A DNA stretch of 64,000 nucleotides from Moorella glycerini (GTDB lineage: Bacteria > Bacillota > DSM-521 > Neomoorellales > Neomoorellaceae). Positions 1-64,000 of this stretch are shown in pieces. The position numbers were made by a program, and so were the translations under genes. The stretch covers positions 2,914,001 to 2,978,000 of the forward strand of contig NZ_CP046244.1 in the NCBI RefSeq assembly GCF_009735625.1, given 5' to 3'. Every line of letters begins with the position of its first letter. Position 1 is the stretch's first letter. The notes under the pieces were generated by a model. That model searched no databases. It saw nothing but the letters and a program-made list of their open reading frames with translations, and was not told the DNA's origin.

Positions 1-605
1 TATTGATCATAAACCTGGTAGGGATAGCCCAGGACGGCCAGGTTCAGGGCTCCCGGTTCCCTGGCTGGAGCTTCTACTGTCTCGCCCCGTAGTTTGGCCA
101 TGGCCTGGAGGGGCAGGTAACCTGCCAGGAGCAATTTCTGGTAGGCATCCTGGTGGTGCCTTCCTTCCCGGTAGGCGGACCAGGCCAGCCGCAGGCTAAA
201 ACCCAGCAGTTCGGCCAGGCCCCGGCAGGTGGGCCAAAAGCCCCATAAGCCCCGGCCCGCATCGACCTGGAGATCGATGATGGGGGGCAGGTGGGCCAGG
301 GTAGCCCGCACCATATCCGGTAAACCCAAAAATTTGGGACAAAAAGTGGCGCGCTTATTTGTCCTTACCATGCGCGGGATAAAGATGGCCTCAACTTTAT
401 CTTTAAGGGTCAGGACGTGACCGTGGTAGAGCTTAATAGGAATACAGGCATCGGCGACTGCTTCGCGGGCGCCGTCGTCCAGGATAGCCTTGGTAGTCAG
501 GGGTGAGGTAACAATTTCGATTCCCAAACGGTTAAAAAAGGCCAGCCAGAAGGGAAAATGGCTGTAATAAATCAAGGCTGTCGGGAAGCCAATATGTAAC
601 GCCAA
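1..605 (-). CDS. Acyl-CoA dehydratase activase-related protein (DUF2229-like), partial
   Basis: This reading frame runs off the left edge; 201 codons are visible. It opens at a TTG (605-603) preceded by AGGAGGAAGAAATC, a strong ribosome binding site, and begins MALHIGFPTALIYYSHFPFW. The N-terminus, followed by SPLTTKAILDDG and the segment DACIPIKLYHGH, matches the DUF2229 proteins found fused to or beside 2-hydroxyacyl-CoA dehydratase activases. Those families activate double-cubane or dehydratase proteins by ATP-driven electron transfer. The ATPase part, if present, is outside the window, so the role here is inferred from family resemblance only. A double-cubane-type protein does occur in this window (15332-16519), but 15 kb away and with no visible link. 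Confidence 0.6.
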   Translation of the reverse strand, partial: MALHIGFPTALIYYSHFPFWLAFFNRLGIEIVTSPLTTKAILDDGAREAVADACIPIKLYHGHVLTLKDKVEAIFIPRMVRTNKRATFCPKFLGLPDMVRATLAHLPPIIDLQVDAGRGLWGFWPTCRGLAELLGFSLRLAWSAYREGRHHQDAYQKLLLAGYLPLQAMAKLRGETVEAPAREPGALNLAVLGYPYQVYDQ

Positions 606-656
606 AGATTTCTTCCTCCTGCTGAACTATCCTTCCTAGATTTCGACGTCCATTAA

Positions 657-693
657 AAAATACCTGCCAGGTTCATCAAGAAGCAGGTATTTT
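657..693. terminator. Perfect hairpin between divergent genes
   Basis: AAAATACCTGC (657-667) pairs with GCAGGTATTTT (683-693) around a 15-base loop. It lies between the divergent genes at 605 and 720, so it cannot end either of them in the usual way. It may be a leader structure or an operator for one of the two promoters. Confidence 0.45.
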
Positions 694-719
694 ATCTAGC
701 GGGCCGGCATAGGGTTTAG

Positions 720-1103
720 GTGAGACAAGAATGGGGTTCGGGGGTGGAAAATTTGCTGCGGGCTGTTTTGACAGGGTTACTTTATGCCATGTTAGCTGGC
801 CTGGGTATGGCCACCTTGCTGGGGTTGCTGCTGTATTTTACCCCCCTTTCCGAGGGCCTGCTTCCCCTGCTGGCCAGTATTATCGTGGCCCTGGCCGTCT
901 TTTTGGGGGGCCTGCAGGCGGCAAGGATGGCTACGGCCAGGGGACTTGTCCAGGGCTTAACTGTAGGCCTGCTCTTTTTCGCAGTCACCCTGGCCATGGG
1001 CTGGACCGCCGGGCCCCTGGCCCTGGGAGCTACCGGCCAGAAGGTGGGGCTCTGTCTCCTGGCCGGGGCCATGGGCGGGGTGGCCGGCATGACCGGCCGT
1101 TAA
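720..1103 (+). CDS. TIGR04086 family (YrzE-like) small membrane protein
   Basis: The 127-residue product is almost entirely hydrophobic. Four putative membrane segments are visible, at about residues 14-38, 44-66, 75-95 and 104-122, with small-residue motifs such as AGAMGGVAGM near the end. Length and layout fit the TIGR04086/YrzE family of four-helix membrane proteins of unknown function found in spore-forming Firmicutes. The frame opens with GTG at 720; an internal GTG at 744 (MENLLRAVLTG) would give a start more typical of the family and cannot be excluded. It is one of only two plus-strand cellular genes in the window and is followed by a terminator-like hairpin at 1209-1229. Confidence 0.65.
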   Translation: MRQEWGSGVENLLRAVLTGLLYAMLAGLGMATLLGLLLYFTPLSEGLLPLLASIIVALAVFLGGLQAARMATARGLVQGLTVGLLFFAVTLAMGWTAGPLALGATGQKVGLCLLAGAMGGVAGMTGR

Positions 1104-1104
1104 T

Positions 1105-1251
1105 TTAATGCCTTAAAGCTACCAGTAACCAGCAGAGGAACCCTCCTGCCAGGAGGAAAAGGCCAAAGATCAGGCGAAAACGCAGGCCCCCACGGGAAGT
1201 AAAACTGCCAGGCCACCGGGCCTGTTTTTCTTTGGATTCTTTAATGCTCAT
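1105..1251 (-). CDS. 48-residue single-span membrane protein, unknown function
   Basis: The ATG at 1251 is preceded by AGGGG at a good distance and follows the stop of the upstream gene (1254) by only two bases, so the two are probably co-translated. The product starts MSIKESKEKQARWPGSF, has a basic N-terminal half and ends in one membrane helix (LIFGLFLLAGGFLCWLLVAL). No family is recognised. A longer in-frame extension upstream exists but overlaps the preceding gene and lacks a ribosome binding site. Confidence 0.5.
   Translation of the reverse strand: MSIKESKEKQARWPGSFTSRGGLRFRLIFGLFLLAGGFLCWLLVALRH
1209..1229 (+). terminator. Intrinsic terminator for the 720-1103 gene
   Basis: CAGGCC (1209-1214), ACCG loop, GGCCTG (1219-1224) and TTTTT (1225-1229) form a short GC-rich hairpin with a T tract on the plus strand. 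It lies about 105 bases past the stop at 1103 and inside the convergent small gene. Confidence 0.6.
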
Positions 1252-1253
1252 TT

Positions 1254-1739
1254 TTACCCCTGCTCTTTGATATCCTTTATTTTCCATGTACCGCGCTCGT
1301 TGAAAATAGTAATGGTCTGGGGAACGGAAAGGGTACCCTGCCGGGCTGAAACCCACTCGGCGCTTCCCCGGGCCCGGGCAGTCCCGGTTTTAAGATCAAC
1401 CTCCTGTTCTTTAATCAGGAAAAAAACGAACCGCAGGGAAGGATCCTGCTGGCGGCGTTGCTGCCACTTTTGTAGAAATTGATTTTTTTGCAGGGTTATT
1501 AGCAATTCCGGGGTTACCAGGAAGGGAAGCTGGTCCTCCCTTCCTGTGGCCAGGGCCTGGTAAAAGTTAAAAATAACAGCAAAGGGTGCTTGCTGTTGAC
1601 CAGCCGGAGCCAGGGCCGGCAGGACAGGCTCTGCTTTGTTTTTTTCGCTAAAGGAAAACCACCCCCAGGTCAGCCCTATTCCCAGAATTAAACCCCAGGC
1701 GAAATATTTACAAGGCCGCATTCTCAATCCCACCCCCAT
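1254..1739 (-). CDS. Membrane-anchored or secreted protein with NTF2-like domain, unknown function
   Basis: The 161-residue product has an N-terminal hydrophobic segment (YFAWGLILGIGLTWGWF, about residues 12-28) that could be a signal anchor. A linker and a roughly 110-residue soluble domain follow. The domain begins APFAVIFNFYQALATGRED and ends in alternating strands (ARARGSAEWVS, TITIFNERGTWKIKDI). This layout resembles lipoprotein-type NTF2-like folds such as DUF4878, which sit outside the membrane. The exact family is not certain. A second possible start is Met7. It overlaps functionally with the 48-residue membrane gene downstream, two bases away. Confidence 0.5.
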   Translation of the reverse strand: MGVGLRMRPCKYFAWGLILGIGLTWGWFSFSEKNKAEPVLPALAPAGQQQAPFAVIFNFYQALATGREDQLPFLVTPELLITLQKNQFLQKWQQRRQQDPSLRFVFFLIKEQEVDLKTGTARARGSAEWVSARQGTLSVPQTITIFNERGTWKIKDIKEQG

Positions 1740-1797
1740 GGTTAATTGTAATGGTGGGACCGGCCTTTTATGCTAAAAAAGAAGAGAGGTTGCCCCC

Positions 1798-1869
1798 TCA
1801 TTCCTGGTGCAAAATTTTTTTTAACAGGCGTTTTAAGAAGGACGGCAAGGGAATAAAGTAAACCCGCAT
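1798..1869 (-). CDS. spoVM: SpoVM-like spore coat anchor peptide, 23 residues
   Basis: The ATG at 1869 lies 6 bases after GAGGTG, and the 23-codon frame ends at TGA (1800-1798). The product starts MRVYFIPLPSFLKRLL and ends KKILHQE. It lines up with Bacillus subtilis SpoVM (MKFYTIKLPKFLGG...): a hydrophobic-aromatic N-terminus with Y4, the L8-P9 kink, F11-L12 and then an amphipathic basic helix. SpoVM is the short peptide that recognises positive curvature on the forespore membrane and recruits SpoIVA for coat assembly. It stands alone between dinG and a membrane protein gene. A TATAAT-like box lies at 1957-1952 upstream. The peptide is shorter than the 26 residues of B. subtilis. Identification rests on motif resemblance over a short length. 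Confidence 0.65.
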   Translation of the reverse strand: MRVYFIPLPSFLKRLLKKILHQE

Positions 1870-1986
1870 GCTATTCACCTCACTCTGGTCTGGCCTCCGT
1901 AAATGGATGTGGGAAGCGGGAGGTTAGAGGTGGGAAACCGGTTCCTCTTTAATTATAGTATTAAGGAGGCGACTAAAAAGTGCATC

Positions 1987-4767
1987 TCAGGTGGAGGCAG
2001 GCGGGTTAAACCAGGTAGCGAGCCTTTCAGGGAGTTCGGCCGGGGTCACTTCGGCTGTGGTAACCGGCGGCAGGGACTGGAGGAAATGGCGGCCGTAACG
2101 CTGGGAGAGGAGGCGCTGGTCGAGGATTACCAGGGCGCCGCGATCGGCAGCGCTCCGGATCAGGCGCCCAAACCCCTGGCGGAAACGGATAACAGCCTGG
2201 GGCAGGCTTAAAGTGGTAAAGGGATTTCCTCCTTGAGCAGCCAGGTGTTCCGTGCGGGCGGCCAGGGTTGGGATGCCGGGAGACGGGAAAGGCAGGCGGG
2301 GAATAATGACACAGCGCAGGAGATCCCCGGGCAGGTCGATGCCTTCCCAGTAACTGTTGGCCCCCAGGAGAACAGACCGCGGTATTTGCCGGAATTCCTC
2401 CAGGAGCTGGGAACGACCGCCGTCAATCCCCTGGGCCAGGACGCTATAATCACTGCCTGCCAGCATAGTGTTCAAGATGTTGTACATATCGCGCAAGAAA
2501 CGGTGGGAGGTACAGAGGATCAGGGTGCGGCCACCCACAGCAGGCAAAATCTGCGTTATCACCGGCGCAACAGCTGCGGCGTAAGCACTGTCATTAAGCT
2601 GGCCGGGGTTGGGGAGCCCCCTGACGGTACACACCAGGGCCTGGGAACGGTAGTCAAAGGGCGAGGCCACCTGGCAGGTAGCTATTTGCCCGGGAGGTAA
2701 CGCCGTTAATCCCACCTGTTGCTGGTAAAAATCAAAGGTATTATCAACAGTTATAGTGGCCGAGGTTAAAATTACGGCTTCTTTTCGGGCAAAGAGCAGT
2801 TCTGCCAGCAGGGGCCCAACTTCCAGGGGGGCCAAACGTAAGGTATACTGGCCGGCATTGTTTTTTTCCAGCCAGCTAACGCTGGTATCCGGGTCGGCCT
2901 CGAGAATTTCCCCCAGGTCATGGCTGTACTGGGCAAAGATATTGCCCAAATTGGTGGCATCAGCGGCCATTTCTTCAGCACCGGCAGCGAAAAGCAGTTC
3001 CGCCAGGCGTACCAGGCGACCGGCCAGGCCGTTCAGGGTTTCCTCCAGGCGGCCAAAGATGGTTAGCAGGCTGTCCCAGGCCGGCGTTTCCTTCAAGCGG
3101 GCCGTGAAACGTAAAGTGGAGTTACCCTGTTCCCACAGGGCCGCCTCACTTAATTGCGCCAGGCCATCCCAGAAGGCCTGCCATTCCTGGTGCATCCTGG
3201 CAACTGTTCCCTCCAGATCTTCTAACAAAGGTAGCAGTTCGGCGTTTCCTTCCCCGGTTAAACGGCGGGCGAGGTTCCAGGCCCGGCCTAAAAAGCTAAA
3301 GGTACTACCTTTCCCTCCCAGGCGGTGGAGGAAAAAGCCACAACTGGCCTGCCTGACCGAGGTGCCCAGGTGTTCGGTGGCCGCTTCTTCCAGGTGATGG
3401 GCTTCATCAATAATGAGATAGGGATAATCGGGCAGGACCTGGTTGTTTAAGCGGACATCACTTAAAAGCAGGGAATGGTTTAAGACCAGGATACTGGCCG
3501 CCTCAGCCTCCCGCCGGGCAGCATTGACGAAACAGCTGTCATTAAAGGGACAGCTGTTACCGGCACAGGTGTCCTTTTCGGCGGCCAGGGCAAGCTTCAA
3601 GCTTTCTTCTTCCGGTTTCAGCTTCATTTCGCTCCAGTCCCCGGAAGTAGTCAGCTTGAGCCAGCGCAGTACCCTGAGGATAAAGTGGCGTTCCTCTTCC
3701 CCGGGTGGCGGGTTATGCAGGTAATCCCTGAGCTTCCGCCGGCAGAGGTAGTTATTGCGCCCCTTGACCAGGGCGGCCTTGAAGGTGAAAGGAAGGATTT
3801 CCTTTAACAGGGGCAGGTCCTTATTCATAAGCTGTTCCTGGAGGCTGATGGTATGGGTGGCAATGGCCACCCTCTTGCCCTGGTGGCAGGCCCAGTAAAT
3901 GGCCGGCAGGAGATAGGCCAGGGATTTGCCCGTACCTGTTCCGGCTTCAACAATGAGGTACCGGTTGCCGGACAGGGCCGTAGCTACGGCCCGGAGCATC
4001 TCTGCCTGCTGGGGGCGGTATTCATAGCCGGGGAGTTTACCGGCCAGCAGGCCTCCTGGAGCCAGGAGGGCCGCTATTTCGTCCGGGCAAAAGTCAGGGA
4101 GTGCTGGCGGCGGTGGCGGTGTTTGCTCCAGGGCAAAGAGCCCGGTAGCGGCTATTTCTGCCGGGGTTACCGGGATGGATTCGGCGGCCAGGGCAGCCTG
4201 GAACCAGGGTTGCAGGCCGGCCGGAGCCAGCCTGAACAGGTTGGTTAATAGATCTTTATCCAGGGCCAGGGTAGCCCGCCAGAGGGTATGTAACAGCTGG
4301 ACGGTGGTTGATACATCCCCCAGGGCGCGGTGATGTTCAGTCACTTCCAGGGCGAATTTTTGGCTTAAAAACTCCAGCCGGTAAGAAGGCAGGCAGGGAT
4401 AGAGGATGCGGCTTAAGGTTAAGGTATCAAGCAGGGGGCGGTGCCAGGTAGTAGAACCCAGGGCCTGGTTTAAAAAGGCCAGGTCAAAATTGCCATTATG
4501 ACCCGCCGGGATGGCTTCCCCTATAAAGTCCAGCAACTCAGGCAGGATTTCTGCCAAACAGGGTGCTTCCCGGACCATGGCGTCATTAATACCCGTAAGT
4601 TTCTGGATATAGGCCGGTATCGGCCGGCCGGGGTTGACCAGGGTGTGAAACTGGCCCGTTATCTGACCTTTCTCCAGGCGGACGGCGGCTATTTCAATGA
4701 TCTGGTCCCGGCCCGGATCCAGGCCGGTTGTCTCCACGTCCAGGACGACATAAGTATGGGGTAGCAC
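1987..4767 (-). CDS. dinG: DinG-family ATP-dependent helicase with N-terminal DnaQ-type 3'-5' exonuclease
   Basis: The N-terminal ~170 residues carry the DEDDh exonuclease motifs DVETTG, HNGNFDLAFL and HRALGDV. The rest is an XPD/DinG-type superfamily-2 helicase with Walker A EAGTGTGKS, the DEAH box IIDEAHHLEE, and a cysteine set (NNYLC and DTCAGNSCPFNDSC) expected to bind a 4Fe-4S cluster, ending with motif VI-like RFRQGFGRLIRS. The family acts in DNA repair and removal of unusual DNA structures. I choose the GTG at 4767, which has AGGAAG nine bases upstream and gives 926 residues starting at the exonuclease fold; a longer frame would run into the biotin carrier gene. It lies 28 bases after that gene and may be co-transcribed with it. 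Confidence 0.9.
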   Translation of the reverse strand: MLPHTYVVLDVETTGLDPGRDQIIEIAAVRLEKGQITGQFHTLVNPGRPIPAYIQKLTGINDAMVREAPCLAEILPELLDFIGEAIPAGHNGNFDLAFLNQALGSTTWHRPLLDTLTLSRILYPCLPSYRLEFLSQKFALEVTEHHRALGDVSTTVQLLHTLWRATLALDKDLLTNLFRLAPAGLQPWFQAALAAESIPVTPAEIAATGLFALEQTPPPPPALPDFCPDEIAALLAPGGLLAGKLPGYEYRPQQAEMLRAVATALSGNRYLIVEAGTGTGKSLAYLLPAIYWACHQGKRVAIATHTISLQEQLMNKDLPLLKEILPFTFKAALVKGRNNYLCRRKLRDYLHNPPPGEEERHFILRVLRWLKLTTSGDWSEMKLKPEEESLKLALAAEKDTCAGNSCPFNDSCFVNAARREAEAASILVLNHSLLLSDVRLNNQVLPDYPYLIIDEAHHLEEAATEHLGTSVRQASCGFFLHRLGGKGSTFSFLGRAWNLARRLTGEGNAELLPLLEDLEGTVARMHQEWQAFWDGLAQLSEAALWEQGNSTLRFTARLKETPAWDSLLTIFGRLEETLNGLAGRLVRLAELLFAAGAEEMAADATNLGNIFAQYSHDLGEILEADPDTSVSWLEKNNAGQYTLRLAPLEVGPLLAELLFARKEAVILTSATITVDNTFDFYQQQVGLTALPPGQIATCQVASPFDYRSQALVCTVRGLPNPGQLNDSAYAAAVAPVITQILPAVGGRTLILCTSHRFLRDMYNILNTMLAGSDYSVLAQGIDGGRSQLLEEFRQIPRSVLLGANSYWEGIDLPGDLLRCVIIPRLPFPSPGIPTLAARTEHLAAQGGNPFTTLSLPQAVIRFRQGFGRLIRSAADRGALVILDQRLLSQRYGRHFLQSLPPVTTAEVTPAELPERLATWFNPPAST

Positions 4768-4795
4768 TTCCCAGCACTTCCTTTTGCGGGGCTGA

Positions 4796-5176
4796 TTAGC
4801 CCAGTCTAACAAGGGGCTGGCCACTGGCGACGTTAGTACCAGCCTGGACCAATATCTCCTGGACAACTCCCCCGGCTGGAGCCTGGATTTCATTTTCCAT
4901 TTTCATGGCTTCGATAATGAGCAGGACCTGGCCGGCAGTTACCTTTTGTCCCGGCTTAACCCTGACTTCTACTACCGTACCCGGCAAAGGAGATGTAACT
5001 GTACGGTTATCCTGGGGCAAGGAGGCTCGCGGGGAAAGGCCGGCCTGGTGGACGGGTGGGGCTTTTTTCGCGGGGGGCTTCACCGCCGGGCGCAAATGCT
5101 CAACCGTCCCACCTACCTCCTCTACTTCGACACTAAAGGTTTCCCCATTAACGGTGACCTGAAAATGGCGCTTCAA
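4796..5176 (-). CDS. Biotin carboxyl carrier protein of an acyl-CoA decarboxylase/carboxylase
   Basis: The 126-residue protein has an N-terminal OadA/MmdC-like segment ([17 protein letters not shown]), an Ala/Pro/Lys-rich flexible linker and a C-terminal biotinyl domain with the attachment motif EAMKMEN. Biotin on this lysine carries CO2 between the carboxyltransferase and a partner. The TTG start overlaps the stop of the preceding OadG-like gene (GGTTGA), with AGGAGG upstream, so translation is coupled. It is the last gene of a three-gene set with 5173-5394 and 5426-6982. No membrane beta subunit is present here, so a sodium-pumping decarboxylase cannot be confirmed. Confidence 0.85.
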
Positions 5177-5394
5177 CCGGCCATCCGCCTCCTTTCTAAC
5201 GCCAGCGAACTATGCATCAGCTCCTGCCGCCCGGCCAGGACCCAGCGATTGGCAATCCTGTTCAAGGGCCGGATGGTTGTGATTTGCCAGCCGGTTTCTG
5301 CCGGCATATATACTGCTATGGCAGCGGTAATGGCGGCCACGATTTCCGGGGCAACTGCTTTATTTAAAACAATTTGCTGGTAAGAAACGACCAT
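5173..5394 (-). CDS. OadG-like small subunit (soluble part only)
   Basis: The 73-residue product resembles the C-terminal part of OadG/MmdD subunits: [16 protein letters not shown] followed by [11 protein letters not shown] and [10 protein letters not shown], the recurrent W-x-L-x-G-R ending. The N-terminal membrane helix that OadG normally has is missing, and no frameshifted upstream helix is visible. AGGTGA lies eight bases before the ATG. It sits between the carboxyltransferase and biotin carrier genes and probably helps assemble that complex. Confidence 0.6.
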
Positions 5395-5425
5395 AAAATA
5401 TCACCTGCCCTGAAAATAAAAACTG

Positions 5426-6982
5426 TTAAACGGGGAAATTACCGTGTTTTTTAGCCGGGCGGCTTTCCCGTTTGTTAAGTAAAGTTAACAGGACCTGGAC
5501 CAGGTGCCGGCGGGTCAGGGCCGGGTCAATGACGGCATCCACCAGCCCCAGGCCGGCGGCTATATAAGGATTGGCAAATTTCTCCCGGTATTCGGCGATT
5601 TTTTGCCGGCGCACCTCAGGAGGGTCACTAGCCTGGCTGATTTCCTGGCGGAAGATAATATTGGCCGCCCCTTCGGGACCCATGACGGCAATTTCCGCCG
5701 TCGGCCAGGCTACCACATGATCGGCCCCCAGGGAGCGGGAACACATGGCCAGATAAGCACCACCGTAGGCCTTGCGCAAGACCAGGGTCATTTTGGGAAC
5801 GACGGCTTCGGCAAAGGCATACAGCAGTTTGGCCCCGTGGCGGATAATGCCGCCCTGCTCCTGGTCGACCCCGGGTAAATAGCCGGGGGTATCGACCAGG
5901 GTCAGGAGGGGGATGTTGAAGGCGTCACAGAAACGGACGAAACGGGCGGCTTTATCGGCAGCATTGATATCCAGGCAGCCGGCCAGGTGCCGGGGTTGAT
6001 TGGCGACAATACCTATAGTATACCCGGCCAGGCGGGCCAGGCCGATAACTATATTGGCGGCATATTGAGCCTGGATTTCCAGGAACAAGCCGTCATCCAC
6101 CACCCCGTAGATTATTTCTTTGACGTCATAGGGTTTATTGGGATCGACAGGGACCAGGTGCCGCAAATGGGGGCACTCCCGGTCAACGGGGTCAGGGCCG
6201 GGCACATAAGGCGGGTCCTCCAGGTTGTTGCCCGGGAGGTAGCCGAGCAAGGTCCGGATTAAATGCAGGCAATCTTCTTCCGTGGGAGTGTGGAAATGGG
6301 CCACCCCGCTTTTCATGGCATGGGTGGCAGCCCCGCCCAGCTCTTCCGGGCTTACCTCTTCGCCGGTAACGGCCTTGATTACCTGGGGCCCGGTAATGAA
6401 CATCTGGGCCGTACGATCAACCATGAAAATAAAGTCCATTAATCCGGGCGAATAGACGGCACCGCCGGCACAGGGTCCCATAATGGCGGCAATCTGGGGG
6501 ATAACACCGGAAGCATGGGTATTACGGCGGAAAATTTCCCCATAACCATTAAGGGCCGCCACCCCTTCCTGGATGCGGGCGCCACCGGAGTCGTTTAAAC
6601 CAATAACCGGTACCCCTGTCTTCAGGGCCAGGTCCAGGACCTTGCAGATTTTGGCGGCATGCATTTCCCCTAAAGAGCCGCCCATGACGGTAAAATCCTG
6701 GGCATAGACATAAACCTGGCGGCCGTTGATGGTACCAGAGCCGGTAACCACCCCTTCCCCTGGTGTTTCCATATTTTGCATATCAAAATCAGTGGCCCGG
6801 TGGCGGACAAACTGGTCCAGTTCCAGGAAACTGCCCGGGTCCAGCAATAACTCTATTCGTTCACGGGCCGTAAGCTTGCCGGCAGCATGCTGCCTGGCGA
6901 TGCGTTCCTCACCGCCGCCGGCTAAAACTACTGCGCGCCTGGCTTCCAGGTCGGCCAGCCTGGCCTTGATATCTTCACTCAA
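5426..6982 (-). CDS. mmdA: Methylmalonyl-CoA decarboxylase/propionyl-CoA carboxylase carboxyltransferase subunit
   Basis: The 518-residue product is a full-length crotonase-type carboxyltransferase. Both halves show the acyl-CoA and biotin pocket motifs: GGARIQEG and CAGGAVYSPGL in the N half, KAYGGAYLAMCS and AVMGPEGAANIIF in the C half. This subunit transfers CO2 between a short-chain acyl-CoA (methylmalonyl-CoA or a relative) and biotin on the carrier encoded downstream. It opens with TTG (6982) after GGGGGAT, and begins the set carboxyltransferase, OadG-like subunit, biotin carrier. Without a beta subunit or biotin carboxylase nearby the direction of the reaction is not settled. Confidence 0.88.
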   Translation of the reverse strand: MSEDIKARLADLEARRAVVLAGGGEERIARQHAAGKLTARERIELLLDPGSFLELDQFVRHRATDFDMQNMETPGEGVVTGSGTINGRQVYVYAQDFTVMGGSLGEMHAAKICKVLDLALKTGVPVIGLNDSGGARIQEGVAALNGYGEIFRRNTHASGVIPQIAAIMGPCAGGAVYSPGLMDFIFMVDRTAQMFITGPQVIKAVTGEEVSPEELGGAATHAMKSGVAHFHTPTEEDCLHLIRTLLGYLPGNNLEDPPYVPGPDPVDRECPHLRHLVPVDPNKPYDVKEIIYGVVDDGLFLEIQAQYAANIVIGLARLAGYTIGIVANQPRHLAGCLDINAADKAARFVRFCDAFNIPLLTLVDTPGYLPGVDQEQGGIIRHGAKLLYAFAEAVVPKMTLVLRKAYGGAYLAMCSRSLGADHVVAWPTAEIAVMGPEGAANIIFRQEISQASDPPEVRRQKIAEYREKFANPYIAAGLGLVDAVIDPALTRRHLVQVLLTLLNKRESRPAKKHGNFPV

Positions 6983-7143
6983 TTAAACTATCCCCCTTAT
7001 TATTCCCTACCTCCTTATATTACCAGGTAATAAGGGCAGCTTGCAAGTCCTGCCTGTAAAACTTTCAACCCTTCTACCGGGCTATAGCTTGCCCTGACGC
7101 TCCCTGAAACTACCCTGGGCAGCAAGAACAGGGTTTTAAGCCA

Positions 7144-8148
7144 TTACTGGAAATGGTTATAACCCCCGGGATTTAAAGGCAATCTCTTCCCATCGATGAT
7201 GATGGTAATACCTTCCGTGGCCGGGACCACATTACCGATGGGCGTAACGGGGGTCTGGCAGGCCCTGGCTATGGCTTCCTGGACGGCAGCCACCTTGTCT
7301 GGCCGGCAGGTGAGGAGGAGTTCGAAATCCTCACCGCCGTAGAGGGCATAATCCAGGGGATCTTTTTGATAAATAGCGGCCAGCTGCCTGGTGGCCGGGG
7401 CGATGGGCACGGCAGCGGCTTCCAGGATAATACCAACACCAGAGGCCTGGGCAAGGGTATATATTTCAGCTACCAGGCCATCGCTGATATCATCGGCCGC
7501 CGTTATCCCCCCTGCCGGTAGGGCGGCCCGGATTTCAGTTACCCTGGGGGTGGGCCGGAAGTGGCGTTCCCGGGCGAAGGCCACGGCCTCCGGTGGGGCC
7601 GGGCGGGGCGCAAGCAAGGTATCCAGGCCGGCAGCCGACCCCCCGAGATCGCCCGTTACCAGCAGGACATCCCCCGGCCGGGCGCCGCTGCGGTAGAGGC
7701 AGGCTCCCTCTTCTACCCGCCCCAGGATGGCCAGATTGATCACCATTGCCCGGGGGGAAGATACGGTATCGCCACCGATTATATTGACCCCAAAACGCTG
7801 GCCGCATTCCCGTAAGCCTGCGTAAAGCTCGTCCACAAAGTCCACCGGTTGCTCCGGCCTTAAGCCAAGGGAAACAAGGGCCTGTTCTGGTATACCACCC
7901 ATGGCGGCAATATCGCTCACATTTACCGCCATGGTCTTGTAGCCGATTTCCCGGGCCGTAGCCGTGGCCAGGGTAAAGTGGATATCTTCCACCAGCATGT
8001 CCGTAGAGGCCAGGGTCAGGTAACCACCTTCCCCCTTTAAAACCGCAGCATCATCGCCGATACCCATAATGACTTTATCCGGGACCACAATGGCCCCGGC
8101 TTTCAGGCGTTCGATCAAACCGAACTCGCCAATAGTTTTCAGATCCAA
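7144..8148 (-). CDS. thiL: Thiamine-monophosphate kinase
   Basis: The 334-residue protein matches ThiL in length and motif order. IGDDAAVL near residue 30 binds Mg-ATP, STDMLVEDIHF follows at about 50, then the conserved GGDTVSSP, VTGDLGGSAAGL, ADDISDGL and YGGEDFELLLTC. ThiL phosphorylates thiamine monophosphate to the active cofactor thiamine diphosphate in the cytosol. The start is TTG at 8148 with GGGGGATGAGAG upstream. No TPP riboswitch is seen in front of it. Confidence 0.92.
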   Translation of the reverse strand: MDLKTIGEFGLIERLKAGAIVVPDKVIMGIGDDAAVLKGEGGYLTLASTDMLVEDIHFTLATATAREIGYKTMAVNVSDIAAMGGIPEQALVSLGLRPEQPVDFVDELYAGLRECGQRFGVNIIGGDTVSSPRAMVINLAILGRVEEGACLYRSGARPGDVLLVTGDLGGSAAGLDTLLAPRPAPPEAVAFARERHFRPTPRVTEIRAALPAGGITAADDISDGLVAEIYTLAQASGVGIILEAAAVPIAPATRQLAAIYQKDPLDYALYGGEDFELLLTCRPDKVAAVQEAIARACQTPVTPIGNVVPATEGITIIIDGKRLPLNPGGYNHFQ

Positions 8149-8276
8149 GGCTTACTCTCATCCCCCTTTTTCTGGCTATCTATATATTGCCACAGGGACA
8201 GGACAGGCGCAAGCCTTTAGTGCTGTGGCACGGCTGGTTGGCTGCCCTGGATTTGCTTCCCAAAACTGGTGTCAGC

Positions 8277-8837
8277 TCAGTTTTTTTGCTGTTCTGAGGC
8301 AAGTAATAGTTGCTGTAATAACGATAGAAGGTCCTGGAGGCGTTCCTTGATGAAGGCATCGTCCGGGTCCAGGTCGTGGGCGGCCCAGTAACTGGCCAGG
8401 GCCGGGGCAAAACGGCCATGGTATTCATGAATGACCCCCAGGGCCAGCCGGGCTTCCAGATCCCGGGGGTCATTTTCCACCCGGCGCAGGTAGGTTAGGT
8501 ATTTTTCTTCCTCCTCAAGGAGGTCCTGGTCAAAAAAAACGCTACCTATTTTAACCCGCCAGGTACAGGAATTATCCTGGACTTCAAAAGGACAGGTGCA
8601 ACTAAAACGAATACCGCGGTTTTTTAAGGCTTTCCGGAAATAACGGCAGAAGGCGCAGCGGCCGTCATAGCCCTGGCCCTGGATAGTCAGGTCATTACCG
8701 CCCAGGTTGATGCCGGCCCAGGTGGGTATGCGTTCCCGGGTCAGGTCCAGGTAATAGGCAATTGTTTTCCTCTCCCCGGCGTGCCGGAGCTGGAAATTAA
8801 TCCGGCAGGTCGTAGGGTTGCCACCGGTTCCAGTCAT
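8277..8837 (-). CDS. Cys-rich plus TPR-like protein, unknown function
   Basis: The product is 186 residues with a strong ribosome binding site (GGGGGGAGAG) before the ATG. The N-terminal half is a compact beta-rich domain with four cysteines in CAFCRYF and FSCTCPFEV, possibly binding a metal. The C-terminal half is helical and contains one or two tetratricopeptide-like units (LEARLALGVIHEYHGRFAPA, YWAAHDLDPDDAFIKE). I do not recognise a named family. It is separated from thiL by about 130 bases in which I see no gene or riboswitch. Confidence 0.5.
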   Translation of the reverse strand: MTGTGGNPTTCRINFQLRHAGERKTIAYYLDLTRERIPTWAGINLGGNDLTIQGQGYDGRCAFCRYFRKALKNRGIRFSCTCPFEVQDNSCTWRVKIGSVFFDQDLLEEEEKYLTYLRRVENDPRDLEARLALGVIHEYHGRFAPALASYWAAHDLDPDDAFIKERLQDLLSLLQQLLLASEQQKN

Positions 8838-8945
8838 TATTTCTCTCCCCCCATTCCTGTTACATCCTATGGCCAGGAAGGGGAAGAAATGACTAGTTCA
8901 CGAAGTGGGGTTAACCCCCGGCAAGCCTGTAAGAGGGATCACCTT

Positions 8946-9794
8946 TTATTTCTGCAGGCAGTAAAGGGAGGGCAACCATCCAAACTTTCCAGCCAGGGCT
9001 GCGTATTGAGGCGCTGTAGCCCCCAGGGCCACCAGTATAGCTTCCATGGCATTGGCCGCCGGGCTGAGACCCTCGAAGACGGGGGTTGTTGCCAGGAGCC
9101 AGGCAGCCCCGCGCCGGCGCAGGAGTTCCCGGTCGCCGGGCGTGGTACCACTGGTAATAACTACTTTGCCGGCCAGAGAAACAGGTAGATGGCGACGGAT
9201 AAAATGCCAGTCCCCGGCAATGATTTTGACCCTGGCGAAGAGATGACGGTAATGGGGGTGCGATTTTTCCTGGTCATGCCCCAGAGGGTAAAGGTAGTCC
9301 AGGGGTAAATGGGCCAGCAAGGGCATGGTTAAATAACCCAGGATCATGAAGGTTGATAAAGGAAAGCCAAGGGGGAGATTTAAACCAAAGGCAGCATCCC
9401 CGGCCAGGACGGGATAGCCGGCTGCCTGTAAAGCCCGGGCCAGCCAGAAGCGGTCCAGGACGGAAACTACCAGCGCCCTGCTACCGGGGGGTAAAAAAGC
9501 CAGCTGGTCTATGGCCCGGGGCTCCACCCATTGCTTCCAGCCAGAGCCATCCACCAGGGGGGTCTCTTTAACCTGGTGGGCTAAATACCGGCCTGCCGGG
9601 CAGGGATAACACCGCGAACCCAGGTGGTAGTAAAAATTGGCGCCACCCAGCCCCAGGGCATCCACCCGTCCATCCAGTTCCTTAAGAAGGCGGGCCGCCA
9701 GGTCCAGGCGGCCATTGCAGCCGCGCCGTTCCAGGAGGATTGTCTCCTGGCCGCAGTTCAGCTTTACCTGGTAATCCCTGCTATTAGTACCCAA
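8946..9794 (-). CDS. Protein of the family annotated as quinate 5-dehydrogenase; real activity unknown
   Basis: The 282-residue frame contains ELDGRVDALGLGGANFYYHLG, ETPLVDGSGWKQWVEPRAID and AGKVVITSGTTPGDRELLRRRGA. This pattern matches a Firmicute family commonly labelled quinate 5-dehydrogenase on weak grounds. The only standard start in this frame is TTG at 9794, which has no ribosome binding site. The residues just upstream, IKHVVSIS, continue the family's usual N-terminus, so translation may begin at a non-standard ATC (9818-9816), five bases after the TAG of the upstream gene and behind GAGGGAG. I therefore regard the annotated start as uncertain. Confidence 0.5.
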   Translation of the reverse strand: MGTNSRDYQVKLNCGQETILLERRGCNGRLDLAARLLKELDGRVDALGLGGANFYYHLGSRCYPCPAGRYLAHQVKETPLVDGSGWKQWVEPRAIDQLAFLPPGSRALVVSVLDRFWLARALQAAGYPVLAGDAAFGLNLPLGFPLSTFMILGYLTMPLLAHLPLDYLYPLGHDQEKSHPHYRHLFARVKIIAGDWHFIRRHLPVSLAGKVVITSGTTPGDRELLRRRGAAWLLATTPVFEGLSPAANAMEAILVALGATAPQYAALAGKFGWLPSLYCLQK

Positions 9795-9820
9795 ACTGAT
9801 GCTGACTACATGCTTGATAG

Positions 9821-10504
9821 CTACTTCGACTCCCTCGCTTGGCCCTGTAAACGTTTGACAAGGTATTCAGCCAGCACGGCGTGATCTTCCGTGGCCAGGA
9901 TTGCCGCCGCGGAAGCATCGAAAAGGATAGTACCGCTGGGGGGGATTTCATCATCGCCAGCCCAGATAACCAGCCTTACCGGCAGGGTGGGAAAGGGATT
10001 AAGTTCAACGGCAGCATCTCCCAGGTTTACGGGTCGCCCACCAAGGGGCCGGGCGGCCTGGAGGAGGCCGGCGGGATCCTGGCCGAAGGTGCGGACCAGG
10101 GGCAAGACGGCCCGGCCATAAAAGGGTTGCTGGTAGATGAGGCCGCCGGGTAATTCCTTAAAGGAAACCCATTCACCCCGCCGGGCAACTGCCGGGCCCA
10201 TCAGGTAGTGGAGGATTAAAACCTGCACCCGCGGGTCGACGCTGCTGCCGTCACTGGTGCTGATGGTCCCGCCGGGGCAGGATATGTGAAATACGTCACT
10301 TAAAGAGGGCAGGATTAACACCTTTTTTTCCCCATCCCAGGTAGCTCCCTTATTGACGGCTATTTCCCGGGGGTTGCCTTGCTCCAGTTCCTTGCGGGCC
10401 AGGTCCAGGGTGACATCCAGGTTATAGGGGAGGGCCAAGTAAACCACGTCCTCTTTCATTATTTGCCTGGAGAGGGTGTTACCGTTACCAGGAGTTCCTT
10501 CCAT
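9821..10504 (-). CDS. DUF3786 domain protein
   Basis: The 227-residue product contains LALPYNLDVTLDLARKEL at the start, a segment with LSDVFHISCPGGTIS in the middle and LVIWAGDDEIPPSGTILFD near the end. This matches the DUF3786 family, which is frequent in acetogens and sulfate reducers and often neighbours corrinoid or C1 genes. It has no known activity. The frame opens at ATG 10504, but Met16 (MKEDVVYLALPY) is a plausible alternative start since neither has an obvious ribosome binding site. It is followed immediately by the quinate-dehydrogenase-like gene. Confidence 0.65.
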   Translation of the reverse strand: MEGTPGNGNTLSRQIMKEDVVYLALPYNLDVTLDLARKELEQGNPREIAVNKGATWDGEKKVLILPSLSDVFHISCPGGTISTSDGSSVDPRVQVLILHYLMGPAVARRGEWVSFKELPGGLIYQQPFYGRAVLPLVRTFGQDPAGLLQAARPLGGRPVNLGDAAVELNPFPTLPVRLVIWAGDDEIPPSGTILFDASAAAILATEDHAVLAEYLVKRLQGQARESK

Positions 10505-10505
10505 G

Positions 10506-10535
10506 TTAGAAAAAATAAAAGCCGGCTCATGCCGG
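10506..10535 (-). terminator. Intrinsic terminator of the 42-residue gene
   Basis: On the minus strand CCGGC, ATGA loop and GCCGG (10535-10522) are followed by a T-rich run down to 10506. Confidence 0.65.
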
Positions 10536-10545
10536 ACCGGGGTGC

Positions 10546-10674
10546 CTAATGTAACGGGACAACGATGCAGTTTTGTTTTTCTTCTTCAGCAGCCAGGACC
10601 CTTTGTAACTCCTCAGCGCTGACAAACCGGTAATCTACCTCTTCCCCGTTAATCCAGGTCAGCAGGTAATCCAT
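10546..10674 (-). CDS. 42-residue acidic protein, unknown function
   Basis: This short frame has a very strong ribosome binding site (GGAGGAGGCGGGGG) before the ATG at 10674, a full set of codons ending at TAG (10546) and its own terminator just after. The product begins MDYLLTWINGEEVDYRF and ends IVVPLH, with a Glu-rich stretch (AAEEEKQN) in between. The start site, stop and terminator make it a convincing gene, but no family is recognised. Confidence 0.6.
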   Translation of the reverse strand: MDYLLTWINGEEVDYRFVSAEELQRVLAAEEEKQNCIVVPLH

Positions 10675-10826
10675 AACCCCCGCCTCCTCCGGTGTTTTGT
10701 ATACACCATCCTGTCTTCAGGATAACACCTGAAGGAGGAAAATGCAAGGGGAAAATTAAAGGTTGCTGAAAAAGTTATCAGGATAGGAGGAAAGGTAAAA
10801 AATCGCAGGGCAGATATAAACGTTAT
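10675..10826. other. Intergenic leader with nested inverted repeats
   Basis: Upstream of the 42-residue gene two small inverted repeats follow each other: ATCCTGTCTTCAGGAT and GGTGTTTTGTATACACC. They lie between the corrinoid protein stop (10827) and the small gene. They could form a leader or an attenuator. No gene is seen here. Confidence 0.35.
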
Positions 10827-11486
10827 TTAACGCACCAGGCCTTTTACTACTCTGACAGCTTCAATAGCATCATCAGCATAGCCATCGGCGCCTATACTGT
10901 CTGCAAAGGCCCGGCTTACCGCCCCGCCTCCTACCAGGACGGCAACATTTCCTCGCAGACCTTCTTCCCGCAAGAGGTTTATCACATCCGCCATCCTATC
11001 CATCGTGGTAGACATCAGAGTAGACATGCAGAGTATCCTGGCACCGGTTTCTTTCACTCCGGCAACAAAGTCACCGGGAGGTACATCCCGTCCTAAATCA
11101 TATATTTTAAACCCGGCTGCTTCCAGCATTAATTTAACTAGATTTTTCCCTATATCGTGAATATCCCCTTCGACTACCCCGATAACTGCAGCCACCTGGT
11201 TAGGTGTATTTTGGGGCGTTATACGGGAAGACAGGATATTCAGGCCGGCATACATTGCATCTGAACACAACAGTAGCTCGGGTACAAAATATTCCCCTTC
11301 TTCGTAAAGTCGTCCCGCTGCTCGCATCCCTTCCAGTAACCCTTCATTGATGGCTTTTAAGGGATCAATATTGTTGGCCAGAGCCTCCCTCGCTGCCTTG
11401 ATGGTAAGCGCTTCATCCATGTCTCTGACCCCCGCAGCTAGCAAGTTTAGTATTGCTTTATCAGTAGCCAAACGATACACCCCCAT
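10827..11486 (-). CDS. Corrinoid methyltransferase protein (MtaC/MttC type)
   Basis: The 219-residue protein has the two domains of methanogen and acetogen corrinoid proteins. Residues ~1-90 form a helical cap (NNIDPLKAINEGLLEGMRAAG, EYFVPELLLCSDAM). Residues ~95-215 form the Rossmann-like cobalamin domain with the histidine ligand motif GDIHDIGKNL, then LGRDVPPGDF and VLVGGGAVSRAFA. It would accept a methyl group from a substrate-specific methyltransferase and pass it to tetrahydrofolate or another acceptor. It is three bases from the DUF362 gene upstream. No MtrH-type methyltransferase is adjacent, so the UroD-family protein at 16570-17664 is the nearest candidate partner. Confidence 0.85.
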   Translation of the reverse strand: MGVYRLATDKAILNLLAAGVRDMDEALTIKAAREALANNIDPLKAINEGLLEGMRAAGRLYEEGEYFVPELLLCSDAMYAGLNILSSRITPQNTPNQVAAVIGVVEGDIHDIGKNLVKLMLEAAGFKIYDLGRDVPPGDFVAGVKETGARILCMSTLMSTTMDRMADVINLLREEGLRGNVAVLVGGGAVSRAFADSIGADGYADDAIEAVRVVKGLVR

Positions 11487-11489
11487 AAT

Positions 11490-12563
11490 TCAAAGCTTGA
11501 TGAGTTGATACTCGCGACTACCCAGACCAATTGTCTCAGCATATTCCAGCATGTAGAGGCCATTTACCCCTGTAAAATCATGAAGGGCTTTTTCTGGATA
11601 AACGGCTTTAATGTGCATATCTACCAGATCATAGCTTGCCTGCTCTATGGCAAGGGGATCAGTGCCTGCCAATATGCCGATATCGTGGATAATCGGTAGA
11701 GGGCTCCAGGAGCGGCAGTCGCAAAAGGCAGTAATATCCACCAGGAAACTAACAAAAAAAGCTCGCCCCTTTTTATTAGCTAAGACTGCAGCACAGGATT
11801 CCACTAGTTTACGTTGCATATCCTTATCATCTCTTGCCCAATTAACAGGTATTGCCTTTCGTGGGCATATTACCAGGCAATCACCGCAGTTATTGCAGTT
11901 GCCCTGTTCGATGAACGCTTTGCCTTCTTCAATTGCAATGGCCTTCACCTTACAAACCTCTACGCACTTGCCGCAACCGTTACAGAGGGACGTCTCAACA
12001 ACGGGTTTCATGTGGGAATGGATGGCCTGTTTTCCAGGCCGAGCGATAGCTCCCATCCCCAAGTTTTTAATAATACCTCCGAAGCCTACATCATCATGAC
12101 CCTTGAAATGGGTAACAACGACTAACTTATCAGCTTCGTAAATAGCTGATCCCACTTTGACTTCGCTTAAACCTTCCCGGGCCCTGGCTAGTCTGTAGTC
12201 CAGACCTTTAAGGCCGTCGGCTATAATTAGGGGCGCCCCCATGGCCGCCTGGTCGTAACCATTGAAATTAGCTGTTTCCAGGTGACAGACAGCGTTAAAT
12301 CTGCCCCGGTAAAACAGGGTGTTGCAGTCCGTTAGAAAAGGATGACCACCCCTCTCTTTCACTAACTGAATAATTATTTTTAAGAACTGCGGTCTGAGCA
12401 TTCTGGTATTACCCAGCTCACCAAAATGGAGTTTGATGGCAACTAGGTCACCTTCTTCAATTATCTTATTTAAACCCGCGTGGTTACAAAGCCTTTTTAA
12501 CTTGTCGAGGACACTATCGCCTCGTGTTCCTTCAAAGTTAACAAAAAATACCTCGCCGCCCAT
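11490..12563 (-). CDS. DUF362 protein with two 4Fe-4S clusters
   Basis: The 357-residue protein starts with the DUF362 fold (KIIEEGDLVAIKLHFGELGN, FLTDCNTLFYRGRF, VVVTHFKGHDDVGFGG). A 2x[4Fe-4S] ferredoxin insert at about residues 195-240 carries CNGCGKCVEVC and CNNCGDCLVICP. DUF362 ferredoxins are often found beside corrinoid and C1 genes and are assumed to supply electrons. Here it precedes the corrinoid protein by three bases, so reductive reactivation of Co(II) corrinoid is a sensible inference but is not shown. It lies downstream of the terminator at 12598-12626 and may be reached by read-through. Confidence 0.8.
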   Translation of the reverse strand: MGGEVFFVNFEGTRGDSVLDKLKRLCNHAGLNKIIEEGDLVAIKLHFGELGNTRMLRPQFLKIIIQLVKERGGHPFLTDCNTLFYRGRFNAVCHLETANFNGYDQAAMGAPLIIADGLKGLDYRLARAREGLSEVKVGSAIYEADKLVVVTHFKGHDDVGFGGIIKNLGMGAIARPGKQAIHSHMKPVVETSLCNGCGKCVEVCKVKAIAIEEGKAFIEQGNCNNCGDCLVICPRKAIPVNWARDDKDMQRKLVESCAAVLANKKGRAFFVSFLVDITAFCDCRSWSPLPIIHDIGILAGTDPLAIEQASYDLVDMHIKAVYPEKALHDFTGVNGLYMLEYAETIGLGSREYQLIKL

Positions 12564-12597
12564 ATCCAGTCACCATAGTATTGGATTAATTTATGGA

Positions 12598-12626
12598 CAA
12601 AAGCCGATGAGCGTTTCGTCATCGGC
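12598..12626 (-). terminator. Terminator after the substrate-binding protein gene
   Basis: GCCGATGA (12603-12610) and TCATCGGC (12619-12626) form an eight-pair stem, followed on the minus strand by TTTT. It separates the transporter/kinase/PsuG part from the DUF362-corrinoid pair. The short T run suggests partial read-through. Confidence 0.7.
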
Positions 12627-12649
12627 CTGTCATTCTAATGAAGTATTGC

Positions 12650-13723
12650 CTACTTCCATCCTTCAAAAGAGTTCACATTCTCCCTATCTACAATTGCCAA
12701 GGGGGTCCAGTAAATCTCTTGCTTTATTTCGTGCCCTTCCAAAACTTTCAGGGCAAGTATTAGGCCACCTTTGCCAAAAAGGTAGGGTGACATAGCCACT
12801 GAGGCATCTAATTCTCCTTTGGCTATGGATTTACGGGCATCATCGATAAAATCAACGCCAACCACTGTTACCTGGTCTTTCTTACCAGCTGCCTTGAGGG
12901 CCTCCACAGCGCCCAAAGCCATAACATCGTTGGCACAAAAGATGCCCTTCAGGTCGGGGTGAGCCTGAATAAGGTTGGCCGCTATATTATAAGCCTTTTG
13001 CCTGTCCCAGTTACCCGGCTGGATTGCCACCAGGGTAATATCTTTGTTACCTTCAAAGGCTTTCTTAGCACCTGTTTTCCGGGCCTCACTCTGGGCTGCA
13101 CCGGGGAGCCCTTCAATTATCGCCACTTTGCCAGCACCTATTTTTTTAATTATATACTCGGCACCCAGTTTACCCTGATCTTCAAAATTGGAGGTAATAA
13201 AAGCCTGGACCCTGGCCCCCGCTCTGGTAGCTGCTTCCTGGTCTACACTGGTACCCACTGCGACAACCGGTATGCCTTTTTTTGTGGCTGCAGCAACGCC
13301 TGGGACCAGGTTAAACGGTGTAATAGCCGAGATAGCAATGGCGTTATAATCTTTGCTAACAATGGTTTTCAGAGTTTCTAGTTGAGAATTTACATCATCT
13401 TCTTTGGGGGCGGACATCACATCTACTGTTACGCCATATTCTCTGGCTGCATCTTCATACCCTTCTTTCACAGTAACCCAAAATGGATTGGCCAGGGTAA
13501 TTAACAGGGCAGCAATTTTATATTTTTGCGAGGCTTTGGGAAGGGGTTGCAGGGATTCTAGGAGCTCGGCTTCCGCTTCTTTAAAGGCTTTATTTTTCAC
13601 AGTTGCCGGGGGTTGGGTATTGGTGGTTTGGGGGTTGTTATTCGCAGTTCCCCCTTTGCCTGAACAACCCGCTATACCTATCAATAGGACAAATACTAAC
13701 GCGAATGCCAAGAACTTCCGCAT
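12650..13723 (-). CDS. Sugar/nucleoside ABC transporter substrate-binding lipoprotein (RbsB-like)
   Basis: From the ATG at 13723 (GGAG upstream) the protein has 357 residues. A lipoprotein signal (MRKFLAFALVFVLLIGIAGC) ends in the lipobox IAGC, then a Gly/Asn/Pro-rich linker, then a type-I periplasmic binding fold of the ribose-binding family (NAIAISAITPFNLVPGVAA, GIPVVAVGTSVD, KAIFC-like GIFCANDVMALGAVEAL, VTVVGVDFIDDA). It would be anchored outside the membrane and deliver a pentose, hexose or nucleoside to the permease at 18486-19448. Placing the binding protein at the end of the operon, after the catabolic genes, is unusual. A longer frame upstream has no ribosome binding site. Confidence 0.88.
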   Translation of the reverse strand: MRKFLAFALVFVLLIGIAGCSGKGGTANNNPQTTNTQPPATVKNKAFKEAEAELLESLQPLPKASQKYKIAALLITLANPFWVTVKEGYEDAAREYGVTVDVMSAPKEDDVNSQLETLKTIVSKDYNAIAISAITPFNLVPGVAAATKKGIPVVAVGTSVDQEAATRAGARVQAFITSNFEDQGKLGAEYIIKKIGAGKVAIIEGLPGAAQSEARKTGAKKAFEGNKDITLVAIQPGNWDRQKAYNIAANLIQAHPDLKGIFCANDVMALGAVEALKAAGKKDQVTVVGVDFIDDARKSIAKGELDASVAMSPYLFGKGGLILALKVLEGHEIKQEIYWTPLAIVDRENVNSFEGWK

Positions 13724-13816
13724 ACTTAAAGTCTCCACCCTCTCTTTTTGAATATATTTATCACCAAACAAGTATACCTGTTGGCGGCCCTTCTTTAAGG
13801 CCCCCATTTTATTGTT

Positions 13817-14797
13817 TTATTGATTATTCCTGGTTAGAAAAGAATTCACCTCCTCTAAACTGGCCTTGAAGCGGGCACCCAGCTGGGTGCACTTGATTGC
13901 CCCGCAAGCGTTAGCAAATTCCAGCGCCCGTTGTCGCCCCATCTCCTGGCAGAAATAGGCATATATTAGCCCTGCAATAAACGCATCCCCCGCTCCTGTT
14001 GTATCAATAGCTTGGATGTTAAAAGCCGGGGCAAATATGCTTGTCTTATCTCCCAACCACCAAATTGCTCCTTGGGTGCCACAGGTAGAAACTATTCCTT
14101 CAGTGGGCCGGTAACGCTGGTAGAGCGTCTGGCCGGCAACCTGCGGGTCCTCAACTCCTGTGAGTTCAAAGAGTCCCTCCCGGGACATGCAAAGCAGATC
14201 GCAAAGAGAGATCATCTCCTCAATTTCTGCCATGGTTACCCGGCATAGTTGCATAAAGGAGGGGGCGCACTCCAGGTTGAAGAAGACTCTAACGCCCAGC
14301 TCGCGGCTGAGACGGGCCAATTTAAGGGCAGGCCGGCCGGGGAACATGTCTGTATAAAAGACCTTTACTCCCTGTAACATTTCGGGAACTACCTCATCTT
14401 CCGCCAGGTCTAACAAGCTATCGCCCAGGTGGCAGAAAATAGCCCGCGCACCATTTGGAGCCAGCGTTACGAAGGTGTGAAGGGTAATGCCGCCGGGACG
14501 GGTAAAGAGGTATCTGGCGCATACACCTGACCTGACTATATCTTCCCGGAAGGCTTCTCCGTATTTGTCGTCGCCAATTTTAGCTACCAGGCTGGTGTCC
14601 ACTCCCATCCTGGCCAGGGCTACCAGCACGTTGGCGCAGCTTCCTCCCGGAAAGAGGCTCTCATAATGGACAAAAGCAAAGCCGTCTTCCCGGGGTAAAC
14701 TTTCACATTGCAAGACAATATCCATTGCGGCAGTACCCAGCCCTAGTACTTTCATCCAGTACCAATCCACCCTAGCTTTGCCTGTTTTAGTTTTCAC
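13817..14797 (-). CDS. PfkB-family carbohydrate/nucleoside kinase
   Basis: The 326-residue protein shows the PfkB layout: GLGTAAMDIVLQCESLP at the start, the substrate motif FPGGSCANVLVALARMG, and near the C-terminus the anion-hole signature DTTGAGDAFIAGLIYAY with the catalytic Asp. The family phosphorylates ribose, nucleosides and related sugars. Beside a PsuG-like gene, a pseudouridine-kinase (PsuK)-like role is the obvious suggestion, though substrate cannot be read from sequence. The GTG start overlaps the stop of the upstream YwlG-family gene (GTGA). Met15 (MKVLGLGTAAMD) is the start most relatives would use. Confidence 0.85.
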   Translation of the reverse strand: MKTKTGKARVDWYWMKVLGLGTAAMDIVLQCESLPREDGFAFVHYESLFPGGSCANVLVALARMGVDTSLVAKIGDDKYGEAFREDIVRSGVCARYLFTRPGGITLHTFVTLAPNGARAIFCHLGDSLLDLAEDEVVPEMLQGVKVFYTDMFPGRPALKLARLSRELGVRVFFNLECAPSFMQLCRVTMAEIEEMISLCDLLCMSREGLFELTGVEDPQVAGQTLYQRYRPTEGIVSTCGTQGAIWWLGDKTSIFAPAFNIQAIDTTGAGDAFIAGLIYAYFCQEMGRQRALEFANACGAIKCTQLGARFKASLEEVNSFLTRNNQ

Positions 14798-15345
14798 TGC
14801 CCCGGGTATTTAGCACGCGCGCCCCCAATCAGCTTAGGGCGCGTACGCGCTGCAACTATCCGGGCACCACCAATATATTCATTAGCCAGGAGGAGCGGCT
14901 TCACTACCGGTTTCAAATGCATTCCGATCATCGTTAAGCCAATGTCAATGCCCAAATCCGCTGTAATACTCTCTACCACTACCGGATTCTTAAAAAAATG
15001 TTGGTAAGCAACAGCGGCAAAGGTTCCCCCCGCTTCCGGGACGGGAATAACACTTACCTCTACCAGCCCTTTTTCCACCATTAATTCCCGCTCAACTATC
15101 AATGCCCGATTCAAGTGCTCGCAGCATTGTACAGCTATCTGTATTTCGGGGGGACAAAATTCCCAGATAGCCCGGCAGATAACTGCGGCCAGGTGAGGGT
15201 CGCCGGTGGTATCTTCACGGCGTCCTTCAACGCGGCTGATGCTGCACGAAACCACGAGGATGGCACCCGGGTTATAAGTGCCAGGGGTAATAAGTTCCTT
15301 AAGAACTTCCCGCGTCTGAAAGTAAATCTGCTCATCCCTCGCCAT
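14794..15345 (-). CDS. YwlG/UPF0340 (TIGR01440) family protein
   Basis: The 183-residue protein begins MARDEQIYFQTREVL after AGGAGG, and carries family motifs including LVVSCSISRVEGRR, VAVQCCEHLNRALIVER-like IAVQCCEHLNRAL, and DIGLTMIGMHLKPVV. Family length is about 180 residues. Its activity is unknown; in Bacillus subtilis ywlG lies near ribose-5-phosphate isomerase and uracil salvage genes, which fits a link to nucleoside breakdown but proves nothing. Its start lies inside the end of the preceding dehydratase-like gene (14-base overlap) and its stop overlaps the kinase start, so translation is coupled. Confidence 0.8.
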   Translation of the reverse strand: MARDEQIYFQTREVLKELITPGTYNPGAILVVSCSISRVEGRREDTTGDPHLAAVICRAIWEFCPPEIQIAVQCCEHLNRALIVERELMVEKGLVEVSVIPVPEAGGTFAAVAYQHFFKNPVVVESITADLGIDIGLTMIGMHLKPVVKPLLLANEYIGGARIVAARTRPKLIGGARAKYPGQ

Positions 15346-16519
15346 ATTTTTTCCTCCTGAAATTATTCTCAATAACCATTTCGATAAAGGCGCCTATCCT
15401 GACACGCAGGTTTTCCCGATCTAAAGTAGAGTAGTCTGTTTCCAATTGCAAAAACGGCAGCCCAAAATGGTTTTTGATTAAATCTGCCACAAAATAGGAC
15501 TCTATATTGTAGGTATGACAGGCTCGCCAGGTTAAATCTATTACACCATCAACCTGGAAGTCTCTCACCATCTGTCGGAGGAGTTCTAACCTTCTCCCGT
15601 TAGGGGACATTATTGAACATGGTATTTTAAGATATTTTTCAGCGAGAAGCAGGAGAGGGTCGCGCTGGTCGCTTTCATCTATCTTTAAACCGACTGTCTT
15701 GTAACCGCTACAGTTTTCCATAGCCACCACCAGCCCACCGCACTCTTCGACCAAGGCGACCACTTTTTCACTCCCCACGCCAACCGGCGTGCCGGTAAGT
15801 AAAATCCGGGGTGTCTCTGAATCCCCTACACAATAACCCCGGGCAGCTAGGCTTTTGATCTCATCTACCATACGGTCGAGTAGTTTGATACGTTCCCACC
15901 TGTCAATGTGAAAACCGAGCTGCCAGCTTACCGTGACCAGATCCATACCAGAAATCATTGCCGGGCGTATCATGTTGAGATCAAAAAGAGCTTTTAAGGC
16001 CCGGTTACCCTCATTAATCACATGAATGGCCTCGCGTAGCGATTGCTCTGTTATCTCGACTTGTAAAAACTGTTCCAGGGCCTTTTTAAGCCTTATCATT
16101 TCTCCGTATAAAAGTTGTATGGAAGCGGGCTGGTCAGCTACCTGGGGGAGGTGCATTACATGCAGCGGCTTAAACCTGCCCATGAGTTCGAACATCTTTT
16201 TTTTACCGTCACAGGTCGTTTCTCCGACGACCATATCCGAAAGGTGAAAATAAGGGCAGGTATCACTTACAGCAAATCCATATGATGACTTAATCAAAGG
16301 GCAAAGGTTGTGAGGCAGGTCCTTTTCTGCTGCTTGAATGGGTTCCTGCCTGGTACCACAAAGCCCCACAGGAATAGCCCCCGCAGCCAGCACCAGCTCC
16401 CGGGGACCATAGGTGCAATATATGCCCACTACCTTGGCACCATTTTCCTTAGCCTCCTTCAGCGCCATCAGGTTTTGCTCACGTAAGCCATCAAAGGATG
16501 CCAGCATACTGGGTTTCAT
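15332..16519 (-). CDS. 2-hydroxyacyl-CoA dehydratase-like double-cubane cluster protein
   Basis: The 395-residue protein belongs to the HgdB/COG1775 group. Cysteines lie in the conserved contexts GIYCTYGPREL, HNLCPLIKSSYGF, ETTCDGKKKMFEL and WRACHTYNIES, which is the set seen in double-cubane (8Fe-9S) proteins. Such proteins carry out very low-potential reductions and need an ATP-driven activase. Classical dehydratases have two such subunits; only one is encoded here, which favours a double-cubane reductase over a true acyl-CoA dehydratase. It sits between the methyltransferase and YwlG-family genes in the catabolic operon. The electron donor and substrate are unknown. Confidence 0.75.
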   Translation of the reverse strand: MKPSMLASFDGLREQNLMALKEAKENGAKVVGIYCTYGPRELVLAAGAIPVGLCGTRQEPIQAAEKDLPHNLCPLIKSSYGFAVSDTCPYFHLSDMVVGETTCDGKKKMFELMGRFKPLHVMHLPQVADQPASIQLLYGEMIRLKKALEQFLQVEITEQSLREAIHVINEGNRALKALFDLNMIRPAMISGMDLVTVSWQLGFHIDRWERIKLLDRMVDEIKSLAARGYCVGDSETPRILLTGTPVGVGSEKVVALVEECGGLVVAMENCSGYKTVGLKIDESDQRDPLLLLAEKYLKIPCSIMSPNGRRLELLRQMVRDFQVDGVIDLTWRACHTYNIESYFVADLIKNHFGLPFLQLETDYSTLDRENLRVRIGAFIEMVIENNFRRKKYGEG

Positions 16520-16569
16520 CTGCTCCGGTTCTCCAATCTTAAAAGTTTACTTTGGTAAATATTTACCCG

Positions 16570-17664
16570 TTAATTCAGCCTCTCGGGATCAATCGGCATC
16601 CTGCCGTAGATTCGTGCCGCCTCCATAAGGGCCAGAATATTGTCAGGGGGCGTGTTTAAAGCAACGGAACACCCCGAGCCCAGGATAAAGCCCTTGGGGT
16701 TGTCAAAAGCCTGGCGTATACATTCCTTCGCTGCAGCGAGGACTTCATCCCTTGTTCCGTGTAGAAGAACTTCCACCGGTGCCACGTTACCTTTGAGGGC
16801 CACCCTTGTCCCCACAGCCCTTTTAGCTTCCTCCAGACTCACCTGGTTATCCAGACTGATGGCACTTACGCCCGTGTCGACCATGTCTGCCCAGATAGCC
16901 CTGGTATCACCACAGATATGCAGTGAAGGTCCGCTACCACATGCCGCCTTGACCCAGGCGGCGATCTTGGTCAGGTAGGGCTTAACAAATTCCCGGAAAT
17001 GGCGGGGGCTAATAACGCTGGCCGAAGCCAGCGGGTCACCTATACTGCAGGAAAAGCCCCTTTTTCTGGCTGCTTCTATGTAGTTGATGATGCTTCGGGT
17101 AGTCAACTGTAACAGGCTGTGGACGAACTCGGGGTTTCTACGTAAGTCTTTAAGAAAATCCTCGACCCCTCTTAGAAAAGCAGCCGTGGTAAAAGGGCCA
17201 CCTATTCCTGTACCTACCGGGACCTGGTGACCTATACTTTCATTGATGATTTCCAGTGCTTCCAAATAAAGGGGGAGCCGGCCGGCATGTTCAGCATCAA
17301 CTGGTTCCAGATGGCTGATTTCACTATAAGAGCGGATGGCCGGTTCCGCCAGCTGGGGACGGTCATTGTCTGGAAACCGTAGTCTGGCTCCCATTGCCTC
17401 TGCCAACCCATAAAAATTAGGCCCTACACCGACGGAATCATATTGATAAATTTTAAAGGCAATTATATGGGCCTCTGCCATCAAGCGCGAGGAATGACAG
17501 TAACGGGCCACCGAAACACCTATCAGCCGGCAGACGTGCTCCGAAATACTGGGACTGCAGGGTATACGGTCTACCGGTAAACCTTGCTTAAAGGCTGTCA
17601 TGCGCTCCAACGGGGTCATGCGATCTTTAAACTCCATATGCAGGTAATCTCCTATCCCTCTCAC
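16570..17664 (-). CDS. UroD/MtaA-family methyltransferase
   Basis: The 364-residue protein has the uroporphyrinogen-decarboxylase fold used by corrinoid methyltransferases (MtaA, MtbA, CmuA). Zinc-site motifs are visible as LHICGDT (His and Cys, about residue 250) and LGSGCSV (Cys, about residue 330). True UroD enzymes lack this zinc set, so a methyl transfer role is much more likely than haem synthesis. It may demethylate a substrate onto the corrinoid protein at 10827-11486 or move methyl groups from it. Met10 (MEFKDRMTPLERM) is the likely start. It is nine bases from the PsuG-like gene and shares its operon. Confidence 0.78.
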   Translation of the reverse strand: MRGIGDYLHMEFKDRMTPLERMTAFKQGLPVDRIPCSPSISEHVCRLIGVSVARYCHSSRLMAEAHIIAFKIYQYDSVGVGPNFYGLAEAMGARLRFPDNDRPQLAEPAIRSYSEISHLEPVDAEHAGRLPLYLEALEIINESIGHQVPVGTGIGGPFTTAAFLRGVEDFLKDLRRNPEFVHSLLQLTTRSIINYIEAARKRGFSCSIGDPLASASVISPRHFREFVKPYLTKIAAWVKAACGSGPSLHICGDTRAIWADMVDTGVSAISLDNQVSLEEAKRAVGTRVALKGNVAPVEVLLHGTRDEVLAAAKECIRQAFDNPKGFILGSGCSVALNTPPDNILALMEAARIYGRMPIDPERLN

Positions 17665-17672
17665 TAAACTTC

Positions 17673-18479
17673 TCAGTGTAAGCTAAGTGCCAGATCGATG
17701 TTGTCCATCAGAGAACGCAGCTGCAATATGGAAGCTTTGCCTCCGGTAAGGCGGTCAAGGGCAGCGTTTACGGCCGGGTGAAATTGACGCATTTGCCTGG
17801 CTGCCGCTTCCCCCTGCGCTGTAGCATTAGCCAGGATGGTACCATCGGTGAAACGCAAGCAAAGAGGCAGGGGGTTTAAGATCAGACATGGGCCATTCTT
17901 AATGAGCTCCTCAACCTTTTGGCCGCAATAAACCCCGTCCAAGGGAAAACTTTCTTTTATGAACAGAAAACCGTTGCACTGATCGGTACCATTACCAATT
18001 AAACACACTCCTTGCCCTCGCAGGTAGCCCAGGGTGGCTGGCAAATCCAATGTATCTTTAGGAGAACTGGCTACCAGGACAATGGGCATCTGGCTCAAGG
18101 TTACCAGATCATTAGATAAAATTTTTCCTCTAATTCCTCCCATACCGGCAGTAACTACAATAAAGTTTCCTGTTTGAGCCGCAACCCTCATTACTGCCGC
18201 GGCGGTCATATAGCCACTAACCCTTTCTCTTATGGCCACCGAAAGGTTGCTGGCATCGATGCGCTCCATATCTGGATTACCCCTAAGCTGCAGAAACTCC
18301 TTAATGTTACCGAAAGTAATCCGCCCATTTTCCAGCCACACCAGAGCTATGGAGGTGCTATGTCTCCATTCTCGTAAAATATAGTCATTGGTGAGGGATG
18401 GTAAACCCTGACCCAGCAAGGCAGTTTCGATCAAAGCCTTCCTGGTATGCCGCACCTTTTTTCCTTGCATCATGGTCAT
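17673..18479 (-). CDS. Pseudouridine-5'-phosphate glycosidase (PsuG) homologue, divergent
   Basis: The 268-residue protein follows PsuG along its length: ALIETALLGQGLP (usually ALESTIIAHGMP, with the catalytic Glu), SVAIRERVSGYMTAAAVM (usually PVA.ARG..GATTVAATM), VVTAGMGGIRGK, SSPKDTLDLPATLGYL (usually AKSILDLPLTLEYL, with the Schiff-base Lys retained), IGNGTDQCNGF, and LILNPLPL (Asn retained). However the KVSRRDL motif, which supplies a second catalytic Lys, reads RIDASNL here, and the HRG metal region is shortened. It is about 40 residues shorter than typical PsuG. PsuG splits the C-C bond of pseudouridine 5'-phosphate into uracil and ribose 5-phosphate; this relative probably acts on a different glycoside. 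Confidence 0.72.
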   Translation of the reverse strand: MTMMQGKKVRHTRKALIETALLGQGLPSLTNDYILREWRHSTSIALVWLENGRITFGNIKEFLQLRGNPDMERIDASNLSVAIRERVSGYMTAAAVMRVAAQTGNFIVVTAGMGGIRGKILSNDLVTLSQMPIVLVASSPKDTLDLPATLGYLRGQGVCLIGNGTDQCNGFLFIKESFPLDGVYCGQKVEELIKNGPCLILNPLPLCLRFTDGTILANATAQGEAAARQMRQFHPAVNAALDRLTGGKASILQLRSLMDNIDLALSLH

Positions 18480-18485
18480 AAAGAT

Positions 18486-19448
18486 TTAATCACCACTTGT
18501 CCGGGATTTTAATTCAGTTACGAGGACAGTTGCGAGGATAATCACACCTGTTGTTAACTGTTGATAGTAGGAGGCAATTCCATGAATGGTCAGCCCGTTA
18601 TGTAATACCGCCAAAAGGAGACCTGCAAGCACAGTACCCCCTATACTCCCCCTGCCGCCTTTTATGCTAGTTCCTCCGAGAACTACCGTGGCAATAGCAT
18701 CTAGTTCCATCATATATCCAGCCGTAGGATCGGCACTGTTAAGCCTTGCGGTCAGCACTAACCCTGCTAAAGCCGCGGTAAGAGCCCCAAGCATATATAC
18801 AATAATTTTAAAAGTTACTGTGGAAACTCCGCATAAACGCAGGGCTTCTTCATTGCCACCCAGGGCCAGAGTATAATAACCTAGCTTCGTATTGTACAGG
18901 ACAAAAGCACCCAGGATGGCGACCAGCGCAGCAATAACAACAGGAACAGGGAATATGCCCACCTCTCCGCTCCCGAACCATGTAAAGCCTTCCGGAAAGC
19001 TGGAAATAGGGATGCCTTTGGTAATAATTAAGGTCAGACCCCGGATAGCGGACATTGAAGCCAGGGTAACAATAAATGGGTTTAAACGGGATAGCGCTAT
19101 AAGGGACCCATTAATTAATCCAACTATTAACCCTACGGCCATCCCCATAATAATGGAAGCAGCTACCGAAAGGAACCAGAAATGCATGGCAACAGCCATA
19201 ACTACACCACTTAAAGCAACTATAGCCCCTGCCGAAAGATCAATGCCGCCGGAAGAGATTATTAATGTCATACCAACGCCAAGGATAATATTAAGGGTAC
19301 TTTGGTCCAATATATTTCTCAAGTTTTCCCATCGCCAGAAAAAAGGAGAGGACAAGGATAAAGTAATTACCAACAGCAATAATAGCCCAAATAGGATTGT
19401 CTGCACCGAGTTTATCTGCAACCAGACGTGCGGCTTAACCCGCGCCAT
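18486..19448 (-). CDS. Sugar/nucleoside ABC transporter permease (RbsC-like)
   Basis: The 320-residue protein is hydrophobic with about eight to ten membrane helices. It carries the branched-chain/ribose permease signatures LIISSGGIDLSAGAIVALSG and TVVLGGTSIKGGRGSIGG, the second being the cytoplasmic loop that contacts the ATPase. It forms the membrane channel for the binding protein at 12650-13723, with the ATPase at 19492-20241. It precedes the PsuG-like gene by six bases. Confidence 0.9.
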   Translation of the reverse strand: MARVKPHVWLQINSVQTILFGLLLLLVITLSLSSPFFWRWENLRNILDQSTLNIILGVGMTLIISSGGIDLSAGAIVALSGVVMAVAMHFWFLSVAASIIMGMAVGLIVGLINGSLIALSRLNPFIVTLASMSAIRGLTLIITKGIPISSFPEGFTWFGSGEVGIFPVPVVIAALVAILGAFVLYNTKLGYYTLALGGNEEALRLCGVSTVTFKIIVYMLGALTAALAGLVLTARLNSADPTAGYMMELDAIATVVLGGTSIKGGRGSIGGTVLAGLLLAVLHNGLTIHGIASYYQQLTTGVIILATVLVTELKSRTSGD

Positions 19449-19491
19449 GGAGCTTAAATCACATCCCCGATCTAACTGTTTGCGACTTATT

Positions 19492-20241
19492 TTACGTTCC
19501 TGTTATTAGTTTTACTATCTCATCGGGACTGGTGTCACGAACAATAAAATGCCCCACAGATTCACCGTGTCGGAGGACACAGATGCGATCAGCAATAGAA
19601 AACACCTGCTGAAGGTTATGGCTGATTAAAATTACGGCATAACCTTGCTCCCTGAGGGTATTAATTAAGGCCAACACCTGTTTTGTTTCTTGAAGGCCCA
19701 TAGCCGCCGTCGGCTCATCAAGAATCATAACCCGACCACCCTTATGGATGGCCCTGGCTATAGCTAAAGCCTGACGCTGGCCACCTGACAGGCTGCCGGC
19801 GAGAACATTTATTACAGGGATATTTACCTTTAACCTTTTCAGAAGTGAAGCTGTTTCAATTTCCATCTTTTTCTTGTCAATTAGAAAACCGGCCCGCGTC
19901 GGTTCCCGGCCCAGGAAGACATTGCTGCAAATATCGCGGCAGTCGACAAGAGCCAGATCTTGATATACTGTTGTAATACCGTTCTTTAAAGCCTGCGCTG
20001 GAGTCAGTTGCTTAAAAAGCCTCCCGGCTATGTAAATTTCGCCTTTATCAGGTTTGTAAACCCCGGATAAAATCTTGATCAGGGTCGACTTGCCAGCACC
20101 GTTGTCCCCCATCAGGGCCAGAACCTCGCCCTCGAATACATCGAGGTTTACTCCCCGCAGGGCCACGATGTGTCCGAATGACTTCCATAAATTGCGGGCG
20201 CGCAGGATTGGCCTGGCGTTTCCGGGTGTAAGTACGGCCAT
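19492..20241 (-). CDS. Sugar/nucleoside ABC transporter ATP-binding protein, single domain
   Basis: The 249-residue protein has one complete ATPase domain: Walker A GDNGAGKST, Q-loop region TTVYQDLALVD, signature LSGGQRQALAIARAIH, Walker B RVMILDEPTAAM and the switch His in ILISHNLQQV. RbsA-type proteins normally have two such domains in about 500 residues, whereas this one has only the first, as in FrcA-like half-size ATPases that work as dimers. It is the first gene of the operon and is preceded by about 250 bases of AT-rich DNA. Confidence 0.9.
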   Translation of the reverse strand: MAVLTPGNARPILRARNLWKSFGHIVALRGVNLDVFEGEVLALMGDNGAGKSTLIKILSGVYKPDKGEIYIAGRLFKQLTPAQALKNGITTVYQDLALVDCRDICSNVFLGREPTRAGFLIDKKKMEIETASLLKRLKVNIPVINVLAGSLSGGQRQALAIARAIHKGGRVMILDEPTAAMGLQETKQVLALINTLREQGYAVILISHNLQQVFSIADRICVLRHGESVGHFIVRDTSPDEIVKLITGT

Positions 20242-20636
20242 CGTCTTTTTCCCTTCTCTTTATTTTTTATGGCTTCTCCCCTGCAGCGATTTTATAATGG
20301 CCGTTTTTGATCCACTTGAAGGCCAATACTTCCTACTATCTTTTTCAACGAATAAACATAAAATCCTCTCATTATTAGCATGAAATATAGTTATAGTTTT
20401 TGCTGGGAATTTACCCTTGCGTTAGTATGGACTTAATAACGGGCGATTGCTAAATAAAACTGCTAGAAAACGGAGGCGCTACTGGGATAAAGAAAAACCC
20501 TCCACAGGAGTGGAAGGCTTAAAAGTAAGTATAAATCACCAGCGTTGTAAACAAAAAATATTAAAACTTGGCAAGAGCGATTACGCCACTATAACTTCTT
20601 TAAGACCATTGCGGCAGCCGCCCCGGTGACCGGCAT
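20242..20636. other. AT-rich upstream region of the catabolic operon
   Basis: This stretch of nearly 400 bases holds no convincing gene. The only longer frame (plus strand, 60 codons) lacks a ribosome binding site. The promoter for the operon starting at 20241 should lie between the terminator at 20493-20517 and the ATG. The region is visibly more AT-rich than flanking housekeeping DNA. Confidence 0.5.
20493..20517 (-). terminator. Intrinsic terminator upstream of the ABC operon
   Basis: CCTTCCAC, TCCT loop, GTGGAGGG and TTTTT are read on the minus strand (20517-20493). It follows the tRNA terminator by about 120 bases, so either it is a second safeguard or it is an attenuator in a long leader of the catabolic operon. 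Confidence 0.65.
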
Positions 20637-20663
20637 AAAAAAGTCCCTGGCAGGAAGCCAGGG
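20637..20663 (-). terminator. Terminator of the tRNA transcript
   Basis: CCCTGGC, TTCCT loop, GCCAGGG then ACTTTTTT on the minus strand, 14 bases past the end of tRNA-Lys. Confidence 0.85.
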
Positions 20664-20676
20664 AGCTTGATATTCC

Positions 20677-20752
<76 letters not shown>

Positions 20753-20757
20753 ATAGA

Positions 20758-20834
20758 TGGCGCGCCCGGCAGGATTCGAACCTGCGGCCTCCGGACTCGG
20801 ATTCCGTTACTCTATCCACCTGAGCTACGGGCGC
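20758..20834 (-). tRNA. tRNA-Arg (anticodon CCG)
   Basis: The 77-base gene includes an encoded CCA. The acceptor arms GCGCCCG/CGGGCGC pair fully. The anticodon loop ATCCGAG carries CCG, with T33 in place; the stem has one A-G mismatch at its base. The T arm is GCAGGTTCGAATCCTGC. It is separated from tRNA-Lys by five bases and shares its terminator. Confidence 0.93.
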
Positions 20835-20921
20835 TTAACAACTGCAAAAGTTATTATATTACGGATTACAGCTAAAGTCAAGGCCAGGTCGGCTCCAAAA
20901 TCTCCGTATTTTAATTAACAA

Positions 20922-21674
20922 CTATACCCGTCCTTCAATACGAACCAGATCTACCTGACCCCAGGCCGCCAGTTTATCACCGGCAATGATTACCGCCCCC
21001 AGGACACCGGGAATGTTTGCGGCCAGGCGGGCAGCCTTTTCCACATCAGCGGGTTCCTGGACGGTATTACCGGCAGCTGTGGCCACGGCGTCGGCCAGGG
21101 CTGCGGAAGTGGCCAGGATAACGGCCGCATCGGCCCGCCCAAAACTCAAAGAAGGGCCGACGGTGCCGGAAGAGGTGCAGATGCCTAAAGGGCACATTCG
21201 CGGCTCAACCTTTAAGGCCAGGCGGTGGCTGAAGGGTGAAGCGCCGGCAAAAATGCCGATGAGCCGGGAACGGCTGCTGTTTAAATAAATATCGCCGCCG
21301 TTTTCCACAATGATTTCTCCCCCTGGCCCTACAAGGTCGGTGGCAACATACTGGGCCATGGCCCCGGCTACCGCCGCCATGGGTCCAACGCCAGCCAGAC
21401 TGGCTGCGGCCGCCATTTCCCTGGCTATAGGCGGGGCTTCCTCCGGTACATCATGGGGTACCAGGGTACGGGCAAAAACAGGGTCCCGGGCGAGATAGGC
21501 CTCCAGTTGCCAGCGATAATGGCGAATGATCTCTTCCGCCTGCCTGACCAGTTCCGGTTTAAACTGCGCTTTAGGGATGCCGATGTCCAGGTCGGTTTCT
21601 TTATAGGCCACCTGGAAATGGACCAGGTCTTCCTGGGCAAAAAGCCGGCGGTAGCTTCTCTCTTCGTAGGCCAA
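20922..21674 (-). CDS. UPF0280/COG2122 protein of homocysteine biosynthesis
   Basis: The 250-residue protein has features of the ApbE-related COG2122 family, including MAAAASLAGVGPMAAVAGAM, GGDIYLNSSRSRLIGIFAG and CTSSGTVGPSLSFGRADAAV. Genetics in Methanosarcina places this family with a COG1900 protein and a NIL-domain ferredoxin in making homocysteine from aspartate semialdehyde and sulfide. Here all three genes lie consecutively behind a SAM riboswitch, which supports the same role. The start is TTG (21674) after GGAGGT. It is the last gene of the operon. Confidence 0.85.
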   Translation of the reverse strand: MAYEERSYRRLFAQEDLVHFQVAYKETDLDIGIPKAQFKPELVRQAEEIIRHYRWQLEAYLARDPVFARTLVPHDVPEEAPPIAREMAAAASLAGVGPMAAVAGAMAQYVATDLVGPGGEIIVENGGDIYLNSSRSRLIGIFAGASPFSHRLALKVEPRMCPLGICTSSGTVGPSLSFGRADAAVILATSAALADAVATAAGNTVQEPADVEKAARLAANIPGVLGAVIIAGDKLAAWGQVDLVRIEGRV

Positions 21675-21676
21675 CT

Positions 21677-22084
21677 TTAGAAACGGACCTCCATGGCCTT
21701 ATAAGGGCAGGCCTTGACGCACATCAGGCAGACGACGCATTTATCTTCATCAAAGTTAACGGTCATATCCGGGCGTTCCAGGTATAGAGCGCCGGAGGGG
21801 CAGACACTAATGCAGGCACCGCAATGGGTGCAGACGGTTTCATTGCGGTGGACATCCTGGCTCAAGGGCTGGATGGTAACACCCAGGGAGCGCAGGTATT
21901 CCAGGCCGCGGGTATACTGTTCCGGTTCGCCCTGGATTTCCAGAACCATCATCCCTTCTTTGTGGGGATTGATGTGGGCTTTGAGGATATTGACCACCAG
22001 GTCATAGTTACGAATTAGCTGGTAGATGATGGGTTTATCGGCCGTCTCGGCCATGAAACGGAGGACTACCCGTTTGGGGGACAA
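21677..22084 (-). CDS. NIL-domain 4Fe-4S ferredoxin (homocysteine biosynthesis)
   Basis: The product has 135 residues from the TTG at 22084, which stands nine bases after AGGAGG; the GTG at 22093 touches the Shine-Dalgarno and is unlikely. The N-terminal ~75 residues form a NIL domain (FMAETADKPIIYQLIRNYDL, MVLEIQGEPEQY). The C-terminus is a two-cluster ferredoxin with CTHCGACISVCPSGAL and CVVCLMCVKACPYKAM. In methanogens the equivalent works with the COG1900 protein encoded just upstream, presumably in sulfur transfer and reduction. Confidence 0.88.
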   Translation of the reverse strand: MSPKRVVLRFMAETADKPIIYQLIRNYDLVVNILKAHINPHKEGMMVLEIQGEPEQYTRGLEYLRSLGVTIQPLSQDVHRNETVCTHCGACISVCPSGALYLERPDMTVNFDEDKCVVCLMCVKACPYKAMEVRF

Positions 22085-22116
22085 TTTCCCCACCCTCCTT
22101 TCTCAGAATCAGGTGC

Positions 22117-23319
22117 TCAGGCTTCTTTTTCCTGCAAGGATTTTAAAGGCGTAGCTTCATTAATAGAAGGTAACAGGGCTACCGGCTTACTGAGGAGGAA
22201 ACCGCCTGCGCGAATCCAATCTTTCAAGATTGCAGCGATCTGCCGTGCCCGGGGATAGCTCGATAGGGGCGCCGTGGGTACTTCCCGTCCCTGCAAGTTA
22301 ATGGTCCCTGACTTTAGCTGGGCGTAAGTTACATAACCCAGGGGTTGAGGATTACCTGCCGGGTAGTCCAGGCCATAATCAACTACCGGGGCGTAGATTT
22401 CTTCATCGCTGCGGGAGGCCCAGTACATGATTTCTTCGTTGAGGATGGGGATGGGTATACCCAGGCCTACCGTAAGGGAAGCGCCGTAGCCCAGGAAGGA
22501 AACGCCGACCAGCCACTCCGGGCGCATCTGTTTGAGGTCACCGATCACCGCCAGGGTACCGCCGGATACAAGCTGGCCACCTTCCGGCAGGGGCGTCAGG
22601 CCGGGGCAATGTTGCGTACCCTGCCAGACCACATAGCCAGTACTGCCGCCCAGGAATATCCTGGTACCGATGCCGATGGTCCGCAAGTAAGGATCTTTCA
22701 GGAGCGGACTTAGCTGCCCGGAGGTGGAGTAATTGGCATTCCCCATATGAGGTTTTAAAACACCCATATAAGTATATATCGTCCGGTCGGATAGATTGAC
22801 GGCAACATTATAATTCTGGTAAGCGTTACGGGGGTTAAAAAGGACGGCCTGGTTCAGGTCATCAATGGTAATGACGGTATTGATTTCCCGGCGCGGGTAA
22901 CAATCGGTACCGTAGGCAATGGCCCTTAAGCTTACCGGTTTCCGGGCTACCAGGTCATGGATGACATGGCCGCCGCCGTAGCGAAATTCCCCGGGGTGGA
23001 TGCTGTTCAAAGGATCATTATCCGGGACCTCGGTGGCTCCCAAAAAGGCATCAACGGCGGCCAGGCCGGCGTAGGCCTGGACATTATTTAACCATACCTT
23101 GCTCATTTTCATCCTGGGTTTGGTATGGCCGAAATTGAAATAGGCGCCCGATGAGCACATGGTACCAAAGGTGCCGGTAGTCACGACGTCAACTTCAGCT
23201 GCCGCCTGCCGGACGCCCTTTTCCCGGACCAGGGGAATGACCTCTTCGGCTGTCAGGACTACAACCTTGCCGCTTTTTATCCTGGCGTTGATTTCAGCCA
23301 GGGACTTTTCCACTGCCAC
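22117..23319 (-). CDS. COG1900/DUF39 homocysteine biosynthesis protein
   Basis: The 400-residue protein carries the DUF39 core: GTFGTMCSSGAYFNFGHTKP (Cys residue at a conserved site), NPRNAYQNYNVAVNLSD, GTRIFLGGSTGYVVWQGTQH and SVALLPSINEATPL-like ending. Family members use aspartate semialdehyde and a sulfur donor to make homocysteine without acetyl- or succinyl-homoserine. It lacks the C-terminal CBS pair of the methanogen form. The operon order is DUF39, ferredoxin, COG2122, behind a SAM-I riboswitch. Start GTG (23319) follows GGGAGGG. Confidence 0.88.
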   Translation of the reverse strand: MAVEKSLAEINARIKSGKVVVLTAEEVIPLVREKGVRQAAAEVDVVTTGTFGTMCSSGAYFNFGHTKPRMKMSKVWLNNVQAYAGLAAVDAFLGATEVPDNDPLNSIHPGEFRYGGGHVIHDLVARKPVSLRAIAYGTDCYPRREINTVITIDDLNQAVLFNPRNAYQNYNVAVNLSDRTIYTYMGVLKPHMGNANYSTSGQLSPLLKDPYLRTIGIGTRIFLGGSTGYVVWQGTQHCPGLTPLPEGGQLVSGGTLAVIGDLKQMRPEWLVGVSFLGYGASLTVGLGIPIPILNEEIMYWASRSDEEIYAPVVDYGLDYPAGNPQPLGYVTYAQLKSGTINLQGREVPTAPLSSYPRARQIAAILKDWIRAGGFLLSKPVALLPSINEATPLKSLQEKEA

Positions 23320-23371
23320 TGCTGTTCCCTCCCTGAACTATGCCGGTTTCTCTAAAACGCTGTCATGAAAA

Positions 23372-23407
23372 ATAAAAAACCCCTTCCCGAAAGTATAAGA
23401 AGAGGTT
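23372..23407 (-). terminator. SAM riboswitch terminator hairpin
   Basis: AACCTCTTC and GAAGGGGTT pair (with one G-T) and are followed by TTTTTTATTTTT on the minus strand. This is the expression platform between the aptamer and the DUF39 gene. Confidence 0.85.
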
Positions 23408-23420
23408 GAATAGCCATCAA

Positions 23421-23520
23421 CTTATCTCTCAGGGTCTTCCTGCGGCATTTAGCACCTTCCGGCAAAGTACCGGGGTTGCCGGGTTTCATCGGGGCCTTCC
23501 CTCCACCTGCTCTCGATAAG
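23421..23520 (-). promoter_or_regulatory. SAM-I (S-box) riboswitch
   Basis: Read on the minus strand the leader begins CTTATCGAGAGCAGGTGGAG, continues with GATGAAACCCGGCAACC and AAGGTGCTAAATGCCGCAG, and closes with GAGAGATAAG. These are the standard S-box blocks in the right order and spacing. High SAM would favour the terminator at 23372-23407 and switch off the homocysteine operon. Confidence 0.95.
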
Positions 23521-23552
23521 CCGTGAGGCAGTTATGCAATTTTACTATTAAA

Positions 23553-23581
23553 TTAATATCATGCCAGGATAAATGTGTCAA
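23553..23581 (-). promoter_or_regulatory. Promoter of the SAM-riboswitch operon
   Basis: TTGACA (23581-23576), a 17-base spacer and TATTAA (23558-23553) lie about 35 bases upstream of the aptamer. Confidence 0.75.
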
Positions 23582-23588
23582 GAAGAAA

Positions 23589-24193
<605 letters not shown>

Positions 24194-24197
<4 letters not shown>

Positions 24198-24889
24198 CTT
24201 TCTTTATAACTCACCGCTACAATAAAACCGCCATCGGTGCGGCCTTCCCGGGCGGCGGCAGCTTCGATGGCCAGGGCCTCTTCTACTTTCGTGCCATCAA
24301 AGTCGGGGCCGAAGAAGAGGACGGCTTTACCTTTAACGTCTTTTCCGGGCATGGCGGCCAGGAGTTCAGGCAGGGTATAAAATTTAGCGTACCGGAAGAG
24401 GCAGTCCGGTTCCCGGGCGGCCCGGGCCTCGTAGTGGCGACTCCAGAGGCTGTTGCCGCCGATGAGGCCGATGACCATGCGGCCGCCGGGTTTTAAAACC
24501 CGGTAACTCTCAGCGAGGACGGCCTTTAAATCCGGCGCGAATTCCAGGGCCGTAACTGAAACTATCTTATCAAAGGTATTATCGGCAAAGGGTAGATTCA
24601 TGGCGTCGGCGTGGAGAAATTCAATCTCCAGCCCGGCTGCAGCCGCCTTCCACCGGGCGGTGGCCAGCATGGGCTCGGAAATGTCTATGCCGGTCACCTT
24701 GACCCCCAGGCGAGCCAGTTCTAAGGAAAAATTCCCCGTACCACAGCCGACATCCAGGATATGTTCCCCGGCCCGGGGCTCTAAATAAGCATAAACGGGT
24801 TTTTTTTCCACGCGGTCGACCAGGACCCCCAGGGGGCGCTTGTACCAGTCGTCATAATCGCTGGCTTTATGATCAAAAATTTCAGCCAT
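24194..24889 (-). CDS. Class I SAM-dependent methyltransferase
   Basis: From ATG 24889 (GGGGAG upstream) the product has 231 residues starting MAEIFDHKASDYDDWY. SAM-binding motif I is ILDVGCGTGNFSLELARLG, motif II region VKVTGIDISEPML, then LPFADNTFDKIVSVTALEF and VLKPGGRMVIGLIG, as in the UbiE/Methyltransf_11 group. The substrate cannot be deduced. An ATGGTATACCAT palindrome lies 29 bases upstream of the start and could be an operator. Confidence 0.85.
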
Positions 24890-24917
24890 CGCCTGGCTCC
24901 CCTTTCCCAACTTATTT

Positions 24918-24929
24918 ATGGTATACCAT
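24918..24929. promoter_or_regulatory. 12-bp perfect palindrome upstream of the methyltransferase gene
   Basis: ATGGTATACCAT lies 29 bases before the start at 24889 and may be a regulator site. Confidence 0.35.
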
Positions 24930-24995
24930 ATTCGCCGTTAATGGCCGTTTTCCTTTTTGGTACTTAATCTTTCTTTTCCTGAACATGAACATAAG

Positions 24996-25019
24996 AAAAG
25001 GACCCTTGCGGGTCCTTTT
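24996..25019 (-). terminator. Duplicated terminator hairpin (left copy)
   Basis: AAAAGGACCC, TTGC loop, GGGTCCTTTT; the same hairpin recurs at 27086-27109. After duplication this copy has only the truncated gene fragment in front of it. Confidence 0.75.
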
Positions 25020-25030
25020 ACAAGCTAACT

Positions 25031-25198
25031 TTAAGCTAACTCCTGATTGACAACAAGCTGGTCTGCATCCACCTGGACTTGATACTGGCCTTTGTGAAAG
25101 CCCCGTTCCAGCAGCCACTGGGTGAGGTGTTTGCCTCCTATTTCCCCGATTTTACCCTGGGCCGCGAGCCTTAATTTTAAATTGGCCGGGTCCTCGCT
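25031..25198 (-). pseudogene. 3' fragment of the 110-residue gene, duplicated by IS insertion
   Basis: This is the part of the target duplication that corresponds to the last 56 codons of the gene at 27121-27453. It is cut off by the end of the insertion sequence and has no start. Confidence 0.85.
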
Positions 25199-27084
25199 CC
25201 TGAGTTTATCAGTTGCGACATTTTACTGATTCAAGAACCCAGATAAAATCTAGCTTTGGGCGTTAAAAATAGCCCAAAAAGCGAAAAACGTAGTGGCAAC
25301 TAATATTGTGAAATACCAAATATTATCTAGACAATAGGCAATGTTAGTGGTATCATTTAAGCATGTTCATCAAAATAACTAAAACCAAAAACCACCAGTA
25401 CGTCCAGCTAGTCCAATCTTACCGGGAAAATGGAGCTGTTAAACACAAGGTCCTCCTCAATCTCGGTCGCCTGGACGAGATTGAAAACAACCCCAGCTTT
25501 CAAAGACTTGGTAAGCGCCTCTTAGAATTGTCCAAGGCCAGGGAGGTGACCAGTTTAGCCAGCTTTTCCGAGGCGCAGATCAAGAACTGGGGCTATGTGG
25601 TCTACCAGAAGATCTGGAACCAATTTGAGCTACCCAAACTTTTAAAGAAGATCAGTGCCAAACGTAAGGTACAATTCGAATTAAGCGACGCCAGTTTTCT
25701 TATGGCTATCCAGCACCTCCTTGAACCCAGGAGTAAATTAGGTACCTACAACTACCAGCACCGTTATGCCAGTTTACCCGACGTAGCCTTAAACCACCTC
25801 TACCGCTCCTTGGATTTACTCTGCGAGTATAAAGAGTTGTTGGAGGAGGAGATGTTCCAAAAGAACCGCCACCTTTTTAACATGCAGGTGGATGTGGTTT
25901 TTTATGATGTAACGACCTTTTCCTTTGCCAGCGTCGAAGCCGACACTTTACGCGATTTCGGCTTCAGTAAAGACGGTAAGTTCAACGAAGTCCAGGTGGT
26001 ATTGGGCCTGCTTATTGATTGCGAGGGGCGGCCCATTGGCTATGAGCTTTTCCCCGGCAATACCTTTGACGGCAAGACCCTGGAGACGGCCTTAGAAAAG
26101 CTGGAAAAACGTTTTGGCCTGCGCCGGGTGATCATCGTCGCCGACCGGGGGATCAACAGCAAGCTTAACTTAAAACGCATAGTGGAACGGGGCTACAGCT
26201 ACATCTTTGCCGCCCGCATCAAGAGCATGAAAAAAGAGATTACCGATATGATATTGGACGAAAATGGCTACCAGGAGATAAAGGACGATGAAGGAGAAGT
26301 CCTTCGCTACAAGGTTATCGAGTACATAAACGAATTCACCGCTGAAGGGAAAAAATACAAATTACCCGAAAAACTGATCGTCACCTACTCCAGCCGGCGG
26401 GCGGAAAAAGACCGGGCCGACCGGGAAAGGTTAATCGAGAAAGCCCAAACCCTTTTAGAAAGCAAGGCCAAAATCCAGGCCAGCAACAAACGTGGCGGCA
26501 AGAAATACCTCAAAGAAATAGACTGTACGGGCACGTGGATACTGGACGAAGAAGCCATTGCCCGGGACAAACAATTTGACGGCTACTACGGCATCCAGAC
26601 CAGCGAGAAAGAAATGAGTGCCAAAGACATCCTGGATGCTTACCATAACCTGTGGCGGATTGAAGAATCTTTTCGCGTCATGAAAAGCACCCTGAAAGTC
26701 CGGCCGGTTTTTCACTGGACCGAAAGGCGGATTAAAGGACACTTTGTAATTTGCTTCCTCGCCTTTCTTCTCGAACGCACTCTGGAATTCAAGCTCCGGC
26801 AAGCGGTGGAAAATGCCTCGCCGGCAGAAATCCGGGAAGCGTTAAACTCCCTCAACTTTGCCGAGGTAGAGATCAAAGGAGAGGTGTTCTTTATCAAGAC
26901 CCAGAGTACAGAGTTGAGCAAAAAGATCCTGCGCCTAATGCGGATTGCACCGCCGGGAAACATTACCCGTGTAGAGGAGTTTGCTGCCCGCTGGCAGGAC
27001 CGGTTGTAGTGGCAAAATGCGCGTCTTGTTTTCTATTTTTCTAGGTTTTATGCGGGTTCTAGGGATTCAACTGATAAAGTCAGG
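25199..27084 (+). mobile_element. IS1634-like insertion sequence, 1886 bp
   Basis: The ends carry a 17-bp inverted repeat with one mismatch (CCTGAGTTTATCAGTTG at 25199-25215; the complement of CCTGACTTTATCAGTTG at 27068-27084). A second block of similarity further in (AGAACCC and AAAATCTAG or AAAACCTAG) extends the repeat after a spacer. One transposase gene fills the element. IS1634 elements are known for long, variable target duplications, which agrees with the 204-bp repeats on both sides. Confidence 0.92.
25363..27009 (+). CDS. IS1634-family (IS4 superfamily) transposase
   Basis: The 548-residue protein begins with the family's short beta domain (FIKITKTKNHQYVQLVQSYR) and contains the DDE catalytic regions. 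These are VDVVFYDVTTFSFASV (first Asp), RRVIIVADRGINSK (second Asp) and YHNLWRIEESFRVMKSTLKV (Glu within the Y-(2)-R-(3)-E-(6)-K type signature). It appears complete with no stop or frameshift, so the element may be active. Confidence 0.93.
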   Translation: MFIKITKTKNHQYVQLVQSYRENGAVKHKVLLNLGRLDEIENNPSFQRLGKRLLELSKAREVTSLASFSEAQIKNWGYVVYQKIWNQFELPKLLKKISAKRKVQFELSDASFLMAIQHLLEPRSKLGTYNYQHRYASLPDVALNHLYRSLDLLCEYKELLEEEMFQKNRHLFNMQVDVVFYDVTTFSFASVEADTLRDFGFSKDGKFNEVQVVLGLLIDCEGRPIGYELFPGNTFDGKTLETALEKLEKRFGLRRVIIVADRGINSKLNLKRIVERGYSYIFAARIKSMKKEITDMILDENGYQEIKDDEGEVLRYKVIEYINEFTAEGKKYKLPEKLIVTYSSRRAEKDRADRERLIEKAQTLLESKAKIQASNKRGGKKYLKEIDCTGTWILDEEAIARDKQFDGYYGIQTSEKEMSAKDILDAYHNLWRIEESFRVMKSTLKVRPVFHWTERRIKGHFVICFLAFLLERTLEFKLRQAVENASPAEIREALNSLNFAEVEIKGEVFFIKTQSTELSKKILRLMRIAPPGNITRVEEFAARWQDRL

Positions 27085-27288
27085 GAAAAGGACCCTTGCG
27101 GGTCCTTTTACAAGCTAACTTTAAGCTAACTCCTGATTGACAACAAGCTGGTCTGCATCCACCTGGACTTGATACTGGCCTTTGTGAAAGCCCCGTTCCA
27201 GCAGCCACTGGGTGAGGTGTTTGCCTCCTATTTCCCCGATTTTACCCTGGGCCGCGAGCCTTAATTTTAAATTGGCCGGGTCCTCGCT
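27085..27288. repeat. Right copy of the 204-bp direct repeat
   Basis: Same sequence as 24995-25198. Because the duplication covers the whole 3' part of the target gene, this side keeps the gene at 27121-27453 complete, with its terminator (27086-27109). Confidence 0.9.
27086..27109 (-). terminator. Terminator of the 110-residue gene
   Basis: AAAAGGACCC, TTGC loop, GGGTCCTTTT, 11 bases past the stop codon. Confidence 0.8.
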
Positions 27289-27453
27289 CTTCTTTAAGAT
27301 TAACTTTTTACCGTCAACGCCAATCATAATGTATTGACTGCCGCGTAAATGCTGGAAAGCAGCGCCGCGGAGCCGGATACCATTACTGGATACGCTTAAC
27401 TCACCTCTGGCGTTACGGTTAAACCGGCGGGCACGATAAATTTCCACTAACAT
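27121..27453 (-). CDS. 110-residue protein, unknown function
   Basis: The ATG at 27453 follows AGGAGGGTTTG; the frame is open one codon further to a TTG that is less likely. The product starts MLVEIYRARRFNRNARGELS and is basic. It has two small beta-rich halves: LRGSQYIMIGVDGKKLILKK in the middle and a C-terminal region (FHKGQYQVQVDADQLVV) that may be a winged or barrel-like fold. No family is recognised. It survived insertion of an IS1634-like element because the target duplication rebuilt its 3' end. Confidence 0.6.
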   Translation of the reverse strand: MLVEIYRARRFNRNARGELSVSSNGIRLRGAAFQHLRGSQYIMIGVDGKKLILKKSEDPANLKLRLAAQGKIGEIGGKHLTQWLLERGFHKGQYQVQVDADQLVVNQELA

Positions 27454-27543
27454 CAAACCCTCCTCTGGATAATTTCAGATTTGATGTTAGTATTACCCAA
27501 TTAAGCCTGTAAAATACCTCCAGCAATAAACCTTAATTAAAAT

Positions 27544-28332
27544 TTAACGGTATTGATAACCTAAATGCCGGCCAATTTGAAGGGCAACCTGAACAACAGC
27601 GGTGGCCAGTTTACCGGCCATCAACTCTGGCGGCATCCGGTTGGCGGGACCTGCAACACTAACGGCGGCTATAACTTTATTTTCATGGTCAAATACTGGG
27701 GCAGCAACGCAACGAACCCCTTCTTCCCTCTCCCCGTGATCCAGGGCAAAGCCCTGCCGGCGGATTTTTTGCAATTCTTCCCGCAGCTGGAGAGGATCGA
27801 TGATTGTGGTGGCCGTATAGGGGAAGAGAGGAACTTCCTGGAGGAACATGTTTAACTGGTTTTCACTTAAGTAGGCCAGGAGGACTTTCCCTGCGCCGGT
27901 ACAGTAAGCCGGGGCGCGGGTACCCGGTCGCGCCAGCATCTTGATGATGTTACTGGACTCGACCTGGTCAATATAAACGACTTCGTATTTATCCAGGATA
28001 GCCAGGTTGGCCGTTTCATTAAAATCGTCTACCAGCTGGTGTAATGCCGGCCGGGCTATGGCCCGGATGTCCAGGCTGTAGAGGGCGCGGTTGCCAATCT
28101 CAAAGGCCTTGATCCCCAAACGGTAACGGCCCTGGTAAGGTTCCTGCTCAACCAGACCATGGGCCGCCAGGGCATTTAACAACCTGTGGACAGTGCTTAT
28201 ATTCAGCCGGAGTTCTGCACTGATAGCCGAGAGCATCATGGGGGAGCCTTCCCGGGCCAGAGTTTCCAGGATGGCCAGGGCCCGGTCAACGGCCTGGACG
28301 CCCCTCATTTTATTAACCCTGGTCACTGGCAT
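27544..28332 (-). CDS. IclR-family transcriptional regulator
   Basis: The 262-residue protein has the N-terminal winged helix (AVDRALAILETLAREGSP, then LNISTVHRLLNALAAHGLV) and the GAF-like effector domain (ETANLAILDKYEVVYIDQVE, AYCTGAGKVLLAYLS, CVAAPVFDHENKVIAAVSVA). It resembles the second IclR gene at 30418-31248 closely in these motifs, so the two are probably paralogues. GGGGGGAG precedes the ATG. The effector is unknown; the genes between the paralogues suggest a link with the glutamate synthase-like protein. Confidence 0.92.
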   Translation of the reverse strand: MPVTRVNKMRGVQAVDRALAILETLAREGSPMMLSAISAELRLNISTVHRLLNALAAHGLVEQEPYQGRYRLGIKAFEIGNRALYSLDIRAIARPALHQLVDDFNETANLAILDKYEVVYIDQVESSNIIKMLARPGTRAPAYCTGAGKVLLAYLSENQLNMFLQEVPLFPYTATTIIDPLQLREELQKIRRQGFALDHGEREEGVRCVAAPVFDHENKVIAAVSVAGPANRMPPELMAGKLATAVVQVALQIGRHLGYQYR

Positions 28333-28355
28333 GCGCGACTCCCCCCTGGCGAAGA

Positions 28356-28463
28356 TTAACCTTCTAAGATACGTTCGACTTCTTCGGCATCGGCATCCCT
28401 GACATAAGGAAGCCCGCTTACCCGGGCTGCATCAGGAGTTAAAAAGAAACGCAACTCTGATCG
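28356..28463 (-). pseudogene. Possible C-terminal remnant of a second glutamate synthase-like gene
   Basis: On the minus strand a frame ending at TAA (28358-28356) encodes RFFLTPDAARVSGLPYVRD then ADAEEVERILEG. It matches the end of the neighbouring glutamate synthase-like protein (ETEAETGIPFITDVQDEFAR then KILLS) in spacing of the G-[IL]-P-[FY] core and the closing R/K-I-L. No start codon with a ribosome binding site is seen and the frame has no other domain. A partial duplication or decayed paralogue explains it best. Confidence 0.4.
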
Positions 28464-28552
28464 TACAGCCCAAACATGGCAATTTTTTAAATTAACCCTT
28501 CCTGCCTGCTAGGCACAAGCGTCAATAAAATGGTTGGAAGGCTATTTTCATG

Positions 28553-30193
28553 TTAACTTAGCAGGATCTTTCTGGCAAATTCGTCCTGAACATCAGTGAT
28601 AAAGGGAATGCCGGTTTCGGCTTCGGTTTCCCGGTTAGCGGAAGCGATATCATTCCTGGTGATCTGGTCCAGGGAGAATTTGCGGGCGCCAGCCATTAAT
28701 TGCTGTAATCCTGCCGTCAGCTTGTCGGCTAGTGTCCAGAAGGCAATGGCACCGTAAGGAATATTCTTCATCTCTTCAGCGCCGACTTTCTTTTGAACAT
28801 TATAGTAGCCGGCAAAAATCTCTTCAGCTTTCGTACCTAATTCGGCCACAGTCTTGGGTAGACTATCCCAGTTACCGTTGACTTTTGCGCGTCTTTCAGG
28901 ATGGAGTACCCCTTCAATGTTGGACCCGACAAAGCCCGGAATCATTAAGGCTCGACCCATACATACCAGTTTAACGTAGGGCGCCCCCAAAGCTAAAGCT
29001 TTGAAGATATGGTCTTCCCTGGCCAATCCGCCTCCAAAGGCCATATCGACAACTTTCTTACCCCTGGCAGCCAACAGGCTGGCATATTCATAGGCTTTAG
29101 CATGAAGCAGAATGGAGGGGACGCCCCAGGTTTCCATCATGTTCCACGGGCTCATACCGGTACCGCCGCCTGAGCCGTCCACGGTAAGCAAATCAAGTTT
29201 CGCCTCGGTAGCGAGCTTGATGGCCATAGCCAGGGCTTCCATTCCATAGGAACCGGTCTTTAAGGTAATCCGCTTGTAGCCCAGTCCACGGAGGTATTTA
29301 ATGGCACTCATAAAGTTTTCTCTTACCTGGGCAAAGCTGGTGAGATCCGTGTAGCCTAAGCGGCTGTGACGGGCAAATGATTTGATGGCCCCGTTCTTAA
29401 AGGCTTCTTGCACTTCAGGAATGGTCGGATCCGGATCGACCACATAGCCCCTGTTCTTCAAGAAGATAGCATAGTCGAGATCGGTAACCTGAATTTCTCC
29501 GCCGATGTCTTTGGCGCCCTGGCCCCACTTCAGCTCCAAAATGACCTGATCGCCGTACTTCTCAATGATGTATTCGGCAACACCGTTACGGGTGTCTTCC
29601 ACGTTCATCTGGACGATGATGGCACCATACCCATCATAATATTTTAAGTACGTCTGAATTCGCCGGTCAAGTTCCGGGGCCTTAATAATCCTGCCATTTT
29701 CAATCACGGCTTCCCGGTCAATCCCCACGACGTTTTCGCCAATGACGATGGGGATTCCCACCAGGGCGGCACCGATGGCAAAAGAATCCCAGTATTTAGC
29801 AGCAATGAAGGTAGAGCCCAATGCCCCGGTCATGATCGGCGCCCGGGCTTTAGTTTTTACCTCGCTGCCAAATGCCGTCTCGACGTTTACATTGGGGAAA
29901 ATACAGTCGTCAGCATTGTTAGAGAGGCCCGGTGCCAGGCCATAAGCGCCGTAGTTGTATCCCTGGATCCTCAAGGAGTTATAAGAAATTCCTACATGGG
30001 TCGTGTTTGAGCTTCCCGCGGTAACAGTACCGAAATCCCGGGGATAGAGGAGCTTGCGCCCCACCATGCTGGACATCCATGTTTCGCATTTCCCCTGGCA
30101 ATCTGCCCGGCACAATGTACATAAACCTGATTCTGCCGGATTGCCGCGATTAACGGTTCCCAGGACATCATTTTGTTTTGGCCACTGGATCAT
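28553..30193 (-). CDS. FMN-binding glutamate synthase family protein
   Basis: The 546-residue protein has an N-terminal cysteine cluster (CTLCRADCQGKC, about residues 25-36) and then the FMN-binding glutamate synthase barrel: ELKWGQGAKDIGGEI, SGGGTGMSPWNMMETWGVPS and KVVDMAFGGGLAREDHIFKA. Lys and Gly-rich loops expected to bind FMN and 2-iminoglutarate are present. It lacks the glutaminase and the FAD subunits, as in stand-alone archaeal-type proteins, whose actual activity is often uncertain. Its promoter (30318-30290) carries IclR-type operator sequences, so control by the flanking IclR regulator is likely. Confidence 0.82.
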   Translation of the reverse strand: MIQWPKQNDVLGTVNRGNPAESGLCTLCRADCQGKCETWMSSMVGRKLLYPRDFGTVTAGSSNTTHVGISYNSLRIQGYNYGAYGLAPGLSNNADDCIFPNVNVETAFGSEVKTKARAPIMTGALGSTFIAAKYWDSFAIGAALVGIPIVIGENVVGIDREAVIENGRIIKAPELDRRIQTYLKYYDGYGAIIVQMNVEDTRNGVAEYIIEKYGDQVILELKWGQGAKDIGGEIQVTDLDYAIFLKNRGYVVDPDPTIPEVQEAFKNGAIKSFARHSRLGYTDLTSFAQVRENFMSAIKYLRGLGYKRITLKTGSYGMEALAMAIKLATEAKLDLLTVDGSGGGTGMSPWNMMETWGVPSILLHAKAYEYASLLAARGKKVVDMAFGGGLAREDHIFKALALGAPYVKLVCMGRALMIPGFVGSNIEGVLHPERRAKVNGNWDSLPKTVAELGTKAEEIFAGYYNVQKKVGAEEMKNIPYGAIAFWTLADKLTAGLQQLMAGARKFSLDQITRNDIASANRETEAETGIPFITDVQDEFARKILLS

Positions 30194-30249
30194 CTCTTTT
30201 AATCCCCCGCTTCTAATAAATTTTTGCTTCCACCGTAGCGATAGTCCAT

Positions 30250-30265
30250 TATCATATGGTGAAAG
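30250..30265. promoter_or_regulatory. Possible weaker IclR operator in the leader of the glutamate synthase-like gene
   Basis: On the minus strand TTTCACCATATGATAA resembles the stronger site at 30327-30345 (TTTTTCACTATGTGAAAAA). It lies downstream of the predicted -10 box. Confidence 0.35.
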
Positions 30266-30289
30266 CCATTTTCGCAGCCCCTGGATTTA

Positions 30290-30318
30290 ATTTTAGTTAG
30301 GGGGATTATACTTGTCAA
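30290..30318 (-). promoter_or_regulatory. Promoter of the glutamate synthase-like gene
   Basis: TTGACA (30318-30313), 17-base spacer, TAAAAT (30295-30290). Confidence 0.7.
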
Positions 30319-30326
30319 CGAAAGGA

Positions 30327-30345
30327 TTTTTCACTATGTGAAAAA
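30327..30345. promoter_or_regulatory. Palindromic operator, probably for IclR-type regulator
   Basis: TTTTTCACTATGTGAAAAA is an eight-base inverted repeat with a three-base centre. It sits eight bases upstream of the -35 box, a position typical of activator sites. The 12-base core ACATAGTGAAAA recurs at 31309-31320 in front of the IclR gene. Confidence 0.6.
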
Positions 30346-30417
30346 AATAAAGCGCCTGGAATCTTGTATACATTACCGGCGCTGGATTAAACCCTATTTA
30401 ATTATTGGAAGCAAATT

Positions 30418-31248
30418 TCATTTTAAATCTTCACCCGCGTATCCTAAACGTTTGGACATCTCCCGGGCTACGCTAAGGACGATATCCACCAGCTCATTAT
30501 TTAAATAATAATTGGTAATCCTGGTATCGGGCCCGGAGACGCTGATGGCGGCCACCACCTTACCTTCATGGTTACGGATGGGCGCAGCCACGCAGCGGAC
30601 ATTTTCATCCCTTTCCCCCAGGTCAATGGCATAACCCTGGCGCCGGATACGCTGTAGTTCCTTTTTCAGGATGGCTACATCGGTGATTGTTTCACTCGTA
30701 TACTGCTCCAGCTGGACGCCGGCGAAAAGCTTATCCAGCTCGTCATCACTTAATGAACTGAGGAGCATTTTACCGGAACCGGTGGCGTGGGCCGGGCCAC
30801 GGCTGCCCACCCTGGCAAACATGCGGACAATGACGATATTGTTGGATTCCACCTGATCGATGTAAACCACGTCCCGGCCGTCGAGGATGGCCAGGTTGGC
30901 CGTTTCATTGCAGCGCCGTACCAGTTCTTCCAGGAAGGGCCGGCCGATGGTTTGCAGGTCCTGGGCATAAAGGGCGGTTTTCCCCATGGCAAAGAGTTTT
31001 AGGCCCAGTTTGTAACGGCTAGTTTCCGGTTCCTGCTCGACGTAACCTTTGACAGTGAGGGTGCCGAGGAGGCGGTGGACCGTACTTATATTTAACTGGA
31101 CCTTATCGGCCAGGTCGCTGATGGCCATGGGTACACCGGCTTCGGCCAGGGCATCCATAATGGCTAAAGCCCTTTCAACTGCCTGGACGGTCTTGCTCTC
31201 TTCACCGTTGACTTTTTCTCTGGCCATATGAATGGTCTCCTTTGCCAC
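30418..31248 (-). CDS. IclR-family transcriptional regulator
   Basis: The 276-residue protein shows the winged helix (AVERALAIMDALAEAG, LNISTVHRLLGTLTVKGYV) and effector domain (CNETANLAILDGRDVVYIDQ, ATGSGKMLLSSLS, CVAAPIRNHEGKVVAAISVS). It is a paralogue of 27544-28332. Its gene has a clear promoter (TTGACA 31354-31349, TAAAAT 31330-31325), with an operator-like element at 31309-31320 close to the expected transcript start. This points to autorepression and to control of the downstream glutamate synthase-like gene. Confidence 0.92.
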   Translation of the reverse strand: MAKETIHMAREKVNGEESKTVQAVERALAIMDALAEAGVPMAISDLADKVQLNISTVHRLLGTLTVKGYVEQEPETSRYKLGLKLFAMGKTALYAQDLQTIGRPFLEELVRRCNETANLAILDGRDVVYIDQVESNNIVIVRMFARVGSRGPAHATGSGKMLLSSLSDDELDKLFAGVQLEQYTSETITDVAILKKELQRIRRQGYAIDLGERDENVRCVAAPIRNHEGKVVAAISVSGPDTRITNYYLNNELVDIVLSVAREMSKRLGYAGEDLK

Positions 31249-31308
31249 TAGATATGCTACCGGTCGCCATTAAGATAGCTGGCATTTATTTTTAAATGAT
31301 GAAAAGGG

Positions 31309-31320
31309 TTTTCACTATGT
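31309..31320. promoter_or_regulatory. Shared operator half-site near the IclR transcription start
   Basis: TTTTCACTATGT repeats positions 30328-30339 exactly. It is just downstream of the -10 box, where binding would block transcription. Confidence 0.5.
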
Positions 31321-31324
31321 TTTA

Positions 31325-31354
31325 ATTTTAGTTTGCTTTAGGTAGCAATGTCAA
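31325..31354 (-). promoter_or_regulatory. Promoter of the second IclR gene
   Basis: TTGACA (31354-31349), 18-base spacer, TAAAAT (31330-31325). Confidence 0.65.
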
Positions 31355-31364
31355 GGGAAAGAAA

Positions 31365-31388
31365 TAAAAAACCCGCTTGGGGCGGGTT
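31365..31388 (-). terminator. Terminator of the small zinc-finger gene
   Basis: AACCCGC, five-base loop, GCGGGTT then T-rich sequence on the minus strand. The stem overlaps the stop codon. Confidence 0.75.
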
Positions 31389-31584
31389 ATTTCCGGGTGG
31401 TAAGGTCACACTCAATCATGCCCTCATAACATTCGTTGCATAGGAACTGGCCGCAGGTGGGACAGATGCGCATGTCAGGGGGATTTGTTTCCAGGCAGTC
31501 GTAACAATAGGCAGTATCGCAATGGTGACAGATAATGCCCTCGACGTTCCTGGCTTTGCAGCGGTCACAAACTGGAATCTTCAT
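31387..31584 (-). CDS. 65-residue zinc-ribbon protein, unknown function
   Basis: The ATG at 31584 follows GGAGGTGCGGTCAGTT. Four CxxC-type pairs are visible: CDRCKARN, CHHCDTAYCYDC, CPTCGQFLC and CNEC, enough for two or more zinc sites in a B-box or RING-like arrangement. The protein has no other domain. It has its own terminator. The function is not known. Confidence 0.7.
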   Translation of the reverse strand: MKIPVCDRCKARNVEGIICHHCDTAYCYDCLETNPPDMRICPTCGQFLCNECYEGMIECDLTTRK

Positions 31585-31662
31585 AACTGACCGCACCTCC
31601 TTCTACGATTATTATTTCGCTTTTACGCGCTAAAGATCCTGCCGCTGGCCTGCCAGTCCCGT

Positions 31663-31692
31663 AAAAAATAAAAGCTCCATTAGAGGAGCTTT
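31663..31692 (-). terminator. Terminator of pduL
   Basis: AAAGCTCC, six-base loop, GGAGCTTT, then TTATTTTTT on the minus strand, about 40 bases past the pduL stop. Confidence 0.8.
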
Positions 31693-31732
31693 GCGAACGA
31701 TGGTTTAACGCGACATTTATACCAAGCTGGTA

Positions 31733-32347
31733 TTAACCGGCCATGGTCAGGACTTTTTCTGCTGCGGGTGCCAGCACCTGGACGATATCGTCATTATTTA
31801 ACAGGCAGGCGTTGGCTTCGTCGGTATCGATATGGAACTCCAGGCGATAATTGGGATGGACCCGTACCAGGACGTTCTGGAAAATCAGGCCGCGTTCGCT
31901 ACCTACCTGGACATTTACCATATCCTTATCCTTCAGGCCGTAACGCCTGGCATCATTAGTGGGCATATGAATGTGGCGCAGGGCAATGATGACGCCCTGG
32001 TTAAGGGTAACCACCCCTGCTGGCCCGACGAGGACACATCCGGGAGAACCTTCATGATCACCTGAGTCACGAACGGGAGGGTTAACACCAAGTTTAAAAC
32101 AATCGGTCCGGGATAATTCCACCTGGCTGTAAGAACGAAGGGGACCGATGATCCGGACTTTTTCCAGTACACCCTTGGGCCCTATTACGGTAACTGTTTC
32201 TTTGGCAGCAAATTCACCCGGTTGGCCCAGATCCCTTACTTTCGTTAGTTCATAGCCTGGTCCAAAGAGAGCCTGGAGATGTTCCCTGGTGAGATGCACA
32301 TGCCGTCCGGATACGCCTACCGGCACTTCAAACAGGAATTTTTGCAT
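31733..32347 (-). CDS. pduL: PduL-type phosphate acyltransferase (phosphotransacetylase)
   Basis: The 204-residue protein carries the zinc motifs of PduL: VGVSGRHVHLTREHL, ALRHIHMPTNDARRYGL and EFHIDTDEANAC, with paired beta barrels between them. PduL swaps CoA for phosphate on acyl-CoA. Moorella has no classical Pta and relies on PduL enzymes to turn acetyl-CoA from the Wood-Ljungdahl pathway into acetyl phosphate for ATP. There is no encapsulation peptide typical of microcompartment PduL, as expected for a cytosolic enzyme. The promoter at 32450-32422 and terminator at 31663-31692 make it a single-gene unit. Confidence 0.92.
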   Translation of the reverse strand: MQKFLFEVPVGVSGRHVHLTREHLQALFGPGYELTKVRDLGQPGEFAAKETVTVIGPKGVLEKVRIIGPLRSYSQVELSRTDCFKLGVNPPVRDSGDHEGSPGCVLVGPAGVVTLNQGVIIALRHIHMPTNDARRYGLKDKDMVNVQVGSERGLIFQNVLVRVHPNYRLEFHIDTDEANACLLNNDDIVQVLAPAAEKVLTMAG

Positions 32348-32421
32348 TTTAGCTCCTCCCCCTTACTCATCCCGGCTGTCCGTAATAACCATTCGGGGCT
32401 AAAAATCTACCGTTCGACCTT

Positions 32422-32450
32422 ATTATAGAACCATTCGGCGGCAGACGCAA
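32422..32450 (-). promoter_or_regulatory. pduL promoter
   Basis: TTGCGT (32450-32445), 17-base spacer, perfect TATAAT (32427-32422), about 75 bases before the pduL start. Confidence 0.7.
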
Positions 32451-32480
32451 GGGGGATGGTATATATTCGCAATCTTAAAT

Positions 32481-32645
32481 TTATGTGGCCTTCTTTTTGG
32501 CTTGCCGGCCCTTTAAGAAGCAACCCTGGCAGTGACCCTGACAGGTGCCGATGAGCAGGGTCCGGCAGCGGGGGCAACGTACCTGCCGGGGGTCACTAGC
32601 AGGGTAGCCGCAGCGGGGGCATTTCTGGGAGCAACTTGTTACCAT
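32481..32645 (-). CDS. 54-residue Cys-rich zinc-ribbon protein beside feoB
   Basis: The ATG at 32645 follows GGAGGAAAGAGAT. The product starts MVTSCSQKCPRCGYPASDP and has ten cysteines: CSQKCPRC, CPRC, then CQGHCQGC. It is the last gene of the feoA-feoB unit, 25 bases after feoB. Short Cys-rich proteins often close feo operons; a role in regulation or assembly of the iron transporter is inferred only. Its length makes it easy to miss in annotation. Confidence 0.6.
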   Translation of the reverse strand: MVTSCSQKCPRCGYPASDPRQVRCPRCRTLLIGTCQGHCQGCFLKGRQAKKKAT

Positions 32646-32670
32646 ATCTCTTTCCTCCTTACCGGCTGGC

Positions 32671-34494
32671 TTAAATCAAAATCCGGGATATTATCCCGCC
32701 GATCAGGAAGGCCAGGAAGAGGATAGTCGGCCAGATAATGATCCCTTCCCGCCAGCCGCGCTCTTTAAAGATTACCAGGGCCGAGGCAATACAGGGGACA
32801 AAGATGGTGATGGTCACCAGGGCTACCAGGGACTGGGCCGGTGTCAGGGGGAGGCTATAAAGACCGGCAGCCCCGAAATCCCGGCGGACAAAACCCATGA
32901 TGAAGGCGGTGGCCGTTTCTTTAGGAAGCTGCAGCCAGTTGACGGTAAGGGGCGAAAGCCAATTTTGCAAAGTGTCTAAAAGGCCGGTAACCTGCAAAAT
33001 ACCGATGAGGAGGGCACCGCCGGCAAATAAGGGGCTAGCTTCCTGGATAAAGTTCCTGGTCCTGGTAGCCGTCTTTTTCAGGACATTAACCGGCTGGGGC
33101 AACCGTAGGGGCGGCACGTCAATTAAAAGATCGCTGGCTTTTCCGGGTAAAAGCCAGTTTAAGGCCGTCCCGGCAAGAACTAAAATACTGGCCACCAGAA
33201 TGACATACAGGAAGGTATAGCCGGGTCCCAGGCGTCCCAGCATGCTGGTGATTACCGCCAGCTGGGCTGAACAGGGTATGGCCATGGCCAGCAAGAAGGT
33301 GGCAATGCGGCGTTCCCTTTGACTGGCCAGCAAACGAGTGGTAATGGTAGCCGCGGTGACACAGCCAAAGCCCAGGATAATGGGGATAATACCGCGGCCA
33401 TTTAACCCCAGGCGCATGAGCATCCGGTCCACCAGGACGGCTATCCGGGGCAGGTAACCGGAGTCCTCCAGGGCCGAGAGCCCCAGGTAAAATCCCAGGA
33501 CCAGGGGAAGCAACAGGCCCAGGATGTAAGTTACCGTCATGGTAAGGATGCCAAATTCACCTATTAAAAGGGTGCCCGGGATGGAAGATGGTGGTAGCCA
33601 GGAACCGATAAGGTTACGGATAAAGGGTTCATAATAGCCCTGCATGATGCCCTCTTCCGTGATGCCCACCACTGTCTGAGCCACAAAGACGCCAATAAAT
33701 TCATAGAGTATCCACAGGGTTAAAGCCAGCAGGGGGATACCCGTGAGGGGCAGCATCATCCAGCGGCTGAGGCGGGTGCTCCAGGAAGCCCCGGCGTTAG
33801 TTTCCTGGACCACTGCCGCTACTATGGCATCAACCCGGCGCCGCCGGGCCAGGTAGATTTCTTCCTGCCTGTCCATGGGTTTTACCCGGTGGCGGGCGGC
33901 GACAAAAGGGTCACCTTCCAGGATAAGTAAAGCTTCAGCCCGGTTGCGGGTCTTCTTTTCCAGCAGGGGCAACATTTCCGCCAGCTCGGGCAGGCTATGG
34001 CCTTGGCGGGCGCGGGCAACGGCCTGTTTGACTTCCTCCAACCCCTGCTTTTTTATCGCTACCGTGGGGATAACCGGTACCCCCAGCAACTCTTCCAGTT
34101 TTTCAACATCGATCTTGATCCCCTGGCGGGCCGCTTCATCGATCATGTTCAGGGCGACTACCATGGGAATACCCATATCAATGATCTGCTGGGTGAGGAA
34201 AAGGTCGCGGTCCAGGTGGACGGCATCAACGACGTTGATGACGATGTCGGCTGCCAGGATGACGTCCCGGGCTACTCTTTCTTCTTCATTAAAGGAAGAA
34301 ACGCCATAGACACCGGGCGTGTCCAAAATAAAGTCATTTCCTACCCGGGCATGGCTGATTTCCAGGGTGGTGCCGGGAAAGTTGGAAACATCCACGTACA
34401 GGCCGGTGAAGGCGTTGAAGAAGACCGATTTACCGACATTGGGATTACCGGCCAGGACTATCTTGCGGACGCCCACAGGTATATTTAACTCACG
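32671..34494 (-). pseudogene. feoB: feoB, main part, separated from its start by an IS1380-like insertion
   Basis: From the IS junction about 607 codons of ferrous iron transporter FeoB remain: G1 motif GNPNVGKS, NFPGTT, G3 DTPGVYG, G4 NMID, and the two Gate-type membrane modules (ALEDSGYLPR, GFGCVT). Joining across the insertion restores MACHDLNRELNIPVGVRKIV, so only eight codons plus two bases are lost. A GTG at 34476-34474 could act as a new start. Reading back through the insertion gives an extended frame starting at 34692, but this is antisense transposase sequence. Function now depends on a promoter and start supplied by the IS end. Confidence 0.9.
34490..34494. repeat. Target duplication TCACG, left of the first IS1380-like element
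   Basis: TCACG here and at 36190-36194 flanks the element at 34495-36189. Confidence 0.9.
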
Positions 34495-36189
34495 CCTGAA
34501 TCCGTGACAACCCAATAACAAAATATCTGGATATGGCTCAAAACCTCGCGAAAAATAAGGTATAATAGGCTGGATGGCAAACGAATCCATGTTCACCTGC
34601 GAGGTGCGGCCATGAAATTCATCATTGAACAGTCTGATGAACACCTTACCCCCGTTGCCGGACTGGCTCTGGTGGGGGAAATCATTGATCATACTGCTCT
34701 GAAACTCAGGCTAAATAAGACCCGGATACCTGGTGTTTCTTCTCCGGATATTTCTCACGGGGATGTTATCACCTCTTACGTGGGCCTGCTTTGCCAGGGT
34801 CGCAGTGATTTTGACCATATTGAGCTTTTTCGGGATGACCCCTTCTTCGCTGCGGCGCTGGGTATTCAGGATGTGCCTTCAAGCCCTACCCTGCGCCAGC
34901 GCCTGGATATGATAGCTCATAGTGTACCCTACCAGGAGATTATCCTCGAGGAAACGGCCAGGTTCCTTAAGAAACTTAAGGCACCGGTAACTCCTGTTAC
35001 CCTGGGTTCCAGGGAACTAAAGCGCCAATATGTCCCTTTGGATATTGATGTTACTCCCTTTGATAATTCAAATTCCAAGAAAGAGGGTGTTTCCAGGACC
35101 TATAAGGGCTACGACGGTTATGCGCCTATCTTCGCCTACCTCGGTAGGGAAGGCTACTGCGTCCATACCGAACTGCGGGCCGGGAAACAGCATTGCCAAA
35201 AAGGGACGCCGGAGTTCCTGCGACAAGCTCTAACCTTTGCTCGCGCTATCACTTCGCTGCCACTTTTAGTACGGATGGATGGCGGTAATGACAGCCAGGA
35301 TAATCTCCAGGTCTGTTTGGACCCGGAAATCAAAGCCGATTTTATCATTAAGCGTAACCTGCGCAAGGAAACGCCGGAGGCCTGGCTGGCCATTGCCAAG
35401 GAAAATGGTACCGCCACCCTAGAACGGGAGGGAAAAACCGTCTATCGGGGGCACCAGATGGTGAAAATCGAGGGTGCTGACACCCCTGTCCGTCTGGTGT
35501 ATAAGGTCACCGAGCGGACGATATTACGAAACGGCCAGCTTCTCCTGGTCCCGGAAATTGAGGTCGAAACCTACTGGACCACTTTACCCGACCCGGTGGA
35601 GGATATCATTACCCTCTACCACGACCACGGCACCAGTGAGCAATTCCACAGTGAAATCAAAAACGATTTAGACCTGGAACGGCTGCCCAGCGGCAAGTTT
35701 GCCACCAATGACCTGGTGCTACACCTGGGTGTTTTCGCCTACAACATTCTAAGGCTTCTGGGGCAGTTTAGCCTCCCGCTAAAGGAGGTACCGCTGCGCA
35801 ATAAGAAAGCTCAACGCCGGCGGCTGCGTACCGTTATACAAAACCTGATTACCATAGCGTCCCGGCTGGTTCACCACGCCCGGCAGGTCAAATTACGATT
35901 TGGGCAGCACAGCCCGTGGTATCCAGCTTTCCGGTACCTATATAAAGCGTTGGCTTAATACAGAACTTCTAGCTCCAGTTAGCTGTATAAGCAGGCTCCA
36001 AGCCTCTTAGGACGAGAGGTCTACTTTGTTATTCCCTTATCCAGGGGACCCAAGGTAAGAGTAAATAGCCTTCGTCCACATAATCAACTTTAGACCCAAT
36101 TCAATGTATCAGCAGATGTTAAATATAACTGTTAATACCATTTACTGTTAGTGCGAGTTCTACCCAGTTGTTATTATCACGGATTCAGG
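34495..36189 (+). mobile_element. IS1380-like insertion sequence, copy 1, 1695 bp
   Basis: Ends are inverted repeats starting CCTGAATCCGTGA. The element carries one transposase gene and is flanked by a 5-bp duplication (TCACG). It has the same length and, as far as I can see by eye, the same sequence as 42880-44574. It splits feoB near codon 9 and lies in direct orientation to copy 2. Confidence 0.95.
34612..35958 (+). CDS. IS1380-family transposase, copy 1
   Basis: The 448-residue protein has the IS1380 DDE pattern: PLDIDVTPFDNSNSKKEGV (first Asp), YKGYDGYAPIFAYLG, LLVRMDGGNDSQDN (second Asp) and the Tyr-Glu region HDHGTSEQFHSEIKNDL (Glu). It is complete, with no frameshift. A + strand promoter seems to lie just upstream of the ATG (34612), near TATAAT at 34560. 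Confidence 0.93.
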   Translation: MKFIIEQSDEHLTPVAGLALVGEIIDHTALKLRLNKTRIPGVSSPDISHGDVITSYVGLLCQGRSDFDHIELFRDDPFFAAALGIQDVPSSPTLRQRLDMIAHSVPYQEIILEETARFLKKLKAPVTPVTLGSRELKRQYVPLDIDVTPFDNSNSKKEGVSRTYKGYDGYAPIFAYLGREGYCVHTELRAGKQHCQKGTPEFLRQALTFARAITSLPLLVRMDGGNDSQDNLQVCLDPEIKADFIIKRNLRKETPEAWLAIAKENGTATLEREGKTVYRGHQMVKIEGADTPVRLVYKVTERTILRNGQLLLVPEIEVETYWTTLPDPVEDIITLYHDHGTSEQFHSEIKNDLDLERLPSGKFATNDLVLHLGVFAYNILRLLGQFSLPLKEVPLRNKKAQRRRLRTVIQNLITIASRLVHHARQVKLRFGQHSPWYPAFRYLYKALA

Positions 36190-36215
36190 TCACGGTTAAG
36201 ATCGTGGCAGGCCAT
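36190..36215 (-). pseudogene. feoB: feoB 5' fragment (first eight codons)
   Basis: ATG (36215) behind AGGAGGCG encodes MACHDLNR and then meets the IS end. The start overlaps the end of feoA by 20 bases, so translation of feoB was coupled to feoA before the insertion. The last five bases are the TCACG target duplication. Confidence 0.88.
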
Positions 36216-36474
36216 AGGCACGCCTCCTTGCCGGGGATTTGACCGGATGCGGGGCGGGCACAGGTTCAACGGTGATTTTTTGGGCCAGGCCCCTGCCGAT
36301 GGCTATTTCCTGGCGGTTTTTGGCGACGATAATGGGGCCGCCGGGAATGACGCTGGTACAGGTGATGAGTTCTCCTTCACTGATGCCGAAGCGGATGGCC
36401 TGGGCGCGAATGCCCCGTCCCGGCAGGGCCAGGATGCGACAACGCTGTCCTTCTTTGGCTTCATCCAGGGTCAT
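36196..36474 (-). CDS. feoA: FeoA-like ferrous iron transport protein with extended tail
   Basis: The 92-residue product has the FeoA SH3-like domain: MTLDEAKEGQRCRIL, IRAQAIRFGISEGELITC, GPIIVAKNRQEIAIGRGLA. A C-terminal Pro/Arg tail (PAPHPVKSPARRRAYG) overlaps the start of feoB. FeoA binds and regulates the FeoB iron channel. The sequence upstream has Fur-box-like elements (36541-36555). Confidence 0.88.
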   Translation of the reverse strand: MTLDEAKEGQRCRILALPGRGIRAQAIRFGISEGELITCTSVIPGGPIIVAKNRQEIAIGRGLAQKITVEPVPAPHPVKSPARRRAYGLPRS

Positions 36475-36540
36475 GGTCTTCCCCTCCCTGCTACGATAAA
36501 TTCTTATGCGCGAATCTTTACTTGATGCCGCTCGAGCAAA

Positions 36541-36602
36541 TGATAAAGATTATCAATGGGCTTCTATAAATATCTTACGGCAAATGAGAATCAATGTCAA
36601 TG
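36541..36602. promoter_or_regulatory. Fur-box-like sites upstream of feoA
   Basis: TGATAAAGATTATCA (36541-36555) is close to the 7-1-7 core TGATAATNATTATCA recognised by Fur. A second partly matching element, AATGAGAATCAATGTCA, follows at about 36583-36599. The site lies 67 to 125 bases before the feoA start, as expected for iron repression. Confidence 0.6.
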
Positions 36603-36613
36603 GGGTGGCAAAG

Positions 36614-36640
36614 AAAAAAGGCTCACTTTTTGGTGACGCC
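36614..36640 (-). terminator. Terminator overlapping the end of the dnaI-like gene
   Basis: GGCGTCAC and GTGAGCC pair with one bulged base and are followed by TTTTTTC on the minus strand. Confidence 0.55.
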
Positions 36641-37435
36641 TTCGCGGCTGATAAGGCAGCGGATGTCTTCGGCCACGGGTAAGTGATAGGACTGGCAGAG
36701 CTGGACCAGGCGAGAAGTTGTCCGTTCCCCCAGGTAATCTTCCAGGGCCTTTAAGTCCAGGTTACTGGTTACTACCGTCGGTAGTTCATTGATTAAACGA
36801 TAGTTTATCAGGGAATAGATTTTGTTACAGGTCCACTCGGTATAATTGTGGGCACCCAGGTCGTCAAGGATCAGGACAGCTACTTTACGGGCTGTATCGA
36901 TGAGTTCCAGTTCCGTTTGACTGCCGTCCTGGGGCCGGCGGTCATAGGTGGCCCGGATGGCATCCAGCAAATCAGGAACAACGGTAAAAAGAACTTCGCG
37001 GCCGGCGGCCGTTAAAGCATTGGCAATGGCAGCGGCCAGGAAGGTCTTGCCGCTACCCACTGGCCCGAAGATAAAGAGGCCGCGGCCACGGGTTTCCTGG
37101 CGGTAGGTGGCCACGAAACGCCGGGCTGCTTCCAGGCAGCGGCGGGCGCTTTCGTAATAAGTAGTACCCGTAAGTTCATCGTTCAAGGTCCGGGAGTAAT
37201 ACTTCAGGTCAAAGTTCTGGAAGGTGTACCTGCTCAGCTGGGGTGCCAGGTTGGCTGCCCGCAGGCGGTTTTGCCAGGCCTTTTGCTGCATGCAACGGCA
37301 GCGGTAAGCCCGGCCGTCGCGGAGGATGAGGCCCCGGTCCTGGCACAGGGGACACTGGTAAGCCGGCAACTCCAGCGGCCCTTCCTGGCCTTTATTTTTC
37401 ATAATTAATTGAGCTGGAATATGTATCCTTTCCAT
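36623..37435 (-). CDS. DnaI/DnaC-type helicase-loading ATPase
   Basis: The 270-residue protein has an N-terminal zinc-binding part (YQCPLCQDRGLILRDG, YRCRCMQQ) and then an AAA+ domain: Walker A FIFGPVGSGKTFLA, Walker B VAVLILDDLGAHN, sensor region TVVTSNLDLKALEDY and arginine finger ERTTSRLVQLCQ. It loads the replicative helicase DnaB/DnaC. It overlaps functionally with dnaD immediately upstream, the usual primosome pairing in Firmicutes. The zinc motif in the N domain is typical of DnaI. Confidence 0.87.
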   Translation of the reverse strand: MERIHIPAQLIMKNKGQEGPLELPAYQCPLCQDRGLILRDGRAYRCRCMQQKAWQNRLRAANLAPQLSRYTFQNFDLKYYSRTLNDELTGTTYYESARRCLEAARRFVATYRQETRGRGLFIFGPVGSGKTFLAAAIANALTAAGREVLFTVVPDLLDAIRATYDRRPQDGSQTELELIDTARKVAVLILDDLGAHNYTEWTCNKIYSLINYRLINELPTVVTSNLDLKALEDYLGERTTSRLVQLCQSYHLPVAEDIRCLISREGVTKK

Positions 37436-37456
37436 GGGCAGGCCTGTAACCCTCCC

Positions 37457-38203
37457 TTAACCTTCCGGGTTAAGCCGGTAGAGTTCGCGGTATTTATCCT
37501 TCCTGGTAGCAGAACTGGCAGGGCGGGTAGAACGGGTTTTCTTTGTTTTGACTTTTTCATCATAGGCCATAGCTTCGGCCACGGTACGGATATTATGGCG
37601 CTGCCAGTCCCTTAAAATGGAATCGATATAACGGAAGTTGAGGATGCCCCGTAATACGGCCCGGCGCAGGGCTTCCTGTAATAATTCGAGCGGCATCCGG
37701 TCATCCTGGCACCAGGCTTTCAACTGCTCGCTTTCCAGGGGAGACAGGGGACGGCCGAACTCTTTTTCGAAGGCCCGGTACAACTCTCCCTGCCGGGCAG
37801 CAGTGGCAGCCGTTTCCTTTTTCACCTCCGTAACTGCATGGTAATCCCCTAGAGCCAGTTGAATTAATTTAGTCCACAGGGGTGTAAAGGAAAAGGTATT
37901 TTGCCAGCGACCCAGGGAAGGGTGGTAATAGGGTTCGACCGCCAGGAGCTTTTTTTCAATAATAGAAGCAATTAGATTCTTAACTGCTTCGCTGTCCAGG
38001 CTCATGTACTGGCTGATCTTTTCCGGGGTGGGAAAACGTTCCTGCTCCACCTGGCGCCAGTGCAAGAGGTGGATTAAAACCATCATTTCCGTTTCTGTCA
38101 GGCCCAACCGGACGTAAAACTTGACGAGCAGGTCAGGGATAACTATACTGCCTGCTTCTAACATGGCTGTTGCCAGCGCCTGGTAACCATCATTGCTGGC
38201 CAT
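37457..38203 (-). CDS. dnaD: DnaD-domain replication initiation protein
   Basis: The 248-residue protein has an N-terminal winged-helix part (LLVKFYVRLGLTETEMMVLI, EKISQYMSLDSEAVKNLIAS) and a C-terminal DnaD domain (FEKEFGRPLSPLESEQLKAW, then AVLRGILNFRYIDSILRDW with the YxxxIL-type motif). DnaD acts with the downstream dnaI-like ATPase in primosome assembly. A promoter with TATAAT at 38247-38242 and TTGGCC at 38270-38265 is well placed. Confidence 0.88.
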   Translation of the reverse strand: MASNDGYQALATAMLEAGSIVIPDLLVKFYVRLGLTETEMMVLIHLLHWRQVEQERFPTPEKISQYMSLDSEAVKNLIASIIEKKLLAVEPYYHPSLGRWQNTFSFTPLWTKLIQLALGDYHAVTEVKKETAATAARQGELYRAFEKEFGRPLSPLESEQLKAWCQDDRMPLELLQEALRRAVLRGILNFRYIDSILRDWQRHNIRTVAEAMAYDEKVKTKKTRSTRPASSATRKDKYRELYRLNPEG

Positions 38204-38241
38204 ACCTGCCCCTCCCCCTGGTAACTCCTAGCAGTACTTCT

Positions 38242-38270
38242 ATTATACCATCGACAATACTCCCGGCCAA
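38242..38270 (-). promoter_or_regulatory. dnaD promoter
   Basis: TTGGCC, 17-base spacer, TATAAT, 39 bases before the dnaD start. Confidence 0.6.
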
Positions 38271-38295
38271 ATTTAATCAAGGATTGTTAGGGGCA

Positions 38296-38323
38296 TTGCT
38301 CATAGCTAATTATAGATTATAAT
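38296..38323 (+). promoter_or_regulatory. Promoter of the plus-strand ATPase gene
   Basis: TTGCTC (38296-38301), 16-base spacer, TATAAT (38318-38323), 29 bases before ATG 38352; GGGAGGT precedes the start. Confidence 0.6.
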
Positions 38324-38351
38324 TATCTTGGTTAAAGGGAGGTAAAATCCC

Positions 38352-39185
38352 ATGGAAGTGGTTGCCCTCATTGGTCCCAGCGGCAGCGGCAAAAGTCACC
38401 GCGCCCTGGCTGTTGCCCGGGATTATGGCGCCGAAGCCATAATTGACGACGGTTTGCTTATCCAGGGGAGTCGTATTCTGGCGGGTGTTTCGGCCAAGGA
38501 ACAGCCGACGCGGGTAGGGGCCATCAGGACGGCCCTTTTCAGCGACCCTGACCACGCCCGGGAAGTCCAGGAGAGACTGACGGCCATTGCTCCCCGGCGC
38601 CTCCTGGTGATCAGTACCTCCCGGGAAATGGCAGAGCGCATTACCAGCCGCTTGCAGTTGCCGCCGCCGTCCACCTGGGTGGATATTACCGAAGTGGCTA
38701 CGCCGAAAGAGATTGCCCGCGCCCGGCAGATTCGCAGCCAGCTGGGGAAACACGTTATCCCGGCACCCACGGTGGAGGTCAAGCCGCGTTTTAATGGTCC
38801 TTTTATCGAGCCGTTAAAAACTTTTTTGCGCCGGCGCCAGGCACCGCCGGGGAAAAAGAAAAACCTGTGGGTGGAACAGACCACCGTCCGGCCGACCTTT
38901 AACTCCTTGGGCCATTTTTATATTGCCCATAACGCCGTGGCCCAGCTGGCTGCTTACCTGGCCACCGCTGCCGGCCTGGCTAACCCCCGCGTCCAGGTGG
39001 AAAGCAGGAATGGCAATCTGGCATTAAACCTGGAGGTGGCCGCCCCCTACGGTGTTTACTGGCCCCCCCTGCTACGGGCTGCGCAAAAACGGGTGAAAGG
39101 GATGATTACAAATATGACGGCCCTGGAAATTGAGGCCGTCAATATTACAGTGCGCGGGATTAAATTTGGCGACGAGCGGCTCTAG
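38352..39185 (+). CDS. P-loop ATPase fused to an Asp23/Gls24-like domain
   Basis: The 277-residue protein has a P-loop at the start (LIGPSGSGKSHRALAVARD) and a nucleotide-domain core to about residue 130 (IIDDGLLIQGSRI, RLLVISTSREMAERI). A basic linker with RRRQAPPGKKK follows. The C-terminal ~100 residues (LGHFYIAHNAVAQLAAYLA, VQVESRNGNLALNLEVAAPY, VKGMITNMTALEIEAVNITV) match the Asp23/Gls24 fold of envelope stress proteins. The two domains are joined in one frame with no sign of error. The function is unknown; envelope-stress sensing with ATP use is a guess. Confidence 0.75.
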   Translation: MEVVALIGPSGSGKSHRALAVARDYGAEAIIDDGLLIQGSRILAGVSAKEQPTRVGAIRTALFSDPDHAREVQERLTAIAPRRLLVISTSREMAERITSRLQLPPPSTWVDITEVATPKEIARARQIRSQLGKHVIPAPTVEVKPRFNGPFIEPLKTFLRRRQAPPGKKKNLWVEQTTVRPTFNSLGHFYIAHNAVAQLAAYLATAAGLANPRVQVESRNGNLALNLEVAAPYGVYWPPLLRAAQKRVKGMITNMTALEIEAVNITVRGIKFGDERL

Positions 39186-40792
39186 CCGGCTTTTTCCTCC
39201 GGGTTCGGGTTTAATAGAGCCGCTATTTGCTGCAGTTTATGATTGACGCCGGCATAATCCTGCCGGGCAAAACCCGCTTCTACCAGGGCCTTGAGCTGCA
39301 CCAGGATGCGCTGGTAGATGGCTTCGGCTTCGGCGGCTGCAGCGCGGGCCGTCAGGGTAGCCGGCGAGGCTGCCGGCAGGGTTTCCGCCAGCGGCAGGAG
39401 CCGGGCGGCAGCCAGCCATTGCGGGACTTCTGTAGCCAGGCCCAGCTCAGCAGTTACCAGGCTGGCGAAATCCCTGGCTGCTTCTTCTTCCCCGTGGGTT
39501 ATAAAAACTTTGCGGGGGGGCCGGGCAAAGGATTTAAGCCATTTTAATAAACCTGCCTGGTCGGCATGGGCGGAAAAGCCGTCAAGACTGACAATTTCAG
39601 CCCGTACGGCAATTTCTTCGCCGTGGATGCGCACCCGCTTCTCCCCGTCGAGCAGGCGCCGCCCCAGGGTACCGGCGGCCTGGTAGCCCACCAGGAGGAC
39701 AGTATTTTCCGGCCGCCAAAGGTTGTGTTTCAGGTGGTGCTTAATGCGGCCGGCATCGCACATGCCGCTGGCCGCAATGATGATGGCTCCTCCCTGGATC
39801 TTATTGATAGCCATGGATTCCTCGGCGGTGCGGCTTAAGTGCAGCCCTGGCAGGTAGAAGGGACAGGTGGCACCGTCATTACTTAACTCTTTGGTTTCAG
39901 CATCAAAGTAATCCTGGTGGCGGCAGAAGATCTCAGTGGCCGCCACTGCCAGGGGGCTATCGAGATAAATTTTGTCTACCTTGATGGCTCCCTGGCGCAG
40001 GAGGACATTAAGGGCATAGAGGAGGTCCTGGGTACGCTCCACGGCAAAGGCGGGGATAACCAGGTTACCTCCCTTTTTCATGGTTTGGATGATTATCTCT
40101 TTCAGGCGCTCAATTTTGTCCCCCTGGACATTATGGTGGCGGTTGCCGTAGGTAGACTCCATGACCAGGTAATCGGTGGCCTCAATGGGCGCCGGGTCAT
40201 TGACAATGGGCTGGCCCGGGTTACCTAAATCGCCGGAAAAGGTAACCTTGACTTCCTGTTCCCCATCGCGCACCCAGATTTCCGCTATCGCTGACCCCAG
40301 GATATGGCCGGCGTCCTGGAGGCGCAGGCGAAAACCCGGTAAAATTTCCTTTTCTTCTTTATAATCCAGGGCCTGAAAATAATCCAGGCAGGCAGACGCC
40401 TGGGCGGCGGTATAGATGGGCGTTAAAAGGGGCAGGCCGGCGCGGCTGTTTTTCCTGTTTTTGCGCTCGACCTCCATTTCCTGGATATGACCGCTGTCCG
40501 GTAGCAGGACGCTGGCCAGCTCGGCACTGACCGGCGTGGTAAATACTGGCCCCTGGAAGCCCTGCAGGTAAAGCTTAGGAATCAGGCCACAGTGGTCGAT
40601 GTGGGCATGAGTCAGGACCAGGGCATCAATACTGGCCGGATTAAAGGGAAAAGGTCCATAGTTGCGTTCTTTAATGGCTTTGGAACCCTGGAAAAGCCCG
40701 CAATCAATAAGGAGGCGGTGCCGCCCGTTATCGAGAAGGTAGCAGGAGCCGGTTACCGTCCCGGCAGCACCGTAGAAATGTAAATTGATCAT
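39182..40792 (-). CDS. Beta-CASP metallo-beta-lactamase-fold RNase/exonuclease
   Basis: From ATG 40792 (AGGGAGAGG upstream) the 536-residue protein has the zinc motif LVLTHAHIDHCGLIP, LQDAGHILGSA, FSGDLGNPGQP and beta-CASP signatures (ESTYGNRHH, IPAFAVERTQDLLY, SGMCDAGRIKHHL, ITHGEEEAARDF). This is the RNase J/CPSF73-like YSH1 group, which processes RNA. It is convergent with the ATPase gene, overlapping by four bases. A longer frame upstream has no ribosome binding site. The C-terminal ~60 residues form an Ala/Gln-rich helix. Confidence 0.85.
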   Translation of the reverse strand: MINLHFYGAAGTVTGSCYLLDNGRHRLLIDCGLFQGSKAIKERNYGPFPFNPASIDALVLTHAHIDHCGLIPKLYLQGFQGPVFTTPVSAELASVLLPDSGHIQEMEVERKNRKNSRAGLPLLTPIYTAAQASACLDYFQALDYKEEKEILPGFRLRLQDAGHILGSAIAEIWVRDGEQEVKVTFSGDLGNPGQPIVNDPAPIEATDYLVMESTYGNRHHNVQGDKIERLKEIIIQTMKKGGNLVIPAFAVERTQDLLYALNVLLRQGAIKVDKIYLDSPLAVAATEIFCRHQDYFDAETKELSNDGATCPFYLPGLHLSRTAEESMAINKIQGGAIIIAASGMCDAGRIKHHLKHNLWRPENTVLLVGYQAAGTLGRRLLDGEKRVRIHGEEIAVRAEIVSLDGFSAHADQAGLLKWLKSFARPPRKVFITHGEEEAARDFASLVTAELGLATEVPQWLAAARLLPLAETLPAASPATLTARAAAAEAEAIYQRILVQLKALVEAGFARQDYAGVNHKLQQIAALLNPNPEEKAG

Positions 40793-40850
40793 CTTTCCTC
40801 TCCCTGTTCTAATTTTTTGCCGACCTTTGACTTCCTGTCTCCAACCTCCG

Positions 40851-42065
40851 TTAAGCGTGGGCCACGGCCCGGTGCTTGAAGGCCAGGCGGCGGGCGACAA
40901 AGCGTTCCATCCGGTTCATGGCTTCTGTCAGCTCGGCCAGGGAAGTAGCGTAGGAACAGCGGATAAAGCCTTCCCCGCTGCTGCCAAAGGCCGGGCCGGG
41001 GACAACGGCCACCTTTTCTTCTTTCAGGAGTTCTTCGGCAAATTGGGTGGACGTTAAACCCGTAACTTTAATGGATGGGAAAACGTAAAATGCGCCCCGG
41101 GGTTCAAAACACTCCAGGCCCATTTCCCGCAGGCGACTGACGACCAGGCGGCGGCGCCGGTCATACTCGGCCACCATCCGCTGCACATCCTGGCGCCCGT
41201 GGCGCAGGGCCTCCAGGGCGGCCATCTGTCCCATCACCGGGGCACAGAGGATGGTATACTGGTGGATCTTGACCATGGCGGCCAGGAAGTCGGGGTGGGC
41301 GGCCACATAACCCACCCGCCAGCCGGTCATGGCAAAGGCCTTGGAAAAGCCGCTGACCAGGATGGTCCGTTCCTGCATGCCGGGGAGGGCGGCAAAGGAC
41401 CGGGGCGGGCCGTCGTAGCGCAGTTCGGCATAGATTTCGTCGCTGATCACCAGCAGGTTATACTTCTTTACCAGGGCGGCGATAGCCTGCATTTCGGCCT
41501 CATTAAGGACGGCACCGGTGGGATTGTTAGGAAAACACAGGATCAGGACCTTGGTACGGGGGGTGATATATTTTTCCAGCCGCGCCGCCGTCAAGGCAAA
41601 TTCATCAGCCATGGTAGTAGGTACCGTCACGGGAACACCGCCGGCCAGCTGGGTGATGGGCCGGTAGGAAACATAACAGGGTTCGGGGATCAGGACTTCG
41701 TCGCCAGGATTGATGACCGTCCGCAAGGCCAGGTCAACAGCTTCGCTGGCACCAATGGTGACCATGACTTGCTTCTGGGGATCGTAACTTAAGCCAAAAC
41801 GTTCCGCCAGGTAGCCGGCTATGGCCTGGCGTAATTCGGGCAGGCCGTAGTTGGAGGTATACATGGTATAACCCCGCTCCAGGGATTGGACGCAGGCTTC
41901 CCGGATGTGCCAGGGGGTGACAAAATCCGGTTCCCCCACGCCCAGGGAAATAACCCCCCGGGTGCTGGCTACCAGGTCAAAGAAGCGGCGGATACCTGAA
42001 GGTGGTAGATTTTTGACCAGGGGATTAATAAAGCGCTGGGCCTCAAAACCGCAAGTAATGGTCAT
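40851..42065 (-). CDS. PLP-dependent class I/II aminotransferase
   Basis: The 404-residue protein has the fold-type I pattern: SLGVGEPDFVTPWHIRE, TIGASEAVDLALRTVINPGD, ILCFPNNPTGAVLNEAEM, ISDEIYAELRYDG and the PLP lysine in VSGFSKAFAMTGWRVGY. It is close to aspartate/aromatic aminotransferases of the MalY-PatB-independent AAT-I group; substrate is not decided. It overlaps the Lrp gene upstream by four bases (ATGA) and shares its T-box leader, so amino-acid-dependent control is expected. Confidence 0.9.
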   Translation of the reverse strand: MTITCGFEAQRFINPLVKNLPPSGIRRFFDLVASTRGVISLGVGEPDFVTPWHIREACVQSLERGYTMYTSNYGLPELRQAIAGYLAERFGLSYDPQKQVMVTIGASEAVDLALRTVINPGDEVLIPEPCYVSYRPITQLAGGVPVTVPTTMADEFALTAARLEKYITPRTKVLILCFPNNPTGAVLNEAEMQAIAALVKKYNLLVISDEIYAELRYDGPPRSFAALPGMQERTILVSGFSKAFAMTGWRVGYVAAHPDFLAAMVKIHQYTILCAPVMGQMAALEALRHGRQDVQRMVAEYDRRRRLVVSRLREMGLECFEPRGAFYVFPSIKVTGLTSTQFAEELLKEEKVAVVPGPAFGSSGEGFIRCSYATSLAELTEAMNRMERFVARRLAFKHRAVAHA

Positions 42066-42544
42066 GGTTGCAACACCTGCCTCCGGTCTGCTTCTTGATC
42101 TTCAAAGATAACCCCATCCTGTTTATACCTTTTCAGGATAAAATGGGTCACTGTACTCTGGACGTGTTCCAGGGTAGCCAGCTTCTGGGAAACAAAGGTG
42201 GCCACCTCCTTGAGGCTCTTGCCCTGGACCAGGACGGAAAGGTCATAGCTGCCGGACATCAGGAAAACGGATTTTACTTCCGGGTAACGGTAGATACGGC
42301 CGGCAATCTCGTCAAAGCCCACATCCTGCTGGGGCGTTACTTTGACATCGATTAAGGCCGCCACCTCTTCTGCGCCGGCCTTTTCCCAGTTAATCAAGGT
42401 GTGGTAGCGTAAGATGATTTTTTCTTCCTCCATGGCGGTAATTTCTTTAGCTACCTGATCTACCGGCAGGGCCAGCATGACGGCTATTTCTTTAGCGGTT
42501 AATTTACCGTTATTTTCCAGAAGTTCGAGTATTTTTTTACGCAT
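42062..42544 (-). CDS. Lrp/AsnC-family transcriptional regulator
   Basis: The 160-residue protein begins MRKKILELLENNGKLTAKEI (winged helix, residues 1-55) and ends in the RAM domain (VALIDVKVTPQQDVGFDEIA, SYDLSVLVQGKSLKEVATFV). It is the first gene after the T-box leader and probably controls the aminotransferase cotranscribed with it. Confidence 0.9.
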   Translation of the reverse strand: MRKKILELLENNGKLTAKEIAVMLALPVDQVAKEITAMEEEKIILRYHTLINWEKAGAEEVAALIDVKVTPQQDVGFDEIAGRIYRYPEVKSVFLMSGSYDLSVLVQGKSLKEVATFVSQKLATLEHVQSTVTHFILKRYKQDGVIFEDQEADRRQVLQP

Positions 42545-42565
42545 GGATAAACCTCCGTATAAGAT

Positions 42566-42843
42566 ATGAAAACCTCCCGCCCCGCAAAGGGACGGGAGGT
42601 TTATTCCCGCGGTACCACCCTCATTGGTCGTACGACCCTGCTCTGGTAGCGCCTTTATTAAGGCGCTTTGGCCGTTAACGGGGCCAGCGTCCTACCCTGG
42701 GGATAAATCCTTCCGGCGGCGGCTCCGGGGTGGCTTTCGACAGGTCTGCTACCGGGCTTGCACCCTCCCCGGTTCGCTGGCGAGCAGGGGGCCTGCCTAC
42801 TCTTCCCTTCACTGCCTTTAACCTTGCTGTAAATTTTAATGCT
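42566..42843 (-). promoter_or_regulatory. T-box leader of the lrp-aminotransferase operon
   Basis: The minus-strand leader contains stem I motifs (GAAGGGAAGAGTAGGCAGG, GAACCGGGGAGGGTGCAAGCCCGG), the conserved T-box GAGGGTGGTACCGCGGG that pairs with uncharged tRNA, and a terminator (CCTCCCGTCCC, loop, GGGGCGGGAGG, TTTT at 42602-42566). The specifier codon is not certain; a GTC in CCTGTCGAAAGCC stands where it would be expected, hinting at valine. Uncharged tRNA should switch on lrp and the aminotransferase. Confidence 0.9.
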
Positions 42844-42873
42844 ATTGTAGCACTGGCCTGGCTGTTGTGTCAA
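42844..42873 (-). promoter_or_regulatory. T-box promoter
   Basis: TTGACA (42873-42868), 18-base spacer, TACAAT (42849-42844). The IS1380-like copy 2 begins seven bases upstream of the -35 box. Confidence 0.8.
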
Positions 42874-42874
42874 T

Positions 42875-42879
42875 AATAA
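42875..42879. repeat. Target duplication AATAA, left of the second IS1380-like element
   Basis: AATAA recurs at 44575-44579 on the other side of the element. Confidence 0.9.
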
Positions 42880-44574
42880 CCTGAATCCGTGACAACCCAA
42901 TAACAAAATATCTGGATATGGCTCAAAACCTCGCGAAAAATAAGGTATAATAGGCTGGATGGCAAACGAATCCATGTTCACCTGCGAGGTGCGGCCATGA
43001 AATTCATCATTGAACAGTCTGATGAACACCTTACCCCCGTTGCCGGACTGGCTCTGGTGGGGGAAATCATTGATCATACTGCTCTGAAACTCAGGCTAAA
43101 TAAGACCCGGATACCTGGTGTTTCTTCTCCGGATATTTCTCACGGGGATGTTATCACCTCTTACGTGGGCCTGCTTTGCCAGGGTCGCAGTGATTTTGAC
43201 CATATTGAGCTTTTTCGGGATGACCCCTTCTTCGCTGCGGCGCTGGGTATTCAGGATGTGCCTTCAAGCCCTACCCTGCGCCAGCGCCTGGATATGATAG
43301 CTCATAGTGTACCCTACCAGGAGATTATCCTCGAGGAAACGGCCAGGTTCCTTAAGAAACTTAAGGCACCGGTAACTCCTGTTACCCTGGGTTCCAGGGA
43401 ACTAAAGCGCCAATATGTCCCTTTGGATATTGATGTTACTCCCTTTGATAATTCAAATTCCAAGAAAGAGGGTGTTTCCAGGACCTATAAGGGCTACGAC
43501 GGTTATGCGCCTATCTTCGCCTACCTCGGTAGGGAAGGCTACTGCGTCCATACCGAACTGCGGGCCGGGAAACAGCATTGCCAAAAAGGGACGCCGGAGT
43601 TCCTGCGACAAGCTCTAACCTTTGCTCGCGCTATCACTTCGCTGCCACTTTTAGTACGGATGGATGGCGGTAATGACAGCCAGGATAATCTCCAGGTCTG
43701 TTTGGACCCGGAAATCAAAGCCGATTTTATCATTAAGCGTAACCTGCGCAAGGAAACGCCGGAGGCCTGGCTGGCCATTGCCAAGGAAAATGGTACCGCC
43801 ACCCTAGAACGGGAGGGAAAAACCGTCTATCGGGGGCACCAGATGGTGAAAATCGAGGGTGCTGACACCCCTGTCCGTCTGGTGTATAAGGTCACCGAGC
43901 GGACGATATTACGAAACGGCCAGCTTCTCCTGGTCCCGGAAATTGAGGTCGAAACCTACTGGACCACTTTACCCGACCCGGTGGAGGATATCATTACCCT
44001 CTACCACGACCACGGCACCAGTGAGCAATTCCACAGTGAAATCAAAAACGATTTAGACCTGGAACGGCTGCCCAGCGGCAAGTTTGCCACCAATGACCTG
44101 GTGCTACACCTGGGTGTTTTCGCCTACAACATTCTAAGGCTTCTGGGGCAGTTTAGCCTCCCGCTAAAGGAGGTACCGCTGCGCAATAAGAAAGCTCAAC
44201 GCCGGCGGCTGCGTACCGTTATACAAAACCTGATTACCATAGCGTCCCGGCTGGTTCACCACGCCCGGCAGGTCAAATTACGATTTGGGCAGCACAGCCC
44301 GTGGTATCCAGCTTTCCGGTACCTATATAAAGCGTTGGCTTAATACAGAACTTCTAGCTCCAGTTAGCTGTATAAGCAGGCTCCAAGCCTCTTAGGACGA
44401 GAGGTCTACTTTGTTATTCCCTTATCCAGGGGACCCAAGGTAAGAGTAAATAGCCTTCGTCCACATAATCAACTTTAGACCCAATTCAATGTATCAGCAG
44501 ATGTTAAATATAACTGTTAATACCATTTACTGTTAGTGCGAGTTCTACCCAGTTGTTATTATCACGGATTCAGG
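42880..44574 (+). mobile_element. IS1380-like insertion sequence, copy 2, 1695 bp
   Basis: The length, ends and orientation are those of copy 1, and I see no base difference. The duplication is AATAA. The insertion lies seven bases from the T-box promoter on one side and six bases from the stop of the gene at 44581 on the other, so neither gene is broken. Identical copies with exact duplications point to recent transposition. Confidence 0.95.
42997..44343 (+). CDS. IS1380-family transposase, copy 2
   Basis: The 448-residue product is the same as the one at 34612-35958, with the same catalytic motifs (DIDVTPFDNSN, VRMDGGND, HDHGTSEQFHSE). It is intact. Confidence 0.93.
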   Translation: MKFIIEQSDEHLTPVAGLALVGEIIDHTALKLRLNKTRIPGVSSPDISHGDVITSYVGLLCQGRSDFDHIELFRDDPFFAAALGIQDVPSSPTLRQRLDMIAHSVPYQEIILEETARFLKKLKAPVTPVTLGSRELKRQYVPLDIDVTPFDNSNSKKEGVSRTYKGYDGYAPIFAYLGREGYCVHTELRAGKQHCQKGTPEFLRQALTFARAITSLPLLVRMDGGNDSQDNLQVCLDPEIKADFIIKRNLRKETPEAWLAIAKENGTATLEREGKTVYRGHQMVKIEGADTPVRLVYKVTERTILRNGQLLLVPEIEVETYWTTLPDPVEDIITLYHDHGTSEQFHSEIKNDLDLERLPSGKFATNDLVLHLGVFAYNILRLLGQFSLPLKEVPLRNKKAQRRRLRTVIQNLITIASRLVHHARQVKLRFGQHSPWYPAFRYLYKALA

Positions 44575-44580
44575 AATAAA

Positions 44581-45468
44581 TTAAGTGAGCTGGCGCCAGC
44601 CGGCTTCCCGGCGCAGGCGGCGGGCCAAATAGGCCGGATTGGCCAGTTCATCGGCGGCTACTTTACGAATGCTGATCCCCTGCTGGCGGCAGTAAAATTC
44701 ATGGCGCCAGTCATAGCGCCTACCGGCCGGCTCAAAGCCCAGCTGCAGGCGGGGCAGGAAAAAGGGAATTTTTCCTCCCCGGGTCTCATAGTTGGTAATT
44801 ACTTCTTCGTCCGGGTACGCCTGGAGGAGGGCCAGGCGCAGGGCCTTCATAGCCTGATCCAGGGGATCGACGGCAGCCGGGAAGGGAGGGATCGCTTCCG
44901 CTTCCTCCGGAGAGGTCCTGTCGCCTTCCCGGCCAATCAGCAGCACGTTATCTTCACCGATACCTGCGGGTCCGGGAACCGGTTCATTTACAGGTTCTCC
45001 GGCCGCATCGCCCGTTGTTCCTGTTAACGAATGCCGGTCCGCGGCTACTAACCCTGCTTGCTCAGCCGGGCATGCCGGATGTGTCGCATCAACTGTTTCA
45101 CCCGGGGCAGCAGGTTTACTTTCCTCACTGGGAGCATGTTCCCTACCCTTTTCCTGCCGGGCCTTTAAGTAACGGGCCGTGCCCTCGCTGATTATATACT
45201 GTATGTCCCGGGGAAAGTTGCCAAAGCTCTGCAGGATACGACGGTCCGGTAGACGCTGGGCCACCAGTTGCTCAAGTAAAGCCTGGAGATGCTGTTCCCG
45301 TCCTTCGAGGACTTCCAGTAGTAAATCACCCATTTCCTGAACCATGGCGATACCGCGGGCCAGTTGTTCTACGCGGGCAGATTCATCTTTAAGGCTTATG
45401 GATATGGCACATTGAACCAGTTCATCGACACGCTGCAGGATTGCATTTTCCAGCCGGTTATCGCGCAA
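44581..45468 (-). CDS. 295-residue protein with helical N-terminal part, unknown function
   Basis: The TTG at 45468 follows GGAGGTGGGGAGA; a longer frame runs upstream into the metF terminator and is rejected. The first ~130 residues are helical and coiled-coil-like (LENAILQRVDELVQCAISI, LLEVLEGREQHLQALLEQLV). A ~90-residue Pro/Glu/Ala-rich linker follows. The C-terminal ~80 residues contain EEVITNYETRGGKIPFFLPR and YDWRHEFYCRQQGISIRKV, an uncharacterised domain. No family is recognised. It is the gene downstream of metF and its terminator. Confidence 0.5.
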   Translation of the reverse strand: MRDNRLENAILQRVDELVQCAISISLKDESARVEQLARGIAMVQEMGDLLLEVLEGREQHLQALLEQLVAQRLPDRRILQSFGNFPRDIQYIISEGTARYLKARQEKGREHAPSEESKPAAPGETVDATHPACPAEQAGLVAADRHSLTGTTGDAAGEPVNEPVPGPAGIGEDNVLLIGREGDRTSPEEAEAIPPFPAAVDPLDQAMKALRLALLQAYPDEEVITNYETRGGKIPFFLPRLQLGFEPAGRRYDWRHEFYCRQQGISIRKVAADELANPAYLARRLRREAGWRQLT

Positions 45469-45542
45469 TCTCCCCACCTCCTGGCAGCTCTTCCTCCCAT
45501 CAATATATGCGGCCAGGTTACCGGCAAGAACTGCAGGCCAGT

Positions 45543-45568
45543 AAAAAAACCCGGGGTGCAAACCCGGG
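45543..45568 (-). terminator. Terminator of the metF operon
   Basis: CCCGGG, seven-base loop, CCCGGG and TTTTTTT on the minus strand, just past the metF stop at 45577. Confidence 0.75.
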
Positions 45569-45576
45569 GTCAAAAT

Positions 45577-46500
45577 TTATTCCGCCTTGGGCCGGGGGTA
45601 AAGACCGGCTTCCTTGACGATGGTAGGGATGATCTCTTCCCACATCACGGCCATGATATGCACACCGGCTACCCCTTCAATGGTCTGGAGGTGTTTAATC
45701 TGTTCGACACAGATGGCCACCCCTTCGGCCCTGGGGTCGGCAGCTTTTTCCATGCGGCTGACAATTTCATCGGGAACGATCATCCCGGCTACCGACTGCT
45801 GCATATATTTAGCGGCTTTAGCCGACTTCAGGGGCATGACGCCGGCAATGATATGGGCTTTTTTGTGCAGGCCCCTTTCGCGGACCATAGCCATAAAGCG
45901 CTCGAAGCGTTCCATATCAAAGATGCACTGGGTCTGGATGAAGTCGGCGCCGGCGTTGATTTTCTTTTCCAGCCGCAAGACCCGGAACTCAAAGGGATCG
46001 GCGAAGGGATTGGCGGCGGCGCCGATGAAAAACCGCGGTTCATTTCCCTTCAGTTCTTCCCCGCAGGCAAATTTTTTCTCGTCCCGGAGGTCCTTGACGA
46101 TTTTAATGAGCTGCAGGGAGTCCACATCATGGACGTTTTTGGCCGTCGGGTGGTTGCCAAAGGACTGGTGATCCCCCGACAGGCAGAGGACGTTGCGCAT
46201 GCCCAGGCTATAGGCCCCCAGGAGGTCGCTCTGCAGGGCGATGCGGTTGCGGTCCCGGACCGTCATCTGGATAATAGGCTCGCCCCCTGCCTGGAGGACG
46301 TGGACACCGGCAGCAATACTCGAGAGGCGGACAATGGCCGTCTGGTTGTCCGTCAGGTTCATGGCATCAACATAGTCTTTTAACAGGGCGGTATGTTTTT
46401 GGATGCCCTCGGGGTTGGCGTGTTTGGGCGGGCCGATCTCACCGCTGACCACAAAATGACCCTGAGAAAGGAGTTTTTCCAGTTTGCTTTCTGTTTTCAT
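45577..46500 (-). CDS. metF: Methylenetetrahydrofolate reductase, catalytic subunit
   Basis: The 307-residue protein has the MetF barrel: HFVVSGEIGPPKHANPEGI (with the conserved catalytic Glu), NLTDNQTAIVRLSSIAA, RNVLCLSGDHQSFGNHPTAK, NPFADPFEFRVLRLEKKI and DFIQTQCIFDMERFERFM. It reduces methylene-THF to methyl-THF in the methyl branch of the Wood-Ljungdahl pathway. The stop of metV overlaps the metF start by four bases. In Moorella it works in one complex with MetV, HdrABC and MvhD, all encoded directly upstream. Confidence 0.95.
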   Translation of the reverse strand: MKTESKLEKLLSQGHFVVSGEIGPPKHANPEGIQKHTALLKDYVDAMNLTDNQTAIVRLSSIAAGVHVLQAGGEPIIQMTVRDRNRIALQSDLLGAYSLGMRNVLCLSGDHQSFGNHPTAKNVHDVDSLQLIKIVKDLRDEKKFACGEELKGNEPRFFIGAAANPFADPFEFRVLRLEKKINAGADFIQTQCIFDMERFERFMAMVRERGLHKKAHIIAGVMPLKSAKAAKYMQQSVAGMIVPDEIVSRMEKAADPRAEGVAICVEQIKHLQTIEGVAGVHIMAVMWEEIIPTIVKEAGLYPRPKAE

Positions 46501-47168
46501 GCCAGCCTCACATCCTCTCGTACCACTTTCCGGGGACCGCCGTCCCGGGACTTGGACCAGTCCTTGGGTGGCTGGATTTCCATGAGGAGATCCAGTTTAC
46601 CCAGGGCCTGCATCCGGTCGTAGATGAGCTGCCAGGCACAGGGGGTTTCCGGGTTAACCTCACACTTTCCATTCTGGGAACCGCCGCAGGGCCCGTTTAA
46701 AATGCTCTTGGAGCAGCGGATGATGGGGCAAATACCCCCGGTTTTATAGAGGATACATTCACCGCAGAGGCCGCAGCGCTCTTCCCAGACGCCGTGCTCA
46801 ACGGTGCCGCCGGCGAACTTGGTGTTTAAGGCCGGTACCACCCATTTATTATAGCGTTCGGCCAGGAACTGCACGCCGACACCGCAGGCCAGGGAAACGA
46901 TGGCCTCGACATCGTCGGTAACGTATTTTTCCAGCATATCCACGTATTCAGGGTCACACTGGCGGGTCAGGGTAACCTCCACCGTTTCCAGGGGGTTGCC
47001 TTCCTTTTGCCTCAGCAGCCGCAAAGCGGCGGCCAGGATCCCGGTTTCCTTTTCCCCGCCGGCCAGGCAAACGGTCACGCAGCCGCCGCAACCGACTACC
47101 AGCACCTTTCTGGCCCCTTGAATCAACCCGGCAACTTCGGCCAGGGGTTTACTTTCGGCGATAATCAT
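46497..47168 (-). CDS. metV: MetV, zinc/iron-sulfur partner of methylene-THF reductase
   Basis: The 223-residue protein contains the cysteine-rich MetV motif: CGLCGECILYKTGGICPIIR, CSKSILNGPCGGSQNGKCEV and CAWQLIYDRM. An N-terminal Rossmann-like part (KVLVVGCGGCVTVCLAGGEK) precedes it. MetV binds MetF and connects it to the electron-transfer subunits. It overlaps the MvhD gene upstream by four bases. Confidence 0.92.
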   Translation of the reverse strand: MIIAESKPLAEVAGLIQGARKVLVVGCGGCVTVCLAGGEKETGILAAALRLLRQKEGNPLETVEVTLTRQCDPEYVDMLEKYVTDDVEAIVSLACGVGVQFLAERYNKWVVPALNTKFAGGTVEHGVWEERCGLCGECILYKTGGICPIIRCSKSILNGPCGGSQNGKCEVNPETPCAWQLIYDRMQALGKLDLLMEIQPPKDWSKSRDGGPRKVVREDVRLA

Positions 47169-47647
47169 TCCTGCTCACCTGCTTTCGTCGAATTTACAGC
47201 CTCCCGGCCGTCCTCTCCATGCCCGGAGGGAGCATAACTTTTGTTTAACGGGCTGGGACCCAATTTGCGGATACGCTCGGTAAACTCCCGGGCAATTTCT
47301 GCAAAACGCGGTCCCATGGCCGCCGAGAGGTTGTACATCTCCAGGCGCTCGCCGCCGATGCCGATCTCGTCCAGGATTTTTTTCGCCTGCTGGACCCGGC
47401 GTTTGGCCCGGAAATTCCCCTTCAGGAAGTGGCAGTCTCCTTCCATGCAGCCCAGGACATAGACGCCGTCGGCACCGTCTTCGAAGGCTTCCAGCAGGAC
47501 CCGGACGTCGGTTTTCCCGGAACAGGGCATCTCAATTACCCGGATGTTGGCCGGGTACTGCAGGCGCAGGGATCCGGCCAGGTCGGCGGCTGAATAGGCA
47601 CAGTAGAAGCAACAAAAGGCTATAATTTTGGGCTCGAAGTCCTGCAA
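47165..47647 (-). CDS. mvhD: MvhD-like electron transfer subunit
   Basis: The 160-residue protein has the MvhD 2Fe-2S pattern: KIIAFCCFYCAYSAADLAGS, VIEMPCSGKTDVRVLLEAF and GVYVLGCMEGDCHFLKGNF, giving five conserved cysteines. It conducts electrons between HdrA and MetV/MetF. It starts five bases after the HdrA stop. Confidence 0.93.
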   Translation of the reverse strand: MQDFEPKIIAFCCFYCAYSAADLAGSLRLQYPANIRVIEMPCSGKTDVRVLLEAFEDGADGVYVLGCMEGDCHFLKGNFRAKRRVQQAKKILDEIGIGGERLEMYNLSAAMGPRFAEIAREFTERIRKLGPSPLNKSYAPSGHGEDGREAVNSTKAGEQE

Positions 47648-47652
47648 TCGAC

Positions 47653-50600
47653 TTACACCTCCCCGAAGAGGCCGGCCACCTTGGCCAGCAGCTGGTCGTC
47701 TTTATAGAACTGGAGCTGGATGGCCTTGGCCGGGCATTCACCGGCGCAAGTGCCGCAGCCCATACACTGGACGGCATTGATCTCGGCCACGTTGCGCTCA
47801 TTAATGCGCGGGACGCTATAGGGGCAGACCCGGACGCAGGTCAGGCAGGCAGCGCACTTGTTTGCATCGACCACGGCTACCACGCCGCCTACCATCAGGT
47901 TTTCCCGGCTCAAAATGGTACAGGCCCGGGCCACGGCACCTTCGGCCTGGGCAATGGCTTCACTGGCGAATTTAGGCGCATGACCGGCACCGCAGAGGAA
48001 AATCCCGGCCGAGGGAAAGTCAATGGGCGCCAGCTTGGCATGGGTCTCGACATAGAATTTATCTTCATTTAAAGGCAGTTTCAGCATGGTAGCCAGTTTT
48101 TCCACCCCATCCGGGGCCACGGCACCCGTGGCCAGCACCAGCTGGTCGGGCCAGAGTACCAGGTCTTTGCCGGAGTCGGGGTCTTTAACTAATACCTCCA
48201 GCAGGCCGATGTCCCGCCGGCGTACCTCAGGTGGTTTCTCTGGCTCAAAGTGGATAAAGAGGACGCCCTGCTCCCGGGCCTGGCGGTAATAATCCTCCAT
48301 GAAGGCATAGGTGCGGATATCCCGGTAAAGGACGTAAATTGTCGCCTCGGGATTGCGGGCTTTAATGGCCAGGGCGTTTTTAATGGTCTGGGCACAGCAG
48401 GTGCGGCTGCAGTAGGGACGCTCGCCATCCCGGGAACCCACGCACTGGATGAAAACCACCTGTTTGTTTTTCTCAGCATTCCAGGAACCGTCGGCCAGGG
48501 CCTGCTCCAGCTGGGTATTGGTTACCACCCGCTCGTCCTGGCCATAGAGGTAGGCGCCGGTTTTTAATTCCTGGCTGCCGGTGGCGACGATTACCACGCC
48601 GTGTTCCAGTTGCAGGGTCCGGCGCAGGTGTTCTTTACCGGGTTCACCAAGGGAAATGGTGGTGGTAAAGTGTCCTTGGTGGCCGCCGAAGTCTTCCAGG
48701 CGGGCACCGGTGTACACCTGAATGCGGGGGGAGGCCTGGACTTTGGCAATCAAGTCTTTTAACAGGGCCTGCAGGTCTTCCCCTTCCAGGGTGGTCCGCA
48801 AATGCCGGACCTGTCCACCCAGCTCGGCTTCCCGTTCGACGATAATGGCGTCAAACCCCTGCTCGGCGATATTTAACGCCGCCGTAAGGCCGGCTATGCC
48901 GCCGCCGATGATCAGGGCCTTCTGGACTACCGGTACCGGTTGCAGGTGTAAGGCTTCATGGCGTTTAACCTTGGCTACCGCCATCCGTACCAGGTCAATG
49001 GCCTTTAAAGTGGCGCTGGCCGGTTCGTTGCGGTGTACCCAGGAACACTGGTCGCGGATATTGGCCATTTCAAAGTAGAACTGGTTTAAGCCGGCCTCCC
49101 TTAAGGCTTCCCGGAAAAGGGGCTGGTGGGTGCGAATGGTGCAGGAGGCCACTACCACCCGGTTCAGGTTGTATTCCTGGATGGCGTCTTTAATCTTCTT
49201 CAGGGTGTCCTGGGAACAGGTGTAGAGGTTATCCTCGGCATGGACCACTCCTGGGAGTTTGGCGGCAGCCTCTACTACCGCCTTGACGTCGACTACACCG
49301 GCGATATTAATGCCGCAGTGGCAGATAAAGACACCCACCCGTGGTTCTTCCCGGCTCACGTCCCTCTCCGGCGGGTATTCCTTGGGCGTGACCAGGGTAT
49401 TGCGGCCCGGGGCTATGGCGGCACCGGCTAAAGAGGCGGCAGCGCTGGCATTGACTACCGTTTCCGGGATGTCCCGGGGACCCTGGAAGACGCCGGCCAC
49501 ATAAACACCCGGCCGGGTAGTGGCCACCGGTTGCAGGGGTAAGGTTCTGGCAAAGCCATAAGGATTAAGCTCAATACCGGCAACGGCCGCCAGTTTTTCC
49601 GCTCCGGCCGGTGGCCTGACGCCTACCGCTAAAACAACCATGTCAAACTCTTCCCGGATTATCCTGCCGTCGGCATAGTACTGGATGGTAAGGTTTCTGG
49701 TTTGCGGGTCTTCTTCCACCCGGGAAATCATAGCCCGTACATAACGTACCCCGGCGGCTTTAGCCGCTTCGACGTAGCGGTCAAAGTTTTTACCGTAGGC
49801 GCGGATATCCAGGTAAAAAATGGTCGGCTCAATATTGGCGTCATGTTCCCGGGCGATGATGGCTTCTTTGGTGGAATACATGCAGCAGATGGCCGAGCAG
49901 TAAGGGCTGCCTTCCCCCTCGCAGTCCCGGGAACCGACGCACTGGATGAAGGCCACCTTTTTGGGCGGCCGGTGATCGGAAGGCCGTACCACGTGGCTTT
50001 CCGTGGGGCCGGTGGCGCTGAGCAGCCGCTCAAACTCCAGGCTGGTCACCACATTGGCATAATAACCGTAACCGTATTCGCCGGCCAGGGTGGCATCAAA
50101 GAGTTCGTAGCCGGGGGCCAGGACCAGGGAGCCAACCTGGAGTTCCACTACCTTTTCCTGCTGCCAGTGCTCGACGGCCTTTTTCTTGCAGACGGCTTCA
50201 CACTGGAGACATTCCGAGCAGATGCCGCAGTTCAGGCAGCGTTTGGCCTCTTCTATGGATTCTTCCGGGGTAAAGCCCTGGTAGACTTCCCGGAAATCCC
50301 GGATACGCTCTGCTGCCGGGGCCATGGCCTGGATTTTGCGCCGGCCGGGGAAGGGTATAACATTGGGCGGCGGGTCCAGCTTGGGTTCTTTTTCCAGGGA
50401 ACGGCCGGCAGCCAGGTCTTCGCCCTGCAGGTAGCGCTTAATGGATTCCGCTGCTTCATGGCCGCTGGCTACGGCTTCCACTACCGAGGCGGGCCCGCGG
50501 ACGACATCGCCGCAGGCAAAGATGCCGGGCACGCCCGTCGCCAGGGTCAGGGGATCGGCGGCGATCAGGCCGCGGTTGGTGGCTATGCTACTATCTTCGC

Positions 50601-52116
50601 TTAAGAAAGAAAGATCGGCGGCCTGGCCGATGGCCAGGATAATGGTGTCGGCAGCCAGAGTCGTGGTGACTTCCGGGTTATACTGGGGATTAAAACGGCG
50701 TTCCGCATCGAAAACCCGGGTACACTGCATTAGTTCAATACCGGTGACCCGGCCTCCTTCGCCCAGGAAACGCCTGGGGCCCCAGGAAGGATGGATGATG
50801 ACGCCTTCTTCCAGGGCTTCTTCAATCTCCCAGGGGTGGGCCGGCATCTCGGGCCGGGATTCCAGGCAGGCCAGGTGTACTTCCCTGGCCCCCAGGCGCC
50901 GGGCCGTCCGGGCCACGTCGATGGCCACATTGCCGCCGCCGATGACGACAACCCTGGCCCCTACTTCGGGCCGGCCGCCCAGGGCGGTTTCCCGCAAGAA
51001 AGCCACTCCCGGTAGAATACCCTTTAAATCGGCACCCTCAAGCTTTAACATCCGGCTCTGTTGCAGGCCGGTGGCGATGATAACGGCGTTGTACTGCTTT
51101 TGCAGTTCCGCCAGGGTAATATCTCTGCCGACAACGGTATTGGGCACAAACTTAATCCCCAAAGCGAGGATGCGCCCGGTTTCCCGGTCGACTACTTCCA
51201 GGGGGAGGCGGTAGCGGGGAATGCCGCCTCGCAGCATGCCGCCGGGCTGGCTCAAGGCGTCGTAAACGGTAACCCGGAAGCCTGCCAGGGCCAGGTCCTG
51301 GGCCGCCGTAAGTCCCGCCGGCCCGGCGCCGATGATGGCGACTTTTTCTTGCCTGGCGGGAAGCTCCGGCCTCTGTTCCTTTTCCCGGGCTGCTTCAGCT
51401 TCCCAGCCATAGTCATAGGCCGCCCTTTTCAAAGTGGCAATGGCAATGGGGTCGTCAAACTGTCCCCGGTTGCATTCGGTTTCGCAGGGGTGGTGGCAGA
51501 TGCGGCCGCAGATGCCGGCAAAGGGCATGCGGCGATGGATTACCTCCAGGGCCTCGGCAAATTTGCCCTGGGAGATCAGGGCCACATAACCCTGGGCATT
51601 GGTGCCGGCCGGGCAGGCGCTGCGGCAGGGAGGCGTACCCCTTTTGGTAATCAGGTATTTATTGGGTACCGCCTGGGGAAACATCTTGTGAATGGCCTTC
51701 CTGCGGCCCATATTCTGGTTGTACTCGTTGGGAACAGACACCGGGCAGACCTGCTCGCAGTCGCCGCAGGCGGTACATTCCTCAATATTAACGTAGCGGG
51801 GTTTTTCCCGGATCTGGACGGTAAAATTACCCTTTTCCCCTTCTACTTTCTCCAGGGAGGCGCATGTATACAGGCGGATGTTGGGATGATTAAGGGTATC
51901 CGTCATCCGGGGCCCCAGCAGGCACATGGCACATTCATTGGTGGGGAAGGTCTTGTCCAGCTGGGCCATACGACCGCCTATGGAAGAACTTTCTGTCACC
52001 AGGTGCACCAGGTAGCCTGCATTAGCCAGGTCAAGGGCCGACTGCATACCGGCAATACCGCCGCCGAGGACCAGGACCGAACCTACGGCCGGGACATTTT
52101 CCTGCTTTTCATTCAT
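47653..52116 (-). CDS. hdrA: Giant HdrA-type flavoprotein with inserted NfnB/GltD-like module, 1487 residues
   Basis: Domains in order: HdrA FAD motif LGGGIAGMQSALDLANAG (~residue 17), ferredoxin CTACGDCEQVCPV (~118), a GltD/NfnB-like module (CRSACPAGTNAQGY, CGRICHHPCETEC, then FAD motif AIIGAGPAGLTAAQDLALAG and NADPH-type motif VVIGGGNVAIDVARTARRLG), CLNCGICSECLQCEAVC (~640), then HdrA core motifs with 4Fe-4S CVGSRDCEGEGSPYCSAICC, and a second HdrA-like half (GGGIAGLTAALNIAEQG, CVGSRDGERPYCSRTCC) ending in a two-cluster ferredoxin (CAACLTCVRVCP, CMGCGTCAGECP). Ordinary HdrA proteins have about 650 residues. It is the electron-bifurcating-type hub of the metVF-hdrABC-mvhD complex. Confidence 0.92.
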   Translation of the reverse strand: MNEKQENVPAVGSVLVLGGGIAGMQSALDLANAGYLVHLVTESSSIGGRMAQLDKTFPTNECAMCLLGPRMTDTLNHPNIRLYTCASLEKVEGEKGNFTVQIREKPRYVNIEECTACGDCEQVCPVSVPNEYNQNMGRRKAIHKMFPQAVPNKYLITKRGTPPCRSACPAGTNAQGYVALISQGKFAEALEVIHRRMPFAGICGRICHHPCETECNRGQFDDPIAIATLKRAAYDYGWEAEAAREKEQRPELPARQEKVAIIGAGPAGLTAAQDLALAGFRVTVYDALSQPGGMLRGGIPRYRLPLEVVDRETGRILALGIKFVPNTVVGRDITLAELQKQYNAVIIATGLQQSRMLKLEGADLKGILPGVAFLRETALGGRPEVGARVVVIGGGNVAIDVARTARRLGAREVHLACLESRPEMPAHPWEIEEALEEGVIIHPSWGPRRFLGEGGRVTGIELMQCTRVFDAERRFNPQYNPEVTTTLAADTIILAIGQAADLSFLSEDSSIATNRGLIAADPLTLATGVPGIFACGDVVRGPASVVEAVASGHEAAESIKRYLQGEDLAAGRSLEKEPKLDPPPNVIPFPGRRKIQAMAPAAERIRDFREVYQGFTPEESIEEAKRCLNCGICSECLQCEAVCKKKAVEHWQQEKVVELQVGSLVLAPGYELFDATLAGEYGYGYYANVVTSLEFERLLSATGPTESHVVRPSDHRPPKKVAFIQCVGSRDCEGEGSPYCSAICCMYSTKEAIIAREHDANIEPTIFYLDIRAYGKNFDRYVEAAKAAGVRYVRAMISRVEEDPQTRNLTIQYYADGRIIREEFDMVVLAVGVRPPAGAEKLAAVAGIELNPYGFARTLPLQPVATTRPGVYVAGVFQGPRDIPETVVNASAAASLAGAAIAPGRNTLVTPKEYPPERDVSREEPRVGVFICHCGINIAGVVDVKAVVEAAAKLPGVVHAEDNLYTCSQDTLKKIKDAIQEYNLNRVVVASCTIRTHQPLFREALREAGLNQFYFEMANIRDQCSWVHRNEPASATLKAIDLVRMAVAKVKRHEALHLQPVPVVQKALIIGGGIAGLTAALNIAEQGFDAIIVEREAELGGQVRHLRTTLEGEDLQALLKDLIAKVQASPRIQVYTGARLEDFGGHQGHFTTTISLGEPGKEHLRRTLQLEHGVVIVATGSQELKTGAYLYGQDERVVTNTQLEQALADGSWNAEKNKQVVFIQCVGSRDGERPYCSRTCCAQTIKNALAIKARNPEATIYVLYRDIRTYAFMEDYYRQAREQGVLFIHFEPEKPPEVRRRDIGLLEVLVKDPDSGKDLVLWPDQLVLATGAVAPDGVEKLATMLKLPLNEDKFYVETHAKLAPIDFPSAGIFLCGAGHAPKFASEAIAQAEGAVARACTILSRENLMVGGVVAVVDANKCAACLTCVRVCPYSVPRINERNVAEINAVQCMGCGTCAGECPAKAIQLQFYKDDQLLAKVAGLFGEV

Positions 52117-52136
52117 GGCGTCTCACAACCTTTCTG

Positions 52137-53009
52137 CTAGGAGGCTACCAGCAATCCCTGCTGCCGTAAAAGGGGCAGGGGATCTACTAAATGTTTCTTT
52201 AACCAGGGAGCGGCATCCAGCCCCAGGGCCAGGCCAATGATTTCGGTAATGAAAAAGACGGGTAGAGGTTCTGCTCCGGCCGGCTGGCGGCTGTCCAGGT
52301 TAGTCTGGCACAGGGGACAGGCCGTCACTATGGCTGCAGCTCCGGCATAGCGAGCGGCAGCCGTTATTTTGCCCACCAGCTGCTCCACAAGTTGCGGCTG
52401 GGGAATGGCGAGACTGGCCCCACAACACTCGTTTTTATGGGTCCAGCCTACCGGAGTGGCACCGCACCGGGCCAGGAGCCGGTCCATCAGCCGGGGCTGC
52501 TCGGGATTGGCCTCAAAACTGGCTACTTTCGGCGGCCGGGTCAGCAGGCAACCGTAGTAGGCAGCCAGGGGGAGGCCAGCCAGGCGCTTCTGCAAGCGCT
52601 CTTCAAGTAAAGCCTTGATGCGGTCATCGGCCAGCATATCTACGACATGACGCACCTGCACCTCTCCCCGGTATTCCCGTTCCAGGATTTGACCTGCCTG
52701 CTGGTTGAGTTCCCGGGCTTCCTGGCTGCCGCCCGCCATAAAGGTCTGGGCCGCTTTTAAGGAGTTATAACAGGCGGCACAGGGTACCAGCAAATCGTTA
52801 CCGGCAGCCTCAGCCAGGATTAGGTTATGCAGGGGCAAGGCATGGCTCAGGTAACTGTTAAGGGAATGGCCGGAGGTGGCGCCGCAACAGCACCAGTCGC
52901 CCAGTTCCTGTAACTCCACTCCCAGGGCTTTAAACACGGCTTCGGTGGAGGCGGAAAATTCAGCCGCCGTCGAGTGCAGGGAACAGCCCGGGTAATAACT
53001 TAATTTCAT
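52137..53009 (-). CDS. hdrB: HdrB-type heterodisulfide reductase subunit
   Basis: From ATG 53009 (GGGGGG upstream) the 290-residue protein carries both CCG motifs: YYPGCSLHSTAAEF, GDWCCCGATSGHSL, then CAACYNSL, YYGCLLTRP, THKNECCGASLAIP and ACPLCQTNLD. These hold the non-cubane iron-sulfur clusters that in methanogens split heterodisulfides; in this acetogen complex the natural partner is unknown. The start overlaps the end of hdrC by four bases. Confidence 0.93.
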   Translation of the reverse strand: MKLSYYPGCSLHSTAAEFSASTEAVFKALGVELQELGDWCCCGATSGHSLNSYLSHALPLHNLILAEAAGNDLLVPCAACYNSLKAAQTFMAGGSQEARELNQQAGQILEREYRGEVQVRHVVDMLADDRIKALLEERLQKRLAGLPLAAYYGCLLTRPPKVASFEANPEQPRLMDRLLARCGATPVGWTHKNECCGASLAIPQPQLVEQLVGKITAAARYAGAAAIVTACPLCQTNLDSRQPAGAEPLPVFFITEIIGLALGLDAAPWLKKHLVDPLPLLRQQGLLVAS

Positions 53010-53560
53010 GCCTGTCCCCCCTTTTCCCCTTGCCACAAGGCCCGGAAGCGAGCTTTATTTTTAAGACCTTCGGGTAAAAGCCGTAGTTTACCGCGGCGGA
53101 ACATTTTCAGCCCCAGGGGGACATCCTGGAAATAGGTGCCTGTTTTCATCTTAAAGGCGATCATCATCCCCAGTTCATGGACCCGGCCTTTGCTTTTAAC
53201 CGAAGCCAGGAAGGCCTGGTGGAAGGCAGCCACTTCCGGCAGGGCCGGCTGGACTCCTTTAGCCAGGGCCCGCTGCTTCAAAGCGTCGTTAATAGCGGCA
53301 ATGTCGATGCCGTTGGGACAACGGGAAACACAGGTCCGGCAGGCAGCACATTGCCAGATGGTTTTGCTTTTTAAGAGTTCTTCTTCCAGACCAAGCTGCA
53401 CAAAGCGTACTACCTGGTGGGGCATCAGGTCCATGGCCATCGTGACCGGACAGCCGGCAGTACATTTATGGCACTGGTAACAACGGCTGACAGGTTGACC
53501 CGATTGCCTTGCCACCGGAGCAACAAGCTGGTGGGAAGGTACAATTTGTTGCTCAGCCAA
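53006..53560 (-). CDS. hdrC: HdrC-type iron-sulfur subunit
   Basis: The TTG at 53560 stands behind AGGAGGAAGGGGA and gives 184 residues. Two 4Fe-4S motifs are CYQCHKCTAGCPV and CAACRTCVSRCPNG. A longer frame to 53629 lacks a ribosome binding site. HdrC passes electrons from HdrA to HdrB. The order hdrC, hdrB, hdrA, mvhD, metV, metF is the known arrangement in Moorella. Confidence 0.9.
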   Translation of the reverse strand: MAEQQIVPSHQLVAPVARQSGQPVSRCYQCHKCTAGCPVTMAMDLMPHQVVRFVQLGLEEELLKSKTIWQCAACRTCVSRCPNGIDIAAINDALKQRALAKGVQPALPEVAAFHQAFLASVKSKGRVHELGMMIAFKMKTGTYFQDVPLGLKMFRRGKLRLLPEGLKNKARFRALWQGEKGGQA

Positions 53561-53746
53561 TCCCCTTCCTCCTTCCTGCCCTAAAAAGAGAGGACCAGCG
53601 TTAAACCATACGCCGGTACCTCTCTCCACTTTACTGCAGTAATTTTCCCCCAGGTATCAACGTATTCCTGTAACGCTGTTCGCTATTGTAACAATTTCAT
53701 TATTTTAGCTACTCCGTAATAAGCTTCGACGTTGTTGATAAAAATC

Positions 53747-55520
<1,774 letters not shown>

Positions 55521-55544
55521 GAAAAACACTCCTTCCATAAATTG

Positions 55545-56294
55545 TTAAATACGGCACCTGCTCAGGATGTCATTGACTGCCTGGACGGCCGGGGCTTCTG
55601 CCGGTAGCTCAAAAAGGGGTTTGCCGTAAGTGTCAAAAGCGACGACCTGTTCATCATAGGGAATAGTCCCGCCCAAGGGCAATCCCGTCCGCTCGATCTC
55701 TTCCTGGAGGGGCCCCTGGTCCCCGGTGGTTTTGGTTACTATCAGGTACATATTGGGAATAGCCAGCTGCAGTTCCTGGACCAGTTCCTGTACCCTACCG
55801 GCGGAACGAATCCCCCGCACGGAGGCGTCGCTGATGACGAAGAGGTCCTTCACATTCTGGATAACCCGCCGGCTGATATGCTCCAGGCCGGCTTCACTGT
55901 CAATGACCATATAGTCGTAGCTGGCGCTTAAGGTTTCCAGGTGCTTGCGCAAGAGGTCATTAGGATAACAGTAACAGCCCGGACCCTGGGGCCGGCCCAT
56001 GGTTAATAGATCAAAGTCCCTCGTTTCCACCAGGGCCTGGGCCAGCTGGTACTGGATGAACATATCCTTGCTCATGCCCGCGGGGATGGCCCGCGGGTTT
56101 TTGGTGGCCTCGAGGATATCAGCAATAACGGTATCGACTTTAACGCCCAGGGCTTCGTTTAAATTGGCGTTGGGGTCGGCATCCACGGCCAGGATGCTCC
56201 CCTTTTTCTTCTCAACTAGATAGCGTATCAACAGGGCGGCAAAGGTGGTCTTTCCTGTACCCCCTTTACCGGCAACGGCAATATGGCGGGCCAC
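55545..56294 (-). CDS. cooC: CooC/AcsF-type nickel-insertion ATPase
   Basis: The 249-residue MinD-fold ATPase starts ARHIAVAGKGGTGKTTFAAL (deviant Walker A), continues with LAVDADPNANLNEALGVKV, CYCYPNDLLRKHLETLSASY and MVIDSEAGLEHISRRVI. CooC-type proteins help insert nickel into CODH or ACS clusters. The GTG start overlaps the stop of the RACo gene. It sits inside the acs cluster as in Moorella. Confidence 0.92.
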   Translation of the reverse strand: MARHIAVAGKGGTGKTTFAALLIRYLVEKKKGSILAVDADPNANLNEALGVKVDTVIADILEATKNPRAIPAGMSKDMFIQYQLAQALVETRDFDLLTMGRPQGPGCYCYPNDLLRKHLETLSASYDYMVIDSEAGLEHISRRVIQNVKDLFVISDASVRGIRSAGRVQELVQELQLAIPNMYLIVTKTTGDQGPLQEEIERTGLPLGGTIPYDEQVVAFDTYGKPLFELPAEAPAVQAVNDILSRCRI

Positions 56295-58201
56295 TAGCCT
56301 TCCCTCCTTTGCGGGCTGGTCCCACCGGTTACGGAGGGAAAGAGTTCCAGCTGGGTATGGGGCAGGAACAGGGCCGAGACAAATTCCTCCATAAAGAGGT
56401 TGCCGGCGGAAAGCTCCAGGTAGGTCATCTTGTGGCCCAGTTCCAGGGCTTCCTGCCAGGCCGGCCGGGAAAGGAGGGCCAGTTCGGCACCTTTGAGGGA
56501 AGTGTTGCCGGCAAAGACGTATTTTTCCGCCGGTAAATCGGGTAAGAGGCCGATTTCAACGGCATTGGGAACGTGCAGGTAATTGCCGAAACCGCCGGCA
56601 ATGATAATCCTGTCGACTGCTTCCAGTTCCAGGGAGACGGTCTTTAACAGGCTCTGGATGCCGGCAAAGACGGCTCCCTTGGAGCGGATGAGATTTTTGA
56701 TGTCGGCGGCGGTAATGACGATATCCTTGCCGTGGCTGCTTTCTGCCGCCCAGGCCAGGACAAACTCGTATCCTTCATCAGTAAGCCTTAGCCGGGGTGT
56801 GGCTACTTCATGGAAGTTACCGGTCCGGTCGATGATGCCGGCCCGCCTGAGCTTCGCCAGGCAGTCAATTAAACCACTGCCACATAGACCGGCCGGACGG
56901 CCGCCGCCGATTACCTCCAGCTCGACTTCAAAGGTTTCCGGGTCGATGGTTACTCCTTCAACTGCTCCCTCCATGGCCCGCATACCGCAAGTGATGCCGC
57001 TGCCTTCAAAGGCCGGCCCCGCCGAACAGGCGCAGGATATGAGCCAGTCCTTATTCCCCAGGACCATTTCCCCGTTGGTGCCAATGTCAATGAAGAGGGT
57101 TAGTTCTTCTCCACCGGCAATGCGGGTAAAGAGGGCACCCGCGACAATATCGCCGCCCACATAGCTGGCTACGCTGGGGAAGACCTGGACGGTAGCCAGG
57201 GGATTAATGGCCAGCCCGATTTCCCCGGCAGTGAGGGCCGGCCACTCGGTAGCAGCAGGGATATAGGGTTGCAGGCGGATATACTTGGGATTTACGCCCA
57301 GCAGCAGGTGGCTCATGGTAGTGTTGCCGGCAATGACTGCTGCCGTCACCTCCGCCTGGTTAATCCCGTGGTTGGCCAGTAAAGAATTACTTATCTCATT
57401 AATGGTGGCCAGGGCCGCCTGGCGCAGCTCCTCCAGGCCCCCATGGTTACTGGTGGCGTGGATGATGCGGGAAATGACATCATCTCCATATACCGCCTGG
57501 CGGTTATAACTACCGCCCTGGCCAATCCTCCGGCCGTTACGCAGGTCCAGGAGGGAGACTACTACCGTCGTGGTACCCAGGTCGATGGCCAGGCCAAAGT
57601 TCCTGCCTGACCCGGCAGGGGTAACCCGTAAGAGGCGGTTATCAGCCCTGGCCAGGGTGACATCAACCTGCCAGCCGGCCTGGCGCAAGCTCTCCGGCAA
57701 ATCCTGGAGAAGGGCTAAGCTCACCTGCCCCTCCACCCCTTTTTCCTTGCGCAGGGCCGTCAGCAGGCGGCTGGTATCACTGGTGTTTTCCGTCAGGGTA
57801 GGCTCGGCGAGATGCAAGGTTACTACTTCACAGGCAGCCTCCAGGGGATAGGAACCCAGTAAATCAGTCAGGCCGTCCTGCAGGCGCCCCTTGTCCTGGA
57901 GGAGCACCTGGTGTTTGCTGAGGAGGGATTCTGCCGGGATCTCGATGGCCACATCGCCCTGGATGATGGTCTGGCAGGCCAGGGTATAACCCTCTTCCTT
58001 CAATTTGGCCGGCAGGTGTCCTCCTTTAACCTGAACCTCTCCCCGGCGAACTTTAATGATACAGCGGCCGCAGGTACCGGCACCACCGCAGGTACTTTTC
58101 AGGGGCAGGCCGGCCTTTTGGGCCGCCTCCAGGACGGTGGTACCTGCCGTTACCTGGACCTGGATATTATCAGGTATGAAGGTGACAGTAAAGTGCTTCA
58201 T
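56294..58201 (-). CDS. RACo, reductive activator of the corrinoid iron-sulfur protein
   Basis: The 635-residue protein has an N-terminal 2Fe-2S domain (LKSTCGGAGTCGRCIIKVRR, with Cys38, Cys44, Cys47 and a fourth Cys further on), a linker and a DUF4445 ASKHA ATPase (GLAIDLGTTTVVVSLLDLRN, ITAAVIAGNTTMSHLLLGV, TLFIDIGTNGEMVLGN, IIAGGFGNYLHVPNAVEIG). RACo uses ATP to reduce inactive Co(II) CFeSP. Its start overlaps the acsC stop by four bases. Confidence 0.93.
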   Translation of the reverse strand: MKHFTVTFIPDNIQVQVTAGTTVLEAAQKAGLPLKSTCGGAGTCGRCIIKVRRGEVQVKGGHLPAKLKEEGYTLACQTIIQGDVAIEIPAESLLSKHQVLLQDKGRLQDGLTDLLGSYPLEAACEVVTLHLAEPTLTENTSDTSRLLTALRKEKGVEGQVSLALLQDLPESLRQAGWQVDVTLARADNRLLRVTPAGSGRNFGLAIDLGTTTVVVSLLDLRNGRRIGQGGSYNRQAVYGDDVISRIIHATSNHGGLEELRQAALATINEISNSLLANHGINQAEVTAAVIAGNTTMSHLLLGVNPKYIRLQPYIPAATEWPALTAGEIGLAINPLATVQVFPSVASYVGGDIVAGALFTRIAGGEELTLFIDIGTNGEMVLGNKDWLISCACSAGPAFEGSGITCGMRAMEGAVEGVTIDPETFEVELEVIGGGRPAGLCGSGLIDCLAKLRRAGIIDRTGNFHEVATPRLRLTDEGYEFVLAWAAESSHGKDIVITAADIKNLIRSKGAVFAGIQSLLKTVSLELEAVDRIIIAGGFGNYLHVPNAVEIGLLPDLPAEKYVFAGNTSLKGAELALLSRPAWQEALELGHKMTYLELSAGNLFMEEFVSALFLPHTQLELFPSVTGGTSPQRREG

Positions 58202-59538
58202 GACGCCAGGTTGGCCCGGGCAAAGGCCACGATACCGCTGGCTTCCCGGGGTCCTACCAGTACCTCCCAGCCTGTCAGGTCTTCCAGCTTACCCTTCAGG
58301 ACGGCCACTGCTCCGGGGATAATAATCCGGCGGTGCTTGACCTTATTTTCGAGACCCACCTTTTTCATGACACCGGCAATCTTTTCAGCCTCAAATTTGC
58401 CATCGGCATAGGCCGTCAGCACGGACAGGCCATCGGTATCGACGGAAAGCAGGTAGCTGGGGATCTTGGTGCTTTCAATTTCTCCTTCTACCGAGTAATA
58501 GGTCAGGGAGAAGTTGGTGGTCACATAAACCGGTGAATTCTCATTAACGGCTCCTATTTCATTGAGTTTCTCTTCTACCCGGATGGGTACCTGCGGGTCG
58601 GTATAGAGATTCTGGCGCCAGGACAGCAGGGGTAACAGGTGTTCTTTGGCGCCGGTACGCAAAACTACCAGGCTGGCGTACTTGCTGATATAGTTCGTGG
58701 CCTGGAGAATTTCCGCCAGGGGATCGCCGGCCGTCGTCAGGGCAATAATGGGATAGCCGAAGGAACGGAAGCGTTTTTTAATGGCCAGGCGGCGGATCTG
58801 GGTAAAGTCGGCAACGGCACGGGAAGTTTCCCGGGCTCCGGGGTCAAGGACCAGCTGCTTGCAGCCCAGGGCGACAATTTTGTCCACCAGGCCGGCCAGT
58901 TCTTCCAGGCCGTTACCATATACCGCCAGGGGACAATTAAACTCTTTAGCCAGGGCAGCCATGGCCTCGTAATTGGCAGCAGTGGCCGCATATAACAGGG
59001 GCTTGCGGTCGACTACTCCCGCCAGGGCAGTTTTTAACACGGCGGCCTCGTCAGCCATGAGGATAAGGTTTAGCCCGGTAGCGGCAGCAACCGCAGCTAC
59101 AGCTGCCTGGAAGGCATTGGGGTCATCGGCGTCGTGGCGGATGGCAATGGCCTGGATGGTATAATGCTGCCCCACCCGGTCAAATTGCAGTTCGTTGATG
59201 GCAGCAACTTTAGCCATTAACTCTTCGTTACTGAGGTTATCGCTTACCTGGATGGCAATGGCTGTTTCGTGGTAGAAGCGCTTGTCGTGGCGGAAGAGTT
59301 CGGTCTCATCCCCCATCTCCACTGCTGCCGTACCTGTACCCAGGACCACCTTGGCAATGGGCGGGGCCGCGGCAGCATTGAGGGCCTCCCGGGCGGCATC
59401 GGAAACGTAGGGGCAAGAGTCCAGGCTGGCTTTACCGGCCGCCAGGTTCATGGCAAAAGCCAGGCAGGTGGGCGTACCACATTCGCCACAATTCTTTTTG
59501 GGCAGCTGTTTATAAATTTCCAGTCCCGTTAAAGCCAT
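58198..59538 (-). CDS. acsC: Corrinoid iron-sulfur protein, large subunit
   Basis: The 446-residue protein has the N-terminal 4Fe-4S motif KNCGECGTPTCLAFAM, a TIM-barrel middle (RFRSFGYPIIALTTAGDP) and a C-terminal cobalamin domain (ITTNFSLTYYSVEGEIESTK-like TTNFSLTYYSVEGEIESTK). Cobalamin bound here accepts the methyl group from AcsE and passes it to AcsB. Confidence 0.96.
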   Translation of the reverse strand: MALTGLEIYKQLPKKNCGECGTPTCLAFAMNLAAGKASLDSCPYVSDAAREALNAAAAPPIAKVVLGTGTAAVEMGDETELFRHDKRFYHETAIAIQVSDNLSNEELMAKVAAINELQFDRVGQHYTIQAIAIRHDADDPNAFQAAVAAVAAATGLNLILMADEAAVLKTALAGVVDRKPLLYAATAANYEAMAALAKEFNCPLAVYGNGLEELAGLVDKIVALGCKQLVLDPGARETSRAVADFTQIRRLAIKKRFRSFGYPIIALTTAGDPLAEILQATNYISKYASLVVLRTGAKEHLLPLLSWRQNLYTDPQVPIRVEEKLNEIGAVNENSPVYVTTNFSLTYYSVEGEIESTKIPSYLLSVDTDGLSVLTAYADGKFEAEKIAGVMKKVGLENKVKHRRIIIPGAVAVLKGKLEDLTGWEVLVGPREASGIVAFARANLAS

Positions 59539-59575
59539 AACTTTTAACTCCTTTCCTTTAAGGTCAAATATACCG

Positions 59576-59610
59576 GGCCGGGTGTATGCGGGAGAGGCAT
59601 ATACCCGGCC
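59576..59610. other. Long hairpin between acsB and acsC
   Basis: GGCCGGGTGTATGC (59576-59589) pairs over 14 positions (one G-T) with GCATATACCCGGCC (59597-59610) around a seven-base loop. There is no T tract on the minus strand. It is best read as an RNA processing or stability element, or a transcriptional pause. Confidence 0.7.
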
Positions 59611-59632
59611 TTGCCAGCAGCAGGGGTAGAGC

Positions 59633-61822
59633 CTACATAATGGGGTCCATGGTCAGGGCCGGGTGGCCCACTTCTTCCAGGTAGGGCAAGATTTCATCAA
59701 CGGTGGTGCCTATGGTTTCATCGGCAATTTTATCGATAAAGTCCTCGCCCAGGCCTTCTTCTATACTGCGCTGGATCAGGTCGTCACGGAGGAAGTCCTT
59801 CAAAGCTTTGGGCATCCAGACAATGCGGGCTATACCGCCGTCGGCCTTAATGAATTTTTTACTGACAATATAGGTGCGGCCGATGCCCATAAAGCCGGGA
59901 GTCTGGACGCCGCCGCCGATCATGCCGGCCAGGGTGGAGAAGGTCATTCCTGAAGGGGTCATCCCGGCATGGTCGCGGGTAGTAATCATGATGCCGTTAC
60001 ACTCCGGCAGGATGGCCATGATGGCTTCAAAGCAACCGCAGGAGGTCATGGGGTTCTCCATGAGGGTGTACAGGCAAACCTGTTCCAGGTTGCGGTTGGA
60101 AGCCGTGTAGAGGTAGTCGTTGACGCTCTTCCAGATACCTTTAACGGGATCAATCTCCCCTTCTTTAGCTATCGGCTGGTTGGGCCCGGCATGGTTGATT
60201 TCATAAGAAGCCTTGGCGTCCAGCCAGCTGACGGCGCCGCACAGGCCTACCCGCTCGGGGGTGACAATACAGACATGGTTAGGGGCAAAGGACTGGCACA
60301 GGACGCAGGAATAGAAAGTATCCACCGACTCGTCGGTTAAGCCGCGCATGCGGTCGTCACGCTCTTTGTATTTCTCCCGGGCGATGGCCAGGTACTCTTT
60401 AACTTTCGCTTCGTCGGTAAAGATGGTTACCTGGACGCGGTCGACAATGGCCGGGAATTCTTCCTTCATCTTGGCTACCAGGATTTCACCATAATGCTTG
60501 AAACGAAAACCTTTGGCCACGGCTTCTTTGCTAACCCGGAGCCAGTTAATGGCGCGCTGGCCGGTATGCCATAGACCTTCACCGTAGTTAATGAAGTCGT
60601 GGATGCGCCGTTCCAGGACCCCTTCAAAGTCGGCCTGCATTTTACGGCCATAGATATCCACCAGGATACCCAGGGGTAAAGTGCTCCCCTCCGGCACCTG
60701 GTCGATATCCGGGCCGATAAGCTCGATCTTGCCATCGGTAATCTCCGCCTCGGAAACAGTACGTACCAGCTCAAAGGCCGGGCTCCGGTTACCACCCATT
60801 TCTACATACATATCGCCCTTGCGGATACTCTCCCCTTCAAAGGCCGGACCGAAGTTAATGGGCAGGTCGAGCTTAATCTTGGTCAGCTTGATGCCCCGGG
60901 TTTCCATAGCTATCTGAACTATTTTGTCATAGTCTTGGACGCTGAAGAACCAGTCGGGAATTTGCTTGTCTTCCGGCAAAGGTTGGTCGGTAATTACCGG
61001 GAAACCGGTAAAGATGGCGCCAAAGGCGGCGGCTGTCTTGACCATATCGTGCTCGCCCAGGTAAAGGACGAAGGCGCGGATGCGGCGCCGCTGGTAGTCG
61101 CGCTGCTCTTCGCGCAGGCCAGGCGTGACGCCGCCGAACATCATCCCGGCCCGCAGGGCGTAGTTGGCGGCGTGGACGATCTGGGTGAAATTACCCAGGG
61201 GGTAGGCGATGTAGTCAATGCCCAGCTTGACGTTTTCCTCCAGCAGCTGTTCTACCGCCTCATCGCAGATGAAGAGCATAAAGCCCATACCCATGAGGTC
61301 CTTGACTATCTTGGCCAGGGCCTTGGAGTCCCTGGCCCGGCCCAGGATAATGGCTTCCCCGGGGATGGTCCAGTCTACCATTTTGATCCCAAAACGGCGG
61401 ACGACCGGGTCGCCGATAAACCCTGTCCAGGGCTCGGGTAAGAGGGGTTCTTCCGGCTTATATTTCAGGTAACGCAGGGCTTCGATGATTTCAGCTGCGT
61501 ACCAGGTGGCTTCTCCCGCCAGGCGGGCGTTTTCAAAATTAAGCACCGGGCTTATTTGCGCCCGCTTGCGGTTGAGGATGGGCGGCAAGTCGCCGAGTTT
61601 CTTTACTTCTTCCCCGCTGTAGCAACGAATAACCGGTAAATAATAGGCGGTATCGGGATAACCGACGGGATGGTCGGGACCATAGGTCCGGATAGCCTGG
61701 TTTAAAAGGATCTCCGCATAGCTGGTGGCCGTAATGGCGCCATGGTAAACTTCGCGGAAAAGGTCTACAGGTTCTTTGCCTTCGGGAATGGCACCTTCGA
61801 AGATCTTATCGAAATCAGTCAT
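59633..61822 (-). CDS. acsB: Acetyl-CoA synthase
   Basis: The 729-residue protein has the A-cluster cysteines in SCVLCQSFAPNHVC and CGAVSW (~residues 505-528) and in TSCGCFEAI (~595-598), where the CGC motif binds the distal nickel. The N-terminal CO-channel domain (LFREVYHGAITATSYAEILL) and the middle Rossmann domain are complete. It joins CO from AcsA, the methyl group from AcsC and CoA. It follows acsA by 14 bases. Confidence 0.97.
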   Translation of the reverse strand: MTDFDKIFEGAIPEGKEPVDLFREVYHGAITATSYAEILLNQAIRTYGPDHPVGYPDTAYYLPVIRCYSGEEVKKLGDLPPILNRKRAQISPVLNFENARLAGEATWYAAEIIEALRYLKYKPEEPLLPEPWTGFIGDPVVRRFGIKMVDWTIPGEAIILGRARDSKALAKIVKDLMGMGFMLFICDEAVEQLLEENVKLGIDYIAYPLGNFTQIVHAANYALRAGMMFGGVTPGLREEQRDYQRRRIRAFVLYLGEHDMVKTAAAFGAIFTGFPVITDQPLPEDKQIPDWFFSVQDYDKIVQIAMETRGIKLTKIKLDLPINFGPAFEGESIRKGDMYVEMGGNRSPAFELVRTVSEAEITDGKIELIGPDIDQVPEGSTLPLGILVDIYGRKMQADFEGVLERRIHDFINYGEGLWHTGQRAINWLRVSKEAVAKGFRFKHYGEILVAKMKEEFPAIVDRVQVTIFTDEAKVKEYLAIAREKYKERDDRMRGLTDESVDTFYSCVLCQSFAPNHVCIVTPERVGLCGAVSWLDAKASYEINHAGPNQPIAKEGEIDPVKGIWKSVNDYLYTASNRNLEQVCLYTLMENPMTSCGCFEAIMAILPECNGIMITTRDHAGMTPSGMTFSTLAGMIGGGVQTPGFMGIGRTYIVSKKFIKADGGIARIVWMPKALKDFLRDDLIQRSIEEGLGEDFIDKIADETIGTTVDEILPYLEEVGHPALTMDPIM

Positions 61823-61836
61823 GGCCTGACCCTCCT

Positions 61837-63861
61837 TTAATAACCCTGGCAGAGTTTGGTTTCATAACGCTCAGCAACATTTTTGTGCACGCCCAGCTTC
61901 CAGGTGCGATACTCCAGGGCGTCGAGGATCTTCCGGGCAGCTACGTGGGGATCCATTTCAAACATGAAGTAACCGCCATAAACGTCGCTGGCAATCTGGG
62001 TAAGGATACTGTAGATCAGATCGCTACCTTCCACCGGCGGCATGGTACCAACGTGGGTCGGTACACCCAGGGATACCCACCAGGTGCCGATGGCTACCGC
62101 TTTACCGCTCATGGCTTCCGGGGCCGAGGCAACGAAGGGCACCTTAGGGGTATCAACGCCCAGGTCGTTGGCCATGGCCATTAGGAGGTCGGCAGCGCGG
62201 GAGTTATCCACGCAGGAACCCATGTGGAAGACAGGCGGCAGGCCGATTTCAATATTGGCTCCCTGGCTGAGACGTTTGAGGAAAGCTTTAAGGCCATCGC
62301 CACAATAGGTTTCTACATTGGCCGGGTCCATTAAGCCGGCTTTGGCCGCTCCCTGGGCCGAACATCCGGTAGCGATGACAAAGACGTTATTCTTCAATAA
62401 CTCTTTCATAACAACCAGGTGCGAATTATCCTGGAACCCTTTCAGGTTATTACAACCGCAGATAAGCGCCACCCCGGCCAGTTCGCCGTCAAGGATGGCT
62501 TTATTGAGCACCCGGATGGGATTTTCAGCATGCTGGGTAGCCAGGAGCTGCTGCAAGGCCTCCAGGCTCCACCCGGCGACCACCCTGTTTTTGATTTGAG
62601 GAATATACACCGGCCGGTTGCTTTCTTTACGCTCTTTGAAGGCTGCAATGGCCATGCGGATGGCGGTTTTGGCATTATCCAGGGCCGTAGCTGTCTGGTA
62701 GTCGAGGTGATAGGCGCCGGGGATCTTGGCGTTGTCGGCAGTGGTAATAATCCGGGTGTGATAACACTCGGCCACGGCACTGATTGAGGGCATTATGCAC
62801 TGGACGTCGACGCACATGGCGTCAATGGCACCGGTGCAGATGGCCAGTTCCTGGGAGGCAAAGGAGGTGACCAGAGGTATACCCTGGCGCATCAGGACTT
62901 CATTGCCGGTGCAGCAAATGCCCACCAGGTTTATACCCTTGGCACCGGCAGCCCTGGCTTCCCCTTCCATTTCCCGGGCCGCCTGGACGATAATTTCACT
63001 TAGCAATGGGTTATGACCGTGGAGGACAAAGTTAACCTCATCCGGGTCCAGGACGCCCATGTTGGCTTCACTGACCACCGGCTGAGGGGTACCAAAGAGG
63101 ATGTCGGAAAAATCAGTGGCAATATGTTCACCGGTATAGTCAGCCAGGGCTACGCGGATAGCACTGAAGACCAGGTTAACGGGGTCGTTATCCATACCCA
63201 TATGAGCCTGGTTGACCAGTTCGGAAATAGAGGCATGGATCCCGTAGGGGACAACATTGTGGGTACGGAATTTTTCCCGGCGGCCTTCAGTTATAGTTGT
63301 CATCAGCCAGGTGGCCTCACCCTCACCCTTCAGGCGGCGGAAGTCTTCCAGGGCTTTCTCCCCTACTTCCCGGGCCAGTTCCATAACGCTTTTGCCTTCT
63401 ACCTCAATACCTACACGCCGGCAGACTTCCTTTAACTTGGCTTCATCTTTGACCGTATAGTCCGGCGCTTTCCCATTAGCCATTTCTACCAGGGCATGGG
63501 CAATATGATTGCCGTGCTCACTGTGGGCGGCAGCTCCCGTAAGGAGCATTAAACCAACGTTACGGGCAACGATGGTCCAGGCTGAAGCGCCGCAAATGCC
63601 GCGGCTACCAGGACCATCGGCGGCTTTGATGCGGCAGGGGCCGGCCATGCAAAAACGGCAGCAAATACCTTCATACCCGATTTTACACTGGGGCTGCTGG
63701 GCGACAAAGCGATCAAAGGCGGTTATTACCTTGTCGTCCCTGCTTTTAGCCAGCATTTTCAGGGCTGCCGGGTCGACGGTACGGTCCCTGTTTTTGGGTT
63801 CCATAACCCGCGGGGCCTCTGAGGGCCTGCAAGTGTGGGTAAGATCGCGGAACCTGGGCAT
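61837..63861 (-). CDS. acsA: CO dehydrogenase, ACS-associated
   Basis: The 674-residue protein contains the B- and D-cluster cysteines (CKIGYEGICCRFCMAGPCRI) and C-cluster ligands in HGHNPLLSEI, GICCTGNEVLMRQGI, CGCNNLKGFQD, ATGCSAQGAAKAGLM and HMGSCVDNSRAADLL. It reduces CO2 to CO, which travels through a tunnel to AcsB. The two form the alpha2-beta2 complex. Confidence 0.97.
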   Translation of the reverse strand: MPRFRDLTHTCRPSEAPRVMEPKNRDRTVDPAALKMLAKSRDDKVITAFDRFVAQQPQCKIGYEGICCRFCMAGPCRIKAADGPGSRGICGASAWTIVARNVGLMLLTGAAAHSEHGNHIAHALVEMANGKAPDYTVKDEAKLKEVCRRVGIEVEGKSVMELAREVGEKALEDFRRLKGEGEATWLMTTITEGRREKFRTHNVVPYGIHASISELVNQAHMGMDNDPVNLVFSAIRVALADYTGEHIATDFSDILFGTPQPVVSEANMGVLDPDEVNFVLHGHNPLLSEIIVQAAREMEGEARAAGAKGINLVGICCTGNEVLMRQGIPLVTSFASQELAICTGAIDAMCVDVQCIMPSISAVAECYHTRIITTADNAKIPGAYHLDYQTATALDNAKTAIRMAIAAFKERKESNRPVYIPQIKNRVVAGWSLEALQQLLATQHAENPIRVLNKAILDGELAGVALICGCNNLKGFQDNSHLVVMKELLKNNVFVIATGCSAQGAAKAGLMDPANVETYCGDGLKAFLKRLSQGANIEIGLPPVFHMGSCVDNSRAADLLMAMANDLGVDTPKVPFVASAPEAMSGKAVAIGTWWVSLGVPTHVGTMPPVEGSDLIYSILTQIASDVYGGYFMFEMDPHVAARKILDALEYRTWKLGVHKNVAERYETKLCQGY

Positions 63862-63914
63862 ATTACTTACCTCCTTGGTTTTTTTACTCCTTTTAATGCA
63901 ACAGCTATCTCTAC

Positions 63915-63932
63915 GGAGAACTCCGGTTCTCC
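63915..63932. other. Hairpin between cooC and acsA
   Basis: GGAGAAC, TCCG loop, GTTCTCC form a perfect seven-pair stem in the 95-base gap between the partial upstream gene and acsA. No T tract follows on the minus strand. Confidence 0.5.
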
Positions 63933-63956
63933 TGCATATGCCCGGGCAACATCCAG

Positions 63957-64000
63957 TTAGCTTAGCAACCTGGTAGCCAGCTCGGCAATACCTGCTGCGG
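63957..64000 (-). CDS. Partial gene, probably a second CooC-type ATPase
   Basis: Fourteen codons ending at TAA (63959-63957) are visible and read AAGIAELATRLLS. The short helical ending with an Ala-Glu-Leu pattern suits a CooC C-terminus, and Moorella carries a cooC gene directly upstream of acsA. The identity rests mainly on that position. Confidence 0.45.
   Translation of the reverse strand, partial: AAGIAELATRLLS

Follow-up and report, generated by a model that had tools for sequence, protein, structure and literature searches.

The window, i.e. the whole stretch of 64,000 nucleotides of the Moorella glycerini genome analysed here (NZ_CP046244.1, positions 2,914,001 to 2,978,000), carries ten minus-strand genes downstream of a tRNA-Arg/tRNA-Lys pair, beginning with the ATPase of an ABC importer and ending with a corrinoid protein:

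20677-20834 (-): tRNA genes for Lys(ctt) and Arg(ccg), next to the island and probably its site of integration
19492-20241 (-): half-size ATPase (249 aa) of an ABC importer of the CUT2 sugar type; YtfR/AlsA/RbsA-like, under the equivalog cut-offs
18486-19448 (-): ABC importer permease, ribose/allose type; 246 bits with the ribose permease model, under its cut-off
17673-18479 (-): PsuG/IndA-like glycosidase (PF04227); E18, D124 and K141 align with active-site residues of PsuG
16570-17664 (-): UroD-superfamily methyltransferase, MtaA/MtbA-like; His249-Cys251-Cys332 zinc motif of the thiol/selenol type
15332-16519 (-): double-cubane cluster protein (DCCP), 395 aa; gene 5 of the ten-gene operon, eight invariant cysteines
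14794-15345 (-): DUF436 protein (TIGR01440, YwlG family)
13817-14797 (-): PfkB-family sugar/nucleoside kinase, ribokinase-like, below the equivalog cut-offs
12650-13807 (-): sugar-binding lipoprotein, nearest to the D-allose-binding protein; sugar contacts retained except Asp to Gly and Gln to Met
11490-12563 (-): DUF362 protein with 2x[4Fe-4S] ferredoxin; possible electron donor
10827-11486 (-): MtbC-like methyl-carrying corrinoid protein

The original prediction had seen a sugar/nucleoside operon here, and indeed the importer, the PfkB kinase, the PsuG-like glycosidase and the sugar-binding protein are encoded together. It had also placed the DCCP gene between a methyltransferase and a kinase. 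The UroD gene does adjoin it, but the DUF436 gene intervenes before the kinase, so that the direct neighbours of DCCP are UroD and DUF436. DUF436 probably starts at the ATG at 15345, within the end of the DCCP gene, and AGGAGG at 15353-15358 precedes this codon. The corrinoid protein and the ferredoxin-DUF362 protein, absent from the prediction, belong to the operon as well. The PsuG-like protein reached 67.7 bits with PF04227 (threshold 25.2), and the UroD protein 207 bits with the MtaA/CmuA model TIGR01463 (cut-off 235.4). A canonical pseudouridine pathway was considered and set aside as unlikely, the operon kinase scoring 31 bits with the PsuK model where the cut-off is 540. The operon holds a single UroD and a single corrinoid protein, a RACE gene was not detected in it, and there were no Sao proteins among the scanned operon proteins. 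Elsewhere in the window (56330-57106) lies a RACo-type corrinoid activator, the best RACo match of the genome. In an Rfam scan for riboswitch control the tRNAs alone reached the gathering score, and scans for promoters and terminators gave results no better than shuffled sequence.

The operon (10827-20241) is a low-GC island, probably acquired at the tRNA site: its GC content is 45-52% compared to 54-59% in most flanking stretches, the tRNA pair stands at its border, and in three congeners (G001, G005, G009) the operon is missing from that place, the tRNA and the DUF3786 flank lying close together. In G001 another segment, which carries an excisionase-like gene, is found near the same tRNA remnant. 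An open reading frame of 282 aa without a Pfam match (8946-9794 of the window) is kept in most congeners.

The double-cubane cluster protein and its missing partners

The reading frame at 15332-16519 is intact, carries every cysteine motif on which the assignment to the COG1775 double-cubane family had been based, and matches Pfam HGD-D at 1e-113. With NF040772, the NCBIfam equivalog model 'double-cubane-cluster-containing anaerobic reductase', it scores 500 bits (cut-off 350). Its nearest solved structures are DCCPs (6ENO, 7YYL, 7YZM; Carboxydothermus hydrogenoformans), with which it shares fold, eight conserved cysteines and a single-gene family at 37% identity. Unlike the Carboxydothermus protein it has no N-terminal extension of ~45 residues and no adjacent DCCP-R gene, and it sits in a corrinoid/sugar operon. 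Cysteines 35, 54, 73, 88, 103, 270, 301 and 334 are invariant across 50 aligned DCCPs. The [8Fe-9S] cluster of BzdN is ligated by six cysteines (PMC11971306); as judged from the alignment, the eight invariant residues are candidate ligands. A structure model built from 34 relatives (pLDDT 92) superimposes on 7YZM and 6ENO with Z 50 and an rmsd of 1.6 Å over 378-379 residues; the matches to BzdN (Z 44) and HadC (Z 42) rank lower. The reading frame has no internal TGA, hence the protein contains no selenocysteine. The gene thus encodes a DCCP, as the prediction had it, a family whose biological role was still called unknown in 2025 (PMC11971306).

It might be argued that a member of this superfamily is simply an ordinary subunit of a 2-hydroxyacyl-CoA dehydratase or benzoyl-CoA reductase. 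This has practically no chance of being right and is largely ruled out already: the protein reaches 104 bits with HadC (cut-off 700), 76 with BzdN (454) and 48 with BcrC (421), its fold is closer to DCCP, and a second HGD-D subunit is not encoded in the operon. A paired dehydratase was rejected on the same scores. The HGD-D pair that the genome does encode, at 2139484-2141770, comes with its own activase. This pair (locus L017, 5461-10684; chromosome positions 2139484-2142564 and downstream) lies immediately upstream of genes which, read from sequence alone, resemble methylthioribose-1-phosphate isomerase and methylthioadenosine phosphorylase, and a link of a dehydratase-like pair to methionine salvage might be possible.

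The operon encodes neither a second subunit nor an activase, as had been noted. To see the single gene as an oddity was not justified: DCCPs are homodimers (PMC11971306), so the lack of a second subunit is expected, and activase genes occur in trans in 9/9 operon-bearing genomes checked. The Moorella genome has four activases, besides other HGD-D genes, all outside the operon. All four are candidates; the one at 2141803 gives the best match, being 49% identical to an activase adjoining a DCCP of the subfamily. The genome also encodes a second, canonical DCCP. The DUF2229-type gene at 1-605 of the window had been suggested as a co-varying partner. We rejected it as a specific DCCP partner: the array to which it belongs is present in 17/17 genomes searched, in congeners with and without the operon, and therefore does not co-vary with DCCP.

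Relatives of the operon and joint decay

A scan of GTDB contigs for DCCP relatives yielded 80 loci, and further loci came from PsuG-like searches. Orthologous operons with a DCCP were found in Ca. Formimonas warabiya (L060), a Syntrophomonadaceae MAG (L075), a Bacillota MAG (L099) and two further genomes (G063, L157; G118, L160), and partly in another (G157, L162). Neither hydroxyglutaryl nor double-cubane proteins are mentioned in the main text of the strain DCMF metaproteome (PMC9768040). In a tree of 92 DCCPs the window protein belongs to a supported clade (SH-aLRT 96) that holds sugar-operon DCCPs only, five of them from five families. We counted neighbourhood labels as changes on this tree, with gains and losses taken together. 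The sugar-operon label needs at least three changes, because L099 and L162 fall outside the window clade, and adjacency to a UroD or corrinoid gene needs at least eight. Such recurrent neighbourhoods point to a working link between DCCP and the UroD/corrinoid pair. A UroD gene or fusion lies near only 17/92 DCCP loci, however. UroD adjacency and activase adjacency showed an opposite trend on the tree, which was not significant.

Several related loci deserve mention in their own right. A UroD-corrinoid fusion adjoins DCCP in three Moorellaceae relatives (L053, L054, L055), with a taurine/sulfonate-type ABC importer, by sequence, in L053 and L054 and YedE nearby in L053 and L055. ADP-ribosylglycohydrolase-type genes stand beside related ABC/PsuG-like operons in L169, L170, L073 and L162 (PF03747 confirmed in L162 and L170), hinting at ribosyl compounds. 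Four ABC/PsuG-like operons (L163, L164, L166, L168) have no UroD, corrinoid or DCCP gene; the three readable binding proteins (L163, L164, L168) are of a different subtype (Gly-Pro, Tyr) and probably serve another ligand.

The operon of the sister strain G002 shares 98-99% identity with that of the window and is partly decayed. Its UroD gene has a premature TAA at codon 28, its DCCP gene a frame-shifting deletion of 503 bp (15844-16346) and its corrinoid gene a deletion of 567 bp (10774-11340), whereas the remaining seven genes, sugar genes included, are open; a 2-bp gap in PfkB lies ahead of the probable start. An independent assembly, G003, shows the corrinoid deletion with the same ends and has the canonical DCCP only. 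The joint breakage of three genes suggests that their products (UroD, DCCP, corrinoid protein) make up a sub-module of their own, which can be separated from uptake and from cleavage of the sugar. As the lesions are few, this evidence is suggestive: the argument rests on three lesions in a draft assembly with 6% contamination, and the two operons differ by too few changes for dN/dS.

These observations bear on two other roles that DCCP could have. One is that DCCP and its activase replace RACE/Ram and reduce inactive Co(II) to Co(I) on the corrinoid protein of the operon. The operon and its orthologues have a corrinoid protein, with no RACE found in the operon, and both the joint decay and the recurrent adjacency would fit. 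However, the genome has three RACo-type activators, one of them inside the window, 76/91 DCCPs of the subfamily lack a UroD/corrinoid gene at a distance of up to two genes, and SAO (selenocysteine-assisted organometallic) type loci such as L049 have a DCCP without a nearby UroD or corrinoid gene. We therefore consider this role unlikely. The other, in line with the original argument from gene placement, is that DCCP acts on the imported sugar or nucleoside itself, by reductive dehydroxylation or ring reduction. At least three DCCP lineages do have, independently of each other, a sugar-type operon, with the PsuG-like, PfkB and sugar-binding proteins conserved. Against this, DCCP was lost in G002 alongside UroD and the corrinoid protein while the sugar genes stayed open, most DCCPs are far from sugar genes, and L169 and L170 have PsuG, importer and UroD without DCCP. 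A direct action on the sugar thus has only a small chance of being correct. Placement does give a hint, as had been proposed, but the strongest one to function comes from the UroD-corrinoid pair, through joint decay and recurrent adjacency, rather than from the kinase.

Association with selenium-using genomes

Among 398 Bacillota genomes SelD is present in 114/117 with and 147/281 without DCCP (OR 35, kinship ignored). RACE, a corrinoid activator chosen as a control for anaerobe type, gave an OR of 2.2 in the same set. The association holds within both RACE classes: SelD occurs in 92/94 DCCP-positive compared to 68/123 DCCP-negative genomes with RACE, and in 22/23 compared to 79/158 without it. 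Beyond Bacillota, 28/29 DCCP genomes have SelD; the phylum of the Dehalococcoidia genome G409 does not discriminate, because its SelD background is 118/151 (78%). YedE, YedF, SelD or DUF3343 lie within 9 kb of 14/92 DCCP loci and SAO genes near 10/92; that selenium genes adjoin so few loci, and that there are none in the window's own operon, speaks against a selenium role. Kountz & Balskus had provisionally linked DCCP to selenium, and showed that a UroD-type Mlp protein methylates selenide (PMC10418091). What our analysis adds to their work is the magnitude of the SelD association and the RACE control.

Since DCCP is nearly limited to SelD genomes irrespective of its neighbours, and a second, canonical copy exists in this genome, it might be a general house-keeping reductase of selenium or sulfur, unrelated to the imported compound and simply located in the operon. 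Yet the clade of the window protein consists of sugar-operon DCCPs only and its gene overlaps DUF436, which makes this role distinctly improbable.

Substrate and possible role of the operon

All operon UroDs carry the His-Cys-Cys zinc site, which has been tied to S/Se methyl transfer by Kountz & Balskus (PMC10418091). In the binding protein Asp is replaced by Gly in all operon versions, and Gln by Met in operons with UroD and by Tyr in operons without it. If these positions are taken, by analogy with RbsB/ALBP, to be sugar contacts, the changes to Gly and Met would fit a sugar whose substituent is unusual and less polar. The PsuG-like protein retains the residues aligning with Glu, Asp and Lys of PsuG, which we take to be catalytic.

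In our preferred reading, which we regard as a real possibility though short of probable, uptake of a methylated sugar or nucleoside, probably a seleno- or thio-compound, feeds a corrinoid demethylation module, and DCCP serves this module as its ATP-driven reductase. The importer would take up a methylated sugar or nucleoside with a soft heteroatom, most likely as methyl-selenide or methyl-thioether; the kinase would phosphorylate it and the PsuG-like glycosidase would split the glycosidic bond. The His-Cys-Cys UroD would then transfer the methyl group to cob(I)alamin of the corrinoid protein, from where it may enter the Wood-Ljungdahl pathway, the organism being a probable acetogen. UroD, corrinoid protein and DCCP would form a three-protein module joined to importer, kinase and glycosidase. 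The DCCP homodimer would act as a low-potential, ATP-dependent reductase, switched on by a DCCP-R-type activase encoded elsewhere, and contribute a reductive step such as breakage of a C-Se/C-S bond or release of selenide or sulfide; the electrons would reach the double-cubane cluster with ATP via the activase, perhaps from the DUF362 ferredoxin. The substrate and the order of these steps, as well as the bond and the activase partner, are our proposal, built around what was observed: the protein's family and fold with its cysteines, the operon and its island, the joint decay, the recurrent neighbourhoods and the SelD association.

Parts of this arrangement are known from other systems. Type 1 mlp clusters, like the window operon, have a His-Cys-Cys UroD and a corrinoid protein without a folate methylase, and some carry DCCP and DCCP-R (Kountz & Balskus, PMC10418091). 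In contrast to these clusters, with at least two UroDs, the window operon has one, has no Ram/RACE, and adds sugar importer, kinase and glycosidase. Some SAO operons, e.g. L049, hold a DCCP with 67% identity; the window operon lacks the SAO importer and accessory genes and has a sugar-type importer instead. PsuG/PsuK pseudouridine catabolism likewise unites a PsuG-like glycosidase and a PfkB kinase in one operon, but the PsuG-like protein of the window is a short, distant relative (42 bits to 4GIJ), the kinase scores far too low with the PsuK model, and UroD, corrinoid protein and DCCP are added. The SdmABC methyl-selenide system of methanococci resembles the window operon in its corrinoid protein and UroD-type methyltransferases, whereas SdmABC acts on dimethyl selenide with no sugar importer reported (PMC11097638). 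We did not find an operon of this type described in the literature searched. Hence the DCCP family is known and the operon type is apparently undescribed.

In conclusion, our data narrow the role of DCCP through a partner set of UroD and corrinoid protein and a strong tie to selenium-using genomes. The binding protein of the importer lends itself to purification and a ligand screen, so that the long-standing question of the DCCP substrate becomes directly testable. A more specific version of the preferred reading, which we think rather unlikely as it stands, is that the operon is dedicated to scavenging selenium (or sulfur) and a methyl group from sugars or nucleosides that carry a methylseleno or methylthio group, with DCCP as its C-Se/C-S (or Se-methyl) reductase. 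If this were true, such an operon would give a DCCP-type double-cubane enzyme its first physiological role and substrate class.
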